In this document: in pieces, positions 1 through 64,000 of the stretch
Layout of the letters: the number at the start of each line of letters is the position of its first letter
Numbering within the stretch: position 1 is the first letter of the stretch
Assembly (NCBI RefSeq): GCF_024380015.1
Contig: NZ_CP101508.1
Coordinates: 744,001 to 808,000, forward strand
Length of the DNA: 64,000 nucleotides
Source: Photobacterium atrarenae
GTDB taxonomy: Bacteria; Pseudomonadota; Gammaproteobacteria; Enterobacterales; Vibrionaceae
Direction of reading: 5' to 3'
Made by a program: the position numbers and the translations under genes
Notes under the pieces: model-generated
Seen by the model: the letters and a program-made list of their open reading frames with translations, nothing else
Told to the model about the DNA's origin: nothing
The model's database searches: none

Positions 1-927
1 GTATTTCGCCAGACGGTGGCAGAATACGTCCATGGCGCGGGTCGCTTCTTCTTTCTCACCGTAGTTGTCTTCAACGAAACGGCAGTCAGAAGTCACTTCA
101 GTCAGACCTTGCAGACCAGACTCTTTGGTCAGCATGGTATTGATTTGCTCAACGGAGTAGCCCAGGGTGTCGTGCAGGTGGAAGATGATCGCTGGATCGA
201 TGTCACCACAACGGGTACCCATCACCAGACCTTCCAGTGGCGTCAGACCCATCGAGGTGTCAACAGACTGGCCGTTTTTGATTGCACATACAGATGCGCC
301 GTTACCCAGATGGCAGTTGATGATGTTCAGCTCTTCCGCTGGCTTGCCCAGACGCTCCGCGGTTTCACGCGTGATGAACAGGTGAGAAGTCCCGTGCATG
401 CCGTAGCGACGGATACCGTGCTCTTTGTACAGGTTGTATGGCAGTGCGTACAGGTACGCTTCTTCTGGCATGGTCTGGTGGAACGCCGTGTCAAATACTG
501 CAACGTTCTTCAGCGCCGGGAATGCTTTTTGAGCGGCTTTGATACCGATGATGTGCGCAGGGTTGTGCAGCGGCGCCAGGGTTGCACACTCTTCGATACC
601 TTTCAGAACGGCTTCGTCGATCAGGGCAGACTGGGTGAATTTCTCGCCGCCGTGAACAACACGGTGGCCGATCGCTGCCAGGTTCTCTGCCAGTTCAGGT
701 TTAGAAGCAAGGATAGTTTCAACCATGAATTTCAGGGCTTCTTCGTGCGCTGCGCCGTCACCCAGTTGAGCTTCGTGCTTACCGTCAAGTTTCCACTTGA
801 TACGTGCTTCAGGAAGGTGCAGACATTCTGCAAGACCTGTCAGATGCTCCTCACCAGAGACTGCATCAACAACAGCGAATTTAAGTGAAGAACTGCCGCA
901 GTTAAGAACTAAAACCAGCTTAGACAT
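1..927 (-). CDS. ackA: acetate kinase, 3' end truncated by window edge
   Basis: Acetate kinase interconverts acetyl phosphate + ADP and acetate + ATP in the cytoplasm, the last step of the Pta-AckA pathway. About 309 of the usual ~400 codons are visible, beginning [17 protein letters not shown], the family's N-terminal phosphate-binding strand. Further family blocks follow in order: [26 protein letters not shown] and CHLGNGAS. The ATG at 925-927 is the natural start because the family begins exactly here. The reading frame runs off the left edge without a stop, so the C-terminus and any downstream pta lie outside. It is divergent from yfbV, an arrangement also found next to ackA in enterobacteria. 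Identification is very secure. Confidence 0.97.
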
Positions 928-1263
928 GAGAGTGACTACCTATAATCTGTCTGAAAGTTGATATTCAACTGAATAAAAATTACCCATAGGATAGCCGACT
1001 TTTATCTCAGTCGAACTAACCTGGGTCAAATTCGTGTTATGTCCGTATCGGCGAGAATTGAGAACCCCCACACTTCCGTCCATCCTTGGAGGTTTGCCTC
1101 AGGTTGCCATAACGGTGAATACAGGCAACAATTAGTTTAGGCGCGCCTAGGATAGCGATTGTTAAGCAATATAACAAAAAGATTTTTAGAAAATTTTAAT
1201 TTCAATCAAGTTTGTTATCACTAGATTTTAAATTCTATAGATTTTTTTGAGTTTTGGTGGTTT
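928..1263. promoter_or_regulatory. ackA/yfbV divergent intergenic region
   Basis: This 336-base gap separates divergent ackA and yfbV and should hold both promoters. Seen directly: a perfect 6-3-6 inverted repeat AGTTGATATTCAACT at 956-970, about 30 bases ahead of the ackA start, and a palindrome AGGCGCGCCT near 1139-1149. An imperfect GTTGCC/GGCAAC repeat lies between about 1104 and 1130. The first repeat carries TTGAT-like half sites but does not match the FNR consensus on both arms, so no regulator is assigned. No convincing ORF is present. Confidence 0.4.
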
Positions 1264-1716
1264 ATGAGTCAGAAAAAATCGATCTGGGCCTCTTTTCAAC
1301 AGGGCCAGCAGTACATGGCGATCTGGCCGATGCGAAAAGAACTGGCGGCGATGTTCCCGGAATCGCGCTATATCAAAGCCACAAAATTTGCCAGCCGGGT
1401 GATGCCGGCGGTGGCGGTGATGAGTGTACTTAGCCAGATGGCGTTCAACAATTACGAGGCGCTGCCGCAGGCGATTGCTGTGGCGCTGTTTGCCCTGAGT
1501 ATGCCGTTGCAGGGGTTGTGGTGGCTGGGCAGGCGCAGCCGGACCCAGTTGCCGCCGTCGCTGGCAAGCTGGTATCGCGAGCTGCACGGGAAGATCACCA
1601 GCGAAGGGTTTGCCTTACAGCCGATGAAAGCGCAGCCGCGTTATCTGGAATTGGCCCAGGTGCTGAACCGGGCGTTCAAGCAACTGGATAAAACCGCGCT
1701 GGAGCGTTGGTTTTAA
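1264..1716 (+). CDS. yfbV: UPF0208 membrane protein YfbV
   Basis: A 150-residue protein matching the UPF0208/YfbV family in length and sequence character. It has a soluble N-terminus with [15 protein letters not shown], then two hydrophobic segments at about residues 45-62 and 75-92, then a basic cytoplasmic tail. In E. coli the family is adjacent to ackA, as here. Deletion studies in E. coli linked YfbV to insulation of the Ter macrodomain, but a biochemical role is not established. The start ATG is preceded by a GGTGG stretch. A strong bidirectional hairpin terminator follows at 1784-1813. Confidence 0.88.
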
Positions 1717-1783
1717 CAGCCTGGCCTTAGGATGCTCGTTCGGAACCACGGTAAGCAAGCTGCTGGAATAAAACCAGAGAGAC

Positions 1784-1813
1784 AAAAAAAGTAGCCGCCG
1801 GGCTACTTTTTTT
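1784..1813. terminator. bidirectional intrinsic terminator between yfbV and the DUF6172 gene
   Basis: GTAGCC / GGCTAC stem (1791-1796 and 1801-1806) with a GCCG loop, flanked by A7 on the left and T7 on the right. It can therefore end transcripts from both convergent neighbours. Confidence 0.85.
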
Positions 1814-1840
1814 ATGCTGCGCGTGTATCTGTCGCGGCCA

Positions 1841-2143
1841 TTACTCGTCGTCGCTGTCGATTTTCTTTTGGCGTACACCCGGCTTGGCCAGGATTTCCAG
1901 GTAGAAGGAGGCCAGTGCCAGGGACTCGGCTTCATCAATGAACTTATTGATTTCCTTGACGTGAATGACCTTTGCTTCCTGCTCGGTATGGCCGAATCGG
2001 CAGTCGAAATCCCAATAGTCCGCGCCGGCAGGCAGGCTTTTTCTGCGCTCCCGCTTGAGATATTTCTTCACTTCATACTTAACCGCTTCTACAACACGCG
2101 GAACTGCTTTCTTGGGGTGAGTTAAAGCAAATGTCTTTTTCAT
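1841..2143 (-). CDS. DUF6172-type conserved small protein
   Basis: A 100-residue, highly charged soluble protein. It opens MKKTFALTHPKK, followed by a basic stretch (KYEVKKYLKRERRKSLP) and an aromatic/acidic block (YWDFDCRFG). These are features I associate with the DUF6172 family of proteobacterial hypothetical proteins. No catalytic motif, signal peptide or membrane segment is visible. It sits between the terminator of the TrpX-type ABC operon and the yfbV terminator, so it is probably monocistronic. The function is unknown, and only the family call is offered. Confidence 0.75.
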   Translation of the reverse strand: MKKTFALTHPKKAVPRVVEAVKYEVKKYLKRERRKSLPAGADYWDFDCRFGHTEQEAKVIHVKEINKFIDEAESLALASFYLEILAKPGVRQKKIDSDDE

Positions 2144-2157
2144 CGTTTTCCTAAAAT

Positions 2158-2181
2158 AAAAAGGCCCGGTCCATGCCGGGC
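2158..2181 (-). terminator. intrinsic terminator of the TrpX-type ABC operon
   Basis: Read on the minus strand: GCCCGG stem, six-base loop, CCGGGC, then a run of five T. It lies 57 bases past the stop of the ATPase gene. Confidence 0.8.
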
Positions 2182-2237
2182 ACGATGCGCATCATACTGG
2201 AAATTGTCCGCAGCGGCTAACTCCGCGTGCGCTGTGG

Positions 2238-3032
2238 TTAGCTGAGCAGCAGACTGTCGTCGGCCAGCTCTTCACCGCGAACTTTGCTGAACATTTCCAG
2301 CAGGTGCTTGACGTCCAGCTGCGCGCGCTCTTCGCCGTCAACATCCAGAACAATCTCGCCTTGGTGCAGCATCACGGTGCGATCGCCGTAGGCCAGGGCA
2401 TCCTTCATTGAGTGGGTGACCATCATCACGGTGAGATCAAATTCCTCGACCACTTTCTGGGTCAGGGCCAGGACGAAGGCCGCCATCCGAGGGTCGAGCG
2501 CTGCGGTGTGCTCATCGAGCAGCAGTAGCTTGCTGTCAGCCAGCGTGGCCATCACTAGGCTCACCGCCTGGCGTTGGCCGCCGGAGAGCAGGCCGATATT
2601 ATCCCCGAGGCGATCTTCCAGGCCCAGGCCAAGGATGCTGATCCGCTCCTGGAACAGTTTGCGGCGCTGGGAAGAGAGGGCCATTTTCCAGCTGCGGCGG
2701 CTGCCGCGCTTATAGGCCAGCGCCATATTTTCCTCGATGGTCAGCGAGCCGCAGGTGCCGGCCAGCGGATCCTGAAACACCCGCGCCGCATATTGGGCGC
2801 GCTGGTGGACCGACTGGGGGGTGACGTCGATATTGTCGATCAGCACCTGGCCGCCGACCATCGGTGTTTCGCCGCTGACGGCCCCGAGCAGGGTCGACTT
2901 ACCGGCACCGTTGGAGCCGATGACGGTGACAAACTGTTTCTCCGGCACCGTCATTGAGATGCCTTTCAGGGCCTGGTTTTCCAGAATGGTCCCTTCGTTG
3001 AAGGTGACGCGAATATCATTGAGCTCTATCAT
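2238..3032 (-). CDS. ABC transporter ATP-binding protein (TrpX-type importer)
   Basis: A 264-residue ATPase of an uptake ABC transporter. It has Walker A GSNGAGKS at residues 39-46, signature LSGGQRQA near residue 149, and Walker B LLLLDEH followed by TAALDP. The histidine where many ABC ATPases have proline (DEH versus DEP) is usual in the subfamily that serves PF04392 binding proteins. It is the last gene of a three-gene minus-strand operon (binding protein, permease, ATPase), with only 9 bases between the permease stop and this start. The substrate is not proven. Related systems carry tryptophan or other aromatic compounds (TrpXYZ), which is inference here. Confidence 0.88.
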   Translation of the reverse strand: MIELNDIRVTFNEGTILENQALKGISMTVPEKQFVTVIGSNGAGKSTLLGAVSGETPMVGGQVLIDNIDVTPQSVHQRAQYAARVFQDPLAGTCGSLTIEENMALAYKRGSRRSWKMALSSQRRKLFQERISILGLGLEDRLGDNIGLLSGGQRQAVSLVMATLADSKLLLLDEHTAALDPRMAAFVLALTQKVVEEFDLTVMMVTHSMKDALAYGDRTVMLHQGEIVLDVDGEERAQLDVKHLLEMFSKVRGEELADDSLLLS

Positions 3033-3041
3033 TTTTCACCT

Positions 3042-3977
3042 TCACTGTGGTTCAGCCAGCTTTTTTGCGCCGGCAGGCTGTTTTTTCTTGCGCTGGATAC
3101 GGGTTTTCATTTTCGGCGCGATGAGGGCGACTGCGACCAGCAGGGCGGTGATCAGGTTCAGATCAGAGGCCTGCAGGCCAAACATGCCGCTGCTCAGGGC
3201 AAAGGCCACGGCGAGGCGATACAGCACGGAGCCGAGGATCACCGCGACCACTGCGACCCAGATCTTGCGACCGGGGATCAGGGTTTGGCCCAGGATCACT
3301 GCCGCCAGGCCGACCACGATGGTGCCGACCCCGGAGGTGACATCGGCAAAGCTGTTGGTTTGGGCAAACAACGCGCCTGAAAAGCCGACCAGGCCGTTGG
3401 AGAGCGCCAGCCCGAAATAAGTATAGAGCGCAGTGTTGCCGCCCTGCGCGCTGACCATACGGCTGTTGACGCCGGTGGCGCGCAGGCCGAGGCCGAAATC
3501 ACTGCCGAGCAGGCGGGTCACCAGCCAGCCACTGCCGATCACCAGCGCCAGCACCACCAGCAGGCGAACCAGGCTGGGATCAAGCCCGGCATCGAAGGCC
3601 AGGATTTCAAACGGGGTGAACAGGGTATCTTCCCCCAGCAGTGCCAGGTTCGGGCGGCCCATGATCCGGATATTGATTGAGAACGCCGCGATCATGGTGA
3701 GGATACTGGCCAGCAAGTGCAGAATGCCGCAGCGAATGGCGAGGAAGGCGGTGACCAGGCCGCACAGGCCACCGGCCAAAATGGCTAACAAGGTCGCTGT
3801 CCAGGGATCAATCCCGGCGACAATGGCAGTGGCGGCGACGGCAGCACCCATCGGGAAACTGCCGTCAACGGTCAGATCGGGGAAATCCAGCACCCGGAAG
3901 GTCAGGTAGACCCCGAGGGCGACCAGTCCGTAGACCAGGCCGATTTCCAGGGTCCCCAGCAAGGCAAAGAAAGACAT
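3042..3977 (-). CDS. ABC transporter permease (branched-chain-permease-like, TrpX-type importer)
   Basis: A 311-residue integral membrane protein with about eight to ten hydrophobic segments. It starts MSFFALLGTLEIGLVYGLVALG, typical of the BPD_transp_2 permease fold used with PF04392-type binding proteins. The motif FPDLTVDGSFPMGAA near residues 32-46 is characteristic of this permease group. A basic C-terminus (KMKTRIQRKKKQ) points to the cytoplasm. An AAGGAG ribosome site lies shortly before the ATG. It lies between its ATPase and its binding-protein gene and forms the membrane channel of that importer. Confidence 0.87.
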   Translation of the reverse strand: MSFFALLGTLEIGLVYGLVALGVYLTFRVLDFPDLTVDGSFPMGAAVAATAIVAGIDPWTATLLAILAGGLCGLVTAFLAIRCGILHLLASILTMIAAFSINIRIMGRPNLALLGEDTLFTPFEILAFDAGLDPSLVRLLVVLALVIGSGWLVTRLLGSDFGLGLRATGVNSRMVSAQGGNTALYTYFGLALSNGLVGFSGALFAQTNSFADVTSGVGTIVVGLAAVILGQTLIPGRKIWVAVVAVILGSVLYRLAVAFALSSGMFGLQASDLNLITALLVAVALIAPKMKTRIQRKKKQPAGAKKLAEPQ

Positions 3978-4065
3978 CCATATTCTCCTTGTCTTTGTAT
4001 TGGTTCAGGCTGTGCTCCAGGGGCCGGCTTGCAGGTCGGTCCCTGAAATCAGATCATCCCCGTGA

Positions 4066-5049
4066 TTAGTTGGCGACCGAGGTCGCGCGCGTCAGCACTG
4101 ATTCCGGGAAGGTGATCCCGAGTTTTTTCGCCGCTTTCTGGTTCAGGGCCAGATCAGAGCCTTTGGCCACTTTGACCGGCAGCTCAGCAACTTTCTTGCC
4201 TTTGAGCAGGGCGTCGACATACTCGGCGGTCTGGACGCCAACCTGGTAGTAGTCAAATCCCAGTGCGGCCAGGGCACCGTTCTCGATGTAGGTGGTGGAG
4301 GCGCCGACAATGGGTTTGTTAGCTTGATTGGCCGCATTGACCAGGCCGTCAATGGCACTGGCCACAGTGTTATCGGTTGGGGCATAGATGACATCAGCCT
4401 TGGCGGCGACAATCTGTGCGGCAGACTGGACATCAGCACTCTTGAGTGCGGTCCCTTCGACCACTTCCATGCCTTTTGCCTTGGCAGCTTCACGCAGCAG
4501 TTCAACCAGGGCAACTGCATTGGCTTCGCCCGGATTGAACACCACCCCGATGCGCTTGGCCTCAGGCAGCAGCTCCTTCATTAAATCCACATGCTGGGCG
4601 ACTGGCGAGAGATCGGACAGGCCGGTGACGTTACGCTTGGGGTGGTCCATATCTTTCACCAGCTTGGCGCCGAGCGGATCGGTCACCGCAGTGAAGACAA
4701 CCGGGATAGCGCGGGTGGCTGCTGCCAGGGCTTGTGCGGTTGGGGTGGCAATCCCCACCAGAACATCCGGACGTTCACCGACAAACTGCTTGGCGATTTG
4801 AACCGCAATGGCCGGGTTCCCCTGCGCGGTCTGGTAGGTAAATTCAAGGTTTTCACCTTCGACATAGCCTTTTTGCTTCAAGCCGTCTAAAAGACCATTG
4901 CGCGCAGCATCAAGTGCCGGATGTTCAACAATTTGCGATACCGCGACTTTGGCGACATCGGCGAGTGCCAAGGGGGCGGTCAAGGCCAGGGATGTGGCGA
5001 CACAGGCGGCAGTAAATAGTTTATTTATCGGATTTTTCTTGAATTCCAT
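4066..5049 (-). CDS. periplasmic substrate-binding protein, PF04392 (TrpX-like) family
   Basis: A 327-residue exported binding protein. A signal peptide covers residues 1-30 (basic start, hydrophobic core, ALA cleavage site). The mature two-lobed fold carries family features: VAVSQIVEHPALDAARNGL near the N-terminus, FTAVTDPLGAKLV, and IGVVFNPGE. This family (ABC_sub_bind, formerly DUF534) includes the streptococcal tryptophan-binding protein TrpX. It is first in the operon with an AAGGAG site before the ATG. I searched the upstream region for a TrpR operator and found no convincing one, so tryptophan specificity remains a guess. Confidence 0.87.
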   Translation of the reverse strand: MEFKKNPINKLFTAACVATSLALTAPLALADVAKVAVSQIVEHPALDAARNGLLDGLKQKGYVEGENLEFTYQTAQGNPAIAVQIAKQFVGERPDVLVGIATPTAQALAAATRAIPVVFTAVTDPLGAKLVKDMDHPKRNVTGLSDLSPVAQHVDLMKELLPEAKRIGVVFNPGEANAVALVELLREAAKAKGMEVVEGTALKSADVQSAAQIVAAKADVIYAPTDNTVASAIDGLVNAANQANKPIVGASTTYIENGALAALGFDYYQVGVQTAEYVDALLKGKKVAELPVKVAKGSDLALNQKAAKKLGITFPESVLTRATSVAN

Positions 5050-5462
5050 CTCACAAGCTCCTTGCCAGGTAATGTAGTACGGCGCGGGGGAATAGCGTGG
5101 TTATAAAGTGGGTCCCCTCGGAATATTGTTTTAGCGCAATGTGGAAAGAAAGAACATCTATATTTTAACAAAAATTAAACATATATCAGGGCGTTTATTC
5201 TGCTTTTGGTTCTACAAGTAAACGATCTGGCCAATGATAATTTAAATCTCAGTTCGTTTTTCGAACAGCTCGATTTGTTTTGGTTGAATATTCTTATTTA
5301 GAATTTGTCGGGTGATCCGGCCTGACTTTGCAGCGCTTCGTGGGAAACCCACAGCTTGGCAAGGTTTGTTATGCAATGGATGGATTAACCGGCGATTGTG
5401 AGTCAGGGTGGGGCTTGGCTTGATGGCCACAGGCGTTGTTGCCTGCGGCTCAGGGGAGAGGG
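5050..5462. promoter_or_regulatory. promoter region of the TrpX-type operon; otherwise featureless
   Basis: This is 413 bases between the binding-protein start and the stop of the ChaN-like gene, both minus-strand. The stretch 5155-5200 is AT-rich and is the likely promoter of the ABC operon. A small GTGGG-AAA-CCCAC hairpin lies near 5339-5351. A weak hairpin near 5430-5450 may help end the ChaN-like transcript. I see no coding potential and no recognised riboswitch. Confidence 0.4.
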
Positions 5463-6428
5463 TTAGCGAACTGGCTTTTCCGGATGGCACTGGAGTGAAT
5501 CGTTACGGGAGTGGATCTGACTCATGGCTGCCATCATCTTGTCCCGATCGACATAACCGGTCGGCAACGGCTTCATGGAGACCTGGTAATCCGGTGCCTG
5601 TGCGGCCAGTTGTCCCTGTTCGGTTACCGGGGTGACCATCACCACCTTCAGGTTCGGGTTCCGTGACCCAATTCGCGAGGCGGTGCCCAGCCCTTCGGCA
5701 ACGTGGAAGCGCCCGGCAATGTGCATGATCTGCTTGTCCGGGTGACGTGTCAGGTAGTTCACCATGCTTTCGGCCATGGTATCGTCCCAGGCGGTCTGCG
5801 CGGCGAATTGACGGCGGGTTTTGGCTTCATCGCCATGGTGCATGGATGCGTTGAATTTCTCCAGGTAAGCATCCGGTGTGAGCGTCAGTGAGCGGGCCAC
5901 CCATTGGCGTTCATCTGCTGGCAGGCGGTCGAGGTAGCTCGCGCCGAACTTGCCGATGCAGCGGACAATCGGTTTGGGAGCATTGGCTGCAATCACATCC
6001 AGTTGATGCTGTTTGGCAAATTCCACCAGCGGGCGGTAGCTGCCGGTGTAGTTGGGCCAGGCATTGCCTTCTTTGATGAGCGTTTTCTCCCCGATTTCGC
6101 CCGCCAGGTATTGATCGACCACCGCTTGTTTATCGCGGGTGAATTGTTCCATCGACAAGGCCAGGTTCGGGTTTTGTGCATACAGGGCGGCAAAGAGTCG
6201 GGTCTGCATCAGATGAGCCCCCGGATGACCGTGCCACTCTCCGACTAAAATGATGTCGGCGTCCTGAAGGGCCCGGGCCATTTCCGGTAGGGTCAGTGAA
6301 TCCCCTTGCGGTGAGGTGATGCTGTAGTCGTAAAACGTTTGTGGCAGCGGAGCACTTTGAGTTGCCGTTGGCTCAGTACTGCAACCGAACAAGAAGCCTG
6401 CCAGTCCGAGAAGAAGCCATTTTTTCAT
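5463..6428 (-). CDS. ChaN-family lipoprotein (putative haem/iron-binding)
   Basis: A 321-residue lipoprotein with lipobox LFGC (Cys16) after a basic, hydrophobic signal sequence. The remainder fits the ChaN/PhuW-like family (DUF399): DADIILVGEWHGHPGAHLMQ near residues 52-71 and LSMEQFTRD about 30 residues later. It also has HIAGRFHVAEGLG towards the C-terminus, where the conserved histidines line the cofactor pocket. Campylobacter ChaN binds cofacial haem groups at the outer membrane, and a similar iron-related role is inferred. The gene is monocistronic, and I did not recognise a Fur box upstream. The extreme C-terminus is rich in polar residues. Confidence 0.82.
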   Translation of the reverse strand: MKKWLLLGLAGFLFGCSTEPTATQSAPLPQTFYDYSITSPQGDSLTLPEMARALQDADIILVGEWHGHPGAHLMQTRLFAALYAQNPNLALSMEQFTRDKQAVVDQYLAGEIGEKTLIKEGNAWPNYTGSYRPLVEFAKQHQLDVIAANAPKPIVRCIGKFGASYLDRLPADERQWVARSLTLTPDAYLEKFNASMHHGDEAKTRRQFAAQTAWDDTMAESMVNYLTRHPDKQIMHIAGRFHVAEGLGTASRIGSRNPNLKVVMVTPVTEQGQLAAQAPDYQVSMKPLPTGYVDRDKMMAAMSQIHSRNDSLQCHPEKPVR

Positions 6429-6604
6429 GAAATCACCACTGTGGTTGAAAGCGCAGACAATTGACTGTGCGAACAGGTGCTTGCTGCATTAACTGTAGAC
6501 GGGGCGGGATCATAAGGGAGAAAAAAAAGGAACGCAATCGAAGTGAGAATTATTTTCAAAGGGGCCGGTAGCCCCTAATTCTGGCGGTCGCAGGTCTGGC
6601 GGGA

Positions 6605-7420
6605 TCAGTGCTTGCGGTAGACCCGGATCATAAAGTCCGTTTCGCACGGGAAAGCTTCGCTGGTTGCCAGCTGTTGCCAGATAGCGGCACTGGTTTTCCA
6701 GGCAAACGGCGTCATCTGCATCAGGGCGGTGGCCGCAGCGCCGGGTAAATCCAGGGTTTGGTGCAACTGCTGCTCGTCAATCAGGCTAAAGCCGTCGATT
6801 TGCTCCGGGGCGACATCGTGTAGTCGCACTTCATCGTAAATCAGTGCTTTGAGCTGGTACAGGTGGCGCGCAGCCGGGGTCACGGTGAGCACAATGCCGC
6901 CGGATTTGACGGTCCGCTTGAGCTCTTCGGCCTTGCACGGGGCGTAGATCCGGACAATGCCGTCCAGCGAGGCTTCGGCAAACGGCAGCCGGTGGCTGGA
7001 GGCAACGCAGAAGCGGCAGGCCTGGTGGCGCTTGGCAGCGTAACGGACCGCGACTTTGGAAATGTCCAGCCCGTGAACGGCCAGGTCGGGGTGGCCGACG
7101 GCCTCACCGATAAAACCGGCGGTGTAGTAGCCTTCGCCACAACCGATATCCAGCAGTTCGGCGCTGTGGGGCGGCAAGTGTTGGGCGAGCTTGGCAATCA
7201 CGGCATTGCGCAGCGGCGCGTAGTAACCGGCTTCCAGAAACTGGCGCCGGGCCTGCATCATTGCTTTATTGTCCCCCGGGTTTTTCGAGCTTTTGTGGTG
7301 CGCCGGCATCAGGTTGACGTAACCTTCTTTGGCCTGGTCAAACTGGTGATTGTTGTGGCAGCGCCACTGGTTGCCGCTCAGCTGAAGCGGGTGGTGGCAG
7401 AGGGGGCATTGGTAAGGCAT
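6605..7420 (-). CDS. rlmA: 23S rRNA (guanine(745)-N(1))-methyltransferase RlmA
   Basis: RlmA methylates N1 of G745 in helix 35 of 23S rRNA using S-adenosylmethionine. The ATG at 7418-7420 is preferred over an upstream in-frame ATG because it gives MPYQCPLCHHPL, the family's N-terminal zinc finger (Cys5, Cys8, Cys21, His25), and a 271-residue protein close to E. coli RlmA's 269. The SAM-binding loop LLDIGCGEGYYTAG lies about 90 residues in. The post-finger QFDQAKEGYVNL segment is also typical. It lies just downstream of the two-component genes on the same strand, separated from them by a GC-rich hairpin. Confidence 0.93.
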   Translation of the reverse strand: MPYQCPLCHHPLQLSGNQWRCHNNHQFDQAKEGYVNLMPAHHKSSKNPGDNKAMMQARRQFLEAGYYAPLRNAVIAKLAQHLPPHSAELLDIGCGEGYYTAGFIGEAVGHPDLAVHGLDISKVAVRYAAKRHQACRFCVASSHRLPFAEASLDGIVRIYAPCKAEELKRTVKSGGIVLTVTPAARHLYQLKALIYDEVRLHDVAPEQIDGFSLIDEQQLHQTLDLPGAAATALMQMTPFAWKTSAAIWQQLATSEAFPCETDFMIRVYRKH

Positions 7421-7460
7421 GACAAAAACCGGGGTGTTGAAAACAGCCGCCATTGTAATC

Positions 7461-7494
7461 ACCCGCCTCCCTTGCTGCAAGCAAGGCGGCGGGT
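7461..7494 (-). terminator. hairpin after the response-regulator gene (no clear T-tract)
   Basis: Nested inverted repeats ACCCGCC / GGCGGGT and CTTGC / GCAAG form one long stem between the regulator stop and the rlmA start. A T-run is absent, so it may be a partial terminator or an RNA-stability element. Confidence 0.5.
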
Positions 7495-7521
7495 TGAGAT
7501 TGTGCCGGGCTCCTGCTGTTC

Positions 7522-8796
7522 TCAGTTCGGCCGCACTTTGTACTCGGCTTTGTCGAGGTTGTGCTTTTTCATCCGCAAATAGAGCTTTTTGCGCGGGATC
7601 TGGAGGTAGTTCGAGACATCGTTAATCCGTCCGGCAAACAGGTAGAGCGCATCTTCAATCACTTGCTTTTCGTAGCTGCCGACCAGCTCGTCCAGCGGGC
7701 TGCTCATTTGATCCAGCGGTTTAGTGCGTTCCTGGCCGGCCAGCTTGACGATCCCGATGGCATAGAGCTCGGCGACATTTTTCAGCTCCAGGACATTTCC
7801 CGGCCATTCATAGCGGCTGAGCGTGTTGAGATAGGCCTTGTCGACCGGCGGGAGCGCTTTGCTGAGCTTGTGGCAGCTCAGTTTCAAAAAGTGCCGGAAC
7901 AGCGGAATAATGTCGCAGTTGCGCTGTTTCAGCGACGGGATCTGAAAGCGGATCTGACTCAGGAAATAAAACAGCTCCGGTAACAGCTTGTCCTGCTCGA
8001 CCTGGGCTTCCGGAGGGCCTTCGACCAGAGCCAGCACCCGGACTTCTTTTTTCCCCTGTCGTTCTTGCTCCAGCAGGAAGCGGCACAGCCACTTCTGGGT
8101 TTCCTGCGGCATGTCCTGAGGATGCATCAGGCACAGGCTGCCACCGCGGGCGGTGAGCATGCTGCGCTGCAGATCGGCCGTACACTGAATGGCTTCGCCC
8201 GTAATGGTGACATAGGGACCGGCACTGAGGGCGCTTTTCTGGTGCAGCAGCCGGGCGATGGTATGGCGGCCGACCCCATGCTCACCTTCAATCAGCACAT
8301 CTTTAGTGGTGAGTGCCACTTCGGCAATTTGCTCACGCAGTTTGATCATCAGGGGACTGTCGCCGATCAACAGTTCGGCCGTGGTTTGCGTCAGGCTGGT
8401 ACGCTGTTCAATCAGCTGTTTGCGTACCGGCAGGTGTTTGTCGAGCAGGGCCAGCAGCTCGTTGGGCTGGAGCGGCTTTTGCAGAAAATCAAGTGCGCCT
8501 TTTTTGACTGCGTCGACGGCCATCGGGATATCGCCGTGGCCGGTGATCATGATGACCGGCAACTCCGGGTCAAGGGTTTTGATCTGCTCGAGCAGCTCCA
8601 TACCGCTCAGGCCCGGCATATACATATCGGTCACAATCACCCCCGGCCAGTTTCGGTCCAGTAAATCCAGGACCCGGGACGGGTCAGTGATGGCGCAGGT
8701 TTTGTAGCCGGACACTTCCAGCAGATGTTGGTAGGCATCAACGACATCTTGATCGTCATCGATGATCAGTACTTCAATATCGTTATTAATCGTCAT
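7522..8796 (-). CDS. NtrC/DctD-type response regulator with degenerate AAA+ domain
   Basis: A 424-residue protein with an intact receiver domain (residues 7-120; acceptor Asp57 in VIVTDMYMPG, Lys107). A vestigial sigma-54-activator AAA+ domain follows (~140-375), then a Fis-type helix-turn-helix (~380-418). Walker A reads GEHGVGRH (171-178), with Arg for the catalytic Lys. The Walker B segment reads LCLMHPQDMP (221-230) instead of LFLDEIGDLP. The stretch that should hold ELFGH and GAFTGA is missing, and the arginine-finger region reads LLPELFYFLS. By family knowledge it should neither hydrolyse ATP nor contact sigma-54, so it is probably a repressor or sigma-70-type regulator. It overlaps the kinase gene by 11 bases and is certainly its partner. 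Confidence 0.88.
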   Translation of the reverse strand: MTINNDIEVLIIDDDQDVVDAYQHLLEVSGYKTCAITDPSRVLDLLDRNWPGVIVTDMYMPGLSGMELLEQIKTLDPELPVIMITGHGDIPMAVDAVKKGALDFLQKPLQPNELLALLDKHLPVRKQLIEQRTSLTQTTAELLIGDSPLMIKLREQIAEVALTTKDVLIEGEHGVGRHTIARLLHQKSALSAGPYVTITGEAIQCTADLQRSMLTARGGSLCLMHPQDMPQETQKWLCRFLLEQERQGKKEVRVLALVEGPPEAQVEQDKLLPELFYFLSQIRFQIPSLKQRNCDIIPLFRHFLKLSCHKLSKALPPVDKAYLNTLSRYEWPGNVLELKNVAELYAIGIVKLAGQERTKPLDQMSSPLDELVGSYEKQVIEDALYLFAGRINDVSNYLQIPRKKLYLRMKKHNLDKAEYKVRPN

Positions 8797-11146
8797 AGCA
8801 GTTTAACTCCAACACGACCAGTGCGCCGCCATGAAGGTTCGAGGCGAGGTAGATATCCCCTTCCAGGCGGTCCAGAATTGAACGACAGATGCTCAGGCCG
8901 AGACCGAGCCCGACGTCTTTTGTAGTGGTAAAAGGTACAAAAAGTTGTTCAATAATTTCGGCATTGAACCCACTGCCGCTGTCACTGACGGCCAGCCGCA
9001 GTTGCCGTCCCTGGTTGGGGAGGGTGCAGACTGTAATGGTGCGTTCGGCCCCGGCCGCTACGGCATCACAGCTGTTGACCAGCAGGTTGACCAGAACCTG
9101 CTCCAGCTGAACCTGATCAGCAAGCACCATCAGGTGCGGGTCGAGCTCGCTAACGATGGCGGTTTTTTGCACTTTGGCCCGACTTTCGACGATCAGCATC
9201 GCTTGTTGCAGCGCGTCCTGGAGGTTGACTGGAACGAGCGGACTGTTGGCCGATTGCTTCTTGGCAAAGTTGCGCAGGCTGGCAATGATCCGTCCCATGC
9301 GTGAGGTGAGGCTGTCGATTTTATCCAGGCTGACCGGCAGTTGCTCCGAGCGACCTTTTTCCAGCGCCACCCGGGTGGCGAAGACATGGGTTGAAATAGC
9401 GCTCAGGGGCTGGTTCAGCTCATGGGCCAGCGAGGTCATGGTTTGGCCCACAACAGCCATTTTTGCGGCCTGGATCAGTTCATCCTGGGTTGCACGCAGA
9501 TCGGCTTCAATTCGTTTGCGATCGTCGATTTCGGCGTTGAGCTGGCGGTTGCGGTTGAGCAGCGACTGGGTTTTGTCACGGACCATGTTTTCCAGCCATC
9601 GTGCGGCATTTTCCTGCTCGGTAATATCGGTCATGGTGATGATCACTTTGTCGCTGTTGCCCTGGCGGAACAAGCGAAAATCAAGGCGCAGATACAGCAT
9701 TTTGCCCGAATGATGATCGTGTTTGAGGGTCAGGCTGCATGCGCCGTTATTGAGCAACGGACTGCCGAGGGCAAACAGGGTCTGGAGGCGCTGTTGCATG
9801 CTGTCGCTGAACAAGCTCCATAAGGTCTGCTGCGTTGAGGTATTGTTGTAGTGGAACAGCAGCTGGGCACTGGGGTTCACCGACTCTACCAGCCCCTGCA
9901 GGTTACAGGTGATGATACTGGCCTGGGTGTTGTTGATCAGGTTGAGGGCATTGCTTTGCTGCATTTGTTGCATCTGGTGGCAGAAGAGACGCAGGTTATC
10001 GCCCAGCATACCGATCTCATCCTTGCCGGAGACCTGCACCTGAGTATCGAGCTGGCCGTTGGCGACGGCGTAGAGATCCTGGGACAGTAAGTTTAATCGC
10101 TTGACGATGCCACGCCCGACCAAGTGGATTGACAAGATCACCGACAGGCAAACGGACAGCAGCATGGTGCCAAACAGGATCAGGTTGCTGATGGTGATGG
10201 TCCGGTGCGCCTGTTCATTCAGCTGATGCAGGTCGTGGTTCTCCTGCTCCACCATTTGTTGGATCAGATCTTCCTGGCTGGATAACCGGGTTTGGATCCG
10301 TTCCTGATAGCGCGCGATGTTGGTGTGGAGTTCGATATCCTGACGCAGTTGTGTTTCCAGTACCCCGGCCGGTGCCACCAGAGTGATAATTTCTTTGAGA
10401 AGCTGGTGGTAAGCTGTGGTAGCGGTGTAATGATCGAGGTTTTGGCTGATCGCATTAATCTCTTTGACTTTATTACCGATATAGTAAAAAGCCTGGCCTA
10501 GATCCAAGGTATGTCGCTGCTGCATGATTTCCTGAACCAGTAAAAACAGCTCGCTTTCCTTAACGGTAATGGACTGGATGTAGGAGAATTCCGTCATGGT
10601 TTCCCGGATCGCTTCCGGCCCCAGGGCATTGGGCACCACGCTGGTCAGTTGCCATTCAACCTCCTGGCGCAGGGGGGCCAGTTCGTCGACCAGATCCTTG
10701 TGCAGCCATTTGAGGGTCTTTTCGGTTTGGCTGACGGCATAACGATGGGCGTTTCGCTCGTAGAGTAGGTCGGTATAGACCGCGATGTCTCCAAGCAGGG
10801 TTTCGTGTTCGGCTTTAATGGCCTGGTAGTGGTCGAGATCGGCAGTTTCGTTGATCGCGGTACTGATCCGTTCCAGCTTTTCGCTGATTTCCTGCTTGAG
10901 TTTATTGTGGTGCACCGGATCCTGGTTGTTGCTCAGGGCATTGAGTGATGCCTGTAACCCGGCGGTGTTGCGCTCAAGCCGGTAACTGGTCCACAGTGCC
11001 GGTAGGTTTTTATCGACAATGGCTTTGATCTGGGTATCTAAGGTATTCCAGTTGATCACGGCGATGATACTGACACTGATGGTCAGAAAGGACATAAACG
11101 CTATGGCGGCAATCAGCCGGTTGCCGATGGTATTACGGATCAGCAT
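8786..11146 (-). CDS. membrane sensor histidine kinase (HAMP-PAS-HisKA-HATPase)
   Basis: A 786-residue sensor kinase. It has a first membrane span at residues ~10-31, then a long, mostly helical periplasmic region at ~32-315 (TorS/NarX-like in character). A second span at ~317-345 is followed by HAMP to ~393 and PAS at ~400-520. The HisKA phosphoacceptor is His575 in LAHELNQPLSAIS, followed by an HATPase domain with N-box NLLVNSCDA (~690) and G-boxes DSGSGF and GLGLGLSICR. HELNQPL is typical of DctB/NtrB-type kinases. It is first in a two-gene operon overlapping the regulator by 11 bases. The signal is unknown. A perfect 16-base palindrome lies about 235 bases upstream. Confidence 0.9.
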   Translation of the reverse strand: MLIRNTIGNRLIAAIAFMSFLTISVSIIAVINWNTLDTQIKAIVDKNLPALWTSYRLERNTAGLQASLNALSNNQDPVHHNKLKQEISEKLERISTAINETADLDHYQAIKAEHETLLGDIAVYTDLLYERNAHRYAVSQTEKTLKWLHKDLVDELAPLRQEVEWQLTSVVPNALGPEAIRETMTEFSYIQSITVKESELFLLVQEIMQQRHTLDLGQAFYYIGNKVKEINAISQNLDHYTATTAYHQLLKEIITLVAPAGVLETQLRQDIELHTNIARYQERIQTRLSSQEDLIQQMVEQENHDLHQLNEQAHRTITISNLILFGTMLLSVCLSVILSIHLVGRGIVKRLNLLSQDLYAVANGQLDTQVQVSGKDEIGMLGDNLRLFCHQMQQMQQSNALNLINNTQASIITCNLQGLVESVNPSAQLLFHYNNTSTQQTLWSLFSDSMQQRLQTLFALGSPLLNNGACSLTLKHDHHSGKMLYLRLDFRLFRQGNSDKVIITMTDITEQENAARWLENMVRDKTQSLLNRNRQLNAEIDDRKRIEADLRATQDELIQAAKMAVVGQTMTSLAHELNQPLSAISTHVFATRVALEKGRSEQLPVSLDKIDSLTSRMGRIIASLRNFAKKQSANSPLVPVNLQDALQQAMLIVESRAKVQKTAIVSELDPHLMVLADQVQLEQVLVNLLVNSCDAVAAGAERTITVCTLPNQGRQLRLAVSDSGSGFNAEIIEQLFVPFTTTKDVGLGLGLSICRSILDRLEGDIYLASNLHGGALVVLELNCYDD

Positions 11147-11563
11147 GGCAACGTCTCACTGGCACCCGGCAGCAGCCCTGACTCGGCGGATACCGGTTCG
11201 GCAGGGGCGAAGCGAAGAGTACACGGCATTGCGAGTGGGGTTCGGCTCATGGCTTCCTGCAACGATTTGGGCTCGAAAGGTTCGGACTGCAAGCTTACTC
11301 CGAAGTGCTGATAGAAATAAAAATTGTTCGATGAACTTCTATGCTGTTAGCTATTTTGTTGGGTTGGGGGTGTTATGTTGAGTCAATATTGACTCGCAGG
11401 AAATGAAACTTGGTTGAAGATCACATATTCCGGTCAGACCTACCTAGTTTATCGCAGGAAACTGGGCGAAAGGAATCACAAATGGTGCCCGGTTGTGGGG
11501 CTGGAAAACGAAAACCGGAGCCATTGCCCCGGTTTTGATTCAGATGCTGTGCCGCCCGGGCCG
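11147..11563. promoter_or_regulatory. upstream region of the kinase operon with a perfect palindrome
   Basis: This 417-base gap lies between the kinase start and the yfbU stop, both minus-strand. It contains a perfect 16-base palindrome GAGTCAATATTGACTC at 11380-11395 and the yfbU terminator at 11509-11540. Short ORFs across it have no family character and no ribosome sites. The palindrome is a plausible operator for the neighbouring helix-turn-helix regulator; that link is inference. Confidence 0.45.
11509..11540 (-). terminator. intrinsic terminator of yfbU
   Basis: Minus strand: AAAACCGG stem arm, GC-rich centre, CCGGTTTT arm, then CGTTTT. It starts about 25 bases past the yfbU stop. Confidence 0.65.
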
Positions 11564-12064
11564 TCAGGCATTGACGATTTGCTGTATCTCTGTGGCGGAC
11601 AGGTGGTATTGGCGCGGGCAGTTGCGCCAGGTTTGTAGCATGCGTTGGTATTTGTCCTGCATTGGAACCTGGCTGTTGAAGTTGTGCTCGGCTTTTTCGA
11701 ATTGTGGATACAGTCCTTCTTCTTCGGTCAGGAAACGAACATAGTGGACCAACTGCGACTCGGTGGCCGCATCGAAGCCCAGGAACTGCAAGCGGCGCGG
11801 TTCGACATCGACTTGCTTGTCCGCATCAAGCATCTTGTAGGATTCCTGTAGTGCGTGATGCAATTCCATCGCGTCAATCACCTGGCGGCATTCTTCTTCA
11901 GACAGGCAGCCAAAGTCTTTGTTCAGCTCACGCATCTGCAGCCCGTAGCCGCGCTCGACAATCGTTTGCAGGCGGCGGTACTTGGCGGCATTTTCCGGAT
12001 CCATTTGCGCCATCAGATTGTACTGATTTGAAAGAATAAGACGTTGCGCGTTGGTCATTTCCAT
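11564..12064 (-). CDS. yfbU: YfbU family protein (UPF0304)
   Basis: A 166-residue, mostly alpha-helical acidic protein, matching the YfbU family in length (E. coli about 164). It opens [18 protein letters not shown], a family hallmark, followed by [20 protein letters not shown] and a C-terminal [19 protein letters not shown] block. In E. coli yfbU sits directly next to yfbV and ackA; here about 10 kb of other genes separate them. The biochemical function is not established, although E. coli YfbU has been linked to MazF-associated cell death. Monocistronic with its own terminator. Confidence 0.9.
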
Positions 12065-12335
12065 AGTGGTAGGCCTTTCATTATCTATTGAGCTGGGATT
12101 GAGATTAGCAGGTTGCGGGTAAAAAAAATTGATCTGACGACGGCTTGAAGGTGATTTTCCGTGAAATATAAATGACCGACGAAAGCTTGCCCAGTCAGGC
12201 TTCGCAGCGGATCAGGCCGCGGCTGGAAGCCCGGCTTTTCGCGGTCTTGGGAGAGCTTGCCAAAAACAGGGTTAATGAATTGATAACGTACTGATATACT
12301 TCAGCTCTTAACTTGCTGCAAGGATGTAGACACGG

Positions 12336-12992
12336 ATGACATGGTTACAGGTTGCCGGTTATGTGGTGTGGTTGGCTGTGATACTGCTCAGTTTTCCCCG
12401 CGAATTCTGGCCCAAGTTTCGCTATGAGAAGGACTACCAGCATCTGGTGATGGCGAGCATAGTGATCCTGTTTATGTTGTGGGGACTGCGGGCCGGGATC
12501 GCCGATGGGCTGCAGGTGCATTTTCTTGCCCTGACGGTGCTGGCGTTGTCTCACGGCTGGCAGATTGCCACCTTGATTGGGTCGGCGGCGACTTTGCTGA
12601 TGGCGGCGCTGGGCTTCGTGGCCTGGCCGGATATCGGCCTTTATGCCCTTACGGGCGTGATGCTACCGGCGATGTTCAGCTTTGCGGTGTTTTGGCTCAG
12701 CTACCGTTTTCTGACCCGGCACCTGTTTGTCTATATCTTTGTTGCTGCCTTTCTCAACGGCGCGCTGACTATGATCGTGCACCTGCTGCTGACCAGTGGC
12801 TGGATGTTCTGGAGCGGGACGTACAGCTGGGCTTATATCATGGACAATTATCTGTCGCTGCTTCCGCTGTTGCTGTTCCCCGAAGCCTTGCTGAACGGGA
12901 TGGCAACGACCTTGCTGGTGGTCTACAAACCCGAGTGGGTCAGAACCTTTGCCGATCGCGATTATTTAGATCCGTTTAATCATAAAAAATAA
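12336..12992 (+). CDS. CbiM-like/COG3235 membrane protein (ECF-transporter permease-like)
   Basis: A 218-residue membrane protein with about six hydrophobic segments, roughly at residues 5-22, 35-52, 60-98, 103-124, 129-152 and 168-194. It resembles the COG3235 group that automated pipelines call energy-coupling-factor transporter permease, related to CbiM. HGWQIATLIGSAATLLMAALGF and the late LFPEALLNGMATTLLVVYKPEWV fit that group. No EcfA ATPase or EcfT gene is nearby, so a transport function and metal substrate are only inferred. An AAGGATG site precedes the ATG. A bidirectional hairpin terminator follows. Confidence 0.7.
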   Translation: MTWLQVAGYVVWLAVILLSFPREFWPKFRYEKDYQHLVMASIVILFMLWGLRAGIADGLQVHFLALTVLALSHGWQIATLIGSAATLLMAALGFVAWPDIGLYALTGVMLPAMFSFAVFWLSYRFLTRHLFVYIFVAAFLNGALTMIVHLLLTSGWMFWSGTYSWAYIMDNYLSLLPLLLFPEALLNGMATTLLVVYKPEWVRTFADRDYLDPFNHKK

Positions 12993-13039
12993 CCTTCTTC
13001 ACTACGCTCATCAGACTCTTCTCGCGAAACAGAAATCCC

Positions 13040-13062
13040 AAAGAGCGCCTTGGGCGCTCTTT
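13040..13062. terminator. bidirectional hairpin terminator
   Basis: AAAGAGCGC / GCGCTCTTT stem (13040-13048 and 13054-13062) between the convergent COG3235-like gene and the FocA-CBS gene. Confidence 0.75.
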
Positions 13063-13148
13063 GGGGTCCTTTATCGCAAGTATCCGTTTTAGCTCAGGTC
13101 GGTGATATTGTCGTTTTCATCGAGGCCGAGTGCCATGAAGGCTGGAGT

Positions 13149-14645
13149 TCATGCCAGCTCGGCGCGATCATCTGAGGTGTTATCCGAATGACGGGCGTCA
13201 TTTTCAAGCTCGGTGACGGCGACCATCTGGCCATAGACCGGGCGCAGGGCCCGCATTACATCTTGGCGGCTGATGATACCGACCAGTTTGTCGTCAACGA
13301 CGACCGGGAACTGGTGCGGCCGGGTGATCACCATGGTGCGGGCACGCTCACTCAGGGACTGGGTGGTGAGCTGGGTGGCAATGCCGCCGCTGGAGACCGG
13401 GTAGAGAATATTCTTATCAATACTCATATACTCGGCGATTTCCACAATAGCGTTGTCCGGGCTGACGGTTTGGATCTCATGTTTCATCAAGTCCTGGACC
13501 TTGCGCTCCGGATCCGGCATGTAGTCGTTGAGCCAGAGGTCGACCAAGCTGTCGTGCAGGGAGAAGTAGCCCACCAGGCGTTGATCCTGGGTCAGCACCG
13601 GGGCACCGGTTAATTGCGCCGCCAGCAACTGATCCAGCGCCTCGGCAACTGGCATACCCGGTTGCAGCGTGACATCGGCCGGGCGCATGAAGTCGTTCAC
13701 AAGTAAGTTGTCCTGCAGCATAGTATTATCCATATTCCGTGTTGATTGGTTTGAAAAGTCAGGTTGAATCAGGGTGGCGCCCGGCAAAGCCTGGAGCGGC
13801 GCGCGGTAAATCGTCCAGTAGCCAAGCCCGACCAGCACCCCGCCGCCGACGATATTGCCCAGGGTGACCGGGATCAGGTTGGCAAAGACGAAATTGCTGA
13901 TGGTGAGATCGGCATACTGGCTCGGATCGGCGCCCAGCTCCACCCAGAAGGAGGCCGGGGCCAGGTGCTGGATGGTGATCCCGAGCGGTACCATGAACAT
14001 ATTGGCGACGCTGTGTTCAAAGCCGGTGCTGACAAACATCGCAACGGGTAGGATCAGCATTGCCATCTTGGTCATCATGTTGGCTGAGCAAAAGGTCATC
14101 CACACCGCCAGGCAGACCAGCATGTTACACAGTACCCCCAGCGCAAATGCCTGCAGCGGTTGGTGGTGCAGTTTGTGCTGGGCAACATTGAGCGCATTGA
14201 GCCCCCACTGACCGCCGTCAAGCTGATACAGGCCGGCCATCATGACCAGCACTAGCAACAGCATCGCGCCGAGGAAGTTCCCCGCATAGACCTTGCTCCA
14301 GGTGGCGATCATCCGCCGTGGGGTGATCTGTCGGTTGGCACAGGCAATTGCTGAGAGCACGGTACTGGTGAACAGCTCGCCGCCGCAGATCACCACCAGG
14401 ATCAGACCCAGGCTGAACGCCAGACCGCCGAGTAGCCGGTTCAGCCCCCAGCTCAGGTGGCTGCCGCCGGTGGTGACGGTGAGGTAAAACACGAAGGCCA
14501 GGCCGATGAACACGCCGGCAGTGACTGCCAGAGCGACCGTGGTTCGGGTCGGTTTGGCGGTTTTTCCCACCGCATAGATCTCCGCTTGTTTCATCATCTC
14601 CTTGGGGTTGAAGTCACCGGGAGTGGAAGGCATTGCCGAAGCCAT
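13149..14645 (-). CDS. FocA-type formate channel fused to a CBS-domain pair
   Basis: A 498-residue fusion. Residues ~15-285 are a formate/nitrite channel with six spans, including GGELFTSTVLSAIACANRQITP (broken by the conserved half-helix) and GFEHSVANMF with the conserved pore histidine His211. Residues ~315-375 and ~385-470 form two CBS motifs (VNDFMRPADVTLQPGMPV; FPVVVDDKLVGIISRQDVMRAL), which usually bind adenine nucleotides. It should move formate across the inner membrane with nucleotide gating. The ATG at 14643-14645 is chosen because GGGAGGA lies ahead of it; an upstream in-frame start would add an uncharacteristic 52 residues. It is divergent from a LysR gene and lies near pflA/pflB. 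E. coli FocA (about 285 residues) lacks the CBS part. Confidence 0.9.
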   Translation of the reverse strand: MASAMPSTPGDFNPKEMMKQAEIYAVGKTAKPTRTTVALAVTAGVFIGLAFVFYLTVTTGGSHLSWGLNRLLGGLAFSLGLILVVICGGELFTSTVLSAIACANRQITPRRMIATWSKVYAGNFLGAMLLLVLVMMAGLYQLDGGQWGLNALNVAQHKLHHQPLQAFALGVLCNMLVCLAVWMTFCSANMMTKMAMLILPVAMFVSTGFEHSVANMFMVPLGITIQHLAPASFWVELGADPSQYADLTISNFVFANLIPVTLGNIVGGGVLVGLGYWTIYRAPLQALPGATLIQPDFSNQSTRNMDNTMLQDNLLVNDFMRPADVTLQPGMPVAEALDQLLAAQLTGAPVLTQDQRLVGYFSLHDSLVDLWLNDYMPDPERKVQDLMKHEIQTVSPDNAIVEIAEYMSIDKNILYPVSSGGIATQLTTQSLSERARTMVITRPHQFPVVVDDKLVGIISRQDVMRALRPVYGQMVAVTELENDARHSDNTSDDRAELA

Positions 14646-14856
14646 AAGCCAGTCCTCCCGCCGTCCTGACGAGCCCGTCAGTGTTGATTTGTAGATAGGA
14701 TATTGAAATTGCCACTTTTTCCTCCTTGTGACGAATAACTGACTGTTAGGATAAAGGGACAAAAAAGTGTGAGTAAAATTGATAATTTCTTTAACCCACA
14801 TTCAAAACATTGATACTCTGTGCAGATAGGAAATGGATTGCATTATCGGGAGTGAA

Positions 14857-15765
14857 ATGATGCGTTATTCACTGAAACAGTTAGCGGTTTTTGACGAGGT
14901 GGCCAGGACACGCAGTGTCTCCAAGGCCGCGGAAAACCTGGCGATCACCCAGTCTGCGGCCAGTATGGCCCTGTCTCAGTTGGAGCGGCTGCTGGGCCGT
15001 CCGCTGTTTGAACGTCAGGGAAAGCAAATGACCATGACCTACTGGGGCGCGTGGCTCAGACCCCGTGCCAAGCAGCTGTTGTTTGATGCCCAGCAGATTG
15101 AGCTGGGGTTTTACGATCAGCACTTGGTCAGCGGGGAGATCAATGTTGCCGCCAGCCAGACCGTGGCTGAACATCTGTTGCCGGAACTTATCAGTATTAT
15201 TGATAAAGACTTTCCTGAACTGCGGATCCAGTTGATGGTTAGTAATGCCCAAAAGGTGATTAACCGGGTCCGTAACTTTGAGTGCGACCTGGGGATCATC
15301 GAGGGCCGATGTGACGATAGCCGCCTGGTGCAGGAGGTCTGGTGTCATGACCACCTGGTGATCATTGCCGCCCCGCATCACCCTTATGCCAAGATGGAAA
15401 CCGTTAGTCTGGCGCAACTGGAGCAGGCCAAGTGGGTGCTGCGGGAGCAGGGCGCCGGAACCCGCAAGAGTTTTGAGAGCGCACTGCACGGGGTGATTGA
15501 TGATCTGGATGTCTGGCGTGAGTACGAGCATATCTCTGTCCTGCGCAGCCTGGTGAAAAATGGCCCGTACCTGAGCTGCCTGCCATATTTGGACGTAGTA
15601 CAGCACATTGAGCGGGGAGAGTTGGCGGCGCTCAAAGTCCCGGAGCTGAATATGCAGCGGACCCTGTCGTTTATCTGGCGTGCCGATTCGATTGAGAACC
15701 CGTTGCGCGACTGTATTCGCCGTGAGGCGGTGCGGATGATGAAAGATCGGAAGATGGAGATGTGA
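14857..15765 (+). CDS. LysR-family transcriptional regulator (YeiE-like)
   Basis: About 303 residues. The N-terminal winged helix-turn-helix reads YSLKQLAVFDEVARTRSVSKAAE, then ITQSAASMALSQLERLLGRPLFERQGKQ. An effector-binding domain of the periplasmic-binding-protein fold follows from about residue 90 (INVAASQTVAEHLLPELI). Two consecutive ATGs (14857 and 14860) follow a GGGAG site; the second has better spacing, and either is possible. It is divergent from the FocA-CBS gene with about 210 bases between starts, so it very likely controls that gene. The ligand is unknown. The closest named relatives I recall are YeiE-type regulators, but that is a loose call. Confidence 0.85.
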   Translation: MMRYSLKQLAVFDEVARTRSVSKAAENLAITQSAASMALSQLERLLGRPLFERQGKQMTMTYWGAWLRPRAKQLLFDAQQIELGFYDQHLVSGEINVAASQTVAEHLLPELISIIDKDFPELRIQLMVSNAQKVINRVRNFECDLGIIEGRCDDSRLVQEVWCHDHLVIIAAPHHPYAKMETVSLAQLEQAKWVLREQGAGTRKSFESALHGVIDDLDVWREYEHISVLRSLVKNGPYLSCLPYLDVVQHIERGELAALKVPELNMQRTLSFIWRADSIENPLRDCIRREAVRMMKDRKMEM

Positions 15766-16140
15766 ACCGCCTGTTGGCAGCTGGCTTAATCCTTCTATAT
15801 CAGGAAAGTTGATAGCGGCAAGAAAAATTATCGATATGCGCCATTGTTAATATCTGGTGCAAATGTCACCAATTTTACAATTTAGATACGACAGCTCGCC
15901 ATTTTATCGACTTTTCGTGTCTACTTTTGCCCTTTAGAACTAATTGAAAGCCATTGATGTCTTAAATTATCTATTTAGTTCAGTTAGTCAGTGGTTTTTT
16001 TATCATCATGATCATTGATACGCATCTATATAATATCTGATGCATATTGTGGGCGGGGACATAACGTCAGTCGTGTCGAGGGGATCGACGAGCAGGAAAG
16101 TAGGGTGGCCGCAGTATAAGGCCCGGCCACCTGAACGGGA
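15766..16140. other. intergenic region, LysR gene to pflA; no gene seen
   Basis: This is 375 AT-rich bases between the converging LysR gene and pflA. I see the pflA terminator hairpin near 16105-16132, and a GCATC/GATGC inverted repeat near 16022-16042. No ORF has coding character and no RNA gene was recognised. Confidence 0.45.
16105..16132 (-). terminator. hairpin at the 3' end of pflA
   Basis: Perfect 8-base stem GGTGGCCG / CGGCCACC with a 12-base loop, just past the pflA stop. It has no strong T-tract, so termination efficiency is uncertain. Confidence 0.55.
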
Positions 16141-16881
16141 TCAGTACATCACATGATGGCCATAGTTCGCCAGAATAGATTTGATGCTTTCCATGGTCTC
16201 TTTGCTGGGTGGCTTGACGCCGGCCAGCGGATAGTCAAATCCCAGCGCTTCCCACTTGTGGACGCCCAGCTGGTGATAAGGCAGTAGCTCGATTTTCTCG
16301 ATATTGTCCATATCCCGAATGAACTCGCCTAACAGGTGGGCAGAGCGCTCGTCATCGGTATAGCCGGGCACCACGACATAGCGGATCCAGGTTTTTTGTC
16401 CGCGCTGGTGCAGGTAACGGGCAAAATCCAGCACTCGTTTATTCGGGACCCCGACCAGCTCATGGTGGATACTGTCATCCAGTTGCTTGAGATCCAGCAT
16501 CACCAGATCCGTGTTATCCAGCACTTCATCGATCACTTCGGTGTGTTTACGTACATAGCCGTTGGTATCGAGGCAGGTATGGATCCCTTCCGCCTTGGCT
16601 GCGCGGAAAAAGTCGCGGACAAATTCCGGCTGTAGCATGGCTTCTCCACCGGATGCGGTCACCCCGCCACCGGAGGCATTCATAAAGTGGCGGTAGGTCA
16701 CCGCTTCTTTCATGATTTCTTCAACGCTGACTTCACGACCGCCGTGCAGATCCCAGGTGTCTCGGTTATGGCAATACTGACACCGCATCAGACATCCTTG
16801 CATAAACACGATGAAACGGATACCGGGTCCATCCACGGTACCGCAGGATTCGAAAGAGTGAATACGGCCTTTTACTGACAT
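16141..16881 (-). CDS. pflA: pyruvate formate-lyase activating enzyme
   Basis: A 246-residue radical SAM enzyme that installs the glycyl radical on PflB under anaerobic conditions. It matches E. coli PflA in length. The cluster motif CX3CX2C is Cys30-Cys34-Cys37 in [17 protein letters not shown]; the glycine-rich [17 protein letters not shown] follows at ~67-83 for SAM binding. [20 protein letters not shown] is also conserved. It is on the same strand as pflB, but a chemoreceptor gene in the opposite direction lies between them, so the usual pflB-pflA adjacency is broken and pflA must have its own promoter. Confidence 0.96.
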
Positions 16882-17287
16882 GGTGACGCTTCTCCACAGG
16901 GGATGTGTTTGGGTGTTATTTTATTACAAATTGGTGGACTAAAATAGCGAAAAGTACGTTGGAAATGTAAGGTTAATACACTTTCTGTTGCTTTAAGTAT
17001 GGGCGATTGGTGTCGACCCGGAGCGGAAGTTAACCGGGGTTTCCGCTTGTTATTGAGCTTTTTCACTTCTGTAACCAAATGCATCGAAAATAATGCATCC
17101 CTACTACTAAATCATTACATCTGATTGGCAAATTGCGGCATAAATCTCATCAAAATATGCGCAAAGCGCTTATGATTTTAGTGTGATATCAGTTGGCATT
17201 ACACATGAGGTTATACGGGATTGACCTTGGTGCCGGCCTGGCTGTTTTGGGACAGAAAATAAAAGCGATAATAACAAAAGGAGATGT
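16882..17287. promoter_or_regulatory. divergent promoter region, pflA / chemoreceptor
   Basis: A 406-base AT-rich gap between divergent starts that must hold the promoters of both pflA and the chemoreceptor gene. I looked for FNR (TTGAT-N4-ATCAA) and CRP (TGTGA-N6-TCACA) sites and saw only partial matches. A TGTGATATCA segment near 17181 is the closest. No ORF with coding character is present. Confidence 0.4.
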
Positions 17288-18907
17288 ATGTTCAGTTTAA
17301 GTAATTTGACCGTCAAGCATAAGTTGATTGCCTTGGTGGTCAGCGCCATTGTTCTACTCGTCAGTGTCAGTATTCATGATGTGCTGGAGCAGAAAAAGGT
17401 AGCGTATTTCGAGCGGAAAGCGTCCTTGAAAAGTCAGGTTGAGCTGGCCGTTGATATTCTGGACTACTATGCGTCGCAGCAGAGCACCCTGGGTCGTGAG
17501 CGGGCGCAGCAACAAGCGATCGCGATGATCAATGCGGTGCGTTATGACACCACCAATTACTTTTGGGTGATGACGCCGGAGATGGAGATTGTCAATCATC
17601 CCCTCAAGCCGGACCTGAACGGCAGCTCTGCGCGTGGACTCACCGACGCCGGCGGTAAGCAGCACTGGCAGGAGATGGTCACGGTGTCGGCGCAATCCGG
17701 TGCCGGATATCTGGATTACAGCTGGCGCTCCCCGAAAGGGAACATTGAACCGAAAGTCTCCTACGTGCAGCGTTTCCCGGCCTGGGGGTGGATTGTCGGT
17801 ACCGGGGTGCATGTCAAGGATATCGAAGATGACTTCAAGGCGAGCGCACTGAAGTCCGGGGTGATTGCGCTGATCGCGACGGCAATTCTGATGACGATCG
17901 GCTATGTGATCAGTAAAAATATTTCCGAACCGCTGGAGGCGCTGGTGGAGAAGTTTGATGCCATCGCCAGCGGTGACTTACGCATCAGCTGTGATGAAGT
18001 GCGCAAGGATGAAATCGGCAAGCTGGCGCGGCGCATGGATACCTCGATTGGCAGTATCCGCCAGGCCCTCAAAGTTGCCCACGAGTCGGCGATGCACTCG
18101 TCGCAGATGGCCAGCACGATTGCTTCGGCCAGTGAGGAAAGTGCGCACAGTATCCAGTCGCAGCATATCCAACTGGAGCAATTGGCCACTGCGATGAATG
18201 AAATGACGGCAACGGTGGCCGATGTTGCCAATAATGCGGATCAGACAGCGCTGATGACCAACGGGATCTCCGACAAAGCCACGGTCAGTAATGATAAGCT
18301 GGAAGAGACCACCCGTCATATCCGTCAGGTGGCTGAGCAAGTGGCTGAGGCTGATCAGCGGGTGGAGGCACTGAAACAAGGGGTCACCCAGATCAGCGAA
18401 ATGGCGGATGTGATCCGGGGCATTTCCGAACAAACCAATCTGCTGGCCCTCAACGCGGCGATTGAAGCGGCCCGCGCCGGTGAGCAGGGACGTGGGTTTG
18501 CGGTGGTCGCTGATGAAGTACGGAGCCTGGCGCAGCGCACCCAGTCTTCCACGGAAGAGATCCAAACCACGGTCGATGCCCTGACCCGCGGCGCGTTCGA
18601 AACGGCAACGGCGATGAAAGCCAGCCATGAGAGCAGTCGCAGCAGTGTTGAAAATGCTCAGGATACCCAGCTGCAGTTGCAGAATATGGTCGAAGAGCTA
18701 TATCAGTCGAATGATCGGGTGGCGCAGATTGCGGCAGCGGCCGAGCAGCAGGGGACGGTGTCGGAAGATATTAACCGCAACGTCAGCAGTATTCATCTCT
18801 CGGCCAATGAGGTCAACGCCGCTGCGCAGCACCTGGCCGATCAAAGCCAGAGTCTGGCCGAAGCCTCGGAAGAGTTGGCGCACAAGTTGCAGCACTTTAA
18901 GGTTTGA
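17288..18907 (+). CDS. methyl-accepting chemotaxis protein with single-Cache sensor
   Basis: A 539-residue chemoreceptor. It has span one at ~11-30, a periplasmic single Cache domain (sCache_2 type) at ~33-188 with [19 protein letters not shown] and [13 protein letters not shown], and span two at ~190-208. HAMP follows at ~210-265, then a cytoplasmic coiled coil with the conserved signalling tip [18 protein letters not shown]. It ends [10 protein letters not shown] without the NWETF-type CheR/CheB tether. AAAGGAGATGT gives a strong ribosome site before the ATG. sCache_2 receptors often sense small organic acids. Its place between pflA and pflB suggests formate, pyruvate or a related acid as ligand, which is inference. 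Confidence 0.9.
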
Positions 18908-18950
18908 TTTCTGCCGCGTGACTATTGCAGCAAAAGAATGCAGCAAAAGA

Positions 18951-18974
18951 AAAGCCGGTCGCAAGACCGGCTTT
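18951..18974. terminator. bidirectional terminator between the chemoreceptor gene and pflB
   Basis: AAGCCGGTC / GACCGGCTT stem with GCAA loop. A-rich on the left and T-containing on the right, it can serve both convergent genes. Confidence 0.8.
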
Positions 18975-19050
18975 GGTTTCTCTCGTTGTTTAGCTCTGGC
19001 CGCGGTAATGCGGCCAGTGATCTCCCCGAGTGGTGGGGCTGAACTGAGCC

Positions 19051-21327
19051 TTACAGCGACTCAGTAAAGGTCCGTGCAATCACGTCTTTCTGCTGCTCGG
19101 CCGTCAGAGAGTTAAAGCGAACGGCGTATCCGGAAACACGAATTGTCAGCTGTGGGTACTTCTCTGGGTGCTTGACGGCATCTTCCAGGGTTTCACGGTT
19201 CAGGACGTTGACGTTCAGGTGCTGACCGCCTTCAATTCCTGCCTCGTGGTGGAAGTAACCATCCATCAGGCCGGCCAGGTTTGCTTTCTGGGTATCTACA
19301 TCTTTACCCAGTGCGTTTGGCACGATAGAGAAGGTGTAAGAGATCCCGTCTTTTGCATCGGCGAACGGCAGCTTACCGACTGAAGTCAGCGAGGCAACGG
19401 CGCCTTTCTCGTCACGACCGTGCATTGGGTTGGCCCCCGGCGCAAATGGCGCACCTGCTTTACGGCCATCCGGCGTTGTCCCTGTCTTCTTACCATAAAC
19501 CACGTTTGAGGTGATGGTCAGAATCGACTGTGTTGGCTCCGCATCACGGTAAGTCTTCAGCTTACGGATCTTGTTCATGAAGGTTGTGACCAGCTCACAA
19601 GCGATATCATCAACCCGTGCATCGTTGTTACCGAACTTCGGATAATCACCTTCGATTTCGAAATCGATCGCGATGCCGTCTTCGTCACGAATTGGCTTCA
19701 CGGTTGCGTATTTAATCGCAGACAGGGAGTCCGCAGCAACAGACAGGCCGGCAATACCACAAGCCATGGTGCGCTTCACATCACGGTCGTGCAGCGCCAT
19801 CAGTGAGGCTTCGTAGCTGTACTTGTCATGCATGAAGTGGATGCTGTTCAGGGCGGTGACGTACTGCTTGGCCAGCCAGTCCATGAAGTGATCCATACGC
19901 GCCATCAGATCGTCATAGTTCAGCACTTCGTCGGTGATTTTTTCCATTTCCGGACCGACCTGGATCTTCAGCTTCTCATCCACACCACCGTTGATGGTGT
20001 ACAGCATGGTTTTCGCCAGGTTCGCACGGGCACCGAAGAACTGCATTTGCTTACCGACAATCATTGGCGAGACACAACACGCGATCGCGTAGTCATCCGA
20101 GTTCATGTCCGGGCGCATCAGATCGTCGTTTTCGTACTGGATTGAAGAGGTATCAATCGAGACTTTGGCACAGAACTTCTTGAAGCCTTCAGGCAGTTGC
20201 TCAGACCACAGCACGGTGATGTTCGGCTCTGGTGATGGGCCCATGGTGTACAGGCTGTTCAGGAAACGGAAGTTGGTACGCGTGACCAGTGTACGACCGT
20301 CCAGACCCATACCGCCCATAGATTCGGTTGCCCAGATTGGGTCGCCAGAGAACAGCTCATCGTACTCAGGGGTACGCAGGAAGCGAACCATACGCAGCTT
20401 CATCACGAAGTGGTCGATCAGTTCCTGAGCTTGCTCTTCGGTGATCTTTCCGGCTTCGATATCACGCTGGATGTAGACATCCAGGAACGTAGATGTACGA
20501 CCCAGCGACATCGCAGCGCCGTTCTGAGACTTCACTGCAGCCAGGTAACCGAAGTAAGTCCACTGAATTGCTTCTTGTGCGGTTTCAGCCGGACGAGAAA
20601 TGTCGAAACCGTACTTCGCAGCCATTTCTTTGATTTGACCCAGCGCACGGTGCTGCTCAGCGATTTCTTCACGCAGCTGCATGGTTGCCTGTAGATCTTC
20701 GCCGTTCTCGAAACGCTCTTGCAGAGACGTGAACTGAGCGAACTTGTCTTTCATCAGGAAGTCAATCCCGTACAGGGCCACACGGCGGTAGTCACCGATG
20801 ATACGACCACGGCCGTAGGCATCCGGCAGACCCGTCAGTACACCAGACTTACGGCACTTCATGATATCCGGGGTATAGATATCGAACACACCCTGGTTGT
20901 GGGTTTTACGGTACTCGGTGAAGATTTTCTTCACCGTTGGATCCAGCTCACGGCCGTACACTTTGCACGAACCTTCGACCATGCGGATACCGCCGTTCGG
21001 GATGATCGCACGTTTCAGTGGCGCTTCGGTCTGCAGACCGACGATAGTCTCAAGATCTTGGTTGATGTAACCCGCATCATGTGCAGTGATGGTAGAGATC
21101 ACAGAAGTGTCGAAGTCAACAGGGGCGTGGGTAGCGTTTTCCTGCTTGATGCCTTCCATGACCTGAGCCCAAAGTGATTTCGTCGCCTCAGTACCTTCAG
21201 AAACCAGGAAAGACTCGTCGCCTTCATACGGGGCGTAGTTTTTCTGAATGAAGTCACGTACGTTGACTTCGTTCTGCCAATCACCAGCTGTGAAACCTTC
21301 CCAAGCTTTAGCAAATTGCTCTGCCAT
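19051..21327 (-). CDS. pflB: formate C-acetyltransferase (pyruvate formate-lyase)
   Basis: PflB splits pyruvate + CoA into acetyl-CoA and formate during anaerobic growth. The 758-residue protein carries the active-site cysteine pair in [13 protein letters not shown] and the glycyl-radical loop RVSGYAVRF (Gly733, 25 residues from the end), both exactly where E. coli PflB has them. It opens [17 protein letters not shown], as expected. Its codon use is visibly more restricted than the neighbours, consistent with high expression. The product acetyl-CoA feeds AckA (start of window), and formate would leave through the FocA-CBS protein. The gene is flanked by the chemoreceptor and DUF3360 genes instead of focA. 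Confidence 0.97.
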
Positions 21328-21424
21328 GACATACCTACCTTATTAGTAGAAAAAACACGTACTGCGTTAACGCTGTTGAGCGAACGACCGCCGGATGGCG
21401 AACAGTACACTTTATTAACAATAA

Positions 21425-21480
21425 TACGGATAATCGAGCCAGGTTTTGCTACGATTTCGTGACGCGATTATTCGTATTCA
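21425..21480. promoter_or_regulatory. inverted repeat upstream of pflB
   Basis: CGGATAATCG (about 21429-21438) and CGATTATTCG (about 21463-21478) form an imperfect inverted repeat. It lies in the short gap between pflB and the DUF3360 gene, roughly 100-150 bases before pflB. It could be an operator or leader hairpin; I cannot name a regulator. Confidence 0.35.
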
Positions 21481-21502
21481 TACTAATACCGAGTTTGATA
21501 TG

Positions 21503-21534
21503 GCGGGCGGTGCTTGGCACTGCCCGCCGCGTTT
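21503..21534 (-). terminator. hairpin after the DUF3360 gene
   Basis: GCGGGCAGTGC / GCACCGCCCGC stem with a CAA loop on the minus strand, directly past the stop. The T-tract is weak, so read-through into pflB is possible. Confidence 0.55.
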
Positions 21535-21543
21535 CAGTTGCGC

Positions 21544-23058
21544 TTACAGAAGCGCAGGAATCCCGTATCGGCTCTCCAGCATGCCGACCGCCAGCATGGC
21601 AATCAGGCAGATGATCAGAACCCCACCCGGAATCACCACTTTATCGGTGAACGACAGTTTCGCCGCCCGCGCTTTGTCGCCAATCAGACCGTTGTTGTCC
21701 AGCAGCATGGTCAGCGCCCAGGCCAGGACCGGGTTCACCACGGCTGAGGCAAAGATACAGATCCCGGCAGACTGCGAGTCCTTGGTTTCTTTCACCATTT
21801 GTACGCCGGCTTCCAGCAGCGGCAGGAATACCCCAACCAACAGTGCAACACGCATCACCGGTGGCCAGACCGCCACATCCATCGGGAAGCCCAGGATAGC
21901 GATGAACATCACCAGGACGCCCAGCACAATCGCACCCGCAGGGATCGGACGTTTGGCAATCGCTGCCGGGATCATGTAAGTTCCCCAGGAAGACGTGATG
22001 TTCCCGCCGCCCAGTGCTGTGCCGACCATCTGGCGAACAGAACACATGGTCATGGTGTCATCGACATCCATCAGCACTTTCTCAGTTCCTCTCGGGTAGT
22101 TCAGCTCCTGGAAGATCCGGTGGCCCAGAAAGTCCGGAGACCACATTGCAACCGCTAGAATAGCAAAGGGTAGAGAGGCTATAAAATGCTCAATAGTTGG
22201 CAGCCCCAGCATCCAGCCTTCTTCTGTGCTGCCCCACCAGTACACAGGGTTCAAATTCGGCAGACCCATCTCGGTTTCAAATTTCAGATCAAACCCGGCA
22301 CCCAGCACCAGGGCAACCAGCAGGCCGGTGATGGCACAAGCCGGGATTGCCAGCCAGCGCTTGTTGATCCGAGCCAGGTAGGCATACAGGACAATGTTGA
22401 CAGCCAGTACAATCAGGCCCACATAACCCATACTGCCCGCAGCAACATCCGCAGACTGCAGCCCGGTTGCCCAGGTCTGGATTGAGCCAATCTGGCTCAT
22501 GGTGCCGGTAAAGCCGAGGAAAATCAGCAGGCCACCGGCGGTGCCTTCCGAAGTCAGGTTGACCAGTTTCGAGCCCCCTTTGAAGTAGCTCAGTAGCAGG
22601 CCGAAGACACCCAGCAGAATTGCCAGTGCCAGCGGGTGCGCACCAGCCAGGGCAATGGAGCCAATCAGCGGGATCATCGGACCGTGGTTTCCGGCCAGGT
22701 TGGCCCGCGGGTTGATAAACCCGGATGCCAGGACACAGAACAACAGCGCCGGCAGCAGCATTTCGACCCGGGCGACTTCAATCGCAAACTCTTTGCCCAG
22801 ATTAATGTGATCCCACGCCTGGGTCAGACCATCGGCCCACGACATCATGACCGCAGAGTACATTGCGATAATGCCGATGGTACCGGCCAGAGCCGGCACC
22901 AGATCTTCCAGCTCAAAGCGGAAATCACGGCCGGGCAGGTTCAGACCAAACCGGCGCGGCTTCATGATTTTCAGCTCATGATCCAGATAGTCTGAGCGAC
23001 TTGAGAAGTCAGAGGCAGGGCGGTGGAGCTCCTGGTAACTTCTTTCTTCAGATGACAT
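21544..23058 (-). CDS. DUF3360 family multi-spanning membrane transporter
   Basis: A 504-residue membrane protein with about 11-14 hydrophobic segments after a ~55-residue soluble N-terminus (SSEERSYQELHRPASDF). The family is DUF3360 (PF11840), common in Vibrionaceae. Features such as NLAGNHGPMIPLIGSIALAG and ALGGGNITSSWGTYMIPAA resemble the substrate-binding helices of nucleobase/SulP-type (7+7 inverted repeat) transporters, so it is probably an anion or organic-acid transporter. The gene lies directly upstream of pflB on the same strand, where enterobacteria have focA. An FNR-like box is centred about 150 bases before its start. A role in anaerobic carboxylate or formate handling is inferred. 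Confidence 0.8.
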   Translation of the reverse strand: MSSEERSYQELHRPASDFSSRSDYLDHELKIMKPRRFGLNLPGRDFRFELEDLVPALAGTIGIIAMYSAVMMSWADGLTQAWDHINLGKEFAIEVARVEMLLPALLFCVLASGFINPRANLAGNHGPMIPLIGSIALAGAHPLALAILLGVFGLLLSYFKGGSKLVNLTSEGTAGGLLIFLGFTGTMSQIGSIQTWATGLQSADVAAGSMGYVGLIVLAVNIVLYAYLARINKRWLAIPACAITGLLVALVLGAGFDLKFETEMGLPNLNPVYWWGSTEEGWMLGLPTIEHFIASLPFAILAVAMWSPDFLGHRIFQELNYPRGTEKVLMDVDDTMTMCSVRQMVGTALGGGNITSSWGTYMIPAAIAKRPIPAGAIVLGVLVMFIAILGFPMDVAVWPPVMRVALLVGVFLPLLEAGVQMVKETKDSQSAGICIFASAVVNPVLAWALTMLLDNNGLIGDKARAAKLSFTDKVVIPGGVLIICLIAMLAVGMLESRYGIPALL

Positions 23059-23203
23059 AAGTGCCTCGTCTACAGGTAATAATAATTCTTGTATTTAGTG
23101 TTTTGATGGCCGCGTCGGCTGATGTGTGCCGGGGGCTGTGTGTTTTGTAATTATCTTTCACTAATTTTTAACTGGAGTGTACCGCCCGGGGTCATGACGG
23201 GAA

Positions 23204-23217
23204 TTGATCTCGATCAG
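23204..23217 (-). promoter_or_regulatory. FNR-like operator upstream of the DUF3360 gene
   Basis: TTGATCTCGATCAG matches the FNR consensus TTGAT-N4-ATCAA at nine of ten defined positions. It lies about 146 bases ahead of the DUF3360 start and within a locus of anaerobic genes. A relaxed CRP-type site is the alternative reading. Confidence 0.6.
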
Positions 23218-23451
23218 TCGCTTTCAAAAAAACGAGGAGGGAATTCAAAAAAAATTGAGAGTGATGATCAGATATGTCCGGATGTGAACAGCAGTGGTGA
23301 AAAAGTGTTATGTTGTATGCGCGAGGCAATAGGGAAATTTAGCGTATTTAATTGTTTTCAATGAGTTTTATCCTGTAGCTCGTTTTTTCCGTGCAACCTA
23401 TTGAAAGCGAAGGTTTTATTTCAGTTTTTTGGATATGGCGGGATAATTGGG

Positions 23452-23483
23452 ACAAAAAATGCCAACCCGGTGGGGTTGGCATT
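23452..23483 (-). terminator. intrinsic terminator of ycaO
   Basis: Minus strand: AATGCCAACCC / GGGTTGGCATT stem with a four-base loop, followed by TTTTTTGT. It lies 32 bases past the ycaO stop. Confidence 0.88.
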
Positions 23484-23514
23484 GGACGGATGCTTGTGGC
23501 GTTTTGTAATAAAA

Positions 23515-25272
23515 TTACTTCATTGCAGCCTGTTTCGCTGCTTGCAGCTTATGGTAAGAGGCCAGCAATTTTTGGTGTGCCGGGAATTGGCTCAGACTCA
23601 AATCGCCGGCAGTCAGGCCGTAGAAGCGGGTGGTGCCTTCAATGGAGCCCCAGGCCGCCGCGACGGTGTCGGCGCCGAACATCCGCTCGAAGGTCGCTTT
23701 GTACTGGGCCGGATCGCGGTCATCGTCCAGCGCCAGCTTGAGGCTGGAGACCAGGCAGCGGAAGAAACGGGCACGCTCGGCGCTGTAGGTGGAGACGTTG
23801 TAGTCGACACACCAGTTGGCCTGCTCCAGGGCCAGCTCCAGATCGCCGCCGGCCAGTGCCAGCAGGCATTTTAGTTCGCCGATGCGCAGGGTCTGCCAGG
23901 CATCGCCGGCCTGCGGCACCAGGCCGACAATTTCGTACAGGCGGTTGAAATCATCAAAGCCTTCTTCTTCGAGAATGTGGTACAGCTCGGCGTACTGCTC
24001 GGCTTCCAGCTCCATCGCCGGCAGTGCCAGCAGGGTTTCGCGCAGCTCGAGGGCAACGTTGTTGTTGGCTTCGATCAGCTCTTCGACCGGATAGATCTCA
24101 GACCAGCCCGGCACGATGATCCGGCAGCAGTCGACCCCCAGGTGGTCGTAGTCGGCGATGTAAGCATCGGTCCCTTCTTCATGCAAAATGGCCAGCAGGT
24201 GGTTGAATTCTTCTTCTGATGTGCCGCTGAAGTTCCAGTTGACAAAGTCAAAGTCAGCATCTGCTTTGAACAGATCCCAGGAAATCAGGCCGGAAGAGTC
24301 GATGAAGTGGGTTTCCAGGTTGTGGTGATCACTGACTTCATCCTTGTCGAAAGACGGTTCCGGGAACACGTCGAGATCTTTAAGGCTCCGGCCTTGCAGC
24401 AGCTCGGTGACGGTCCGCTCGAAGGCCACTTCAAAGCGCGGGTGGGCACCGAATGAAGCAAAGCTGGTATTGTTCTGCGGGTTGAACAGCACCACGCAGA
24501 TCACCGGGTATTTGCCGCCCAGCGAGGCATCATAACAATAGATAGGGAAGCCTTCCGCTTCGAGCGCATCAATGGAGGCTTTGATCCCCGGATAGCGCTC
24601 AATCACGCCGGCCGGGATTTCCGGTAGGCTGATATGTTCGGCGATGATGCGGTTCTTGATCTTGCGCTCGAACACTTCGGACAGGCCCTGGGTACGGGCT
24701 TCGGTCTTGGTATTGCCGGCGGACATGCCATTGGAGACATACAGGTTGCCGATGATGTTCATCGGAATATAGATGGTGGCCTGATCGCTCTGGCGCTCAA
24801 ATGGCAGCGCGCAGATCCCACGTTCCAGGTTGCTTGACTGCAGATCGATCAGATCGGTGCCCAGCAGCTCCAGCGTCGGATCATAGAACTGGGTCAGGCG
24901 TTCATCAAGGATATCTTCCGGCGGCAGGTTTTCTTCCAGATCGACAGGGAACCACTTTTCATTCGGGTAATGGACGAACGCGCTGTTGGCGATGTCCTGG
25001 CCCAGGTAGTAGTCCGCATAGAAGTAGTTGGTCGCCAGCCGCTCGAAGTACTCACCCAGGGCTGAAGCCAGGGCTGCTTTCTTGGTTGCGCCTTTGCCGT
25101 TGGTGAAGTTCATTGGGGCATCGACATCCCGGATATGCACCGACCAGACATTCGGCACCGGGTTTAACCAAGAGGCTTCTTCGATATTGAACCCCAGCGC
25201 TTGAAGTTTGGACTGGAAGCGCGCGATGGACTCTTCCAACGCGGCGTCTTTTCCGGGAATAAATGTTTGCAT
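23515..25272 (-). CDS. ycaO: YcaO, accessory factor for ribosomal protein S12 methylthiolation
   Basis: A 585-residue protein, the length of E. coli YcaO (586). YcaO-domain proteins bind ATP and activate amide oxygens. E. coli YcaO assists RimO in beta-methylthiolation of Asp89 of ribosomal protein S12. Visible family blocks include GKGATKKAALASALGEYFERL (about residues 59-79, ATP-site glutamates), GMSAGNTKTEARTQGLSEVFERK (~182-204) and ERTVTELLQGRS. The C-terminal third is helical and TPR-like. In E. coli ycaO precedes focA-pflB; here it precedes the DUF3360 gene and pflB, so the neighbourhood is conserved with replacement of focA. Its start lies ahead of a short gap to the CBP-like gene. 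Confidence 0.94.
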   Translation of the reverse strand: MQTFIPGKDAALEESIARFQSKLQALGFNIEEASWLNPVPNVWSVHIRDVDAPMNFTNGKGATKKAALASALGEYFERLATNYFYADYYLGQDIANSAFVHYPNEKWFPVDLEENLPPEDILDERLTQFYDPTLELLGTDLIDLQSSNLERGICALPFERQSDQATIYIPMNIIGNLYVSNGMSAGNTKTEARTQGLSEVFERKIKNRIIAEHISLPEIPAGVIERYPGIKASIDALEAEGFPIYCYDASLGGKYPVICVVLFNPQNNTSFASFGAHPRFEVAFERTVTELLQGRSLKDLDVFPEPSFDKDEVSDHHNLETHFIDSSGLISWDLFKADADFDFVNWNFSGTSEEEFNHLLAILHEEGTDAYIADYDHLGVDCCRIIVPGWSEIYPVEELIEANNNVALELRETLLALPAMELEAEQYAELYHILEEEGFDDFNRLYEIVGLVPQAGDAWQTLRIGELKCLLALAGGDLELALEQANWCVDYNVSTYSAERARFFRCLVSSLKLALDDDRDPAQYKATFERMFGADTVAAAWGSIEGTTRFYGLTAGDLSLSQFPAHQKLLASYHKLQAAKQAAMK

Positions 25273-25387
25273 GTTCGATCTCGTCAGCTGTGTGAGTGGC
25301 GCGCAGTATACCGAATTCTGTGTGCTGAACCCAAGTGCCGGATGTTGCGGCAGTGACGGGGCTTACGACTGGATGAACCGGATTGTT

Positions 25388-27088
25388 TTATGGCAGCTTG
25401 GGGCGCAAGGCCAGTACATGGAGTAAGCGCTCCGGGTTTTGCGGCCAGACTACCGGGTTGGCGACTGGATTGTCCTCGTCGAACCAGCCGGTGAAGCGCT
25501 GGGTATTGTATTGATAGAACTGGACTGTGTTATACAGCGGGACGGTGATTTGCTGACTTGCGACCAGGCGGTCGAGGTCGCGAATAATCGACAGTCGCTG
25601 GTGCGCAGTTGCTGCTGTTGGAAACTGCTCCAGCAGGGTGTCAATGCGCGGGTCGCGATAAAAATGCATGGCATAGCGCGGGTATTGCGGGGCCTGATAG
25701 GCGCTGTCAAAGCCAAGTTTAAAGTAGTTGAATGGGGTTAACCCGTCCGGGTAATTGGTGAGGGCCAGTGTGTAGTCGGCTTGTGCCATCCGCTCGGCAA
25801 ACTGGTAAAACTCGACCTGCAGGGTTTGTGCCTGAATACCGATATCTGCCAGCATTTCTGTCAATAACAGGGCGGTGGTATTGAAATCTGACCAGCCCTT
25901 CGGGGTCAGGATGGTCAGGGAAAGTGGCTGACCGGAAGAGAGCTCGCGCCAACCGTCCTGATCATGGTCATGCACGCCGAGCGTATCGAGTCGCTCACGC
26001 GCCAGAGCCGGGTTATAGGTCATGTAAGGACGGTACTTTTCTTTGGTCACCGGATCGGCCCAGTGCTCAAAGCGCTGGCTCATGCCGGAGGCAAACTCCG
26101 AGGGAACGCCCTGACCGAAGGCGGCAATATCAATCAGCAACTGGCGCTGGACGGCCATGGAAATTGCGCGGCGAAAGGAGCGCTGTTGAAAAAGTGCCCG
26201 GATTTCCGGGTTGGCTGTCTTGAAATTAAACAGCAGGTTAATGGTGCTGGCCGGCGGTAGCCAGTAGTTGTAGTCCGGAGAGTAGGAGGCGTAGTGCCGT
26301 TCAATATCCGGAATAAATGATCCGGCCCAGTCAAACTCGCCCGTGGCGACCCGGGCTATAAAATCATCATTATTGGTGATTTTGGGATAGCGCAGACAAT
26401 CAACGTGCAGTTGTTTGGCTTGCCAGTAATGGGGATTGCGGCATTGGATGTAGCCATCTTCGGTCAACTGAGAGATTTGCGTAAAAGGGCCGGTGCCGAT
26501 AGGTTGAGCGTTCTGAAATGTGGCTGGGTTTTCGACACTCTCCCATTGGTGTTTCGGAACAATGGGGTTCAGAACCAGGGAATAGGCAATGAGGGCGTTG
26601 GGCTGGGTGAGTTTGACATAGACCTGATTGTTGTTCACTTGCTGTACGCTGTGAACCCATTGAGTTATGCCATGTGAGTCAAGATTTGGGTATTTTTGTA
26701 CCAATGACAATGAAAATACCACGTCTTCGGCGGTGAATGGTTTTCCATCTGACCAGCGCACGCCCTGACGCAGGGTGAAAGTGATCCCTTTGAGATCCTC
26801 GTCCAGCTGATAGTCGGTCGCCAGACGGTATACCGGCTTGTTGTGCTGGAAAGAGTTAAAGATGACTAAAGGCTCGAAAATGAATTCATGCGTGGTGGGC
26901 ATCGGAGATTTTGCAAAAGGATTAAAATTGGCAGTGACATGCTCAATATATTCCGGAACCAGGGTCAGAATAGTGGGTTTTTGCGGCGCTGGCTCACCGG
27001 CGCAGACAGCGCCGGAAAGCAGAGTCATAGCAAAGAGTAGCCGTTGAGCCCAATGATAAAAAGAGTGATAAAAATTGGCGCTAAACAT
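25388..27088 (-). CDS. CBP-like periplasmic oligosaccharide-binding protein (SBP family 5)
   Basis: A 566-residue solute-binding protein of the peptide/nickel (SBP_bac_5) class. The signal peptide ends near residue 30 (GAVCA). Its body strongly resembles the Vibrio chitin-oligosaccharide-binding protein CBP as I recall it. Shared features are THEFIFEPLVIFN near the start, IGTGPFTQI, YIQCRNPHYW, VDCLRYPKITNND and the C-terminal PERLLHVLALRP. It may therefore bind a beta-linked oligosaccharide such as chitobiose or cellobiose, but sequence cannot fix the ligand. No matching permease or ATPase genes adjoin it, so it would have to work with a transporter elsewhere or serve as a sensor partner (V. 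cholerae CBP regulates ChiS). Confidence 0.8.
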   Translation of the reverse strand: MFSANFYHSFYHWAQRLLFAMTLLSGAVCAGEPAPQKPTILTLVPEYIEHVTANFNPFAKSPMPTTHEFIFEPLVIFNSFQHNKPVYRLATDYQLDEDLKGITFTLRQGVRWSDGKPFTAEDVVFSLSLVQKYPNLDSHGITQWVHSVQQVNNNQVYVKLTQPNALIAYSLVLNPIVPKHQWESVENPATFQNAQPIGTGPFTQISQLTEDGYIQCRNPHYWQAKQLHVDCLRYPKITNNDDFIARVATGEFDWAGSFIPDIERHYASYSPDYNYWLPPASTINLLFNFKTANPEIRALFQQRSFRRAISMAVQRQLLIDIAAFGQGVPSEFASGMSQRFEHWADPVTKEKYRPYMTYNPALARERLDTLGVHDHDQDGWRELSSGQPLSLTILTPKGWSDFNTTALLLTEMLADIGIQAQTLQVEFYQFAERMAQADYTLALTNYPDGLTPFNYFKLGFDSAYQAPQYPRYAMHFYRDPRIDTLLEQFPTAATAHQRLSIIRDLDRLVASQQITVPLYNTVQFYQYNTQRFTGWFDEDNPVANPVVWPQNPERLLHVLALRPKLP

Positions 27089-27402
27089 ATCTAGGTTCGC
27101 TAATGCTCGTACTGCAGAACTTTTATCGCCTTAACCTACCGCAAGTTACTTTGCGGATCAAATGATGTAACCTCACGCCAAGTGATTAAATATGCATGGA
27201 ATTTAACTGCTGATTCCCCAGAGTAAAAAGTTAATAAAATGTTGCCAATCGAGGTTTGTGGTGATACTTTCGATGAAGTGCTCGGAAAACAGACAAAACT
27301 TCTAGACCAGGCCTTTCGTGCCAGATTGACGAAAGACTGGCATTGAGAGGAAGTGCTCCGAGCAAAACGTCCCGATTCATGGAGCAACAGGAGTTCGCGC
27401 GC
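27089..27402. promoter_or_regulatory. upstream region of the basic-amino-acid ABC operon
   Basis: This is 314 bases between the divergent CBP-like gene and the ABC operon. Seen directly: a TTAAAT-N9-ATTTAA inverted repeat at 27186-27206. There are also two overlapping, mutually exclusive short hairpins, CTTTCGT/ACGAAAG (27313-27335) and TGCCAG/CTGGCA (27319-27342). No good ARG box was found. No gene is present. Confidence 0.4.
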
Positions 27403-28173
27403 ATGGCTGAAGTAGTGGCGCTGGATGTAAAGGAACTGCATAAGTCTTTTGGTCAGAATGAGGTCCTCAAGGGGATCTCGCTGACTGCTCATCGCGGTGA
27501 TGTCATCTCGATTATTGGCTCTTCCGGTTCAGGCAAGAGTACGTTTCTGCGTTGTATCAATTTACTGGAAACGCCGACCCAAGGTGAAATCTGGGTGAAC
27601 GGCGAGTTGATTAAAATGAAAAATAACCGCCGCGGGGAATACCTGCCGGTGGATGAAAAACAGGTTCAGCGGATCCGTTCCCGGCTGGCGATGGTCTTTC
27701 AGGGCTTTAATCTCTGGTCGCATATGACGGTGCTGGGCAATGTGATAGAAGCACCGATCCATGTGCTGGGGGTACCGAGAGCCGAAGCAATCGAAAAGGC
27801 CGAAGCGATTTTAAAGAAAGTCGGCTTGTATGAGCGCCGAAATTATTATCCGGGCCACTTGTCCGGTGGTCAGCAGCAACGTGCGGCAATTGCCCGGGCG
27901 TTGGCGGTTGATCCGGAAGTGATGCTGTTCGATGAGCCAACGTCGGCGCTGGATCCGGAGTTGGTTGGGGAAGTGCTTGGCGTGATGCAGGATCTGGCCC
28001 AGGAAGGCCGTACCATGCTGGTGGTGACACACGAAATGGCCTTTGCCCGTGATGTTTCGAATCAGGTGATGTTCCTGCACCAGGGGCTGGTTGAAGAGCA
28101 GGGCTGTCCGAGTAAGTTATTTACCAACCCGGAATCAGAACGACTACAACAATTTATTTCGTCGATTTACTAA
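27403..28173 (+). CDS. histidine/arginine-type ABC transporter ATP-binding protein
   Basis: A 256-residue ATPase of the polar-amino-acid ABC importer class (HisP/AotP-like; HisP is 257). Walker A GSSGSGKS is at residues 39-46, and LSGGQQQRAAIARAL provides the signature. Walker B is VMLFDEPTSALDPEL, and a switch histidine follows in VVTHEMAFA. KMKNNRRGEYLPVDEKQVQRIRSRLAMVFQ is the insertion typical of the HisP branch. The ATG at 27403 is chosen because AGGAG precedes it at good spacing; an in-frame ATG 24 bases upstream lacks one. It is first in a four-gene operon with its binding protein and two permeases. Confidence 0.93.
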   Translation: MAEVVALDVKELHKSFGQNEVLKGISLTAHRGDVISIIGSSGSGKSTFLRCINLLETPTQGEIWVNGELIKMKNNRRGEYLPVDEKQVQRIRSRLAMVFQGFNLWSHMTVLGNVIEAPIHVLGVPRAEAIEKAEAILKKVGLYERRNYYPGHLSGGQQQRAAIARALAVDPEVMLFDEPTSALDPELVGEVLGVMQDLAQEGRTMLVVTHEMAFARDVSNQVMFLHQGLVEEQGCPSKLFTNPESERLQQFISSIY

Positions 28174-28259
28174 ACTTTATTTTTACAATCGACAAGTATT
28201 TCTGATCGGCTGTGTTTGGGGACATCGCCGGACAGATGTAAACACAACAGGAGTAGAAG

Positions 28260-29036
28260 ATGAAAAAATGGATTTTGGCTGCGGCCGTGGTGTCCGCACT
28301 GGGTGCAACGTCAGTTCAGGCGAAAGAGTGGAAAGTGATTCGCTTCGGGATCGAAGGAGCTTATCCTCCGTTTAGCTGGACGGAGCCGAACGGTGAGCTG
28401 AAAGGCTTTGATGTCGACATGGCGAACGCCCTGTGTAAAGAGTTACAGGCAAAATGTAAAATCGTCGCTCAGGATTGGGACGGCATTATCCCGTCATTGT
28501 TGGCACGTAAGTACGATGCCATTATTGCCGCGATGTCGATCACCGAAGAGCGGAAGAAGAAAGTCGATTTTACCGGCAAATACGCCCTGATCCCGAACAA
28601 GTTCGTGGCCAAGAAAGGCACCGAGCTTGACTTTACCAAAGCTGGCCTTAAAGGGGTGAAAGTCGGGGTTCAGCGTGCGACGACCCATGATAAGTATCTG
28701 ACCGACAACTACGGTGACTCGGTGTCGATCGTCCGTTATGGCTCATTTGATGATGCTTACCTGGATCTGAAAGCCGGCCGGATTGCGACTGTGCTGGGTG
28801 ATGCATCGGCGTTGCAGGAAGGCTTGCTGAACAAGCCGGGCGGCGAAGGCTATGAGTTTATCGGTCCGTCATTGACAGATCCGCAGTGGTTTGGTGAAGG
28901 CTTCGGCATTGCCGTGCGCAAGCAGGATAAAGACCTGACCAAGAAGCTGGATGATGCCATCCAATCGCTACGCGAAAAAGGTGAGTACCAGAAAATTGCT
29001 GCCAAGTACTTTGCCTACGATGTGTACGGCGAGTAA
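28260..29036 (+). CDS. periplasmic basic-amino-acid-binding protein (HisJ/AotJ-like)
   Basis: A 258-residue periplasmic binding protein. The signal peptide covers residues 1-22 and ends SVQA. The family fold is evident from FGIEGAYPPFSWTEPNGELKGFDVDMANALC, AQDWDGIIPSLLARKYDAII and SITEERKKKVDFTGKY, the latter lining the amino-acid pocket in HisJ and ArtJ-type proteins. Arginine, ornithine, lysine or histidine is the expected ligand class; the exact one cannot be told. An ACAGGAG site precedes the ATG. It lies 86 bases after the ATPase gene, a gap common where binding proteins are expressed in excess. Confidence 0.92.
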   Translation: MKKWILAAAVVSALGATSVQAKEWKVIRFGIEGAYPPFSWTEPNGELKGFDVDMANALCKELQAKCKIVAQDWDGIIPSLLARKYDAIIAAMSITEERKKKVDFTGKYALIPNKFVAKKGTELDFTKAGLKGVKVGVQRATTHDKYLTDNYGDSVSIVRYGSFDDAYLDLKAGRIATVLGDASALQEGLLNKPGGEGYEFIGPSLTDPQWFGEGFGIAVRKQDKDLTKKLDDAIQSLREKGEYQKIAAKYFAYDVYGE

Positions 29037-29128
29037 TACCTTTCATGTAAAGAAGCGGGGGCCGGCGCTGCCGGTCCCGGTTTGAGCCAGCCGGCTCGCT
29101 TCCCTTTGTAGTATGAAGGAGCAACCTT

Positions 29129-29869
29129 TTGTTGGACTTAAAAGGATATGAATGGTCATTGGCGGAAGGGGCATGGATCACTCTGCAGGTTGCCTTGCTG
29201 TCGCTGGCCCTGGCCATGATTCTGGGGATGTTGGGCGCCCTGGCGAAACTTTCACCCTACCGCTGGGCACGGGCGATTGCCACTGTCTATACCACAGTGA
29301 TCCGCGGGATCCCGGATCTGGTTCTGATGATGTTGATTTTTTTCGGTGGCCAGATGCTGCTGAACGACAGCCTCTATAACCTTAATGAGTGGTTAAACAA
29401 TTTCTTCGCGTCATCTGATCCCAATCATGAATGGACCGAATACCTACCGGATTATGTCGAAGTCAGCCCGTTTGTGGCCGGTATTCTGACGATTGGCTTT
29501 ATTTTCGGAGCCTATATGGCAGAGACCTTCCGCGGGGCCATTTTGGCTGTCGATAAAGGCGAGCTGGAGGCCGGAAAGGCTTACGGGATGAGCAGTGTGC
29601 TCTCTTTCCGGCGTATTTTGCTGCCGCAGATGATCCGCCACGCACTGCCAGGCTTTGGCAACAACTGGCTGGTCCTGTTGAAAACCACGGCGCTGGTGTC
29701 AATTATCGGCCTCGATGACATGGTGCGCAAAGGGGCGTTAGCTGCTGGGACCACGCAGATGCCGTTCACGTTTTATATGAGCGTTGCGGTAATTTTCCTG
29801 GTGTTTACCTCATGCTCGACCTCCGTGTTGAAGTGGGTCGAACGCAAGTTCAGTATTCATACGAGGTAA
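29129..29869 (+). CDS. ABC transporter permease, HisQ/AotQ-like
   Basis: A membrane permease of about 246 residues in the polar-amino-acid family. The start is TTG: AAGGAG at about 29116-29121 is well placed for the TTG at 29129 (or 29132), giving MLDLKGYEWSLAEGAWITLQ. Five or so spans are visible, plus the EAA-type cytoplasmic loop ELEAGKAYGMSSVLSFRRILLPQMIRHALPG, which docks on the ATPase. It pairs with the next permease as a HisQ-HisM-type heterodimer. The stop is five bases before the next start, so the two are translationally linked. Confidence 0.92.
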   Translation: MLDLKGYEWSLAEGAWITLQVALLSLALAMILGMLGALAKLSPYRWARAIATVYTTVIRGIPDLVLMMLIFFGGQMLLNDSLYNLNEWLNNFFASSDPNHEWTEYLPDYVEVSPFVAGILTIGFIFGAYMAETFRGAILAVDKGELEAGKAYGMSSVLSFRRILLPQMIRHALPGFGNNWLVLLKTTALVSIIGLDDMVRKGALAAGTTQMPFTFYMSVAVIFLVFTSCSTSVLKWVERKFSIHTR

Positions 29870-29873
29870 GGTG

Positions 29874-30551
29874 ATGGATTTTAGTATTCTGACAGAGAGC
29901 TGGCAGCTCTATTTAGAAGGGTTCTATACCACGGTCTGGATGGTGTTTGTGGCGCTGGTGGTCGGCCTGATCATTGCAATTCCTATTGGGGTCGCCAGGA
30001 ACAGCCGGATCCCGGTGGTTTCAGGGCCGGCGTGGGCCTTTATTTACTTCTTTCGTGGCACACCGTTGTTGATCCAGCTGTACTTGATTTACTACGGCCT
30101 CAGTCAGCTGATTGCGGTGCAGGGCACCTTGTGGCAGGAAGCCTGGTTTTGCGCCCTGGTTGCTTTTGTTCTCAACACGTCGGCCTATACCGCAGAGATT
30201 ATCCGCGGTGCGATCAATAGTATGCCGAAAGGGGAAATTGAAGCGGCGAAGGCTTACGGTATGAGCCCCTGGCAGGCGTTTCGCCGGGTGATTTTACCAA
30301 GCTCGATGCGTCGCGCGTTGCCAGCTTATAGTAACGAAGTGATCTTCATGGTGCATGGCTCGGCTGTGGCCGGGATTGTCACCATCGTGGATCTGACCGG
30401 GGCGGCTCGGATCGTCAACTCCCGGTACTATGCACCGTTTGAGTCATTCCTGTTTGCCGGTTTGTGCTACATGGCACTGACGTTCGCCATTATCTGGTGT
30501 TTCCGCAAACTGGAAGGCCGCTGGATGCGTCATTTGCGCCCGCTCAGCTGA
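29874..30551 (+). CDS. ABC transporter permease, HisM/AotM-like
   Basis: A 225-residue permease that completes the importer. The ATG at 29874 is preferred to the GTG three bases earlier because MDFSILTESWQLYLEGFYTT matches the family start and AGGTAAGG lies just upstream. The sequence has about five spans and the docking loop EIEAAKAYGMSPWQAFRRVILPSSMRRALP. It is last in the ATPase-binding protein-permease-permease operon, which ends with a strong terminator at 30582-30609. The full set is present, so the importer should work on its own. Confidence 0.92.
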   Translation: MDFSILTESWQLYLEGFYTTVWMVFVALVVGLIIAIPIGVARNSRIPVVSGPAWAFIYFFRGTPLLIQLYLIYYGLSQLIAVQGTLWQEAWFCALVAFVLNTSAYTAEIIRGAINSMPKGEIEAAKAYGMSPWQAFRRVILPSSMRRALPAYSNEVIFMVHGSAVAGIVTIVDLTGAARIVNSRYYAPFESFLFAGLCYMALTFAIIWCFRKLEGRWMRHLRPLS

Positions 30552-30581
30552 TCATGCTGTTGGCAACAACGATACCACAGA

Positions 30582-30609
30582 AAACGCCGGTGCTTATGCA
30601 TCGGCGTTT
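30582..30609. terminator. bidirectional terminator, ABC operon / xthA
   Basis: AAACGCCGGTGC / GCATCGGCGTTT stem with a TTAT loop between convergent genes. A-rich left and T-rich right flanks allow use in both directions. Confidence 0.85.
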
Positions 30610-30636
30610 GTATTTGGAGCGCTAAAAATTAGAAGA

Positions 30637-31446
30637 TTATCCGGCAAAGGTCGACCAGATTGGCGCATGGTCGGATGGCTTCTCGATCCCTCGTAGTTCA
30701 TAGTCAATCCCGGCTTCGGTGCAGCGTTGGGCCAGGGTTGGCGTTGCCAACACCACATCAATGCGCAGGCCGCGGTTATCGTCAAAGCCACGGGATCGGT
30801 AGTCAAACCAGGAGAACTGATCTTCAACTGTCGGGTGTAGCTGACGGAATGTGTCGACAAAGCCCCAGTCCATCAGGGTCTTCAGCCATTCGCGTTCGAT
30901 GGGCTGGAAGGAGCATTTACCTGTTTTCAGCCAGCGCTTGGCATTGGCCTCACCGATCCCGATATCACTGTCGAGCGGGCTGATATTGATGTCGCCCATC
31001 ACAATCAGATCTTCTTCGTTGCAATGATGGTTATTGAGGTAAGTCATCAGGTCGGCATAGAATTTTTCTTTGGCCGGGAATTTGATCTCATGGCTGATGT
31101 TGTCGCCTTGCGGGAAGTAACCGTTGAGAATGGTCACCTTTTTGCCGTTTGCTTGCTCAAAGGTTGCCATAATCATCCGACGCTGGGCATCTTCATCGTC
31201 GGTCGGGAAACCGCGCTTCACTTCCAGAGGCGCCTGTTTGCACAGCATGGCAACCCCGTAATGGGCTTTCTGGCCGTGGAAATACACCTTGTAACCCATG
31301 GCTTCGACCGCTTCAAGCGGGAAGGCTTCATCATGAACTTTGATTTCTTGCAGGCCGATCACATCCGGCTGGTGTTTGTCGATCACCGCTTGTAGCTGGT
31401 GTAGGCGGGCGCGAAGTCCGTTGATGTTAAATGAGATTACTTTCAT
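30637..31446 (-). CDS. xthA: exodeoxyribonuclease III
   Basis: A 269-residue AP endonuclease and 3'-5' exonuclease of base-excision repair; E. coli XthA has 268 residues. The start ATG at 31444-31446 gives [14 protein letters not shown], the family's opening. Catalytic residues are visible: the metal-binding Glu in [26 protein letters not shown] (Asp/Asn pair) and the C-terminal PSDHAPIW histidine. A longer in-frame upstream extension lacks family character and is rejected. It is divergent from glsB with 161 bases between starts. Confidence 0.95.
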
Positions 31447-31607
31447 TAATGCTGGTTCCGTAATTTGGCTTGGGAAACAGGGGGATCCCCTTGGCAAACG
31501 CCGATAGTAACACAGATGCAAAGCGGCAATGAACCGCCGCAGCTGGTGGTGGTGCAGGTCATTGACTAAGCTGATGTTAATATTTTTCTTCATAATGAGG
31601 TGATGTA

Positions 31608-31856
31608 ATGGGCATTTTATCCTGGATTATTCTCGGGCTGGTTGCGGGGGCACTGGCAAAATGGCTGATGCCGGGCAAAGATGGCGGCGGCTGGCTTGCA
31701 ACTATGGCACTGGGGATTGCCGGGGCTTTTGTCGGCGGCTGGGTGGGGAGTTTTATTGGCCTCGGGCCAGCTACCGGGGTGAATCTCGGCAGCCTGATCA
31801 CCGCGACGCTGGGGGCGCTGATCCTGCTGTTTGTCTATAACAAGTTTCTGCGGTGA
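31608..31856 (+). CDS. GlsB/YeaQ/YmgE family small membrane protein
   Basis: An 82-residue hydrophobic protein of the transglycosylase-associated (GlsB/YeaQ/YmgE) family. It has three membrane segments at about residues 2-20, 29-48 and 57-78, with the glycine-rich [38 protein letters not shown] core. Family members are general-stress-induced inner-membrane proteins of unknown mechanism. GAGGTG precedes the ATG. It is followed at about 110 bases by yqjG on the same strand. Confidence 0.9.
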
Positions 31857-31963
31857 AGCTTCTTTTATTCAGAAAAATTGACGATCATGCTCAACATACC
31901 CTGGCCGACACGCATCCCGGGCCTGCCTATAATCGAAATATTCATGATTCAGGAGGCAGCAGA

Positions 31964-32926
31964 ATGGGAAAATTAGTTAAAGGGGTATGGCAGGATGTCT
32001 GGTATGACACTGAGGCCAGCGACGGAGCGTTTGTACGAGAAGATGCCGGTTTTCGCCACTGGCTGACGGCGGATGGTGGTCCCGGCCCGGCTGGGCAGCG
32101 GAGCTTTCCGGCTGAGTCCGGACGCTATCACCTGTATGTTTCGCTGGCTTGTCCCTGGGCCCATCGAACCCTGATTTTTCGCCAGCTCAAAGGCCTGGCA
32201 CCGCATATCGGGGTCACGGTGGTCAGCCCGGACATGCGGGAAAAAGGCTGGGTATTTGACAAGCCGGAACCAATCAACGGCTTTGACTATATGCACCAGC
32301 TTTATACCATGGCCAAAGCGGATTATACAGGCCGGGTGACAGTACCGGTGCTGTGGGACAAGCAGACGCAGACTATCGTCAGCAATGAGTCTTCAGAAAT
32401 TATCCGGATGCTGAACACGGCCTTCAATCATCTGACCGGCAATGAGACCGACTTCTACCCGCCGTCACTTCAGGATGAGATTGATCGCTGGAATCGGTTT
32501 ATCTATCCGGCCATTAATAACGGCGTGTATCGTTGCGGTTTTGCGACGACCCAGGAAGCCTATAACACCGCATTTGATGAATTGTTCGCCGCCCTGGATA
32601 CGGTGGAAGCGCACCTGGCCACCAGCCGCTATCTGGCTGGTCGTACCCTGACCGAGGCGGATTGGCGTCTGTTTACCACCTTGATCCGTTTTGATGCCGT
32701 GTATGTCGGCCACTTTAAATGTAACCGCCAGCGCATTGCCGATTACCCGCACTTGCAGGGATACCTGAAAGAGCTGTATCAGTATCCGGGGGTGGCAGAA
32801 ACGGTTAACTTTGATCATATCAAGCGACACTATTACTTCAGCCATGCCATGATTAACCCAACCGGAATTGTGCCTAAAGGACCGGCGCTCGATTTGCAAA
32901 CCCCCCATCACCGCGATGGTCTGTAG
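31964..32926 (+). CDS. yqjG: glutathionyl-hydroquinone reductase YqjG
   Basis: A 320-residue xi-class glutathione S-transferase that reductively removes glutathione from glutathionyl-hydroquinones. The ATG at 31964 follows a strong AGGAGG site and gives MGKLVKGVWQDVWYDT, the usual start. The catalytic cysteine is Cys63 in SLACPWAHRTLI, the same position as E. coli YqjG. Other marks are GRVTVPVLWDKQTQTIVSNESSEIIRMLN and the C-terminal GVAETVNFDHIKRHYY. An overlapping upstream ATG (31853) would extend into glsB and is rejected. Confidence 0.94.
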   Translation: MGKLVKGVWQDVWYDTEASDGAFVREDAGFRHWLTADGGPGPAGQRSFPAESGRYHLYVSLACPWAHRTLIFRQLKGLAPHIGVTVVSPDMREKGWVFDKPEPINGFDYMHQLYTMAKADYTGRVTVPVLWDKQTQTIVSNESSEIIRMLNTAFNHLTGNETDFYPPSLQDEIDRWNRFIYPAINNGVYRCGFATTQEAYNTAFDELFAALDTVEAHLATSRYLAGRTLTEADWRLFTTLIRFDAVYVGHFKCNRQRIADYPHLQGYLKELYQYPGVAETVNFDHIKRHYYFSHAMINPTGIVPKGPALDLQTPHHRDGL

Positions 32927-32960
32927 GATTGATAGGGTATGAAAAAGCTGGCCGGTGCTC

Positions 32961-34712
32961 TTAGCTGGCCATCGCCCTGTCTGGCTGGATGTGTTCATGA
33001 TAGCGCTCGGTACGGCGAACATAATGCTGGCCGAGTCGGCACAGCCAGGCCGGCAGCGAGCGCTGCGCTGTGACGATTTGGTTGAGTAGCCGTGCGCGCC
33101 ACTGGTGCAGCCCGGCGGGGAGTGGACTTTCGCTGATCACACTCAGGCTTTGGCGGAGTTTGAGTTGCTGCTCCGATCCTACATGCAAACGTAGCTGGCT
33201 CTCTAGTCGCCCCAGGTGAGCTTCGGTGCAAAGGGGGTACTCACTGAGAACCTGCTCATAGGTCATCAACGCGGTGGCAGGCTCGCTCACCAAGGCTTGA
33301 GCGCCGAAGTTCAGTTGGCGCTCAAGGTTCCTCACCGCTTCTCCCAGCACCTGATCTGTTTTGAGATCGTCTAAGCGATGCCGGCTGTGGCCATCAAATT
33401 GATCCCGTAGCTTCAGAGCCCGGCATATCTCGCCAACCAGCCGGGTTTCCCCCAAATGAGCCAGGGCGGGTAAGGCGTCAGCCAGCATGACCGAAGGGAG
33501 GCGGGGGATGCGGTCAAAGTAGGGAGCAAGGCCAAGCATCAGCCGGCGTCTTGCTTTTCGGGTCGTGATGGTTGATCGGGCGGTTCCTAACTTTAACCGG
33601 CAAGTGATGAGGTGACCAAAGCTGATCAGAAACGGCATTTGATACGGAGTGACGCGCTGGAGTGCCCGGCGGTGGATTGTAGCCAGAGCCTGGCGCAACT
33701 GGCGACGCAGTTTGTCAGACGGTTGGGTAAAATAGAGCTTTTCGAAAATAGCGGTGAATTCGGCAAAGCAGATGATCCAGCTGATATCCATGATCGGCAG
33801 TCGTTCAGCCAGGGTCCGGCCAGCGGCGATCAGTTCTTCATGGCGATTGAGATCAGCGGCTAGCTGGGCGGCGGTTAGTGCGCGGTGGCTGATCCCCGGG
33901 GTAAATGCCAGGGCTGTTTCCGCAGTTTTCAGCGCGTCATAATACTGTTTGTTTTCTTCTTGATAGTGAGACAAATAGTCGTAAGCTTCGATGATCAGCG
34001 GTGAGCGATGCAGTAACTGCTCCAGTAAGGTAATGGCTTTCTGGCGCTGACCCTGATGGTGCAGGAGCCTCGCCTCTGCCAGCAACAGCTTATGGGTGGG
34101 AGGATACTGTTTCAGGTGGGTGATCAGCGTCGCGACGGCTTGCCATTGTCCGGCTGTGATCAGCAAATCGAGTAGCAGGCTTTCGAGTTTCGGATCATGT
34201 CCCGTGCGCTGTAGCTGCTGTTTGCAGCGCTCAATGGCAGCCGGGACCCCGGCCTGACCTAAAGTGTGGTAAATGGGGGCACGAGCCTGGATCGCGGCCT
34301 GAACTTCCGCGATTTTGGTTTTTAGCGGTGCCAGGGCAATCGGTTTGGTGATAAAGCTGTCGGGCTCTGCGGCCATGGCGGTGAGGACCACTTCCAGCGA
34401 ATGATCGCTCGACATCATGATCAGGCCGGAAAGCGCAGAAAGATAATTGCGCTTGCGCAGCAGGTTGATCAGCTCAAAGCCATTGAAGTGATGGGTCAGG
34501 TGGTAGTCGACAAACAGCAAATCATAGTGGGTCTGCTGGCAGCTATCGAGTGCTTGTTGGTAGGTGAGCGCAATATCGACTCTGAATGTTCCCAGCTGCT
34601 GAAGCTGCCCTTTCAGACACAGTGCTGCTGAGCGCTGATCGTCAATGATGAGTATTTTTTGTCGCTTTCCCGGTTGCTTCTTGTGAGCTTGCTGGTACTG
34701 ATTCTGTGCCAT
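32961..34712 (-). CDS. REC-TPR protein (response regulator with tetratricopeptide-like C-terminal half)
   Basis: A 583-residue cytoplasmic protein. The receiver domain covers residues ~18-135, with acidic pocket IIDD, acceptor Asp69 in LLFVDYHL and Lys123 in SFITKPIAL. Residues ~155-580 are helical with degenerate TPR-like repeats, such as YDALKTAETALAFTPGISHRALTAAQLA. The overall form recalls proteobacterial REC-TPR proteins of the tetratricopeptide-response-regulator type. There is no DNA-binding or enzymatic output domain, so it should act through protein contacts. The ATG at 34710-34712 is chosen because an upstream extension of 42 residues has no family character. There is no kinase gene beside it. 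The cognate sensor is unknown. Confidence 0.8.
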   Translation of the reverse strand: MAQNQYQQAHKKQPGKRQKILIIDDQRSAALCLKGQLQQLGTFRVDIALTYQQALDSCQQTHYDLLFVDYHLTHHFNGFELINLLRKRNYLSALSGLIMMSSDHSLEVVLTAMAAEPDSFITKPIALAPLKTKIAEVQAAIQARAPIYHTLGQAGVPAAIERCKQQLQRTGHDPKLESLLLDLLITAGQWQAVATLITHLKQYPPTHKLLLAEARLLHHQGQRQKAITLLEQLLHRSPLIIEAYDYLSHYQEENKQYYDALKTAETALAFTPGISHRALTAAQLAADLNRHEELIAAGRTLAERLPIMDISWIICFAEFTAIFEKLYFTQPSDKLRRQLRQALATIHRRALQRVTPYQMPFLISFGHLITCRLKLGTARSTITTRKARRRLMLGLAPYFDRIPRLPSVMLADALPALAHLGETRLVGEICRALKLRDQFDGHSRHRLDDLKTDQVLGEAVRNLERQLNFGAQALVSEPATALMTYEQVLSEYPLCTEAHLGRLESQLRLHVGSEQQLKLRQSLSVISESPLPAGLHQWRARLLNQIVTAQRSLPAWLCRLGQHYVRRTERYHEHIQPDRAMAS

Positions 34713-34856
34713 CACGATATCCCTGCTCAAGCGCGTTTGGCTGATGGTAATTAGCCTAGAGGGTGGGGAGGAAAGCGACTGTCTCAGAAAAGAGAGCTGA
34801 AGAAATTTGTGGTGAATTTTTACTCCGGGGTGAGGCATGCAGTTGACATCCCACCA

Positions 34857-34886
34857 TAAAAAAAGCCAGCTGCAATGCAGCTGGCT
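34857..34886 (-). terminator. intrinsic terminator of the tRNA-Tyr array
   Basis: AGCCAGCTGC / GCAGCTGGCT stem with a three-base loop, then T7 on the minus strand. It lies 8 bases past the CCA end of the last tRNA. Confidence 0.92.
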
Positions 34887-34893
34887 CGGAATA

Positions 34894-34978
<85 letters not shown>

Positions 34979-35055
34979 ACGGGGTGTTGCAAATTGTGCG
35001 ATTGCCCGTTCACCGGGGCAATATTGAGAACCGCGTTCGCCATTCTCAGCAATGA

Positions 35056-35140
<85 letters not shown>

Positions 35141-35217
35141 ACGGGGTGTTGCAAATTGTGCGATTGCCCGCTCACCGGGGCAATATTGAGAACCGCGTTC
35201 GCCATTCTCAGCAATGA

Positions 35218-35302
<85 letters not shown>

Positions 35303-35379
35303 ACGGGGTGTTGCAAATTGTGAGATTGCCCGTTCACCGGGGCAATATTGAGAACCGCGTTCGCCGTTCTCAGCAATGA

Positions 35380-35464
<85 letters not shown>

Positions 35465-35546
35465 ACGGGGTTTGCTAAGCAAGTGAGTTACTTACTTGCC
35501 AGAAAGACGTACCTTACACCAGATAAGGAACAGCTTTCAAGAAAAA

Positions 35547-35631
<85 letters not shown>

Positions 35632-35866
35632 ACAAGTGCGGGGTGGATAATAGCAAACATTCGGGGGCTGTAAACCTTTTTCCAGGGAATACTGCATTGG
35701 ATGCTGGTATTTTCATCATCTTGTTGAGAGACAAAACATAAATTCAGGTTGTATTCGCTATCTCCCTCACTTATAAACGCTTAAATGCTTTACTTTACAT
35801 TTCTTTACCCTGCTTTGAGCCGGAATTGGGTATGATTTTCTCAGAATTCTAGAAGCGGTTTTGAAC

Positions 35867-36964
35867 ATGAAGAAAATACTTGTTGCTGCATTGGTGACGG
35901 CAGCGCTTTCGGGTAGTGGTCTTTTCTATTGGCAACAGAGCAGCCAGGCGGCCGAACAACCGGCACCAGTGCGGGGTGGCCGTCAAATCCCGGTGACGAC
36001 GCAAGCCGTCGTGGCCCATCCGATCCGAGAGTCGCTGTCTCTGGTCGGGAAACTGGCTGCCCAGCGCTCGGTCAATATTGCCGCAGAGGTCTCTGCCAAG
36101 GTGGCACAGATAGCGGTGAGTGCCAACGACCAGGTGGCTAAAGGCGCGTTGCTGGTGCAACTCGATGATGCCAAAGCGCGCGCCGCTTATGAAGAAGCCC
36201 GCGCCTACCTGAGTGATGAAAAGCGTAAATACCGCGAATACCAGAGCCTGGTCAAACGTGGGGCGGTGACCCAGACCGAGCTCGATGCCCAACTGGCCAA
36301 CGTGACGATTGCCGAAGCGCGACTGAAAGCGGCGAAAGCTGCGCTTGATGATCATGCGCTCCGGGCGCCGTTCGCCGGGACGGTCGGGCTGATTGATTTC
36401 AGTCCGGGCCACATGCTGACGGTCGGCAGCGAGTTGTTCTCTTTTGATGATTTGTCGACCATGCGGCTCGATATTCAGGTACCGGAGCAATATCTATCTT
36501 TCCTGCGTGAGGGGATGGCAGTGACGGCGACCAGCCAGGCCTGGCCGGATATCACCTTTAGTGGCGAGATCCAGGCGATTGATTCGCGGGTCCAGTCCGA
36601 TTCGCTCAATATTCGGGTGCGGGTCCGGTTCGACAACCCGGACCGCAAGCTGAAACCGGGGATGCTGATGGCGGCACGGCTTGGGTTTACGCCGCGAGAT
36701 GCGGCTATTGTCCCGGTGCAGGCGCTGGAATATTCCGGCACCAAACGCTTCGTCTACTTGGTCGATGAAGCCGGCAAAGCCCGGCGTACGGAGGTGATGC
36801 TGGGTACGCGGGTTGAGAACGAGGTGGTGATCAAATCTGGGATTCAGATTGGCGACCGGATTGTGGTGCAGGGGCTGGTCAATATGCGAGACGGTGCTCA
36901 GGTCAATGATCTGACCGTCGCTCCGGCGGCGCAGGCCGGGCAGCAACACGGAGAGAAAGCCTGA
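35867..36964 (+). CDS. RND efflux periplasmic adaptor subunit
   Basis: A 365-residue membrane-fusion protein. It has an N-terminal signal/anchor (KKILVAALVTAALSGSGLFYW), then the biotinyl-lipoyl half-motif SVNIAAEVSAKVAQIAVSAND at ~62-82 and an alpha-helical hairpin of ~45 residues per arm. The second lipoyl half is LRAPFAGTVGLIDFSPG, followed by beta-barrel and membrane-proximal domains. It links the inner-membrane pump encoded next to an outer-membrane TolC channel, which is not encoded here. The ATG at 35867 is preferred over a TTG six bases upstream. Its stop overlaps the pump's start by one base (ATGA), so they are co-translated. Confidence 0.92.
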   Translation: MKKILVAALVTAALSGSGLFYWQQSSQAAEQPAPVRGGRQIPVTTQAVVAHPIRESLSLVGKLAAQRSVNIAAEVSAKVAQIAVSANDQVAKGALLVQLDDAKARAAYEEARAYLSDEKRKYREYQSLVKRGAVTQTELDAQLANVTIAEARLKAAKAALDDHALRAPFAGTVGLIDFSPGHMLTVGSELFSFDDLSTMRLDIQVPEQYLSFLREGMAVTATSQAWPDITFSGEIQAIDSRVQSDSLNIRVRVRFDNPDRKLKPGMLMAARLGFTPRDAAIVPVQALEYSGTKRFVYLVDEAGKARRTEVMLGTRVENEVVIKSGIQIGDRIVVQGLVNMRDGAQVNDLTVAPAAQAGQQHGEKA

Positions 36965-39900
36965 TGTGGTTATCGGATGTTTCGGTGAAGCGGCCGGTGG
37001 TGGCCGTGGTGCTCAGTCTGTTGCTGTGTATTTTCGGCATGGTGTCGTTCAACAAACTCTCGGTCCGTGAGATGCCGGATGTGGAAAACCCGGTGATCAG
37101 TGTCAGTACCCGTTATACCGGTGCGTCAGCCTCGATTATGGAAAGCCGGGTGACAACTGTGCTCGAAGATCAGCTGTCGGGGATCAGCGGCATTGAGCGG
37201 ATCACCTCGACCACGCGTAACGGCTCGTCGCGAATTTCCATCGAATTTGAAATGGGGTGGGATCTGACCGAAGGGGTCAGCGATGTCCGGGATGCCGTGT
37301 CAAGGGCTCGTCGCAGCTTGCCGGATGAGGCAAATGAGCCGGTGGTGTCGAAAGACAACGGTTCGGGTGAAGTGGCGGTGTATGTCAACCTGATCTCCAG
37401 TGTGATGGACCGCTCCCAGCTGACGGATTATGCCGAGCGGGTGCTGGTGGATCGCTTCAACCTGATCAACGGGATCAGCTCGGTGGACTTGTACGGTGCA
37501 CTCTATCGGGTGATGTACATCAAGCTCAAGCCGGATCAAATGGCCGGACGGGGCGTGACCACCAAAGATATTGTCAATGCCCTGAATGACGAAAATGTTG
37601 AGTTGCCGGGCGGGGTGGTGCGCAATGATACCACCACCATGTCGGTGCGCACCGCACGGCTGTATCGCAACGCGGATGATTTTCGGTACCTGACGGTGCG
37701 CAAAGCCGCGGACGGCACGCCGATCTATCTCAAAGACGTGGCCGAGGTTGCCATCGGGGCCCAGAACGAAAATGCGACCTTCAAAAACAACGGGGTGGCG
37801 AACCTGAGCCTGGGGATGGTCACCATGACCGATGCCAACCCGCTGGATGTCGCCGATGCAGTTTATCAGGAAGTCGAGCGCATGCAGCGCTTCCTGCCGG
37901 AGGGGACCTCCCTCTATGTGGATTATGACTCGACGGTGTTTATCGACCGGTCGATCCAGGAAGTCTACAGCACCCTGATGATCACCGGTGCCCTGGTGGT
38001 GCTGGTACTGTATATCTTCATTGGTCAGGCCCGGGCAACATTGATCCCAGCCATTACCGTGCCGGTCTCCCTGATCTCCGCCTTTATGGTGGCCTATTTC
38101 CTCGGTTTTTCGATCAACCTGTTGACTCTGATGGCGCTGATCCTGGCTATTGGCCTGGTGGTCGATGATGCCATCGTCGTGGTTGAGAACATCTATCACC
38201 ATATTGAGCGGGGAGAGCCGCCATTGCTGGCGGCTTTTAAAGGCACCCGGGAAGTCGGATTTGCCGTTGTGGCGACCACCGCTGTGTTGGTGATGGTGTT
38301 TTTGCCAATCTCCTTTATGGACGGCATGGTCGGCCCGCTGTTTACTGAATTTGCGGTGTTGCTGGCGTTTGCGGTGATTTTCTCCTCGCTGGTGGCGCTG
38401 ACGCTCAGTCCGGTGCTGGGCAGCAAGCTGCTTAAAGCGAATGTGAAGCCCAGCCGGTTTAATCTGGCGGTCGATCGGTTTTTCGCTCGATTGGAAGCCG
38501 GATATCGCACCTGGGTCAGCGCGGCGGTGCGCTACCGTTACGGGGCGCCGCTGATTGTGCTGGCGTTTGTCGGTTTGAGCGCCTGGATGATGCAGTCTGT
38601 GCCATCGCAGCTGACACCGCAGGAAGATCGCGGGGTAATTTTTGCTTTTGTCAAAGGCGCAGAAGGCACCAGTTATAACCGCATGGTGGGCAATGTCGAA
38701 GAAGTCGAGCGCAGGCTGCTGCCGATGGTCGGTAACGGTGTGATCAAATCCCTGTCGATCCAGACGCCGGCATTCGGTGGCCGGGCCAGCGATCAGACAG
38801 GTTTTGTCATCATGCCGCTGGAGAACTGGGAAAAACGGAGCGTGAGTGCAGAAGAAGCGCTGGGCGAGGTGCGCCAGGCGCTGCAGGGGATCCCGGATAT
38901 CCGGGTCTGGGCGTTTATGCCGGGGTTCGGCGGTGGCTCCTCGGAGCCGGTGCAGTTCGTGCTCAATGGCGCAGACTATCAGGAGCTGTTCCACTGGGCA
39001 AGCCAGCTACAAAGCCTGGCTGAAGAGAGCCCGATGATGGAAGGGGCTGATCTGGATTATGCCGAAACGACACCAGAGCTGGTGGTTTCAGTGAACCGTC
39101 AGCGGGCCGCTGAGCTGGGGATCCCGGTGGCCGATATTGCCGAAACGCTGGAGATCATGCTGGGCGGGCGGTCGGAAACCACTTTTGTTGATCGCGGCGA
39201 AGAGTACGATGTGTATTTGCGAGGGGATGAAAACAGCTTTAATAACGCTACAGACTTGAGCCAGATCTATGTGCGGACTAACGCCGGGCAGTTGATCACC
39301 CTGGAATCGGTCGCCAGCGTGGAGGAAGTGGCCTCGGCACAGCGGCTGAGCCATAACCGTAAGCAAAAGTCGATCACCCTGTCGGCCAACCTGATGCCGG
39401 GCTATACCCTGGGTGAAGCGCTCGATTACCTTGATGAGCAGGCGCTGGATATGTTGCCGAGCGATATCGTGATTGATTATGCCGGTGAATCGAAAGACTA
39501 CCGCGAGAATCAGAGCAGTATCCTGCTGGTCTTCGGCCTGGCCCTGTTGGTGGCCTATCTGGTGCTGGCGGCGCAGTTCGAAAGCTTTATTAACCCGATG
39601 GTGGTGATGCTGACGGTGCCGATGGGGGCTTTCGGCGGGTTGGCCGGGATGTTGCTGCTGGATCAGAGTATGAACATCTACAGCCAGATCGGGATGATCA
39701 TGCTGATCGGGATGGTGACCAAGAATGGGATCCTGATTGTTGAGTTTGCCAACCAGTTGCGCGACAAGGGGGTTGCTTTTGAGCAGGCGATTGTCGATGC
39801 GGCTGAGCGGCGCCTGCGACCGATCCTGATGACCGCCTTCACCACCTTGTTCGGCTCGGTGCCGCTGATCCTTTCCAGCGGCGCCGGGGCGGAAAGCCGG

Positions 39901-40092
39901 ATTGCGGTCGGGACCGTGGTGTTCTTCGGCATGGCCTTTGCCACCTTGGTGACCCTGGTGGTGATCCCGGCGATGTACCGCCTGATGTCGGCCGGGACCC
40001 ATTCCCCGGGTTATGTGGCTGAGCAACTGGAGAAAGCACTGCACCTGGACAGGAACCAATCGCCTCAGGCAAGCCCGGACGCACTGGGTTAA
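36964..40092 (+). CDS. RND efflux transporter permease (HAE-1-like)
   Basis: A 1042-residue proton-driven resistance-nodulation-division pump with twelve spans in the usual 1+5+1+5 arrangement and two large periplasmic loops (~30-335 and ~555-855). The proton-relay aspartates are Asp401-Asp402 in GLVVDDAIVVVEN. Conserved SVKRPVVAVVLSLLLCIFG opens the protein, and MLIGMVTKNGILIVEFANQ is in span 10. The two-gene adaptor-pump form without an outer-membrane gene resembles VexEF- or VexGH-type systems of Vibrio, but no specific name is warranted. Drug or bile-salt efflux is inferred. A strong terminator follows. Confidence 0.94.
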   Translation: MWLSDVSVKRPVVAVVLSLLLCIFGMVSFNKLSVREMPDVENPVISVSTRYTGASASIMESRVTTVLEDQLSGISGIERITSTTRNGSSRISIEFEMGWDLTEGVSDVRDAVSRARRSLPDEANEPVVSKDNGSGEVAVYVNLISSVMDRSQLTDYAERVLVDRFNLINGISSVDLYGALYRVMYIKLKPDQMAGRGVTTKDIVNALNDENVELPGGVVRNDTTTMSVRTARLYRNADDFRYLTVRKAADGTPIYLKDVAEVAIGAQNENATFKNNGVANLSLGMVTMTDANPLDVADAVYQEVERMQRFLPEGTSLYVDYDSTVFIDRSIQEVYSTLMITGALVVLVLYIFIGQARATLIPAITVPVSLISAFMVAYFLGFSINLLTLMALILAIGLVVDDAIVVVENIYHHIERGEPPLLAAFKGTREVGFAVVATTAVLVMVFLPISFMDGMVGPLFTEFAVLLAFAVIFSSLVALTLSPVLGSKLLKANVKPSRFNLAVDRFFARLEAGYRTWVSAAVRYRYGAPLIVLAFVGLSAWMMQSVPSQLTPQEDRGVIFAFVKGAEGTSYNRMVGNVEEVERRLLPMVGNGVIKSLSIQTPAFGGRASDQTGFVIMPLENWEKRSVSAEEALGEVRQALQGIPDIRVWAFMPGFGGGSSEPVQFVLNGADYQELFHWASQLQSLAEESPMMEGADLDYAETTPELVVSVNRQRAAELGIPVADIAETLEIMLGGRSETTFVDRGEEYDVYLRGDENSFNNATDLSQIYVRTNAGQLITLESVASVEEVASAQRLSHNRKQKSITLSANLMPGYTLGEALDYLDEQALDMLPSDIVIDYAGESKDYRENQSSILLVFGLALLVAYLVLAAQFESFINPMVVMLTVPMGAFGGLAGMLLLDQSMNIYSQIGMIMLIGMVTKNGILIVEFANQLRDKGVAFEQAIVDAAERRLRPILMTAFTTLFGSVPLILSSGAGAESRIAVGTVVFFGMAFATLVTLVVIPAMYRLMSAGTHSPGYVAEQLEKALHLDRNQSPQASPDALG

Positions 40093-40117
40093 CAAGTCAC
40101 TTCCGTATCGATGAATG

Positions 40118-40143
40118 AAAAGCCGTCCGTGTGACGGCTTTTT
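40118..40143 (+). terminator. intrinsic terminator of the RND operon
   Basis: AAAAGCCGTC / GACGGCTTTTT stem-loop with a CGTGT loop, 26 bases past the pump stop. It has five T at the end. Confidence 0.88.
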
Positions 40144-40576
40144 GACGTTTGTTCCATGCGCAAGTTCAGCGCTGAATTATTTTATCGATTGTGTTTCTCG
40201 GAATTTATTCCTTATTTATTCGTTTTAAGCTGTTTTGTTTTTCTGTGTTTCGCAATGGGTTCATCAGACTTTGAGAAGCATTTCTATGTACGCGATGTAT
40301 CAAATGGAGAAATGACAACTCGTCAAAAAGGCTATTCTGTGAATTCAATTGACGATGAATTTGAGGTGACCTGTAAGAGAGCGCCATCAATTTGAAAACA
40401 AATATTAATAATGAGGTTAATAATTAGGCTAACGTTTGCATATCTGTCTGAAGTGTGATCGAGTGCGCACATGTGTTGTTGAATATGAGATATTCACCCC
40501 ATAATATAAGTGGTTGATTCCAATAGTCTTGGAACCCTCCTTATCTTGTTTCTCATATATTGGCGTAAAAATAGCT
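40144..40576. other. AT-rich gap with one doubtful small ORF
   Basis: This 433-base stretch is clearly more AT-rich than its flanks, between the RND terminator and the envelope cluster. It should contain the promoter of that cluster. One ORF at 40156-40395 is described separately as doubtful. No RNA gene or repeat was recognised. Confidence 0.45.
40156..40395 (+). CDS. doubtful 79-residue ORF with a hydrophobic segment
   Basis: The predicted product has a hydrophobic stretch at about residues 14-34 (FSEFIPYLFVLSCFVFLCFAM region) and then a polar tail with KHFYVRDVSNGEMTTRQKGY. It could be a small single-span membrane protein. Against this, no ribosome site precedes the ATG, I recognise no family, and base composition is unlike the genes around it. 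It starts only 13 bases after the RND terminator. I would not be surprised if it is not translated. Confidence 0.2.
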   Translation: MRKFSAELFYRLCFSEFIPYLFVLSCFVFLCFAMGSSDFEKHFYVRDVSNGEMTTRQKGYSVNSIDDEFEVTCKRAPSI

Positions 40577-41326
40577 ATGCAAAGCGAAGAGTTGACGGTT
40601 GAGACGACACCAAACCTTTGGGTAAAAATGCAAAGTATTGCGTTTGCGGTTGTCGCCATTATGTTGTCACTGGGACAGTGGAATGACACCAAAGATGCGG
40701 TTGAAGTTATTTATGAATCTGTGATCACGAATTTCACCAATGAAATTGAGTATGAACAGCTTGAACAAATTAAAGTCGGCCAGACCCACGATTATATTCA
40801 ATCGCTGATTGGCGTAGCCCAGGCATCGAAACCGTCCAAAATTAATCCGGCCGTGAATTTCTTTTATTACGGCCAGGATAAGTACTTACTGACCATTGCG
40901 GTGAAAGCTGAGCGAGTGGTCGGCTACAGCGTGGTCGCCCTGACAGATAGTTTCTCTGCAGGAGTCCCGTATTCCGAACTGAGCTTGCTGGAAACGCCGA
41001 TGAGCCGCCAGGTGACGGAGTTTGAACGCTACTTCACCGACTTTGGCAACCTCGACTATTATGCCGAGTCTCATACTCTGGGGCGCAATGCCATGTTTTA
41101 TAACCTGCTGCTGGCTACGGTTGATTACGGCCAGATGGCCCCACCGGCACAGCAGGCGATTCAATCCCTCAATCGTCAACTGAATATGGGTGCAGAGGTA
41201 CAAGCCACTGATTTACAGCCGCTGCGACAGCAAACGCCCAATGCTTTTGCGCTGTCTGAAGTCGGACCGGAGATCATGGCTGAAGCACTGCTGACCCAGT
41301 TCGAGTTCACCGCCTTTTTTCGTTAA
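40577..41326 (+). CDS. uncharacterised membrane-anchored protein at the head of the envelope cluster
   Basis: A protein of about 249 residues with one N-terminal hydrophobic span (~18-34, MQSIAFAVVAIMLSLGQW) and a long soluble part, probably periplasmic. The segment GQWNDTKDAVEVIYESV followed by IKVGQTHDYIQSLIG resembles, from memory, proteins labelled ETEC_3214-domain; this is a weak recollection. I see no catalytic motif. The start at 40577 (MQSEELTVETT) is preferred over an upstream in-frame ATG because the extra 21 residues look non-coding. It ends 16 bases before the first lipoprotein gene, so it is probably in its operon. The function is unknown. Confidence 0.6.
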   Translation: MQSEELTVETTPNLWVKMQSIAFAVVAIMLSLGQWNDTKDAVEVIYESVITNFTNEIEYEQLEQIKVGQTHDYIQSLIGVAQASKPSKINPAVNFFYYGQDKYLLTIAVKAERVVGYSVVALTDSFSAGVPYSELSLLETPMSRQVTEFERYFTDFGNLDYYAESHTLGRNAMFYNLLLATVDYGQMAPPAQQAIQSLNRQLNMGAEVQATDLQPLRQQTPNAFALSEVGPEIMAEALLTQFEFTAFFR

Positions 41327-41342
41327 TTAACGCGAGTCGATC

Positions 41343-42317
41343 ATGAAAATGAAAGCCATCCTGGCGCTGTCAGGCGCCTTGATGTTGTCTGCATGCCAGT
41401 CAACATCAACGCCTGAGTGGGTGCTTACACCAACTCAGGAAACGAATCAGCAACTCTATGCGGTAGGCCATGGGGGGAGTCTGTCGGCAGCTCAGCGGAT
41501 GGCCATGAGTCAGCTCAATGAGCGGCTATGGACTCAGGTTGAATCCTCCGGTTATCAACGCCAGGTACTACGTGAGCTGAATGGCGATGAGAACTTCCAG
41601 TCCATCAATGACTCCCGGGTCAATGTCAAAACGGCGCCTGTGGTGTTGACCGGTGTGGACTATCCCCGCCAGCAGCAGGTCGACGGGATCTACTATGTTG
41701 AAGCAACTATCAACAAAGCGACCGTGAAGACGCAACTGCAACGGGAGCTGACTCAGACAGCAGAAGATGTCAAAACGGCCTTGCTCAGCCGCGACCATGC
41801 CGATCCGCTGCTGTGGTGGCTCAAGCACAGGGATGTACAAGCGGTGAAAGATAAAGTTCTGACCCGGCAGGCGATGTTGCTGGCCGTCAGTGACGGTGTT
41901 GCCCAGGCCCATCCGGTGACCGAGCAGGTGATTGCGCTGGAGCGCACCCTGCAGGCCGTGAAAAATCAGCTTCAGTTTAAGGTGGTGGCCCCAAAAGGGG
42001 ATCGCTGGATGAAAGGGTTTGTCGAGCAGCACCTGGCCGCGGAGCACATTGCCACGGGCTCCAGCACCAGCAAAGCGACTCATATCCTCAACCTGGATAC
42101 CGAGTGGCGTCAGAGCAAAGTGGGTGATGCATATATTTCAACGGTTATTGCTGATTTGACGATTCAAAACAAACGCGGGAAAACAACCGCAAATCGTGAA
42201 GTGATTGCCAGCGGGAACTCTGTTTCTAATTACAAAGTATCTAAAGAAGGAGCCTCCCGTCATTTTTCCGCCCAAATGAGTGAACAAGGACTTTGGCACT
42301 TTTTGGGCGTTTTATAA
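41343..42317 (+). CDS. LPP20-like outer-membrane lipoprotein
   Basis: A 324-residue lipoprotein with lipobox LSAC (Cys18) followed by Gln-Ser, so outer-membrane sorting is expected. Residues ~37-125 (LYAVGHGGSLSAAQRMAMSQLNERLWTQVESSG and the following strands) resemble the LPP20/FlgP fold, in which a repeated-alanine helix packs on a sheet. A second domain at ~205-324 looks like the same kind of fold or a CsgG-like half (ATHILNLDTEWRQSK). LPP20-type proteins act in flagellar outer-membrane disks (FlgP) and other envelope assemblies. No enzyme motif is seen. It is the second gene of the cluster, with a 23-base gap to the next. Confidence 0.65.
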   Translation: MKMKAILALSGALMLSACQSTSTPEWVLTPTQETNQQLYAVGHGGSLSAAQRMAMSQLNERLWTQVESSGYQRQVLRELNGDENFQSINDSRVNVKTAPVVLTGVDYPRQQQVDGIYYVEATINKATVKTQLQRELTQTAEDVKTALLSRDHADPLLWWLKHRDVQAVKDKVLTRQAMLLAVSDGVAQAHPVTEQVIALERTLQAVKNQLQFKVVAPKGDRWMKGFVEQHLAAEHIATGSSTSKATHILNLDTEWRQSKVGDAYISTVIADLTIQNKRGKTTANREVIASGNSVSNYKVSKEGASRHFSAQMSEQGLWHFLGVL

Positions 42318-42340
42318 CACGCAATAATTGGATAAAGGTT

Positions 42341-43399
42341 ATGTCAAAAAAAGCATTATTAGCGGTCAGCATTGCTGCGTTGATGACAGGCTGTAAGAGC
42401 CTGCCAGATGCTCCGGAAGGGATCTGTCACGCTAGCACCGCTATTAATATTCCGCAAAGTGAAGTCAAGGTGGCGACTTCACAAGCGAAAAAAGCGATTG
42501 TACTTCCGGCTGATGTGGCCAGCGGGATTGATTATCCGCGTACCATGGCGAATGCCTTCCAGTATCGTCTGGAAAGTCAGGTGGATCAGTCCGGTGCCAA
42601 GCTGGTTGATCGTTCCCTGGCCGGCAAGCTGAAGCAGGAAATTAAGCTGGCTGAGCAAAGTGGCCGGATTAACACTTCCGGCGTGGCAATTGCCGATTAT
42701 GCGGTGCTGGCCGAAGTACGCTCATCGAACCTGAAGTATTCCTTCAGTGATGAGGAAACCAAAGTCAATGACGATGGTGAGCGTAAATACTATCCGGCCG
42801 AGTGTTCCTTTACCGCGTCTGTCGAAGGCATCGTGAAAGTCGTTGCGCTGCCGAGCATGGAAGTGGTCAAACGGATTGAAATCAGCGGTCGCGAAATGAG
42901 TACGTTTGAGCAGGATCGTCCGGATTCAGATTGTCCGATCTCGAATGGCCAGTACAAGCGCCTGGTTGAAGAAGCTGCGAAAAACGCGGTCAACCGCAAT
43001 GACGAGCTGCTGAACCAGTTCGCTCCGAGCGGTACGGTTGAAGAGCTGCGTCAGTGTGAAGAGTACGGCGCCATGGTTCGGGTCAACATGGGCTCAACGT
43101 TGGGGATCAAGCCAGAGCAAAAAGTTGAAATTACGACGGCTGAAAAAGTGCAGCTGGCCGACGGCACGGAAGTGGTTGAATATTATCCGGTTGGTGAAGG
43201 ACAGACCGCAGATGAAGATAACCGCCACGGCATCAAGCCGACCTATTCCTGGATCGGCGTTGACGAGAAGAACGTGATGAAAATCCAGCGCGGCGATCTG
43301 GTTGAAGCGCGCTTTGAAAGCGGCTGTAACGATGTCATTGAACCGTTCCGTACTATCTGTTGGGAAACATACGAAGCGTTCAGCAAAAAAGGCTCATAA
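42341..43399 (+). CDS. CsgG/LpoB-like lipoprotein
   Basis: A 352-residue lipoprotein with lipobox MTGC (Cys18). The ATG at 42341 is chosen because it places the lipobox correctly. Residues ~65-130 (YPRTMANAFQYRLESQVDQSGAKLVDR, then LKQEIKLAEQSGRINTSGVAIADYAVLAEV) follow the pattern of CsgG/LpoB-fold lipoproteins: an N-terminal helix, a VDR strand, an E-containing helix and an ADY(A/V)L strand. Such proteins form curli or flagellar outer-membrane rings or activate penicillin-binding proteins. A C-terminal region (~240-330) reads like an OB or SH3-type barrel (VRVNMGSTLGIKPEQKVEI). The placement beside LPP20-like genes supports a multi-lipoprotein complex. Confidence 0.62.
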   Translation: MSKKALLAVSIAALMTGCKSLPDAPEGICHASTAINIPQSEVKVATSQAKKAIVLPADVASGIDYPRTMANAFQYRLESQVDQSGAKLVDRSLAGKLKQEIKLAEQSGRINTSGVAIADYAVLAEVRSSNLKYSFSDEETKVNDDGERKYYPAECSFTASVEGIVKVVALPSMEVVKRIEISGREMSTFEQDRPDSDCPISNGQYKRLVEEAAKNAVNRNDELLNQFAPSGTVEELRQCEEYGAMVRVNMGSTLGIKPEQKVEITTAEKVQLADGTEVVEYYPVGEGQTADEDNRHGIKPTYSWIGVDEKNVMKIQRGDLVEARFESGCNDVIEPFRTICWETYEAFSKKGS

Positions 43400-43430
43400 T
43401 GGGCGGGTTCACCCCTAAACAAGTAGATAT

Positions 43431-44024
43431 ATGATGATGAAAAAAACATTGATGACCACCATGTTGGTCATGGGACTGGCAGGCTGTCAGTCGAACACGG
43501 TCAGCGACATTCAATCCATGGCGTGTTACTACCCGGATGCGATGCAGCACGAAGCGCCGAAATGGGTGTGTGATGTAATGCCGGATGACGTTGCGATTGG
43601 CAGCGTGGGCTACGCTAAGAAAAGTGCGGCCGGCATGAGCGTGATGCGCACTATTGCGACCAATGATGCCCGTAAGCGTCTGGCAGAGCAGTTTGAAACC
43701 AACGTCAATACCATGTTTAAACAAGCGATGACGGCTGAAGTGGTTTCGAGCAATGAATCTGTGACCGAAGAAGTGAATGAGCAGTTCCAGTCGGTAACAA
43801 AAAATGTCAGCAGCCGCACTCTGAGCAACAGCCGGGTGATTGTGTCAACCCGCAGTCCGGGTGGCGGCCTGTATACCTTAGTCGGCATGGATCAGGCGAC
43901 CTATGATCGTAACGTCGCGCTGGTGGTTGAAGCGGCGACTGATAAGGAATCTGGCCTTTGGAAGCAGTTTAACGACAAGAAAGCAGAAGAGAGTCTGCAA
44001 AAAGCATTGGATTCGATGCTTTAA
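43431..44024 (+). CDS. LPP20 family lipoprotein
   Basis: A 197-residue lipoprotein with lipobox LAGC (Cys19). The core, KKSAAGMSVMRTIATNDARKRLAEQFETNV, then strands ending RVIVSTRSPGGGLYTLVGMD, fits the LPP20 family well, in which an alanine-spaced helix precedes a beta sheet. Three in-frame ATGs (43431, 43434, 43437) are possible starts; the third gives the commonest form MKKTL. Helicobacter LPP20 and Vibrio FlgP are the named relatives; neither function can be assigned directly. It lies 31 bases after the CsgG-like gene and is followed by a hairpin terminator at 44041. Confidence 0.72.
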   Translation: MMMKKTLMTTMLVMGLAGCQSNTVSDIQSMACYYPDAMQHEAPKWVCDVMPDDVAIGSVGYAKKSAAGMSVMRTIATNDARKRLAEQFETNVNTMFKQAMTAEVVSSNESVTEEVNEQFQSVTKNVSSRTLSNSRVIVSTRSPGGGLYTLVGMDQATYDRNVALVVEAATDKESGLWKQFNDKKAEESLQKALDSML

Positions 44025-44040
44025 TCGTTCAACAAGATTG

Positions 44041-44066
44041 AGGGCTACGCGAGTAGCCCTTTTTAT
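44041..44066 (+). terminator. intrinsic terminator inside the envelope cluster
   Basis: AGGGCTAC / GTAGCCCT stem with GCGA loop and a short T-run, between the LPP20 gene and the lytic transglycosylase gene. The latter is then either read-through or separately promoted. Confidence 0.75.
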
Positions 44067-44085
44067 TTGAGAAAAGGAATAATGG

Positions 44086-45414
44086 ATGAAGCTATCACGA
44101 TTAGCCTGTTGTTGTGCCTTGCTGCTTGCTGCCCCGTTGCAAGCCAATAATGATCCGTTTGCCGAGCTGAGTTCTTCTGTCGCGGAAGTGAATAAGTCTC
44201 AAGCTGAGATCGATAAAGAATATGCACAGTTTGTCGCGGAACGCCTGGCTGAATATTCCCTGTGGCGCAAAGCGTACCTGGCCGAATATGATGCCTACCG
44301 GGCAGAAGTGATTGCCGAATGGGGAGAGGGGTTGCTCTCCGAGCCGCTGGTCACTGTGGACTATAGCGATGATAAAAGCACCCGGACTGTCGTTGATCTG
44401 GAGAACAATGAAGCTACGATTTCGGTTCTGGTGGATCAGAATACCACACCGGAACAAGCGGCTGAACAGGTGAAGCAGGCTGCGGCTGCGGTTGTGGCGA
44501 AAACCGGCTCGACGCTAGCAGAAGTTGTCGCTGAGCCGGGTCAGCTGCCGAATGGCAAAATTGCTGAAGCGGCGGTTGATTATTCTGAAGCTGCGGAAAA
44601 GTCGGCGAAGAAGGCTGTGATCGAACAAGCCCGAGCTCAGTTACAGGAGATCGATAAAGAGTCTGAAGCTGTGGTCGCCAAAATGCCGGGGATGCGACCG
44701 GAGATCGCCGAGTCAGTGGCCGTGAAGCAGAAAGAGCAACTGGTTGAAGAGACCAAAGCACGCCTGGCGAGCCTCGAAGCCACCTATGATGAGGCCCGGG
44801 AGAAAGCAGCGTCGCTAACCACCAAGAAAGTCGTGGAGTACCGGATCCAGTTACCGGCGAACGGTATTGGCAAGCGTGCCGCCAAATATGTCGGTTTCGC
44901 TGAGGCCGAGAGTGAGCGCTTTGATATTCCGGCGGCCCTGGTGATGGCGATTATGCACTCCGAGTCGAGCTTCAACCCCAAAGCCAAGTCGCCGATCCCG
45001 GCGTATGGCCTGATGCAGATTGTCCCGACCACTGCCGGTCATGATGTTAATGCCCGCATTCGTCAGAAAAATGAGCCGATGAAGCCTGCGGAGTTGTACA
45101 TCGCCGGTGTGAATGTGGAAACAGGCACAGCCTACCTCAATATTCTGGATAAGAGTTATCTCAAATCTATCACCAATGAGCAGAGCCGTCTTTACTGCAC
45201 TATTGCTGCGTATAACACCGGGGCCGGGAACGTGGCTAAAGCGTTCAACCCGGACGGATCGCGCAATATCCGCAAAGCCGCCAAGCTCATCAATCGCCTG
45301 ACGCCACAGCAGGTCTACGATAAGCTGATGGCTGATTTGCCTTATGATGAAACCAAAAACTACCTGAAGAAGGTCACCAGCCGGATTTCGCTGTACGAGC
45401 AGCACAGCGCTTAA
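44086..45414 (+). CDS. MltC-like lytic transglycosylase (SLT domain)
   Basis: A 442-residue exported lytic transglycosylase. The signal peptide is about residues 1-20 (LLLAAPLQA), with no lipobox, so unlike MltC it is probably soluble in the periplasm. Residues ~25-250 form a long charged, partly coiled-coil region with AEQVKQAAAAVVAKTGSTL. The catalytic SLT domain is at ~262-435, with Glu293 in IMHSESSFNP, then YGLMQIVPTTAGHD and IAAYNTGAGNVAKAF, closest in order to MltC. It cleaves peptidoglycan glycan strands to leave 1,6-anhydro ends. It follows three lipoprotein genes and may open the wall for their assembly, which is inference. Confidence 0.85.
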   Translation: MKLSRLACCCALLLAAPLQANNDPFAELSSSVAEVNKSQAEIDKEYAQFVAERLAEYSLWRKAYLAEYDAYRAEVIAEWGEGLLSEPLVTVDYSDDKSTRTVVDLENNEATISVLVDQNTTPEQAAEQVKQAAAAVVAKTGSTLAEVVAEPGQLPNGKIAEAAVDYSEAAEKSAKKAVIEQARAQLQEIDKESEAVVAKMPGMRPEIAESVAVKQKEQLVEETKARLASLEATYDEAREKAASLTTKKVVEYRIQLPANGIGKRAAKYVGFAEAESERFDIPAALVMAIMHSESSFNPKAKSPIPAYGLMQIVPTTAGHDVNARIRQKNEPMKPAELYIAGVNVETGTAYLNILDKSYLKSITNEQSRLYCTIAAYNTGAGNVAKAFNPDGSRNIRKAAKLINRLTPQQVYDKLMADLPYDETKNYLKKVTSRISLYEQHSA

Positions 45415-45439
45415 TCGCGCGATTGAAGGCCGGCTTGTT

Positions 45440-45471
45440 CACAGTGCCACCATCCGGTGGCACTGTGCGTT
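45440..45471 (+). terminator. hairpin after the transglycosylase gene
   Basis: CACAGTGCCACC / GGTGGCACTGTG, a perfect 12-base stem with ATCC loop. Only a short T-run (CGTTTCC) follows, so it may also protect the 3' end. Confidence 0.75.
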
Positions 45472-45619
45472 TCCGGTCTTGCCCGTCCTGCTCTCATTGC
45501 GGTTGATATTCTCTTTTCCTTTTGCTTTCCCAACCCGGCCCGGTGTTGGTAAAATACGCGTTACATCCGTGAAAACGAACCTTGATCGCGTTGCGAAACG
45601 CTTAGTGTAGAAGAACCTC

Positions 45620-46732
45620 ATGTCTCAAAATCAGCCTCACCCAACTGCAAATGCTGCCGCTCAGGCAGGGGCAGTGCGTTTAAACAAATTCATCAGTGAT
45701 TCAGGCTTTTGCTCACGCCGGGAGGCGGACAAGCTGATTGATCAGGGACGGGTCACCATCAATGGCCAGGTGCCGGAAATGGGCACGAAAGTGCAGCCGG
45801 GCGATGAAGTCCTGGTCGATGACAAGCCGTTGCGCACGAAGGAAAAGCCGATTTATATCGCGCTGAATAAACCGACCGGGATCACCTGTACCACCGAGCG
45901 CCATGTCAAAGATAATATCATCGACTTTATCGGCCACCGCAAGCGGATTTTCCCGATTGGCCGGTTGGATAAGCCGTCAGACGGCCTGATCTTCCTGACT
46001 AATGATGGAGATATCGTTAATAAAATTCTCCGGGCCGGGAACTCGCACGAGAAGGAATACGTGGTGCGGGTCGACAAGCCGATCACCCAGGCTTTCCTCG
46101 ATAAAATGGCTTCCGGGGTGGAGATCCTCGATACCGTGACTTTGCCGTGTCAAGTGACCAAGGAAACCACGTATTCGTTCCGGATTGTGCTGACTCAGGG
46201 GCTGAACCGCCAGATCCGCCGGATGTGTGAAGCGCTGGGGTATGACGTGTTTAAGCTGCGCCGGGTGCGGATCATGAACATCAGCATTGATGGCCTGCCG
46301 AACGGGAAATGGCGCTACCTGAGTGAGGATGAAGTGGCGGAGATCCATCGCCTGATTGCAGACTCGAGCGGCACGGAAGAAGCGTCCCAGGTCGATGGTC
46401 AGGGCGGTGCGATTCAAAAAGCGACTGATGCCAAGCTGTTTGACAGTCGCCAGCAGGACAGCCAGCGCCAGGACGGTAAAAAGACCTACAAAACCTACAA
46501 GGGTAAAGGTGAGTTTTACCGTCAGCGCCGTAGCGGCGATCATGATGAGCGCGGTGGTGCTCGTAGCGGAGCTCGCAACGGCAGCCGTGACGACAATCGT
46601 GCGCACAATCGTCCGAACCGGGGCAAGCAGCCAGGGCATCATAAAACTGGTCGAGATAGCGACGGTCAGTCTCGTCGCCCGCAAGGCGCTTCCGGCGGGA
46701 TCAAGAAGTGGAAGTCAAAGAAAGAGTCCTAA
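45620..46732 (+). CDS. rluF: 23S rRNA pseudouridine(2604) synthase RluF
   Basis: A 370-residue pseudouridine synthase of the RsuA/RluF group. The S4 RNA-binding domain is at ~18-65 ([27 protein letters not shown]) and the catalytic domain at ~75-245. Catalytic Asp117 lies in [19 protein letters not shown]. RluF modifies U2604 and U2605 of 23S rRNA in E. coli. Residues ~275-370 form a low-complexity tail rich in Arg, Gly, Gln, Asp and Ser, ending in KKWKSKKES. Such tails are common and variable in this family. Monocistronic with a strong terminator. Confidence 0.93.
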
Positions 46733-46771
46733 GCGATTCGTTGACGCGGTTTTAACTTTACTGACCAGCGC

Positions 46772-46806
46772 AGCCCCATTGCCCTCCGTGGTGATGGGGC
46801 TTTTTC
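46772..46806 (+). terminator. intrinsic terminator of rluF
   Basis: AGCCCCAT / ATGGGGCT stem with a 14-base loop and five T. Confidence 0.85.
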
Positions 46807-46972
46807 GTGTAATTTATTGCTAAGCGCGAAAGGCATGAATATTCCGTCAATTGCGTCTTGCATTCAGGTGGATGAATTTGCACTATGTATTCATTCACTA
46901 TTTTCTGCGATCAAAGCCCGCTCAGAACAGGTTGAGCCGGGATACGGGGATCGGCATTACACAGAGGAAGTC

Positions 46973-48058
46973 ATGGCAGGCAATACGATTGGACAACTTT
47001 TTCGCGTCACCACCTTTGGTGAGAGCCACGGCCTGGCACTGGGCTGTATTATTGATGGTTGTCCGCCGGGACTGGCGTTGACAGAAGCGGACATGCAGCA
47101 TGATCTGGATCGTCGTCGCCCGGGCACGTCCAAGTATACTACCCAGCGTCGCGAGCCGGATGAGGTTAAAATTCTGTCCGGGGTGTTTGAAGGGCAGACC
47201 ACCGGCACCTCGATCGGCTTGCTGATTGAAAATACCGACCAGCGCTCCAAAGATTACTCCAACATCAAGGATACCTTCCGCCCGGGGCATGCCGATTACA
47301 CCTATCACCAGAAGTACGGCGTACGTGATTACCGTGGCGGCGGTCGTTCATCGGCGCGGGAAACCGCCATGCGGGTTGCGGCCGGTGCGGTGGCGAAAAA
47401 ATACCTCAAGCAGGTACACGGGATTGAAATTCAGGCGTATCTCTCGCAAATGGGAGACGTCAAGATTGATCAGGTGGACTGGAGCCAGATTGAACAGAAC
47501 GCTTTCTTCTGTCCTGATGCCTCGAAAGTCGATGCGCTGGATGAGCTGATCCGTAAGTTGAAAAAAGAAGGGGACTCGATTGGCGCTAAGCTAACTGTCG
47601 TCGCCCGCCATGTGCCGGTCGGTCTTGGCGAGCCGGTGTTCGATCGCCTGGATGCGGATATTGCCCATTCGCTGATGAGCATTAATGCGGTGAAAGGGGT
47701 TGAGATTGGCGATGGCTTTGACGTCGTGCAGCAGCGCGGCAGCGAGCATCGTGACGAAATGACCCCGGAAGGTTTTAAGACCAACCATGCCGGTGGGGTG
47801 CTGGGCGGGATTTCGTCCGGTCAGGATATTGTTGCCCACCTGGCGCTGAAGCCAACCTCTAGCATTACGGTGCCGGGGGAGTCGATTAATCGCCAGGGCG
47901 AGACTGTGGAAGTGGTCACCAAGGGCCGCCACGATCCTTGTGTCGGGATCCGCGCAGTGCCGATTGCCGAAGCCATGCTGGCGATCACCCTGATGGATCA
48001 TTTGCTGCGCCATCGTGGCCAGAACAGCGGTGTGGCAACTGAGACGCCGAAGATTTAA
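46973..48058 (+). CDS. aroC: chorismate synthase
   Basis: A 361-residue enzyme, identical in length to E. coli AroC. It converts 5-enolpyruvylshikimate-3-phosphate to chorismate with reduced FMN, the last step of the shikimate pathway. It opens [20 protein letters not shown], the first family signature. [25 protein letters not shown] and [17 protein letters not shown] are the others. AGAGGAAGTC before the ATG at 46973 sets the start; the upstream in-frame extension is not coding in character. In E. coli aroC follows prmB; here prmB lies about 16 kb further on, so this pairing is broken. Confidence 0.96.
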
Positions 48059-48085
48059 ACCGTTCATCGGAACCATGTTTAAAAT

Positions 48086-48116
48086 AAAACGCGAGGTGCC
48101 CGGCACCTCGCGTTTT
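48086..48116. terminator. bidirectional terminator, aroC / TRIC-family gene
   Basis: A 15-base stem AAAACGCGAGGTGCC / GGCACCTCGCGTTTT between convergent genes. Confidence 0.9.
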
Positions 48117-48135
48117 ATTTGTTGTTCTCTGATGA

Positions 48136-48783
48136 TCACCCCTGGCTTTCAGTTGCTTTTGCGGCCACGGTTTCTGTGTCTTCCAGGCGGAATACCGGCA
48201 GGCGCCAGCCAAACTGGACCGCAGCCATGCGGATCACAAACCCCAGTACCAGGGTGGCCACGGTGGCAATCAGCTCAGGTACGGCAACAAACATCAGGAT
48301 GTAGTACATGCCGCCAGCCAGAAAAGCGACTGAGGCGTATAGTTCCTTATGCAGTACCATTGGCGGTCGGCGGCAGATCAGATCCCGTAGCAGACCGCCA
48401 AAGACCCCGGTGACCACGGCGGCAACCAGACAGATCAGCGGCGAGAGCCCCATGTCCATCGCTACCCGGCAGCCGATAATGCTAAACACAATTAACCCCA
48501 GCGAGTCGAGCAGGACAAATACCTTGTGAAAACGCACCACCTGCGGTGCGATCAGGGTGGTCAGCAATCCGGCCAGGCAGGTAATGGCCAGGTAATGCGG
48601 GTTTTCTACCCAGCCAAGCGGGTAGTGACCCAGCAGGATATCTCGAACGGTTCCGCCACCAATCGCGGTGGCGCTGGCGACCAGCATCACGCCGAACCAG
48701 TCCATATGACGTTTACCGGCAGCCAGGGCGCCGGTCATGGCTTCTGCGGTAATGCCGATGAGATAGAGTATTGTTAATAGCAT
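48136..48783 (-). CDS. TRIC-family (UPF0126/YicG) cation channel
   Basis: A 215-residue membrane protein with seven spans built as two similar halves. Each half has the glycine-rich kink typical of TRIC channels: ATAIGGGTVRDILLGHYP at ~38-55 and TGVFGGLLRDLICRRPP at ~124-140. Bacterial members form trimeric potassium-permeable channels, although the physiological role in bacteria is unclear. The start ATG at 48781-48783 gives MLLTILYLIGITAEAMTGAL, which matches the family. Monocistronic and convergent with aroC. Confidence 0.9.
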   Translation of the reverse strand: MLLTILYLIGITAEAMTGALAAGKRHMDWFGVMLVASATAIGGGTVRDILLGHYPLGWVENPHYLAITCLAGLLTTLIAPQVVRFHKVFVLLDSLGLIVFSIIGCRVAMDMGLSPLICLVAAVVTGVFGGLLRDLICRRPPMVLHKELYASVAFLAGGMYYILMFVAVPELIATVATLVLGFVIRMAAVQFGWRLPVFRLEDTETVAAKATESQG

Positions 48784-48952
48784 GAGATAAATTGATGAAA
48801 TAGAGAGAATGCCAAACGGAATTCGATTGTATTGAGCTAAATATGTGACGTCGAATGAAAGGTTTACGAAAGTGGATGAATTGGATTCATGTTTTTGTCA
48901 CGGAAGTGACGCAGATATCCGAACTAGCGGGGCAGAAAGCGGGAAAAATGGC

Positions 48953-48990
48953 TAAAAAACAAAGCGGGCGCTGTGTTTATGCCCACTTTG
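48953..48990 (-). terminator. intrinsic terminator of fadL-1
   Basis: Minus strand: CAAAGTGGGC / GCCCGCTTTG stem with an 11-base loop, then TTTTTT. A second GC-rich stem TGCGCCAG/CTGGCGCA lies just before it (48999-49023). Confidence 0.85.
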
Positions 48991-49036
48991 GTCGTCATTG
49001 CGCCAGGTGCCGTCGCTGGCGCACGTTAACAACAGG

Positions 49037-50359
49037 TTAGAAACGGTAGTTGGCCTGAACCCCAACCAACCAGATGTTGCCCTGGATTTCTCCCTGGTAA
49101 GTCCCGCCGAATGGCACCGAAGATTGATCCGAGGCAATCCCGTTGCGCGGCTCGTTGACCGGTGCTTCTTCTGCAAAGATATAAGTAAAGCCGGCATCCA
49201 TGGTCAGGCGCTCAGACCAACGGTAGCCCACACCGGTGCTCAGCCACAGGCGATCTGTTTCCGGAATTGTCAGGGTGCGGTTGGTGTCGTTGACTGCTGA
49301 GGTGTCATAAGCCACGCCGCCGCGCAGGACGGTTTTATTGTTGAGCTGGTAAGTCGTTCCTAACGCCAGGCGGTAGTTGTCTTCCCAGTTTTCTTCCTTA
49401 ATATCCACCGTACCTATGGTGTTGATGTCGGCGGCAAGCTTTTTAAAGCTGCTCCAGTCAGTCCAGTTCAGGCTGGCGTGAACGGCCAGTTTGTCACTTA
49501 GCTGGTGGTGACTGGCCAGTTCAGCAGTTGCCGGCAATGACAGGTCCATGCTGCCTGGTAGCTGTTGATCCGGCATCAGGCGGAAGGCTGCGCCTTCAGC
49601 ATGACCTTCCAGGCTAAAGTCCACTTTTGAGCGGTAGTTGAAGCCGATGCGGTGGGCGTCATTGATTTGCCACACGGTTCCCAGTTGCCAGCCCCAGGCA
49701 GTGTCATCCCCCTCCATATACTTCAGGGTAGCGCCTTTTTTCAGCACGAGTTCACGATTCTGGTTATAGGTATCAGCCGAGCTGACGGCTCCGAAGTGGC
49801 CTTCACCCAGCACATAGCGCACGCCGCCGCCGATGTGCCATTGGTTGTTCACCTTGTAGGCCAGATTCGGGTTGATCTCGACCGTTTTCACCATGGCTTC
49901 GTTGCCGAACTGGGTGCCTTTGAAATCACCCGACAGCTCGGTTTCCATGCCGTAGTTGGTGGCCAGTGCCAGGCCGGCTGCCCACGTGTCATTTATCTGA
50001 TGGCTCAGGTAGAAATTCGGGATCACCGCACCATGGGCGATATCATCAGCGTTGCTTTCGACTGAGTCGCCGGTCAGGTTGCCGTTCGCCGCGTGTGGTG
50101 TCGCTGAGCCTTTGATATCGACATTTGGATTGACGTAAATCGCACCGGCAGAGATTTGGGTGCCTTTCAGATAAGTCAGCAATGCCGGGTTGCGAAATTG
50201 TGCACTGGCGTTGTCGGCCATAGCGGCCTCACCGGCAAACGCGCGGCCCAGGCCGGTGGCGGAGTATTCGGCCAGCTGGAATCCGGCAGCAGTGGTATTG
50301 GCGCTAAAGCCCAGGGCCAGCGCAGCGGCTAAAGAAAGGGTAATTCTGTTTTTGTTCAT
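49037..50359 (-). CDS. fadL: FadL-family outer-membrane long-chain fatty acid porin (fadL-1)
   Basis: A 440-residue beta-barrel that takes long-chain fatty acids across the outer membrane. The signal peptide covers ~1-24 (ANTTAA), followed by AGFQLAEYSATGLGRAFAGEAAMADNAS, the N-terminal hatch shared by all FadL proteins. The hatch NPA motif is intact at residues 57-59 (FRNPALL). Alternating hydrophobic strands run to a terminal aromatic (YRF), as outer-membrane insertion requires. The ATG at 50357-50359 is preferred because it starts the signal peptide correctly. A FadR-like operator lies 153-169 bases upstream. It is next to a second fadL on the same strand. Confidence 0.92.
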   Translation of the reverse strand: MNKNRITLSLAAALALGFSANTTAAGFQLAEYSATGLGRAFAGEAAMADNASAQFRNPALLTYLKGTQISAGAIYVNPNVDIKGSATPHAANGNLTGDSVESNADDIAHGAVIPNFYLSHQINDTWAAGLALATNYGMETELSGDFKGTQFGNEAMVKTVEINPNLAYKVNNQWHIGGGVRYVLGEGHFGAVSSADTYNQNRELVLKKGATLKYMEGDDTAWGWQLGTVWQINDAHRIGFNYRSKVDFSLEGHAEGAAFRLMPDQQLPGSMDLSLPATAELASHHQLSDKLAVHASLNWTDWSSFKKLAADINTIGTVDIKEENWEDNYRLALGTTYQLNNKTVLRGGVAYDTSAVNDTNRTLTIPETDRLWLSTGVGYRWSERLTMDAGFTYIFAEEAPVNEPRNGIASDQSSVPFGGTYQGEIQGNIWLVGVQANYRF

Positions 50360-50511
50360 CAATCTGAATGTTCGCTGAAATTTGATAGTGGAGATCATAC
50401 AAAATAGAGTAATCACTTTAAGTATTTCTTGTGAACCAATTTATTTTTGGATTGAATTTCTGTCATTGTTGTCTTTTTTGGTTATTTATCTGGTATAAAG
50501 TAATCTTTACT

Positions 50512-50528
50512 ATCTGGTCGGATGTGGT
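50512..50528 (-). promoter_or_regulatory. FadR-like operator upstream of fadL-1
   Basis: ATCTGGTCGGATGTGGT matches the FadR consensus AACTGGTCNGACCTGTT at 12 of 16 defined positions, with the left half best preserved. It is weaker than the two other FadR-like sites in the window. Confidence 0.5.
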
Positions 50529-50640
50529 TTCAGCGAACAACTGTGCAGGTATTGGCAGGTTTCAGCGACGCCGTGTTCACTGAAATTAGGCTGATGTTAC
50601 TGGAACGATCAAGTTGGCTTTTTTGATCAATAAGTTACTT

Positions 50641-50672
50641 GAAAAAAGAAAAAGGGAGCTTAATGCTCCCTT
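50641..50672 (-). terminator. intrinsic terminator of fadL-2
   Basis: Minus strand: AAGGGAGC / GCTCCCTT stem with an ATTAA loop, followed by TTTCTTTTTTC. Confidence 0.85.
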
Positions 50673-50701
50673 CTAATGGTCCGGTAAATTTGTTCGCTGA
50701 A

Positions 50702-51937
50702 TTAGAACGAACGGCTGTACTGAACCCCGTACAGCAGGGCGTTGGCACGGGTTGTGGCGTTCACGGAAGTGAAGTCGTTGGCTTCAACCACTTCTACATC
50801 TTTACCCATCAGATAAGTGACACCCACATCAATGTTGGACTTGGCATCCAGGTGGTAGGTAAAGCCGCCGGAGAGCCACTGGCGATCTGAATCCGGAACC
50901 GAAATCGACGTCAGTTGATCCTGGGCACTGGTGTCATACATATAACCGGCACGCAGGGTCCAGTCTTGGTTCAGGTAGTACGTTCCGCCCAGCGCGTAGT
51001 GCCAGCCATCCTGCCACTCATAGCGGTTCAGGACTTTCTTGCCGGTTGTTTCCAGTTGGTCAAACTCGCTCCAGTTGATCCACTGTACGCTGTAGTGAAC
51101 AGCAAATTGTGCATTGAGTTTGTGGAAGCCTGAGAACTCGGCCATATCAGGCAGCGGCATGATCAGCTTTTCATGGCTGATGTCACCACCGCCAAGTTGG
51201 TATTGCATATCGCCTTTTGCTTCCAGATCCGGGCTGTAACGGTAGGACAGGCCGAAGCGGTTGTTGTCATTGTACTCATAAACTGTACCGACGTTCCAAC
51301 CCAGTGCAAATCCGTCCGCATCAATATCGACGAGCGGGCCCTGAACACCGGTTTGAGCGGCAATGCCCGCTTCCAGCATTTTGTTGCTGCGCTTGAGCTT
51401 CCCTTCGCCATAGATCACATCCAGGCCGGCACCAACACTCCAGGCTTGGTTGATGCGGTAAGACGTGCCCAGGGCTAGGTTCAAGCTTTTCACATCCGTC
51501 AGGCCACCAAATTCGTTCCCCGCAAAACTGTCGCTAAATTCCGTCTTGGTGCCGAAGTTGGAGTACAAGCCTGTACCAACGGTCCAGTTGTCATTGATTG
51601 GGTGGATATAGTAGATGTTCGGCACATAGGAGGTATCGCCGACTTGCTCGTCGCCCAGTGGGAGGATTTTGCTATATGTGGTGTTCTTTACCTCAATATC
51701 GGTATCAATGGCATTGATACCCAGCGACAGCGCCGGGGCATCAAACAGCGACATGGCGGCAGCATTGCGGGCCATGGCGGATGCATTGTCTGCAATCACG
51801 GCATCACCGGCAAAGGCTCGGCCCAGGCCGGTTGCTGATTGGGCATTGAGCTGAAAGCCCGCTGCGAGAGCTTGCTGTGATGAGACGGCAACCGCCACGG
51901 CCACCACAGATTTTGTAAACAGACGCTTCTTATTCAT
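50702..51937 (-). CDS. FadL-family outer-membrane porin (fadL-2)
   Basis: A 411-residue FadL paralogue. The signal peptide covers ~1-25 (SSQQALA), then AGFQLNAQSATGLGRAFAGDAVIADNAS forms the hatch. The NPA motif of FadL hatches reads Asn-Ala-Ala at residues 58-60 (ARNAAAMSLFD), so the conserved proline is absent. The barrel strands and terminal Phe are normal. It may prefer other hydrophobic ligands or act redundantly with fadL-1. The ATG at 51935-51937 gives a proper signal sequence; an upstream in-frame ATG adds MFGKTTN. A very good FadR-like site lies 85 bases upstream, and it is upstream of fadL-1 on the same strand. Confidence 0.9.
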   Translation of the reverse strand: MNKKRLFTKSVVAVAVAVSSQQALAAGFQLNAQSATGLGRAFAGDAVIADNASAMARNAAAMSLFDAPALSLGINAIDTDIEVKNTTYSKILPLGDEQVGDTSYVPNIYYIHPINDNWTVGTGLYSNFGTKTEFSDSFAGNEFGGLTDVKSLNLALGTSYRINQAWSVGAGLDVIYGEGKLKRSNKMLEAGIAAQTGVQGPLVDIDADGFALGWNVGTVYEYNDNNRFGLSYRYSPDLEAKGDMQYQLGGGDISHEKLIMPLPDMAEFSGFHKLNAQFAVHYSVQWINWSEFDQLETTGKKVLNRYEWQDGWHYALGGTYYLNQDWTLRAGYMYDTSAQDQLTSISVPDSDRQWLSGGFTYHLDAKSNIDVGVTYLMGKDVEVVEANDFTSVNATTRANALLYGVQYSRSF

Positions 51938-52021
51938 ATTTGTTGTTTTTCCAAACATATTATCGTTATTTTCTGCAACTTACGGCAGAGTGCGCGAGAT
52001 TGTATGGGGGGAGGTGAAGGG

Positions 52022-52038
52022 AGCAAATCTGACCAGTT
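52022..52038 (-). promoter_or_regulatory. FadR-like operator upstream of fadL-2
   Basis: AGCAAATCTGACCAGTT is the reverse-oriented FadR consensus AACAGGTCNGACCAGTT with 13 of 16 defined positions matched. It lies 85 bases ahead of the fadL-2 start. Confidence 0.6.
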
Positions 52039-52215
52039 CATTAATTTGATAAAATTCAGTCATATCCAACGAAAAGTGCAGCTTGGAAGAAGTGCGGGAG
52101 CGAGCAGAGGGACTAGCGTTAAATGTTAACTTGTTGATATGTATGTAATTGTGACAATCAGGCGGGAACTGGCATCGATCTTTGCCGTTTCCCGCCGAAA
52201 ATGTTACTGAGTTTG

Positions 52216-52935
52216 TTAGATTTTTTGCTGGAGGTCGGATTTTAACCGTTCGGCAATGGGCATTACGTCCTGACCCTTGTCGCCGATGACAATCAGGCTG
52301 GTTTCCTGCAACGGCATCACCACCCCTTGCAACTGCTGATCGGTAAATGAGGACATCGCCGGGGTTTTCTCCGGCACCACAAACACAGTCACTTTGCCGC
52401 CCTGGCCGGCCATGACCATATGCAGGGCATTTTTTTCGCCAAAAGCACAATGGTTGACATAGTAGACATGCCCGCCAAGTGCGTTCAGTTTCGAGCCAAA
52501 CGGAGTCAGTTTGGCATTGACCTGTTGCAGGGAGACGGATTCGTCTACATGCTCGACAAACGGTGCTTCATCATAAACGTGCTTGAGCGCGACCTGGGCA
52601 ATGGCACTGGTGTCATGGGCATTGGCCGGAAACAGCTGGGTATTAAACTGGCCGAGAAATAACCCAAAGACAAATGCAATCGATGCGGCAATCGCCAAAT
52701 GAAAGCGTATCTTGCTGCGGTTATTTTCCGGCTGGCCTGACTGGTGGAACAAAATCCGATCCGCCAGATCGTCCGGGACATCCACTTTCAAAATACTGTC
52801 TAGTTTGGCATCTAATTGCAGCAGTTCATCAGCAAGCTGACGATTGGCTGATGAGGCGTTCTTGGCTGCAAGCATTTCCTGGCTGTTGTCATTCGGATCG
52901 GCCAGGAGACGACGACGGAATTCAAGATCGTCCAT
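52216..52935 (-). CDS. DUF3379 protein, probable anti-sigma factor
   Basis: A 239-residue protein with a cytoplasmic N-terminus, one membrane span at ~78-95 (FHLAIAASIAFVFGLFLG) and a periplasmic remainder. The N-terminal helix MDDLEFRRRLLADPNDNSQEM and the family (DUF3379) occur next to ECF sigma factors in Vibrionaceae, so it is most likely the membrane anti-sigma factor of the preceding gene. It carries no zinc-binding HXXXCXXC motif. The start at 52933-52935 overlaps the sigma gene by 14 bases, indicating translational coupling. An upstream in-frame ATG would extend deeper into the sigma gene and is rejected. Confidence 0.82.
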   Translation of the reverse strand: MDDLEFRRRLLADPNDNSQEMLAAKNASSANRQLADELLQLDAKLDSILKVDVPDDLADRILFHQSGQPENNRSKIRFHLAIAASIAFVFGLFLGQFNTQLFPANAHDTSAIAQVALKHVYDEAPFVEHVDESVSLQQVNAKLTPFGSKLNALGGHVYYVNHCAFGEKNALHMVMAGQGGKVTVFVVPEKTPAMSSFTDQQLQGVVMPLQETSLIVIGDKGQDVMPIAERLKSDLQQKI

Positions 52936-53494
52936 TGTGTTGACCCCTCCGCTCGGATAATTTTTCAATTTGCTCTTTTAACTGATTCCTGGCTCGGAAC
53001 AAGCGTGTCATCACGGTGTTGCGATTCAGGTCGAGGATGTCGGCAATCTCATCGCCGCTAAACCCCGCCATCACCTGCAAGACCAACGGCTCGCGATACT
53101 CAGGCGCCAGCTTCATGATCTCCCGGTGCAGGAGCTGTTGCTCGGCATCCATATCGGCGCCCTGGTGCTTGGTGTCCGCGACAGCATAATCATCGATATC
53201 GACGAGATCCAGCTGCTTGCGTTCAAATCGTCTCGCATTTTCCCTGCGTAAAATTGTGATTAACCAGGACTTCGCTGCTTTATCATCATGGAGGCTATCG
53301 AGCGAACGCCAGGCCCTTAAACAGGTTTCTTGGACCAGATCTTCCGCAATGTGGGGATCATGGCACAACCAGTAGGCGTAGCGATACAAGTCTCGATGCC
53401 AGGCCCTGACCAGGGCTTCATAGCGTCTTTGTTTATTCATGTCTACAGAGACCGAGGCATCCGCGTTTTTCTTTCGGAAAAATTGCTTAATCAT
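52922..53494 (-). CDS. ECF-type sigma factor (sigma-70 family)
   Basis: A 190-residue extracytoplasmic-function sigma factor. Region 2 covers ~24-92 (YEALVRAWHRDLYRYAYWLC; EDLVQETCLRAWRSLDSL, the -10 recognition helix), and region 4 covers ~118-172 (YREPLVLQVMAGFSGDEIADIL, then NTVMTRLFRARNQL). The ATG at 53492-53494 (MIKQFF) has an AGG site eight bases upstream and is preferred over an ATG fifteen bases earlier. It is co-transcribed with the DUF3379 gene by overlap. Its regulon is unknown. Location between fadL-2 and fadI suggests a link to membrane lipids, which is inference. Confidence 0.9.
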   Translation of the reverse strand: MIKQFFRKKNADASVSVDMNKQRRYEALVRAWHRDLYRYAYWLCHDPHIAEDLVQETCLRAWRSLDSLHDDKAAKSWLITILRRENARRFERKQLDLVDIDDYAVADTKHQGADMDAEQQLLHREIMKLAPEYREPLVLQVMAGFSGDEIADILDLNRNTVMTRLFRARNQLKEQIEKLSERRGQHNGRS

Positions 53495-53827
53495 AGTTAT
53501 GCCTATCAAAAACTATCACGGGTGAGCATTGTTTTTCTCGTTATACGTGTGATCGGGAATCATCGGATTATCAGCCTTAAAATTGATCTGGTTCAATTTG
53601 TATCGACACAGGAAAGTTATAGTAGTTCACGTCATCTGATGGTAAGCATGCGTTACGGTGCTGAAGCTTAGTCTTGGTCTGTGAGTCGTGATTACTGTCT
53701 GTTGAGCAAGATGACAACTTCCTTTTGAAGGCTGACTTTACTTTCTCCTATCAGGTTATGCCTGATTTGCAATTGGCTTTACGTTAATTGACTTATACCC
53801 TACACGGATGAATTTCTGTGTAATTAT

Positions 53828-53857
53828 AACCATACCATAACGGTATGGTTTTTTTTT
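53828..53857 (+). terminator. orphan intrinsic terminator upstream of fadI
   Basis: AACCATACC / GGTATGGTT stem with an ATAAC loop and a T9 run on the plus strand. The minus strand lacks a T-run. It lies about 150 bases ahead of fadI, and no plus-strand gene precedes it for over 3 kb. Confidence 0.8.
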
Positions 53858-53937
53858 GCCTGTCCACCACCGAACCTTGCCTCGCCCACAAAACTTAAAA
53901 CGATTGTTTGAAATAAATAACAAGTTGATTACAATTG

Positions 53938-53954
53938 GTGTGGTCTGACCTCTA
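53938..53954 (+). promoter_or_regulatory. FadR-like operator of fadIJ
   Basis: GTGTGGTCTGACCTCTA contains the exact core TGGTCNGACC of the FadR operator. It lies about 46 bases ahead of the fadI ATG, over a likely promoter (TTGGTG, 16 bases, TATGGC). Confidence 0.7.
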
Positions 53955-53999
53955 GTTATGGCACATTGAGTGCCCCTGAAATCATCAAAAGGAGTAGCG

Positions 54000-55310
54000 A
54001 TGACACGTCTCCAGAATCTCACCACACGACAGGGTGAGCGCATCGCCGTCGTCAGCGGGTTACGAACCCCGTTCGCCCGCCAGGCCACGGCTTTTAACGG
54101 CGTCCCAGCCCTGGATATGGGGAAAATGGTCGTCAATGAAATGCTGCAACAAATGGATTTTGACCCGAAGCTGATTGAGCAGGTGGTATTCGGCCAGGTG
54201 GTACAGATGCCGGAAGCGCCGAACATTGCCCGCGAAATTGTGCTGGGCACCGGGATGAACATCGGCACCGATGCCTACAGTGTCACCCGCGCCTGTGCCA
54301 CCAGTTTTCAGGCGGCGGCCAATGTGGCCGAGAGTATTATCTCCGGCACGATTGATATCGGGATCGCCGGCGGCGCGGACTCCTCGTCTGTCCTGCCGAT
54401 TGGGGTGTCGAAAAAGCTCGCTGCCACCTTGCTGGCCCTGAGTAAGGCCAAGACGATGGGTAAGCGCCTCAAGCTGCTCAGCCAACTGAGCATGAAAGAT
54501 CTAATGCCGGTGCCGCCGGCAGTGGCGGAATATTCGACGGGTCTGAGCATGGGGCAGACGGCCGAGCAAATGGCCAAGAGCCACGGCATCACCCGCCAGG
54601 AGCAGGATGTGCTGGCCCACCGCTCGCACACGCTGGCCGCACAAGCCTGGAACGACGGCCTGATCCGTGATGAAGTGATCACCGCGTTCCCGGAGCCATA
54701 TCGGCAGTGGATCGATAAAGACAACAATATTCGGGAAAACTCCAGCCTGGAATCCTATGCCAAGCTGCGTCCGGCCTTTGATCGCAAGTTCGGTTCGGTC
54801 ACCGCGGCGAATGCCACCCCGCTGACTGATGGCGCGGCGGCGATTATGCTGATGCGCGAGGGCCGGGCCAAAGAGCTGGGCCTCAAGCCGCTCGGCTACA
54901 TTCGCTCTTATGCTTTTGCGGCGATTGGCGTCGAGCAGGACATGCTGATGGGGCCATCGTATGCCACGCCATTAGCGCTGGATCGCGCGGGCCTGAGCCT
55001 GTCGGATCTGACTCTGATCGATATGCACGAAGCCTTTGCGGCGCAGACCCTGGCCAACGTGAAGATGTTCGGCTCGAAGAAATTTGCCGAAGAGAAACTG
55101 GGCCGTAGCCAGGCGATTGGTGAGATTGATATGGACAAGTTCAATGTTCTGGGCGGCTCGATTGCCTACGGTCACCCGTTTGCGGCAACCGGCGCGCGAA
55201 TGATCACCCAAACCTTACGTGAGCTGCAACGCCGTGGCGGCGGTTTCGCGCTGAACACCGCTTGTGCAGCCGGGGGCTTAGGCGCTGCAATGATCCTGGA
55301 GGCAGAATAA
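54000..55310 (+). CDS. fadI: acetyl-CoA acyltransferase FadI (beta-oxidation thiolase)
   Basis: A 436-residue 3-ketoacyl-CoA thiolase, the length of E. coli FadI. The nucleophile is Cys99 in [12 protein letters not shown]. The C-terminal active-site blocks are [12 protein letters not shown] (His) and [13 protein letters not shown] (second Cys). It cleaves 3-ketoacyl-CoA with CoA to acetyl-CoA as the beta subunit of the FadIJ complex. AAAAGGAG precedes the ATG at 54000; an earlier in-frame start 30 bases upstream lacks one. Its stop overlaps the fadJ start by one base. A FadR-like operator sits at its promoter. Confidence 0.96.
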
Positions 55311-57421
55311 TGACCGAACACGTATCCGCATTTTCTTTATCTTACGCTGACAACGGTGTCGCCTGGCTGAAGGTCGATGTGCCGGAAGAGAAAATGAATA
55401 CCTTGCAGTCAGCCTTTGTTGAGCAGGTCTCCGAAGTGCTGGCTGAGCTGAAAACCAAGACGGACGTCAAGGGCCTGGTGGTCTATTCCGGTAAACCGGA
55501 TAACTTTATTGCCGGTGCCGATATCCGCATGCTGGATGCCTGTACCACGGCTGAAGAAGCTGAGCAGCTGGCCACCAAAGGACAGGAGCTGTTTGACGCA
55601 CTGGAGTCGCTGCCGTTTCACGTGGTCGCGGCGATCCATGGCCCGTGTCTGGGCGGCGGCCTGGAGCTGGCGCTGGCCTGTCACAGCCGGGTGTGCTCGG
55701 ATGATGACAAAACCCGCCTGGGTCTGCCGGAGGTCCAGCTGGGCCTGCTGCCGGGCTCGGGTGGCACCCAGCGTCTGCCGCGTTTGATTGGCGTGGCCAA
55801 TGCACTGGACATGATCCTGACCGGCAAGCAGCTGCGTGCGAAAAAGGCGAAAAAGCTGGGTGTGGTTGATGAATCCGTACCGCAGAGTATCCTGCTTGAG
55901 ATTGCTGAAAAGCAAGCGCTGAAGCCGAAACCGACACGCAAGCACACCTTCCAGGAGTGGGCACTGGGCGGCAATGCGCTGGGTCGCTCGCTGGTGTTTG
56001 ATCAGGCGGCGAAGAAAACCCGCGAGAAGACCCGCGGCAACTACCCGGCGGCAGATGCAATTCTGGAAGTCATCAAGTACGGTTTGCAATCGGGGCTGGA
56101 CAAAGGCCTGCGTCTGGAAGCCAAGCGCTTCGGCGAGCTGGTCATGACGCCGGAATCGGCGGCCCTGCGTAGCATCTTCTTCGCCACTACGGCGATGAAG
56201 AAAGAGACCGGTGCCGAGGCTGAGCCGGGCGCGGTCCGCCGTGTCGGCGTGCTGGGCGGCGGCCTGATGGGCGGCGGGATCAGCCATGTCACGGCAGTGA
56301 AGGCCGGTTATCCGGTGCGGATCAAAGATATCGCCAACGACGGCCTGCTCAATGCGATGGCTTACAATTACAAGCTGCTGGATAAGAAACGCAAACGCCG
56401 CATTATCAGCAAGGCGGAATTGCAAAAGCAGATGCTGTCGATCACCGGCGGCACGGATTACACCGGGTTCAACCATATCGATGTGGTGGTTGAAGCGGTG
56501 TTTGAAGATCTGAAACTCAAACACCAGATGGTGCGTGAGGTTGAGCAGCACGCTAAACCGGAGACCATTTTTGCGACCAATACGTCCTCGTTGCCGATCC
56601 ACCAGATCGCTGAAGCGGCGGAGCGTCCGGAACAAGTCGTCGGGCTGCACTATTTCAGCCCGGTTGAGAAAATGCCGCTGGTGGAAGTGATCCCCCATGC
56701 CGGCACGTCGCCGGAGACGGTCGCGACTGTGGTCGCTTTGGCCAAGAAGCAGGGCAAAACCCCGATTGTGGTCGGCGACAAGGCCGGGTTCTACGTCAAC
56801 CGGATCCTGGCACCTTACATGAACGAAGCGGCCAATGTCCTGCTTGGCGGTGAGCCGATTGAGCACTTGGATCAGGCGCTGCTCGACTTCGGTTTCCCGG
56901 TCGGCCCGATCACCCTGCTGGATGAGGTGGGTGTGGACATCGGTGCGAAAATTATGCCGATCCTGGTCAATGAACTGGGCGATCGCTTCCAGGGGCCGGA
57001 TGTGTTCGAGACCCTGCTCAATGACGGCCGCAAAGGGCGCAAGAGCGGCAAGGGCTTCTATCTGTATAACAGCAAGAAAAAGTCGGTCGATAAGAGCGTG
57101 TATAAGCTGCTGAATCTGCAGCCGGAGAAAAAAGCCGACGCCGAGACCATTGCGATTCGCTGTACCCTGATGATGCTCAACGAAGCCGCCCGTTGTCTGG
57201 ATGAAGGGGTGATCCGCTCACCGCGCGACGGGGATATCGGGGCGATTTTCGGGATTGGTTTCCCGCCGTTCCTGGGTGGCCCGTTCCGTTATATGGATCA
57301 GCTCGGTGCAGGTCGGGTGGTGGATCTGCTCAACGAATACGCCAATAAATATGGTGAGCGCTTCAAGCCGTGCGACAAGCTGGTTGCCATGGCACAAGAA
57401 AACCAGCGTTTTTATTCTTAA
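55310..57421 (+). CDS. fadJ: fatty acid oxidation complex subunit FadJ
   Basis: A 703-residue bifunctional enoyl-CoA hydratase / 3-hydroxyacyl-CoA dehydrogenase (E. coli FadJ has 714). The crotonase domain covers ~1-190, with oxyanion-hole segments [10 protein letters not shown] and [16 protein letters not shown]. The NAD-binding Rossmann motif [17 protein letters not shown] is at ~307-323, and the dehydrogenase catalytic segment [18 protein letters not shown] lies further along. GGAGG sits eight bases before the ATG at 55310, which shares an A with the fadI stop (TAATG), so the genes are co-translated. It forms the alpha subunit of the FadIJ complex, often used in anaerobic beta-oxidation. 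Confidence 0.96.
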
Positions 57422-57449
57422 CGTTTTTGACCTTAAGCGACCTCAACAA

Positions 57450-57477
57450 CACGGCCTGCATTGCAGGCCGTTTTTTT
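57450..57477 (+). terminator. intrinsic terminator of fadIJ
   Basis: ACGGCCTGCA / TGCAGGCCGT stem followed by T7. Confidence 0.9.
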
Positions 57478-57527
57478 GGCCTCTGGAAATCAAGACGCCA
57501 GGGAAGTTCACTTGGGTTGAGCGGGCT

Positions 57528-57869
57528 TCAACTCAGCCGTTTGGCCCAGTTTCCCTGATGCTGTTGCTTGCAATTTTCCTCACTGTCATAAATGACATGC
57601 CGGGTGATTGATTTGAGCTGGAGCCCCATCGCATTGAGCCGGGCCTGAATGAGGGCGTTCAACTGCGCCTGCGCTGCACTGGCGGTGAAGTTGGCGAGCT
57701 GTTCATTGGTTTCGAACACGCACACGATTTTTAAGCTGCCCGGAAAATTGGCATAATTCACCACGTGGGTCAGCCACTGAAAACCTTCGCAGGTGTCCAG
57801 CGCAAAATCACACACCTCGGTCAGCACGGCCCTGAGCTGATTGTCTGTCTTTTTATCTTGTTTTCGCAC
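57528..57869 (-). CDS. conserved small protein, often labelled Fis-family regulator
   Basis: A 113-residue soluble protein with a GTG start at 57867-57869 after AAAAGGTCATTT. It has the conserved-looking segments TEVCDFALDTCEGFQWLTHVVNYANFP and YDSEENCKQQHQGNW. Vibrio homologues I recall are labelled Fis-family transcriptional regulator, but no helix-turn-helix is visible, so that label is doubtful. It lies on the same strand just upstream of nothing else, between convergent fadJ and the M16 protease. The function is unknown. Confidence 0.7.
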   Translation of the reverse strand: MRKQDKKTDNQLRAVLTEVCDFALDTCEGFQWLTHVVNYANFPGSLKIVCVFETNEQLANFTASAAQAQLNALIQARLNAMGLQLKSITRHVIYDSEENCKQQHQGNWAKRLS

Positions 57870-57975
57870 AAATGACCTTTTCTAGGGTTGAAGCGGTGGT
57901 TCTCCCGCACGGAACGCATGCCGGACGATTGTTGGGCCTGGTCCGAAGCATGTGTCGGCCGGGTGGACAGCCCGC

Positions 57976-60741
57976 TCAGCGGGCTTTTTTCTGAAACTCA
58001 CTGACGGATTCGATCGACTCGCCGATCATCAGCGGCTCTAAGTTGCTGTGCGCCTGGCCCTGGCAGTGCATGATCAGCCGGTTGGCGGTGCGTGGTTTGA
58101 TGATATCGACCACAAAGCGCACCATGTCGGCCCGGGTCAGGGCACGCAGGGCCTCAGCAACCTTCTGGCGCTGGTTAAATTGCTCATCTTTATTACCGAT
58201 ACTGATCCAGTAACGTTGGGCCCGGGCGCGCAGGTTGGTGTCCGGCTCGGTGATCTGCGCCAGCAGTCCTTGTTTGCTGGCCTGCCACTGGGCTTCGTTG
58301 AGTTCCAGTAACACCAGGGCGAAAGCATTGGTGAACTCATCAATGGCCTCCGATAGCTGCGCCGGTGATGCGACCGGGGACTGGATATAGAGGATCAGGC
58401 CCGGATGGCGGTTGAGTGGCAGATTGGCGGTTCCGACCATATAACCCAGTTGCTGCCGGGTTCGCAATTCATGAAAGAAGGTGGACGACATCAGATGGTT
58501 GGCCAGAGTATAGAGAGCAATTTTGCGCGGTGTCGGCTTGCGTGACTGATAATACATCAGGATGGCTGAGTCGGCATGGTTGCAACTGACCTCGTAGCGC
58601 AGGGTACCGGACTGGCCGAGGCGTACCAGTGGTCGCTGGGACTCGCCATAGAGCTGATCGGTCACCCGGAAGGCATCTTTCAGCGTTTCAGCCAGCGCCA
58701 GGGCATCTTCTTTGCGCCAGTTGCCGTAGACAAAGGTGTCGATGTGCAACTCGGCAAACATGGCATCGACAAATGCCGGCAGCTCATCCACCGTCAGGGA
58801 TTCCAGTGCCTCCAGCAGCACCGGGAACGGTGGGTTATTCGGCTGCAGCAGACCGGTCAGCTGGTTAAACAGCTGCGAGATCGGTTTGTCCTCGGCGGCG
58901 TTGCGCCAGTTGCGCAGCATTTGTGCCTTGATGTTCTCGAATCGATCCGGGTCGAAGGAACGGTTGGCAAACCGATCCAGCAACAGCTGCATCAGCAGAG
59001 GCTGTTTTTCACTGAAGCCGGACAGTTGCAGGGTCACACCGCCCTGGTGGGCATAGAGGTTGTAGGACATCCCGGCAATTTCCGCCGGATAGGCGGACTC
59101 ATTAATCGCTTCGAGTAGCATTTCCACGCAGACCCGGGTTTTGACGATATTGCGTGGCGAGCTGACGGCATGGGGGCTGTCGATGGCGACATAGACCACC
59201 CCTTTCGGTACCCGGAATTCATGCTCTTGCTTATACCACAGGCGGAAGCCGGGCAGATCCTGGATCAGTTGTGGTGGTAGCTCGGCTTCCGCCGTCAGCG
59301 GGTAAGGGTCCAGCTGCTCGCAGAGGTACGGGTTGCGCTCGGGCAATTGCAGTGCCGACTCATCTCCCGGTTGCTGCCAGCGGCTGAGCTGTGCTTCACT
59401 AAATGGCTTGACGGCATATGGTGTGTGGTACCACTGCGCCACCCGGTTGTATTCCTGCCCCTGAGCGACCAGAACCAGGCGCATGTTGCCCGGCGTAAAG
59501 TAGTTGAGCAACTTGCGGATCAGCGGCTCATCATAGCCGGCCATCATGTAATCGCCGTAGATCACTTCTTCCGGCGTGTAATGGAACAGGTTCATCACCA
59601 GGTAGCTGACGGTATCGAGCGGGCGGCTTTTTTCCTGGTAGCGAAATGCCATTTCCAGTACGGAGCGTTTCTCCTCGTAGCGCCAGGCATCTAGTCCCTC
59701 GCGCTTGATCAGCTCGATATACTGGAATACGGTCGCGACAATCTCATCGATGTGCTTCAGCCCTTTCGGCGTCAGGTTGAGGCTGACGGTAAATTCGCGG
59801 AAGTTGCTGCCGCTGACGCCGCCCCCGGCTGCCAGGGTATTGATCAGGCCTCGGCTTTTCAGCACCGACATCAGGCTGCCGCTACCTTCGTTCCCCAACA
59901 AGTGGGCGATGTAAGACAGGGGCTTCTGGCGATAGTATTGATCAACCGAGGGCATGGTAAAGGACAGGGTGAGTTTGCGCACTTCCTTGATCGGTTCAAT
60001 GGCGATGAATTTGCCGCTCTCATTGGCGGTGAGCAGCGGCTCCTCGATTGCCGGCTTGGCAACGCCGGTATTGGGGATATGGTCAAAATAGGCCCGGGCA
60101 TAGCTTTCCAGCTGCTCTAAAGACTGCGGCCCCAGCAGTACCAGACACATCAGCTCTGCAGAGTAGTGGGTGCGGTAAAAATTAATCAGCTCATCTCGGA
60201 TCGAGTGCCCCTCGCGATCTTCCAGGGTGCCCAGATCGCCGACGGAAAATTTGGCAAACGGGTGCGCCGGGTTGATGGTTTCCTTGTGCACTTGATACAG
60301 GCGGCGGACATCATCTTTTATCTTCAGTTTGTACTCTGAGTCGACGGCCTGGCGCTCTTTGTCCAGCGCCTCTTCATTAAACAGCGGGGCGGTAAAAAAC
60401 TGGCCGAAGCGATCCAGCCCTTCGTCATAGGCATGGGGGCTGACTTCAAAAAAGTAGGTTGTGTTTTCTGTCCCGGTCCAGGCATTGTTGCTGCCGCCGC
60501 TGCGGTTGATAAAGGTCTGGAAGTCACCCACTTTAGGGTATTTTTCTGTGCCCAGAAACAACATGTGCTCGAGAAAGTGGGCCATGCCCTGACGGTCAAT
60601 CGGATCATCAAAGTGCCCGACGTTGACAGACAACGCGGCTGCGGAGCGGGGGGCCTCCGCATCATGTACCAGAAGTACCTTGAGTTGGTTATCTAAGGTC
60701 AGGTAGCGGTACTGCTTGAGATCGTTCGGACTGATATGCAC
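57976..60741 (-). CDS. insulinase-family (M16) metalloprotease, protease III-like
   Basis: A 921-residue M16 peptidase. The inverted zinc motif HXXEH is at His55-Glu58-His59 in GMAHFLEHMLFLGTEKYP, and the third ligand Glu lies in the KERQAVDSEYKLK segment (~136). Four homologous ~220-residue domains follow, with Arg/Tyr substrate-binding blocks late in the chain. It is similar in length to protease III (PtrA, 962) but opens MHISPNDLKQYRYLTLDNQL without a signal peptide, so it is predicted to be cytoplasmic. It probably degrades peptides of under about 70 residues. Convergent with fadIJ and divergent from sixA. Confidence 0.9.
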   Translation of the reverse strand: MHISPNDLKQYRYLTLDNQLKVLLVHDAEAPRSAAALSVNVGHFDDPIDRQGMAHFLEHMLFLGTEKYPKVGDFQTFINRSGGSNNAWTGTENTTYFFEVSPHAYDEGLDRFGQFFTAPLFNEEALDKERQAVDSEYKLKIKDDVRRLYQVHKETINPAHPFAKFSVGDLGTLEDREGHSIRDELINFYRTHYSAELMCLVLLGPQSLEQLESYARAYFDHIPNTGVAKPAIEEPLLTANESGKFIAIEPIKEVRKLTLSFTMPSVDQYYRQKPLSYIAHLLGNEGSGSLMSVLKSRGLINTLAAGGGVSGSNFREFTVSLNLTPKGLKHIDEIVATVFQYIELIKREGLDAWRYEEKRSVLEMAFRYQEKSRPLDTVSYLVMNLFHYTPEEVIYGDYMMAGYDEPLIRKLLNYFTPGNMRLVLVAQGQEYNRVAQWYHTPYAVKPFSEAQLSRWQQPGDESALQLPERNPYLCEQLDPYPLTAEAELPPQLIQDLPGFRLWYKQEHEFRVPKGVVYVAIDSPHAVSSPRNIVKTRVCVEMLLEAINESAYPAEIAGMSYNLYAHQGGVTLQLSGFSEKQPLLMQLLLDRFANRSFDPDRFENIKAQMLRNWRNAAEDKPISQLFNQLTGLLQPNNPPFPVLLEALESLTVDELPAFVDAMFAELHIDTFVYGNWRKEDALALAETLKDAFRVTDQLYGESQRPLVRLGQSGTLRYEVSCNHADSAILMYYQSRKPTPRKIALYTLANHLMSSTFFHELRTRQQLGYMVGTANLPLNRHPGLILYIQSPVASPAQLSEAIDEFTNAFALVLLELNEAQWQASKQGLLAQITEPDTNLRARAQRYWISIGNKDEQFNQRQKVAEALRALTRADMVRFVVDIIKPRTANRLIMHCQGQAHSNLEPLMIGESIESVSEFQKKAR

Positions 60742-61097
60742 GAGAAGCGCCTATTTTTTTGTAAATTAAGCTAATTATGACGCTCATTACTAAGGCTGGC
60801 AAATCGGTACGCGAGGCGGCGGCAGCCTTGTCCGGGATGGTTTTCGCCCACCGGTTCGCGATCTTTCGGGCGGGTCGTTTGCTGTGTCACGCTTCGGTCA
60901 CAGAAACGGCGGTATGGCTATCTTGCACCGGCAGGACTTGTTAGCATAGCGGCATCATCAATTGTGAATTTGACCCGGTTTACACCAGAACCCAATGGCA
61001 GTGAATTTGTTTCTCCGCAAGAGCAAGTGCTCCGCGCAAGAGATAGCAACTGCCACGGTCTGGATCGGTATAGGGTGAATGTGACTGGATAGGCAAT
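60742..61097. other. divergent region, M16 protease / sixA
   Basis: A 356-base gap that must hold two divergent promoters. I see a direct repeat GTCAC near 60886-60900 within TGTGTCACGC...GGTCACA, which is not a spaced CRP site. No gene or RNA was recognised. Confidence 0.4.
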
Positions 61098-61571
61098 ATG
61101 CGAATTTATATTATGCGTCACGGTGAAGCAGAGACGTTTGCGCCGACGGATGCGGAGCGACCGTTAACCGGACGGGGTCAACAGCACTCTGAGCAAATGG
61201 CGCTGCAACTGGCCAGCCAGTTGTCCGACCGGTTGGATTTGGTTTGGGTGAGCCCCTATTTGCGCGCTCAGCAAACCTGGCAAGCTATGGCGCAGCACCT
61301 GCCTGCCCCGAAGAAGTTGATGACGGTTGATGACATCACGCCATACGGACAGGCTGATGATGTGGCGACGTATCTGAAAGCGGTGATCACCGTCGAGCAG
61401 CCGCAAACTGTGCTGATCGTGTCGCACTTGCCGTTGGTGGGTTACCTCGCCGCTGAGCTGGTGCCGGATCTGCCGCCGCCGATGTACCGTACTTCCGCGA
61501 TTGCGGCGATTGACTATCAACCGGAAGCGGAGATAGCCGAGTTTTTATGGCAGGCCAACCCGGAAGGATAA
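61098..61571 (+). CDS. sixA: phosphohistidine phosphatase SixA
   Basis: A 157-residue histidine phosphatase (E. coli SixA 161). The catalytic RHGE is at residues 7-10 (IYIMRHGEAET), and the second histidine is in VLIVSHLPLVGYLAAEL. SixA removes phosphate from phosphohistidine domains, in E. coli on the nitrogen-related PTS protein NPr. In E. coli it follows fadJ directly; here an M16 protease and a small gene lie between, so the neighbourhood is partly kept. GGATAGGCAAT precedes the ATG. Confidence 0.93.
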   Translation: MRIYIMRHGEAETFAPTDAERPLTGRGQQHSEQMALQLASQLSDRLDLVWVSPYLRAQQTWQAMAQHLPAPKKLMTVDDITPYGQADDVATYLKAVITVEQPQTVLIVSHLPLVGYLAAELVPDLPPPMYRTSAIAAIDYQPEAEIAEFLWQANPEG

Positions 61572-61737
61572 CGCGCGAAAAAATTGCCAACCGGGGTTAA
61601 GGAAACCCGGCAGGCTGCCGATAAAAGCCATAGCTATTTTTTATGGCGTGGTGAATGGTTTGGCGTAGCTTTGGTTGCGTCATACCGGGATCGGATGCCA
61701 TCCTATTGACCGGACAAGAATTGATAAAGTTATTGCT

Positions 61738-62097
61738 ATGAAAGGAATAATACTCGCGTTGCTGGGAATTGTGCTGTTGGTTGGTTGTGTTCAGGGGCCA
61801 AGATCACCGCAGATTAATGCCAATGGTGCGATCAAGTGGGCCAACGGTACGCGTGAAGAAATGCATATTTCGGCATCGGGCAGTACCCTGACATTTGCCG
61901 TGCCGCCAAGCCTGTTCGGCCCGGGGGGCGTGACGATTTTTTCCCGGATTGACAGTGCCCGTAACGGCAACTGTGAGCATTATTACAGCGAAGGGGCGGT
62001 TAAAACCCGGATGCAGATCTGCGATAGCGGTGAAGTGACCCTGATAGTCGATGGCCGGGTGATTAATGTCGGCGCCCTGGCGAAATACGTCTATTAA
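61738..62097 (+). CDS. small lipoprotein
   Basis: A 119-residue lipoprotein with lipobox LVGC (Cys17) and +2 residue Gln, so outer-membrane localisation is expected. The mature part has alternating strand character (MHISASGSTLTFAVPPSLFG; MQICDSGEVTLIVDGRV) and two additional cysteines (NCEHYY and QICDSG) that could form a disulfide. I recognise no family. It lies 166 bases after sixA on the same strand. The function is unknown. Confidence 0.6.
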   Translation: MKGIILALLGIVLLVGCVQGPRSPQINANGAIKWANGTREEMHISASGSTLTFAVPPSLFGPGGVTIFSRIDSARNGNCEHYYSEGAVKTRMQICDSGEVTLIVDGRVINVGALAKYVY

Positions 62098-62120
62098 TCT
62101 TTGGGTGGCACATTAAGAGA

Positions 62121-62155
62121 AAGCGGCGAGCTGCACCGGGTACAACTCGCCGCTT
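62121..62155. terminator. GC-rich hairpin between lipoprotein gene and smrB
   Basis: AAGCGGCGAG / CTCGCCGCTT, a perfect 10-base stem with a 15-base loop between convergent genes. It has no T-run. Confidence 0.6.
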
Positions 62156-62176
62156 GAATCCAGCTATCCGGCGCAA

Positions 62177-62707
62177 CTAGCGCTCGGGAATATCAATCAG
62201 CACCAGCAGGGCGCCGTCACCGCCAAACTCGAGTGGTGCCTGGTGAAAGGCCATCACATCCGGATGCTGGGCCAGCCACTGCGGTGCTTTTTGCTTCAGG
62301 ATGTGCTTGCCGATGCCGTGCATCACACAGGCACAGGCAACATTTTCCTTGATACAGGCGGCAATCATCGCCGCCAGCTCGCGCTTGGCCTCCCGCTGGG
62401 TCATGCCGTGCATATCCAGGTACATATCGGGTACGTATACGCCGCGGCGCAGCTTTTTCACTTCATATTTTGATACCCCGGTACGGGCATACTGGGTTGG
62501 CCCGTGCTCATCCAGATGGGGTTCGAATTCATCAGAAAAGTAAAATTCGTGGTTCTGGGACTCTTTTTCTGACACTTTGGGGCGATTCGCCTTCGGGCTC
62601 TGTCGGCGCGGCGCGATTATGGTATCATGCGACAACTTTTTTACGCCCTTAACCGCATCCTGAAAGAGTGCCAGTTCATCTTCCAGGGTCAGATCTTTTT
62701 TACTCAT
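62177..62707 (-). CDS. smrB: ribosome rescue factor SmrB (Smr-domain endonuclease)
   Basis: A 176-residue Smr-domain protein, close to E. coli SmrB (YfcN, 183). SmrB cuts mRNA at collided ribosomes. The N-terminal half is basic and extended. The Smr domain covers ~95-172 with DMHGMTQREAKREL and VMHGIGKHILKQKAPQWL, the conserved HGxG and DxH motifs. The start ATG at 62705-62707 gives MSKKDLTLEDELALF as expected. It is divergent from prmB with only 53 bases between the starts, which is also the E. coli arrangement. Confidence 0.92.
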   Translation of the reverse strand: MSKKDLTLEDELALFQDAVKGVKKLSHDTIIAPRRQSPKANRPKVSEKESQNHEFYFSDEFEPHLDEHGPTQYARTGVSKYEVKKLRRGVYVPDMYLDMHGMTQREAKRELAAMIAACIKENVACACVMHGIGKHILKQKAPQWLAQHPDVMAFHQAPLEFGGDGALLVLIDIPER

Positions 62708-62760
62708 AATGAAATTCCAACAACTCTATAGCGGTATTGTAGCGTCATTCGGAGGCTATT

Positions 62761-63693
62761 TTGGATAAGATTTTTGTCGACGAGGCTGTCAACGAACTTC
62801 ATACATTGCAGGACATGCTACGTTGGACGGTTAGCCGTTTCAATGCTGCCGGTCTTTTTTATGGTCACGGGACAGATAACGCCTGGGACGAGGCGGTACA
62901 GCTGGTACTGCCAACGCTGTATCTGCCTTTAGATATCCCGTCAGAAGTGCGTTTTTCCCGCCTGACCAGCAGTGAGCGCCTGCGTATTGTTGAGCGGGTG
63001 ATCCGCCGGATCAATGAGCGGACACCGGTCGCGTACCTGACCAACAAGGCCTGGTTCTGCGGCTTGGAATTCTTCGTCGACGAGCGGGTGTTGGTGCCAC
63101 GCTCTCCGATCGGGGAGCTGATTGAGAATGGCTTCGAACCGTTCCTTGCGGAGCCGCCAACCCGGATCATGGATTTGTGTACCGGCTCTGGTTGTATCGG
63201 CATCGCTTGTGCCCATGCGTTCCCGGACGCCGAAGTGGACATCGTCGATATCTCGACTGATGCGCTGGCGGTGGCCGAGCAGAACATTCATGATCACGGG
63301 CTGGAGCAGCAGGTGATCCCGCTGCGCTCGGATCTGCTGCGCGATGTACCAAAAGATCAATATGACTTGATCGTCTCCAACCCCCCATATGTGGATCAGG
63401 AAGACATGGACAGCCTGCCGGATGAGTTCCGCCATGAGCCGGAGCTGGGTCTGGCAGCCGGAAGCGATGGTCTGAAGCTGGTGCGCCGGATCCTGGCCAA
63501 CGCCCCGGATTACCTGAAAGAGAACGGGGTGCTGATCTGTGAGGTGGGCAACTCCATGGTTCACATGGAAGAGCAGTACCCGAACATTCCATTTACCTGG
63601 ATTGAGTTTGAAAACGGTGGCCACGGTGTATTCATGATGACCCGTGAGCAGCTGGTGGCTTGCCAGGATGAATTTAAGCTGTATCGCGATTAA
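62761..63693 (+). CDS. prmB: 50S ribosomal protein L3 N5-glutamine methyltransferase PrmB
   Basis: A 310-residue SAM-dependent methyltransferase that methylates a glutamine of ribosomal protein L3, as in E. coli PrmB. The start codon is TTG at 62761, placed by GGAGG a few bases before it and by the family's opening [21 protein letters not shown]. The SAM loop is [20 protein letters not shown], and the catalytic NPPY lies in [13 protein letters not shown]. It ends just before a bidirectional terminator. aroC, its partner in E. coli, is elsewhere in the window. Confidence 0.94.
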
Positions 63694-63715
63694 GCAATAC
63701 GATGGCTATGAAAAC

Positions 63716-63745
63716 AAAAAACCGAAGCGCAGGCTTCGGTTTTTT
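63716..63745. terminator. bidirectional terminator, prmB / queC
   Basis: ACCGAAGC / GCTTCGGT stem with a GCAG loop, flanked by A-run and T6. Confidence 0.88.
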
Positions 63746-63788
63746 GATGGTTTTAGCGGCAGCTTTTGCATCATCCGACGGCGGAGAT

Positions 63789-64000
63789 TCAGGCCTTCGC
63801 TTGCTGTTGTTTGGCAACCAGCTCGGCCATGATCTCTGATTGATTTTTAAGGTAATCTTCCAGCCCGGCGCGGCGCAGATCGCAAGACGGGCAGTCGCCG
63901 CAGCCGTCACCAATCACACCATTGTAGCAAGTCAGGGTTTTTTCCCGGACAAAATTCAGCTTGCCGTATTGATCGGCCAGCGCCCAGGTTTCGGCTTTGT
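63789..64000 (-). CDS. queC: 7-cyano-7-deazaguanine synthase, C-terminal part (truncated by window edge)
   Basis: The last ~70 residues of QueC, which makes preQ0 for queuosine biosynthesis. They are recognised by the zinc-binding pattern [22 protein letters not shown], with four cysteines (C-X8-C-X2-C-X2-C) preceded by EKTLT, and by [13 protein letters not shown] upstream. The stop is at 63789-63791. The gene continues beyond the right edge on the minus strand, so length and start cannot be judged. Convergent with prmB. Confidence 0.88.

Follow-up and report, generated by a model that had tools for sequence, protein, structure and literature searches.

The window analysed here is a stretch of 64,000 nucleotides of the Photobacterium atrarenae genome, in which positions 40577-45414 (C1:784577-789414 on the contig) carry five open reading frames, A to E, all on the + strand. 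The intergenic spacings are 16 (A-B), 23 (B-C), 31 (C-D) and 61 nt (D-E), and the initial annotation of this region as five same-strand genes with short gaps is confirmed by the reading frames and the sequence. The features are the following:

40577..41326, + strand: A, ETEC_3214-domain protein (NCBIfam ETEC_3214), 249 aa
41343..42317, + strand: B, lipoprotein with a borderline LPP20 domain and a second domain without a match, 324 aa
42341..43399, + strand: C, lipoprotein whose middle domain (TolB-N/CsgG type) and C-terminal domain are both predicted to be FlgT-like from a structural model, 352 aa
43431..44024, + strand: D, LPP20 lipoprotein (Pfam LPP20), 197 aa
44040..44061, + strand: terminator-like hairpin with a T-run in the D-E gap
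44086..45414, + strand: E, MltC-like lytic transglycosylase with an SLT domain, 442 aa

The length of A is counted from an ATG, the mechanical reading frame beginning earlier at a TTG. The search for a promoter of A or E yielded three promoter-like sites in the region against 4.3 expected.

Proteins of the cluster

Protein A belongs to the family of the NCBIfam ETEC_3214 domain (NF043066; 165.5 bits, cut-off 35) and, having an N-terminal membrane helix at about residues 14-32, is the one inner-membrane-anchored protein that had been claimed for the set. The predicted fold of its periplasmic part is nearest to BLIP/BamE-like proteins, a modest match obtained with a model of pLDDT 72.2.

The lipobox cysteines of the lipoproteins B, C and D are invariant within their families (Cys18 in both B and C), and the signal region is the sole part common to the B and C profiles. 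D is a member of Pfam LPP20 (PF02169; 30.2 bits, cut-off 25.9), while B must be regarded as borderline since its scores of 24.5 and, in the genome search, 28.1 bits straddle that cut-off. LPP20 is nevertheless matched at E ≤ 0.1 by 18/18 members of the B family, and the B profile matches the solved 'LPP20 lipofamily protein' 4kzs (1.8e-13), as the D profile matches the Lpp20 structure 5ok8 (2.9e-4); the earlier assignment of two LPP20-like lipoproteins thus appears to hold at the sequence level. Judged by eye, both proteins have an insert between the SHS2 helix and the second strand, a feature that PMC12222027 links to ring formation.

No sequence match of weight was found for C in Pfam, NCBIfam or the PDB. 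Its model (pLDDT 80.9) ranks highest against FlgT (3w1e, 2.8e-13) and the Vibrio LPHT ring chain (8z5n, 1.8e-12); CsgG, PelC and TolB-type folds are also among the matches, CsgG being weaker than FlgT, and a fold of the CsgG/FlgT/TolB type is therefore predicted. C was rejected as a sequence relative of FlgT (hhalign of the C profile against the genome's own FlgT: probability 2.8%, E 0.016), as well as of LpoB (PF13036) or CsgG (PF03783), which are matched at E ≤ 0.1 by 0/18 members of the C family. The label of a CsgG/LpoB-like lipoprotein may consequently be retained for the predicted fold class but not for LpoB in particular, the fold being nearer FlgT and neither family being matched by sequence. 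Among the lipoproteins a structure was predicted for C, the assessment of B and D being based on sequence, and it points to a related rather than an unrelated fold. The genes flanking the module include no recognisable curli or Pel genes.

In E a C-terminal SLT domain (Pfam, 86.9 bits) is present, and the Glu293-Ser294 motif is invariant in 19 aligned E proteins, as in SLT lytic transglycosylases; we take Glu293 to be the catalytic residue. The best sequence matches are PDB chains of MltC (3.1e-35), with which E has in common the SLT domain and, in 4/19 family members, a weak trace of Mltc_N. The likeness that had been noted does not, however, extend to membership of the MltC equivalog (NF008670; 162.3 bits, cut-off 375). 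E has a signal peptide, and no N-terminal lipobox cysteine is conserved in the 19 aligned proteins; by its sequence E is therefore a soluble periplasmic enzyme, unlike the lipoprotein MltC. Its N-terminal region is module-specific and kept across the family. The docking region considered as common to E and the papain-like protein downstream of it at three loci (L044, L045, L070) was not significant (E-values 3.3-6.6). A second MltC-type match in the genome lies in a 384-aa frame at C1:432750-433280.

Conservation and the D-E hairpin

All five genes are present in 18 of the 19 named loci found with D, in three gene orders, and D directly precedes E in each of the 18 complete loci. Among 197 genomes from the same order, 15 of the 16 with A also carry the module E, and each of the 13 with a strong D has it beside E; the chances of these two associations are 5e-18 and 4e-16, ignoring kinship. 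Because the five families stay together despite rearrangements, their association is more than chance, which rules out a set of accidental neighbours and shows that the module genes are inherited together. The complete set is found in 6/52 genomes of the genus, at more than one site, and D in 11/52, while the module also occurs in Shewanella, Psychromonas and Neptunicella; it is a patchy accessory trait and not part of the Vibrionaceae core. The conserved co-occurrence expected in Vibrionaceae is thus borne out by the completeness of the loci, but the order is shuffled, the presence patchy and the range wider than the family.

Reduced and altered versions exist as well. The smallest is the pair of A and E (L120, L124), found also at the window's own site in genome G209, and E occurs without the other module genes at two loci (L033, L034). 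At some loci C is replaced by other lipoproteins, c20-c21-c22 or c43-c42. The CsgG-family c43 stands in for C at L047, L049 and L051 (3/3 over the cut-off), and in this replacement, seen in one lineage-type, the fold class is kept; an identity of c21 with LpoB was rejected, its 13.4 bits (vs 22.3) not being significant.

A constant functional neighbour was sought and rejected, the GGDEF/EAL, DHH-type and thiolase-like genes at some edges (named by eye or motif) representing local synteny or common families. An RND gene lies upstream of rluF in 24 of 30 loci when whole loci are examined. A homologous cluster in E. coli was looked for by blastn with the initial 4000 bases, covering A to D and some of E, and none of 20,395 records matched; a known anti-phage defence system was dismissed, as PADLOC models match 0/5 proteins at E ≤ 0.01.

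A terminator-like hairpin, variable in sequence, is present in 17 of the 23 D-E gaps longer than 20 nt against 0.24 expected; in the A-B, A-D, B-C and C-D gaps of more than 20 nt, scanned with the identical loop setting, it was found in 0/27. E is set off by this hairpin. The element was absent from the initial annotation.

Possible role of the module

The genome's own FlgT is encoded at C1:2556627, adjoining FlgO- and FlgP-like reading frames and about 1.77 Mb along the contig from the module, which excludes a flagellar operon fragment and agrees with the earlier placement of the cluster outside any flagellar operon. A trans-envelope assembly or a control of wall synthesis had been proposed for it, and this remains our inference too: since the five genes recur with shuffled order in related marine bacteria, they argue for an envelope-spanning machine rather than a chance gene run. 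To an accessory non-flagellar trans-envelope assembly possessing its own wall-cutting enzyme we would give about an even chance. Here B, C and D would sit on the periplasmic side of the outer membrane and assemble into a collar or disk like that of FlgT/FlgP; from its anchor in the inner membrane, A may hold or restrain E by means of the BLIP/BamE-like part that lies in the periplasm; E would make local openings in the peptidoglycan that allow the collar to be installed; and the hairpin may lower the amount of the wall-cutter relative to that of the lipoproteins. As a first guess, the role would be that of a structural collar coupling the outer membrane, the wall and the inner membrane. More tentatively, with the odds somewhat against it in this full form, the module may be a horizontally shared non-flagellar machine built on H-ring lipoprotein folds, with a captive E held by a BLIP-like A, an exchangeable collar part (C, c20-c21-c22 or c43-c42) and, before E, a brake on transcription that has evolved repeatedly.

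Some of the same components could instead serve wall growth, with the lipoproteins extending across the wall and activating or positioning penicillin-binding proteins in the manner of LpoA/LpoB and E cutting strands ahead of the synthase. LpoB also contains a TolB-N type domain like the middle domain of C, and the set does combine a lytic transglycosylase with three lipoproteins; we nevertheless consider this unlikely, as no member of the C family matches LpoB, the module is without a gene for a penicillin-binding protein, and the patchy presence of D speaks against a core role. To our knowledge, moreover, LpoB lacks the FlgT-type C-terminal domain.

The fold matches of C to CsgG and PelC, together with its replacement by CsgG-family proteins at three loci, also suggest that C forms a channel in the outer membrane, or the collar of one, through which an unlinked substrate would pass, with E clearing the wall beneath. 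Such an export pore seems rather improbable given that neither a substrate gene nor an energising gene recurs constantly beside the module and that C fits CsgG less well than FlgT and does not match it by sequence. Least of all do we favour, as distinctly improbable, a small enzyme-control unit in which A serves chiefly to inhibit or sense E from the inner membrane, stress in the outer membrane or the wall is signalled by the lipoproteins and no larger structure is formed: A and E are indeed the smallest kept pair, A resembles BLIP/BamE-like proteins and the hairpin sets E apart, but three lipoproteins, one of them FlgT-like, exceed the needs of a sensor, the fold match of A is modest and E is found alone at two loci.

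In the literature covered by our searches, outside which most subscription papers fall and for which no wider absence is claimed, we found no description of the module, of LPP20 together with a murein transglycosylase and CsgG, or of the TolB/CsgG-type term combinations. Papers on LPP20 with a lytic transglycosylase and a lipoprotein concern H. pylori, judged by title, and those on HP1454, HP1456 and HP1457 concern H. pylori vesicles; FlgT/FlgP/FlgO/LPP20 papers among the matches listed deal with flagella by their titles, and those on MltC, paralogs and lytic transglycosylases in Vibrio contain nothing on this cluster in the title and the start of the abstract. No function is known for ETEC_3214-domain proteins or for non-flagellar LPP20 lipoproteins of this type, and the tie of both to a dedicated transglycosylase provides a setting for testing them, in which the replaceable C component and the hairpin ahead of the E gene offer direct experimental handles. 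If the collar reading is true, the H-ring of flagella would represent one application of a broader set of ring-building parts, and the module would be an example of how cells permit the wall to be cut locally where a structure is to span the envelope.

Comparison with known systems

The two LPP20-family structures matched by B and D are from H. pylori; 4kzs is presumably HP1454 and 5ok8 Lpp20/HP1456, both from one H. pylori gene cluster. With the outer-membrane lipoproteins CsgG, PelC, LpoB and the TolB-N families, and with TolB, C has in common the predicted fold of its middle domain, but it matches none of them by sequence. A belongs to the same domain family as ETEC_3214 of E. coli H10407, which stands alone in the 49 kb listed, unlike A of the module, and is described as CfaD-activated and of unknown function (PMC5554520). 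Nearest is the FlgO/FlgP/FlgT H-ring of Vibrio (3w1e, 8z5n), as FlgT aligns with the predicted middle and C-terminal domains of C, and PMC12222027 reports an SHS2-like fold for FlgP and FlgT and also for Lpp20, to whose family the lipoproteins B and D are assigned. In contrast to the H-ring, the module is not encoded with flagellar genes, its C has neither the FlgT N-domain nor a detectable sequence kinship to FlgT, and it brings its own transglycosylase and protein A.

The five-gene locus and its products

The five genes, here called A to E, all lie on the + strand and are separated successively by 16, 23, 31 and 61 nt, in agreement with the initial annotation, which had described five same-strand genes with short gaps. 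The features of the region are as follows.

RND pump gene, ending at 40092, upstream flank of the module
40116-40144, terminator-like hairpin after the RND pump gene
40577-45414, + strand, genes A to E
44040-44061, hairpin between D and E, 9 pairs with a T-run
From 45620, rluF-like gene, downstream flank of the module

The GC content, about 0.58 in the RND gene, drops to 0.43 immediately ahead of A and within A, and is 0.49–0.55 in the rest of the module. Between the terminator-like hairpin and A there is an ORF of 79 aa with a hydrophobic stretch (40156-40395, + strand); tblastn against the fetched loci matched only the window's own copies, and this ORF may be no gene.

Protein A, the putative inner-membrane anchor, matches the NCBIfam family ETEC_3214 with 165.5 bits against a cut-off of 35; the family is named in an excerpt of PMC5554520, which gives its function as unknown. 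The two LPP20-like lipoproteins claimed previously are borne out as D, which scores above the LPP20 cut-off and whose profile finds Lpp20 (5ok8, 2.9e-4), and B, which is borderline (just below the cut-off in one search and above it in another, the genome search) and whose profile recovers 4kzs, a solved protein of the LPP20 family, at 1.8e-13. For the lipoprotein C no family was found by sequence in family and profile searches. E had been called an MltC-like transglycosylase, and its SLT domain is indeed nearest to MltC, but its score of 162 misses the MltC cut-off of 375. The N-terminus of E is signal-peptide-like with no conserved lipobox cysteine, and its N-terminal region is conserved among the module E proteins, with a weak Mltc_N trace that reaches E ≤ 0.1 in 4 of the 19 proteins.

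The lipobox cysteine is invariant in B (alignment n = 18), C (n = 18) and D (n = 11). In the window copies the residue following this cysteine is Gln in B, Lys in C and Gln in D, which by the Lol rule points to a predicted outer-membrane location for all three.

Co-occurrence and the exchangeable part

Scanning the contigs of the genomes with one peptide pattern from the alignment of D yielded 19 loci, in Shewanella, Vibrio, Aliivibrio, Photobacterium, Psychromonas and Neptunicella, 18 of which hold the complete five-gene set. Conservation of gene order across relatives, the check proposed earlier, was found in part: the genes stay together but occur in three orders (ABCDE 7, BCDEA 9, ADEBC 2), with D directly before E in 18/18. 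The 19th locus (L061, Vibrio sp. 10N.261.45.E2) has three genes, c20-c21-c22, at the place of C; adjoining them, B lies in two ORF pieces (525-1504), which may reflect either a disrupted gene or a fault in the assembly.

E matches were obtained in 96 of 197 genomes of the order, most of them to ordinary MltC-type genes and confined to the SLT domain. Among 16 loci picked from these for a match resembling the long E, 9 carry all five genes, 1 carries B-C-D-E, 4 show other mixes and 2 have E alone; some genomes are seen twice among the loci (L063/L035, L064/L036, L068/L042, L070/L044). A is present in 16 of the 197 genomes, with E in the same cluster in 13 and elsewhere in 2 (G087, G144); no E was recognised in G075. 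Strong D matches (E ≤ 1e-20, leaving out 8 further genomes with weak matches only) occur in 13/197, and E adjoins D in all 13, for G144 as read from coordinates only. The hypergeometric values, 5e-18 for A with E and 4e-16 for strong D with E, ignore kinship and take 19 E genomes by our own reading (the window's own, the 16, G087 and G144). At class level, ETEC_3214 was found in 3/369 genomes, the window's own and two others, both of which have E beside A. The domain can be retained without the module, since in E. coli H10407 its gene (L126, 30093-30830) stands alone, surrounded by insertion sequences, with type II secretion genes about 15 kb away.

In some loci other genes stand in for C. Three (L047, L049, L051) include the CsgG-family group c43, above the cut-off in 3/3, together with c42, which gave an LPP20 trace below the cut-off in the one copy scanned. 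Five (L041, L043, L046, L050, L061) include c20-c21-c22, with no family match above the cut-off in the copy scanned, and in L119 and L131 c21-like genes accompany B, D and E, with no A in the vicinity. The latter two are larger relatives of the module (L131, 6891-14429; L119, 908-9697), in which c20/c21/c22-like genes and D, E and B are accompanied by two further periplasmic-looking ORFs. In Neptunicella-type loci (L070, 11062-12471; L044, L045) a 469-aa protein, papain-like by eye, directly follows E; its middle part resembles the N-terminal region of E, not significantly.

Accessory distribution

Within the genus, D occurs in 11 of 52 genomes: with all five genes in 6 (the window's own, G240, G213, G228, G222, G215), beside two other lipoprotein-like ORFs in 4 (G214, G246, G232, G233) and in a variant cluster in G201. 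In four genus genomes (L115-L118, D match near the middle) a D relative is followed at a common site by two lipoprotein-like ORFs of 295 and about 174 aa, which might represent another small set of LPP20 lipoproteins.

The rluF site was matched in 49/52 genomes of the genus, and among the 30 loci listed rluF is preceded by E in 4 and by the end of the RND gene in 24, the remaining 2 having neither upstream; the site is bare in G231 and G207, with <200 nt between RND and rluF. The window's own genome, G240 and G222 have all five genes there and G209 only A and E, and in G213, G228 and G215 the module lies at another site. The counts at the rluF site are in favour of accessory insertion. In the E tree (40 rows, several of them long; 10/37 inner branches open), E of G209 falls within the rluF-site ABCDE copies with support 100/99, and therefore G209 has probably lost B, C and D. 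The same ABCDE copies group with those of Shewanella and Psychromonas (97/96), and the BCDEA copy of P. indicum groups with that of Aliivibrio (100/99). Gene order tracks gene lineage more than host genus, the pattern to be expected under horizontal spread.

The D–E hairpin and the proposed mechanism

A scan of the whole region gave 11 terminator-like sites versus 6.0 expected, which is weak when taken alone. Among 28 D-E junctions (including close kin: L065-L067, L063-L064, window-L110), 23 have gaps >20 nt, and a hairpin is present in 17 of these, against an expectation of 0.24 when each gap is shuffled 200 times with its dinucleotides kept. At the same setting, hairpins were found in 0/27 control gaps >20 nt (A-B, A-D, B-C, C-D), which are mostly shorter than those of D-E, and in 1/10 E-A gaps >20 nt. 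Because the stems vary between lineages, it is the feature that is conserved and not its sequence. Such a hairpin would lower E relative to the preceding genes, or make E a separate unit.

We regard as the most likely arrangement, with about even confidence, one in which B, C and D would form an outer-membrane collar and A at the inner membrane would hold E, which would open the wall for the structure. In the FlgP family, according to an excerpt of PMC12222027, ring formation is associated with an insert that separates the helix of the SHS2 fold from its second strand; B and D have, by eye, about 35 residues at this position. A regulator of wall synthesis seems unlikely, an export pore somewhat more so, and a unit controlling the enzyme is the least probable of these readings.

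The folds are known, and the combination, its reshuffling, the exchangeable part and the hairpin appear undescribed in the literature searched, where no paper on such a cluster was found as judged by title and abstract start. A close likeness is the H-ring of Vibrio polar flagella, which PMC6504787 describes as composed of FlgT and FlgO with FlgP associated.
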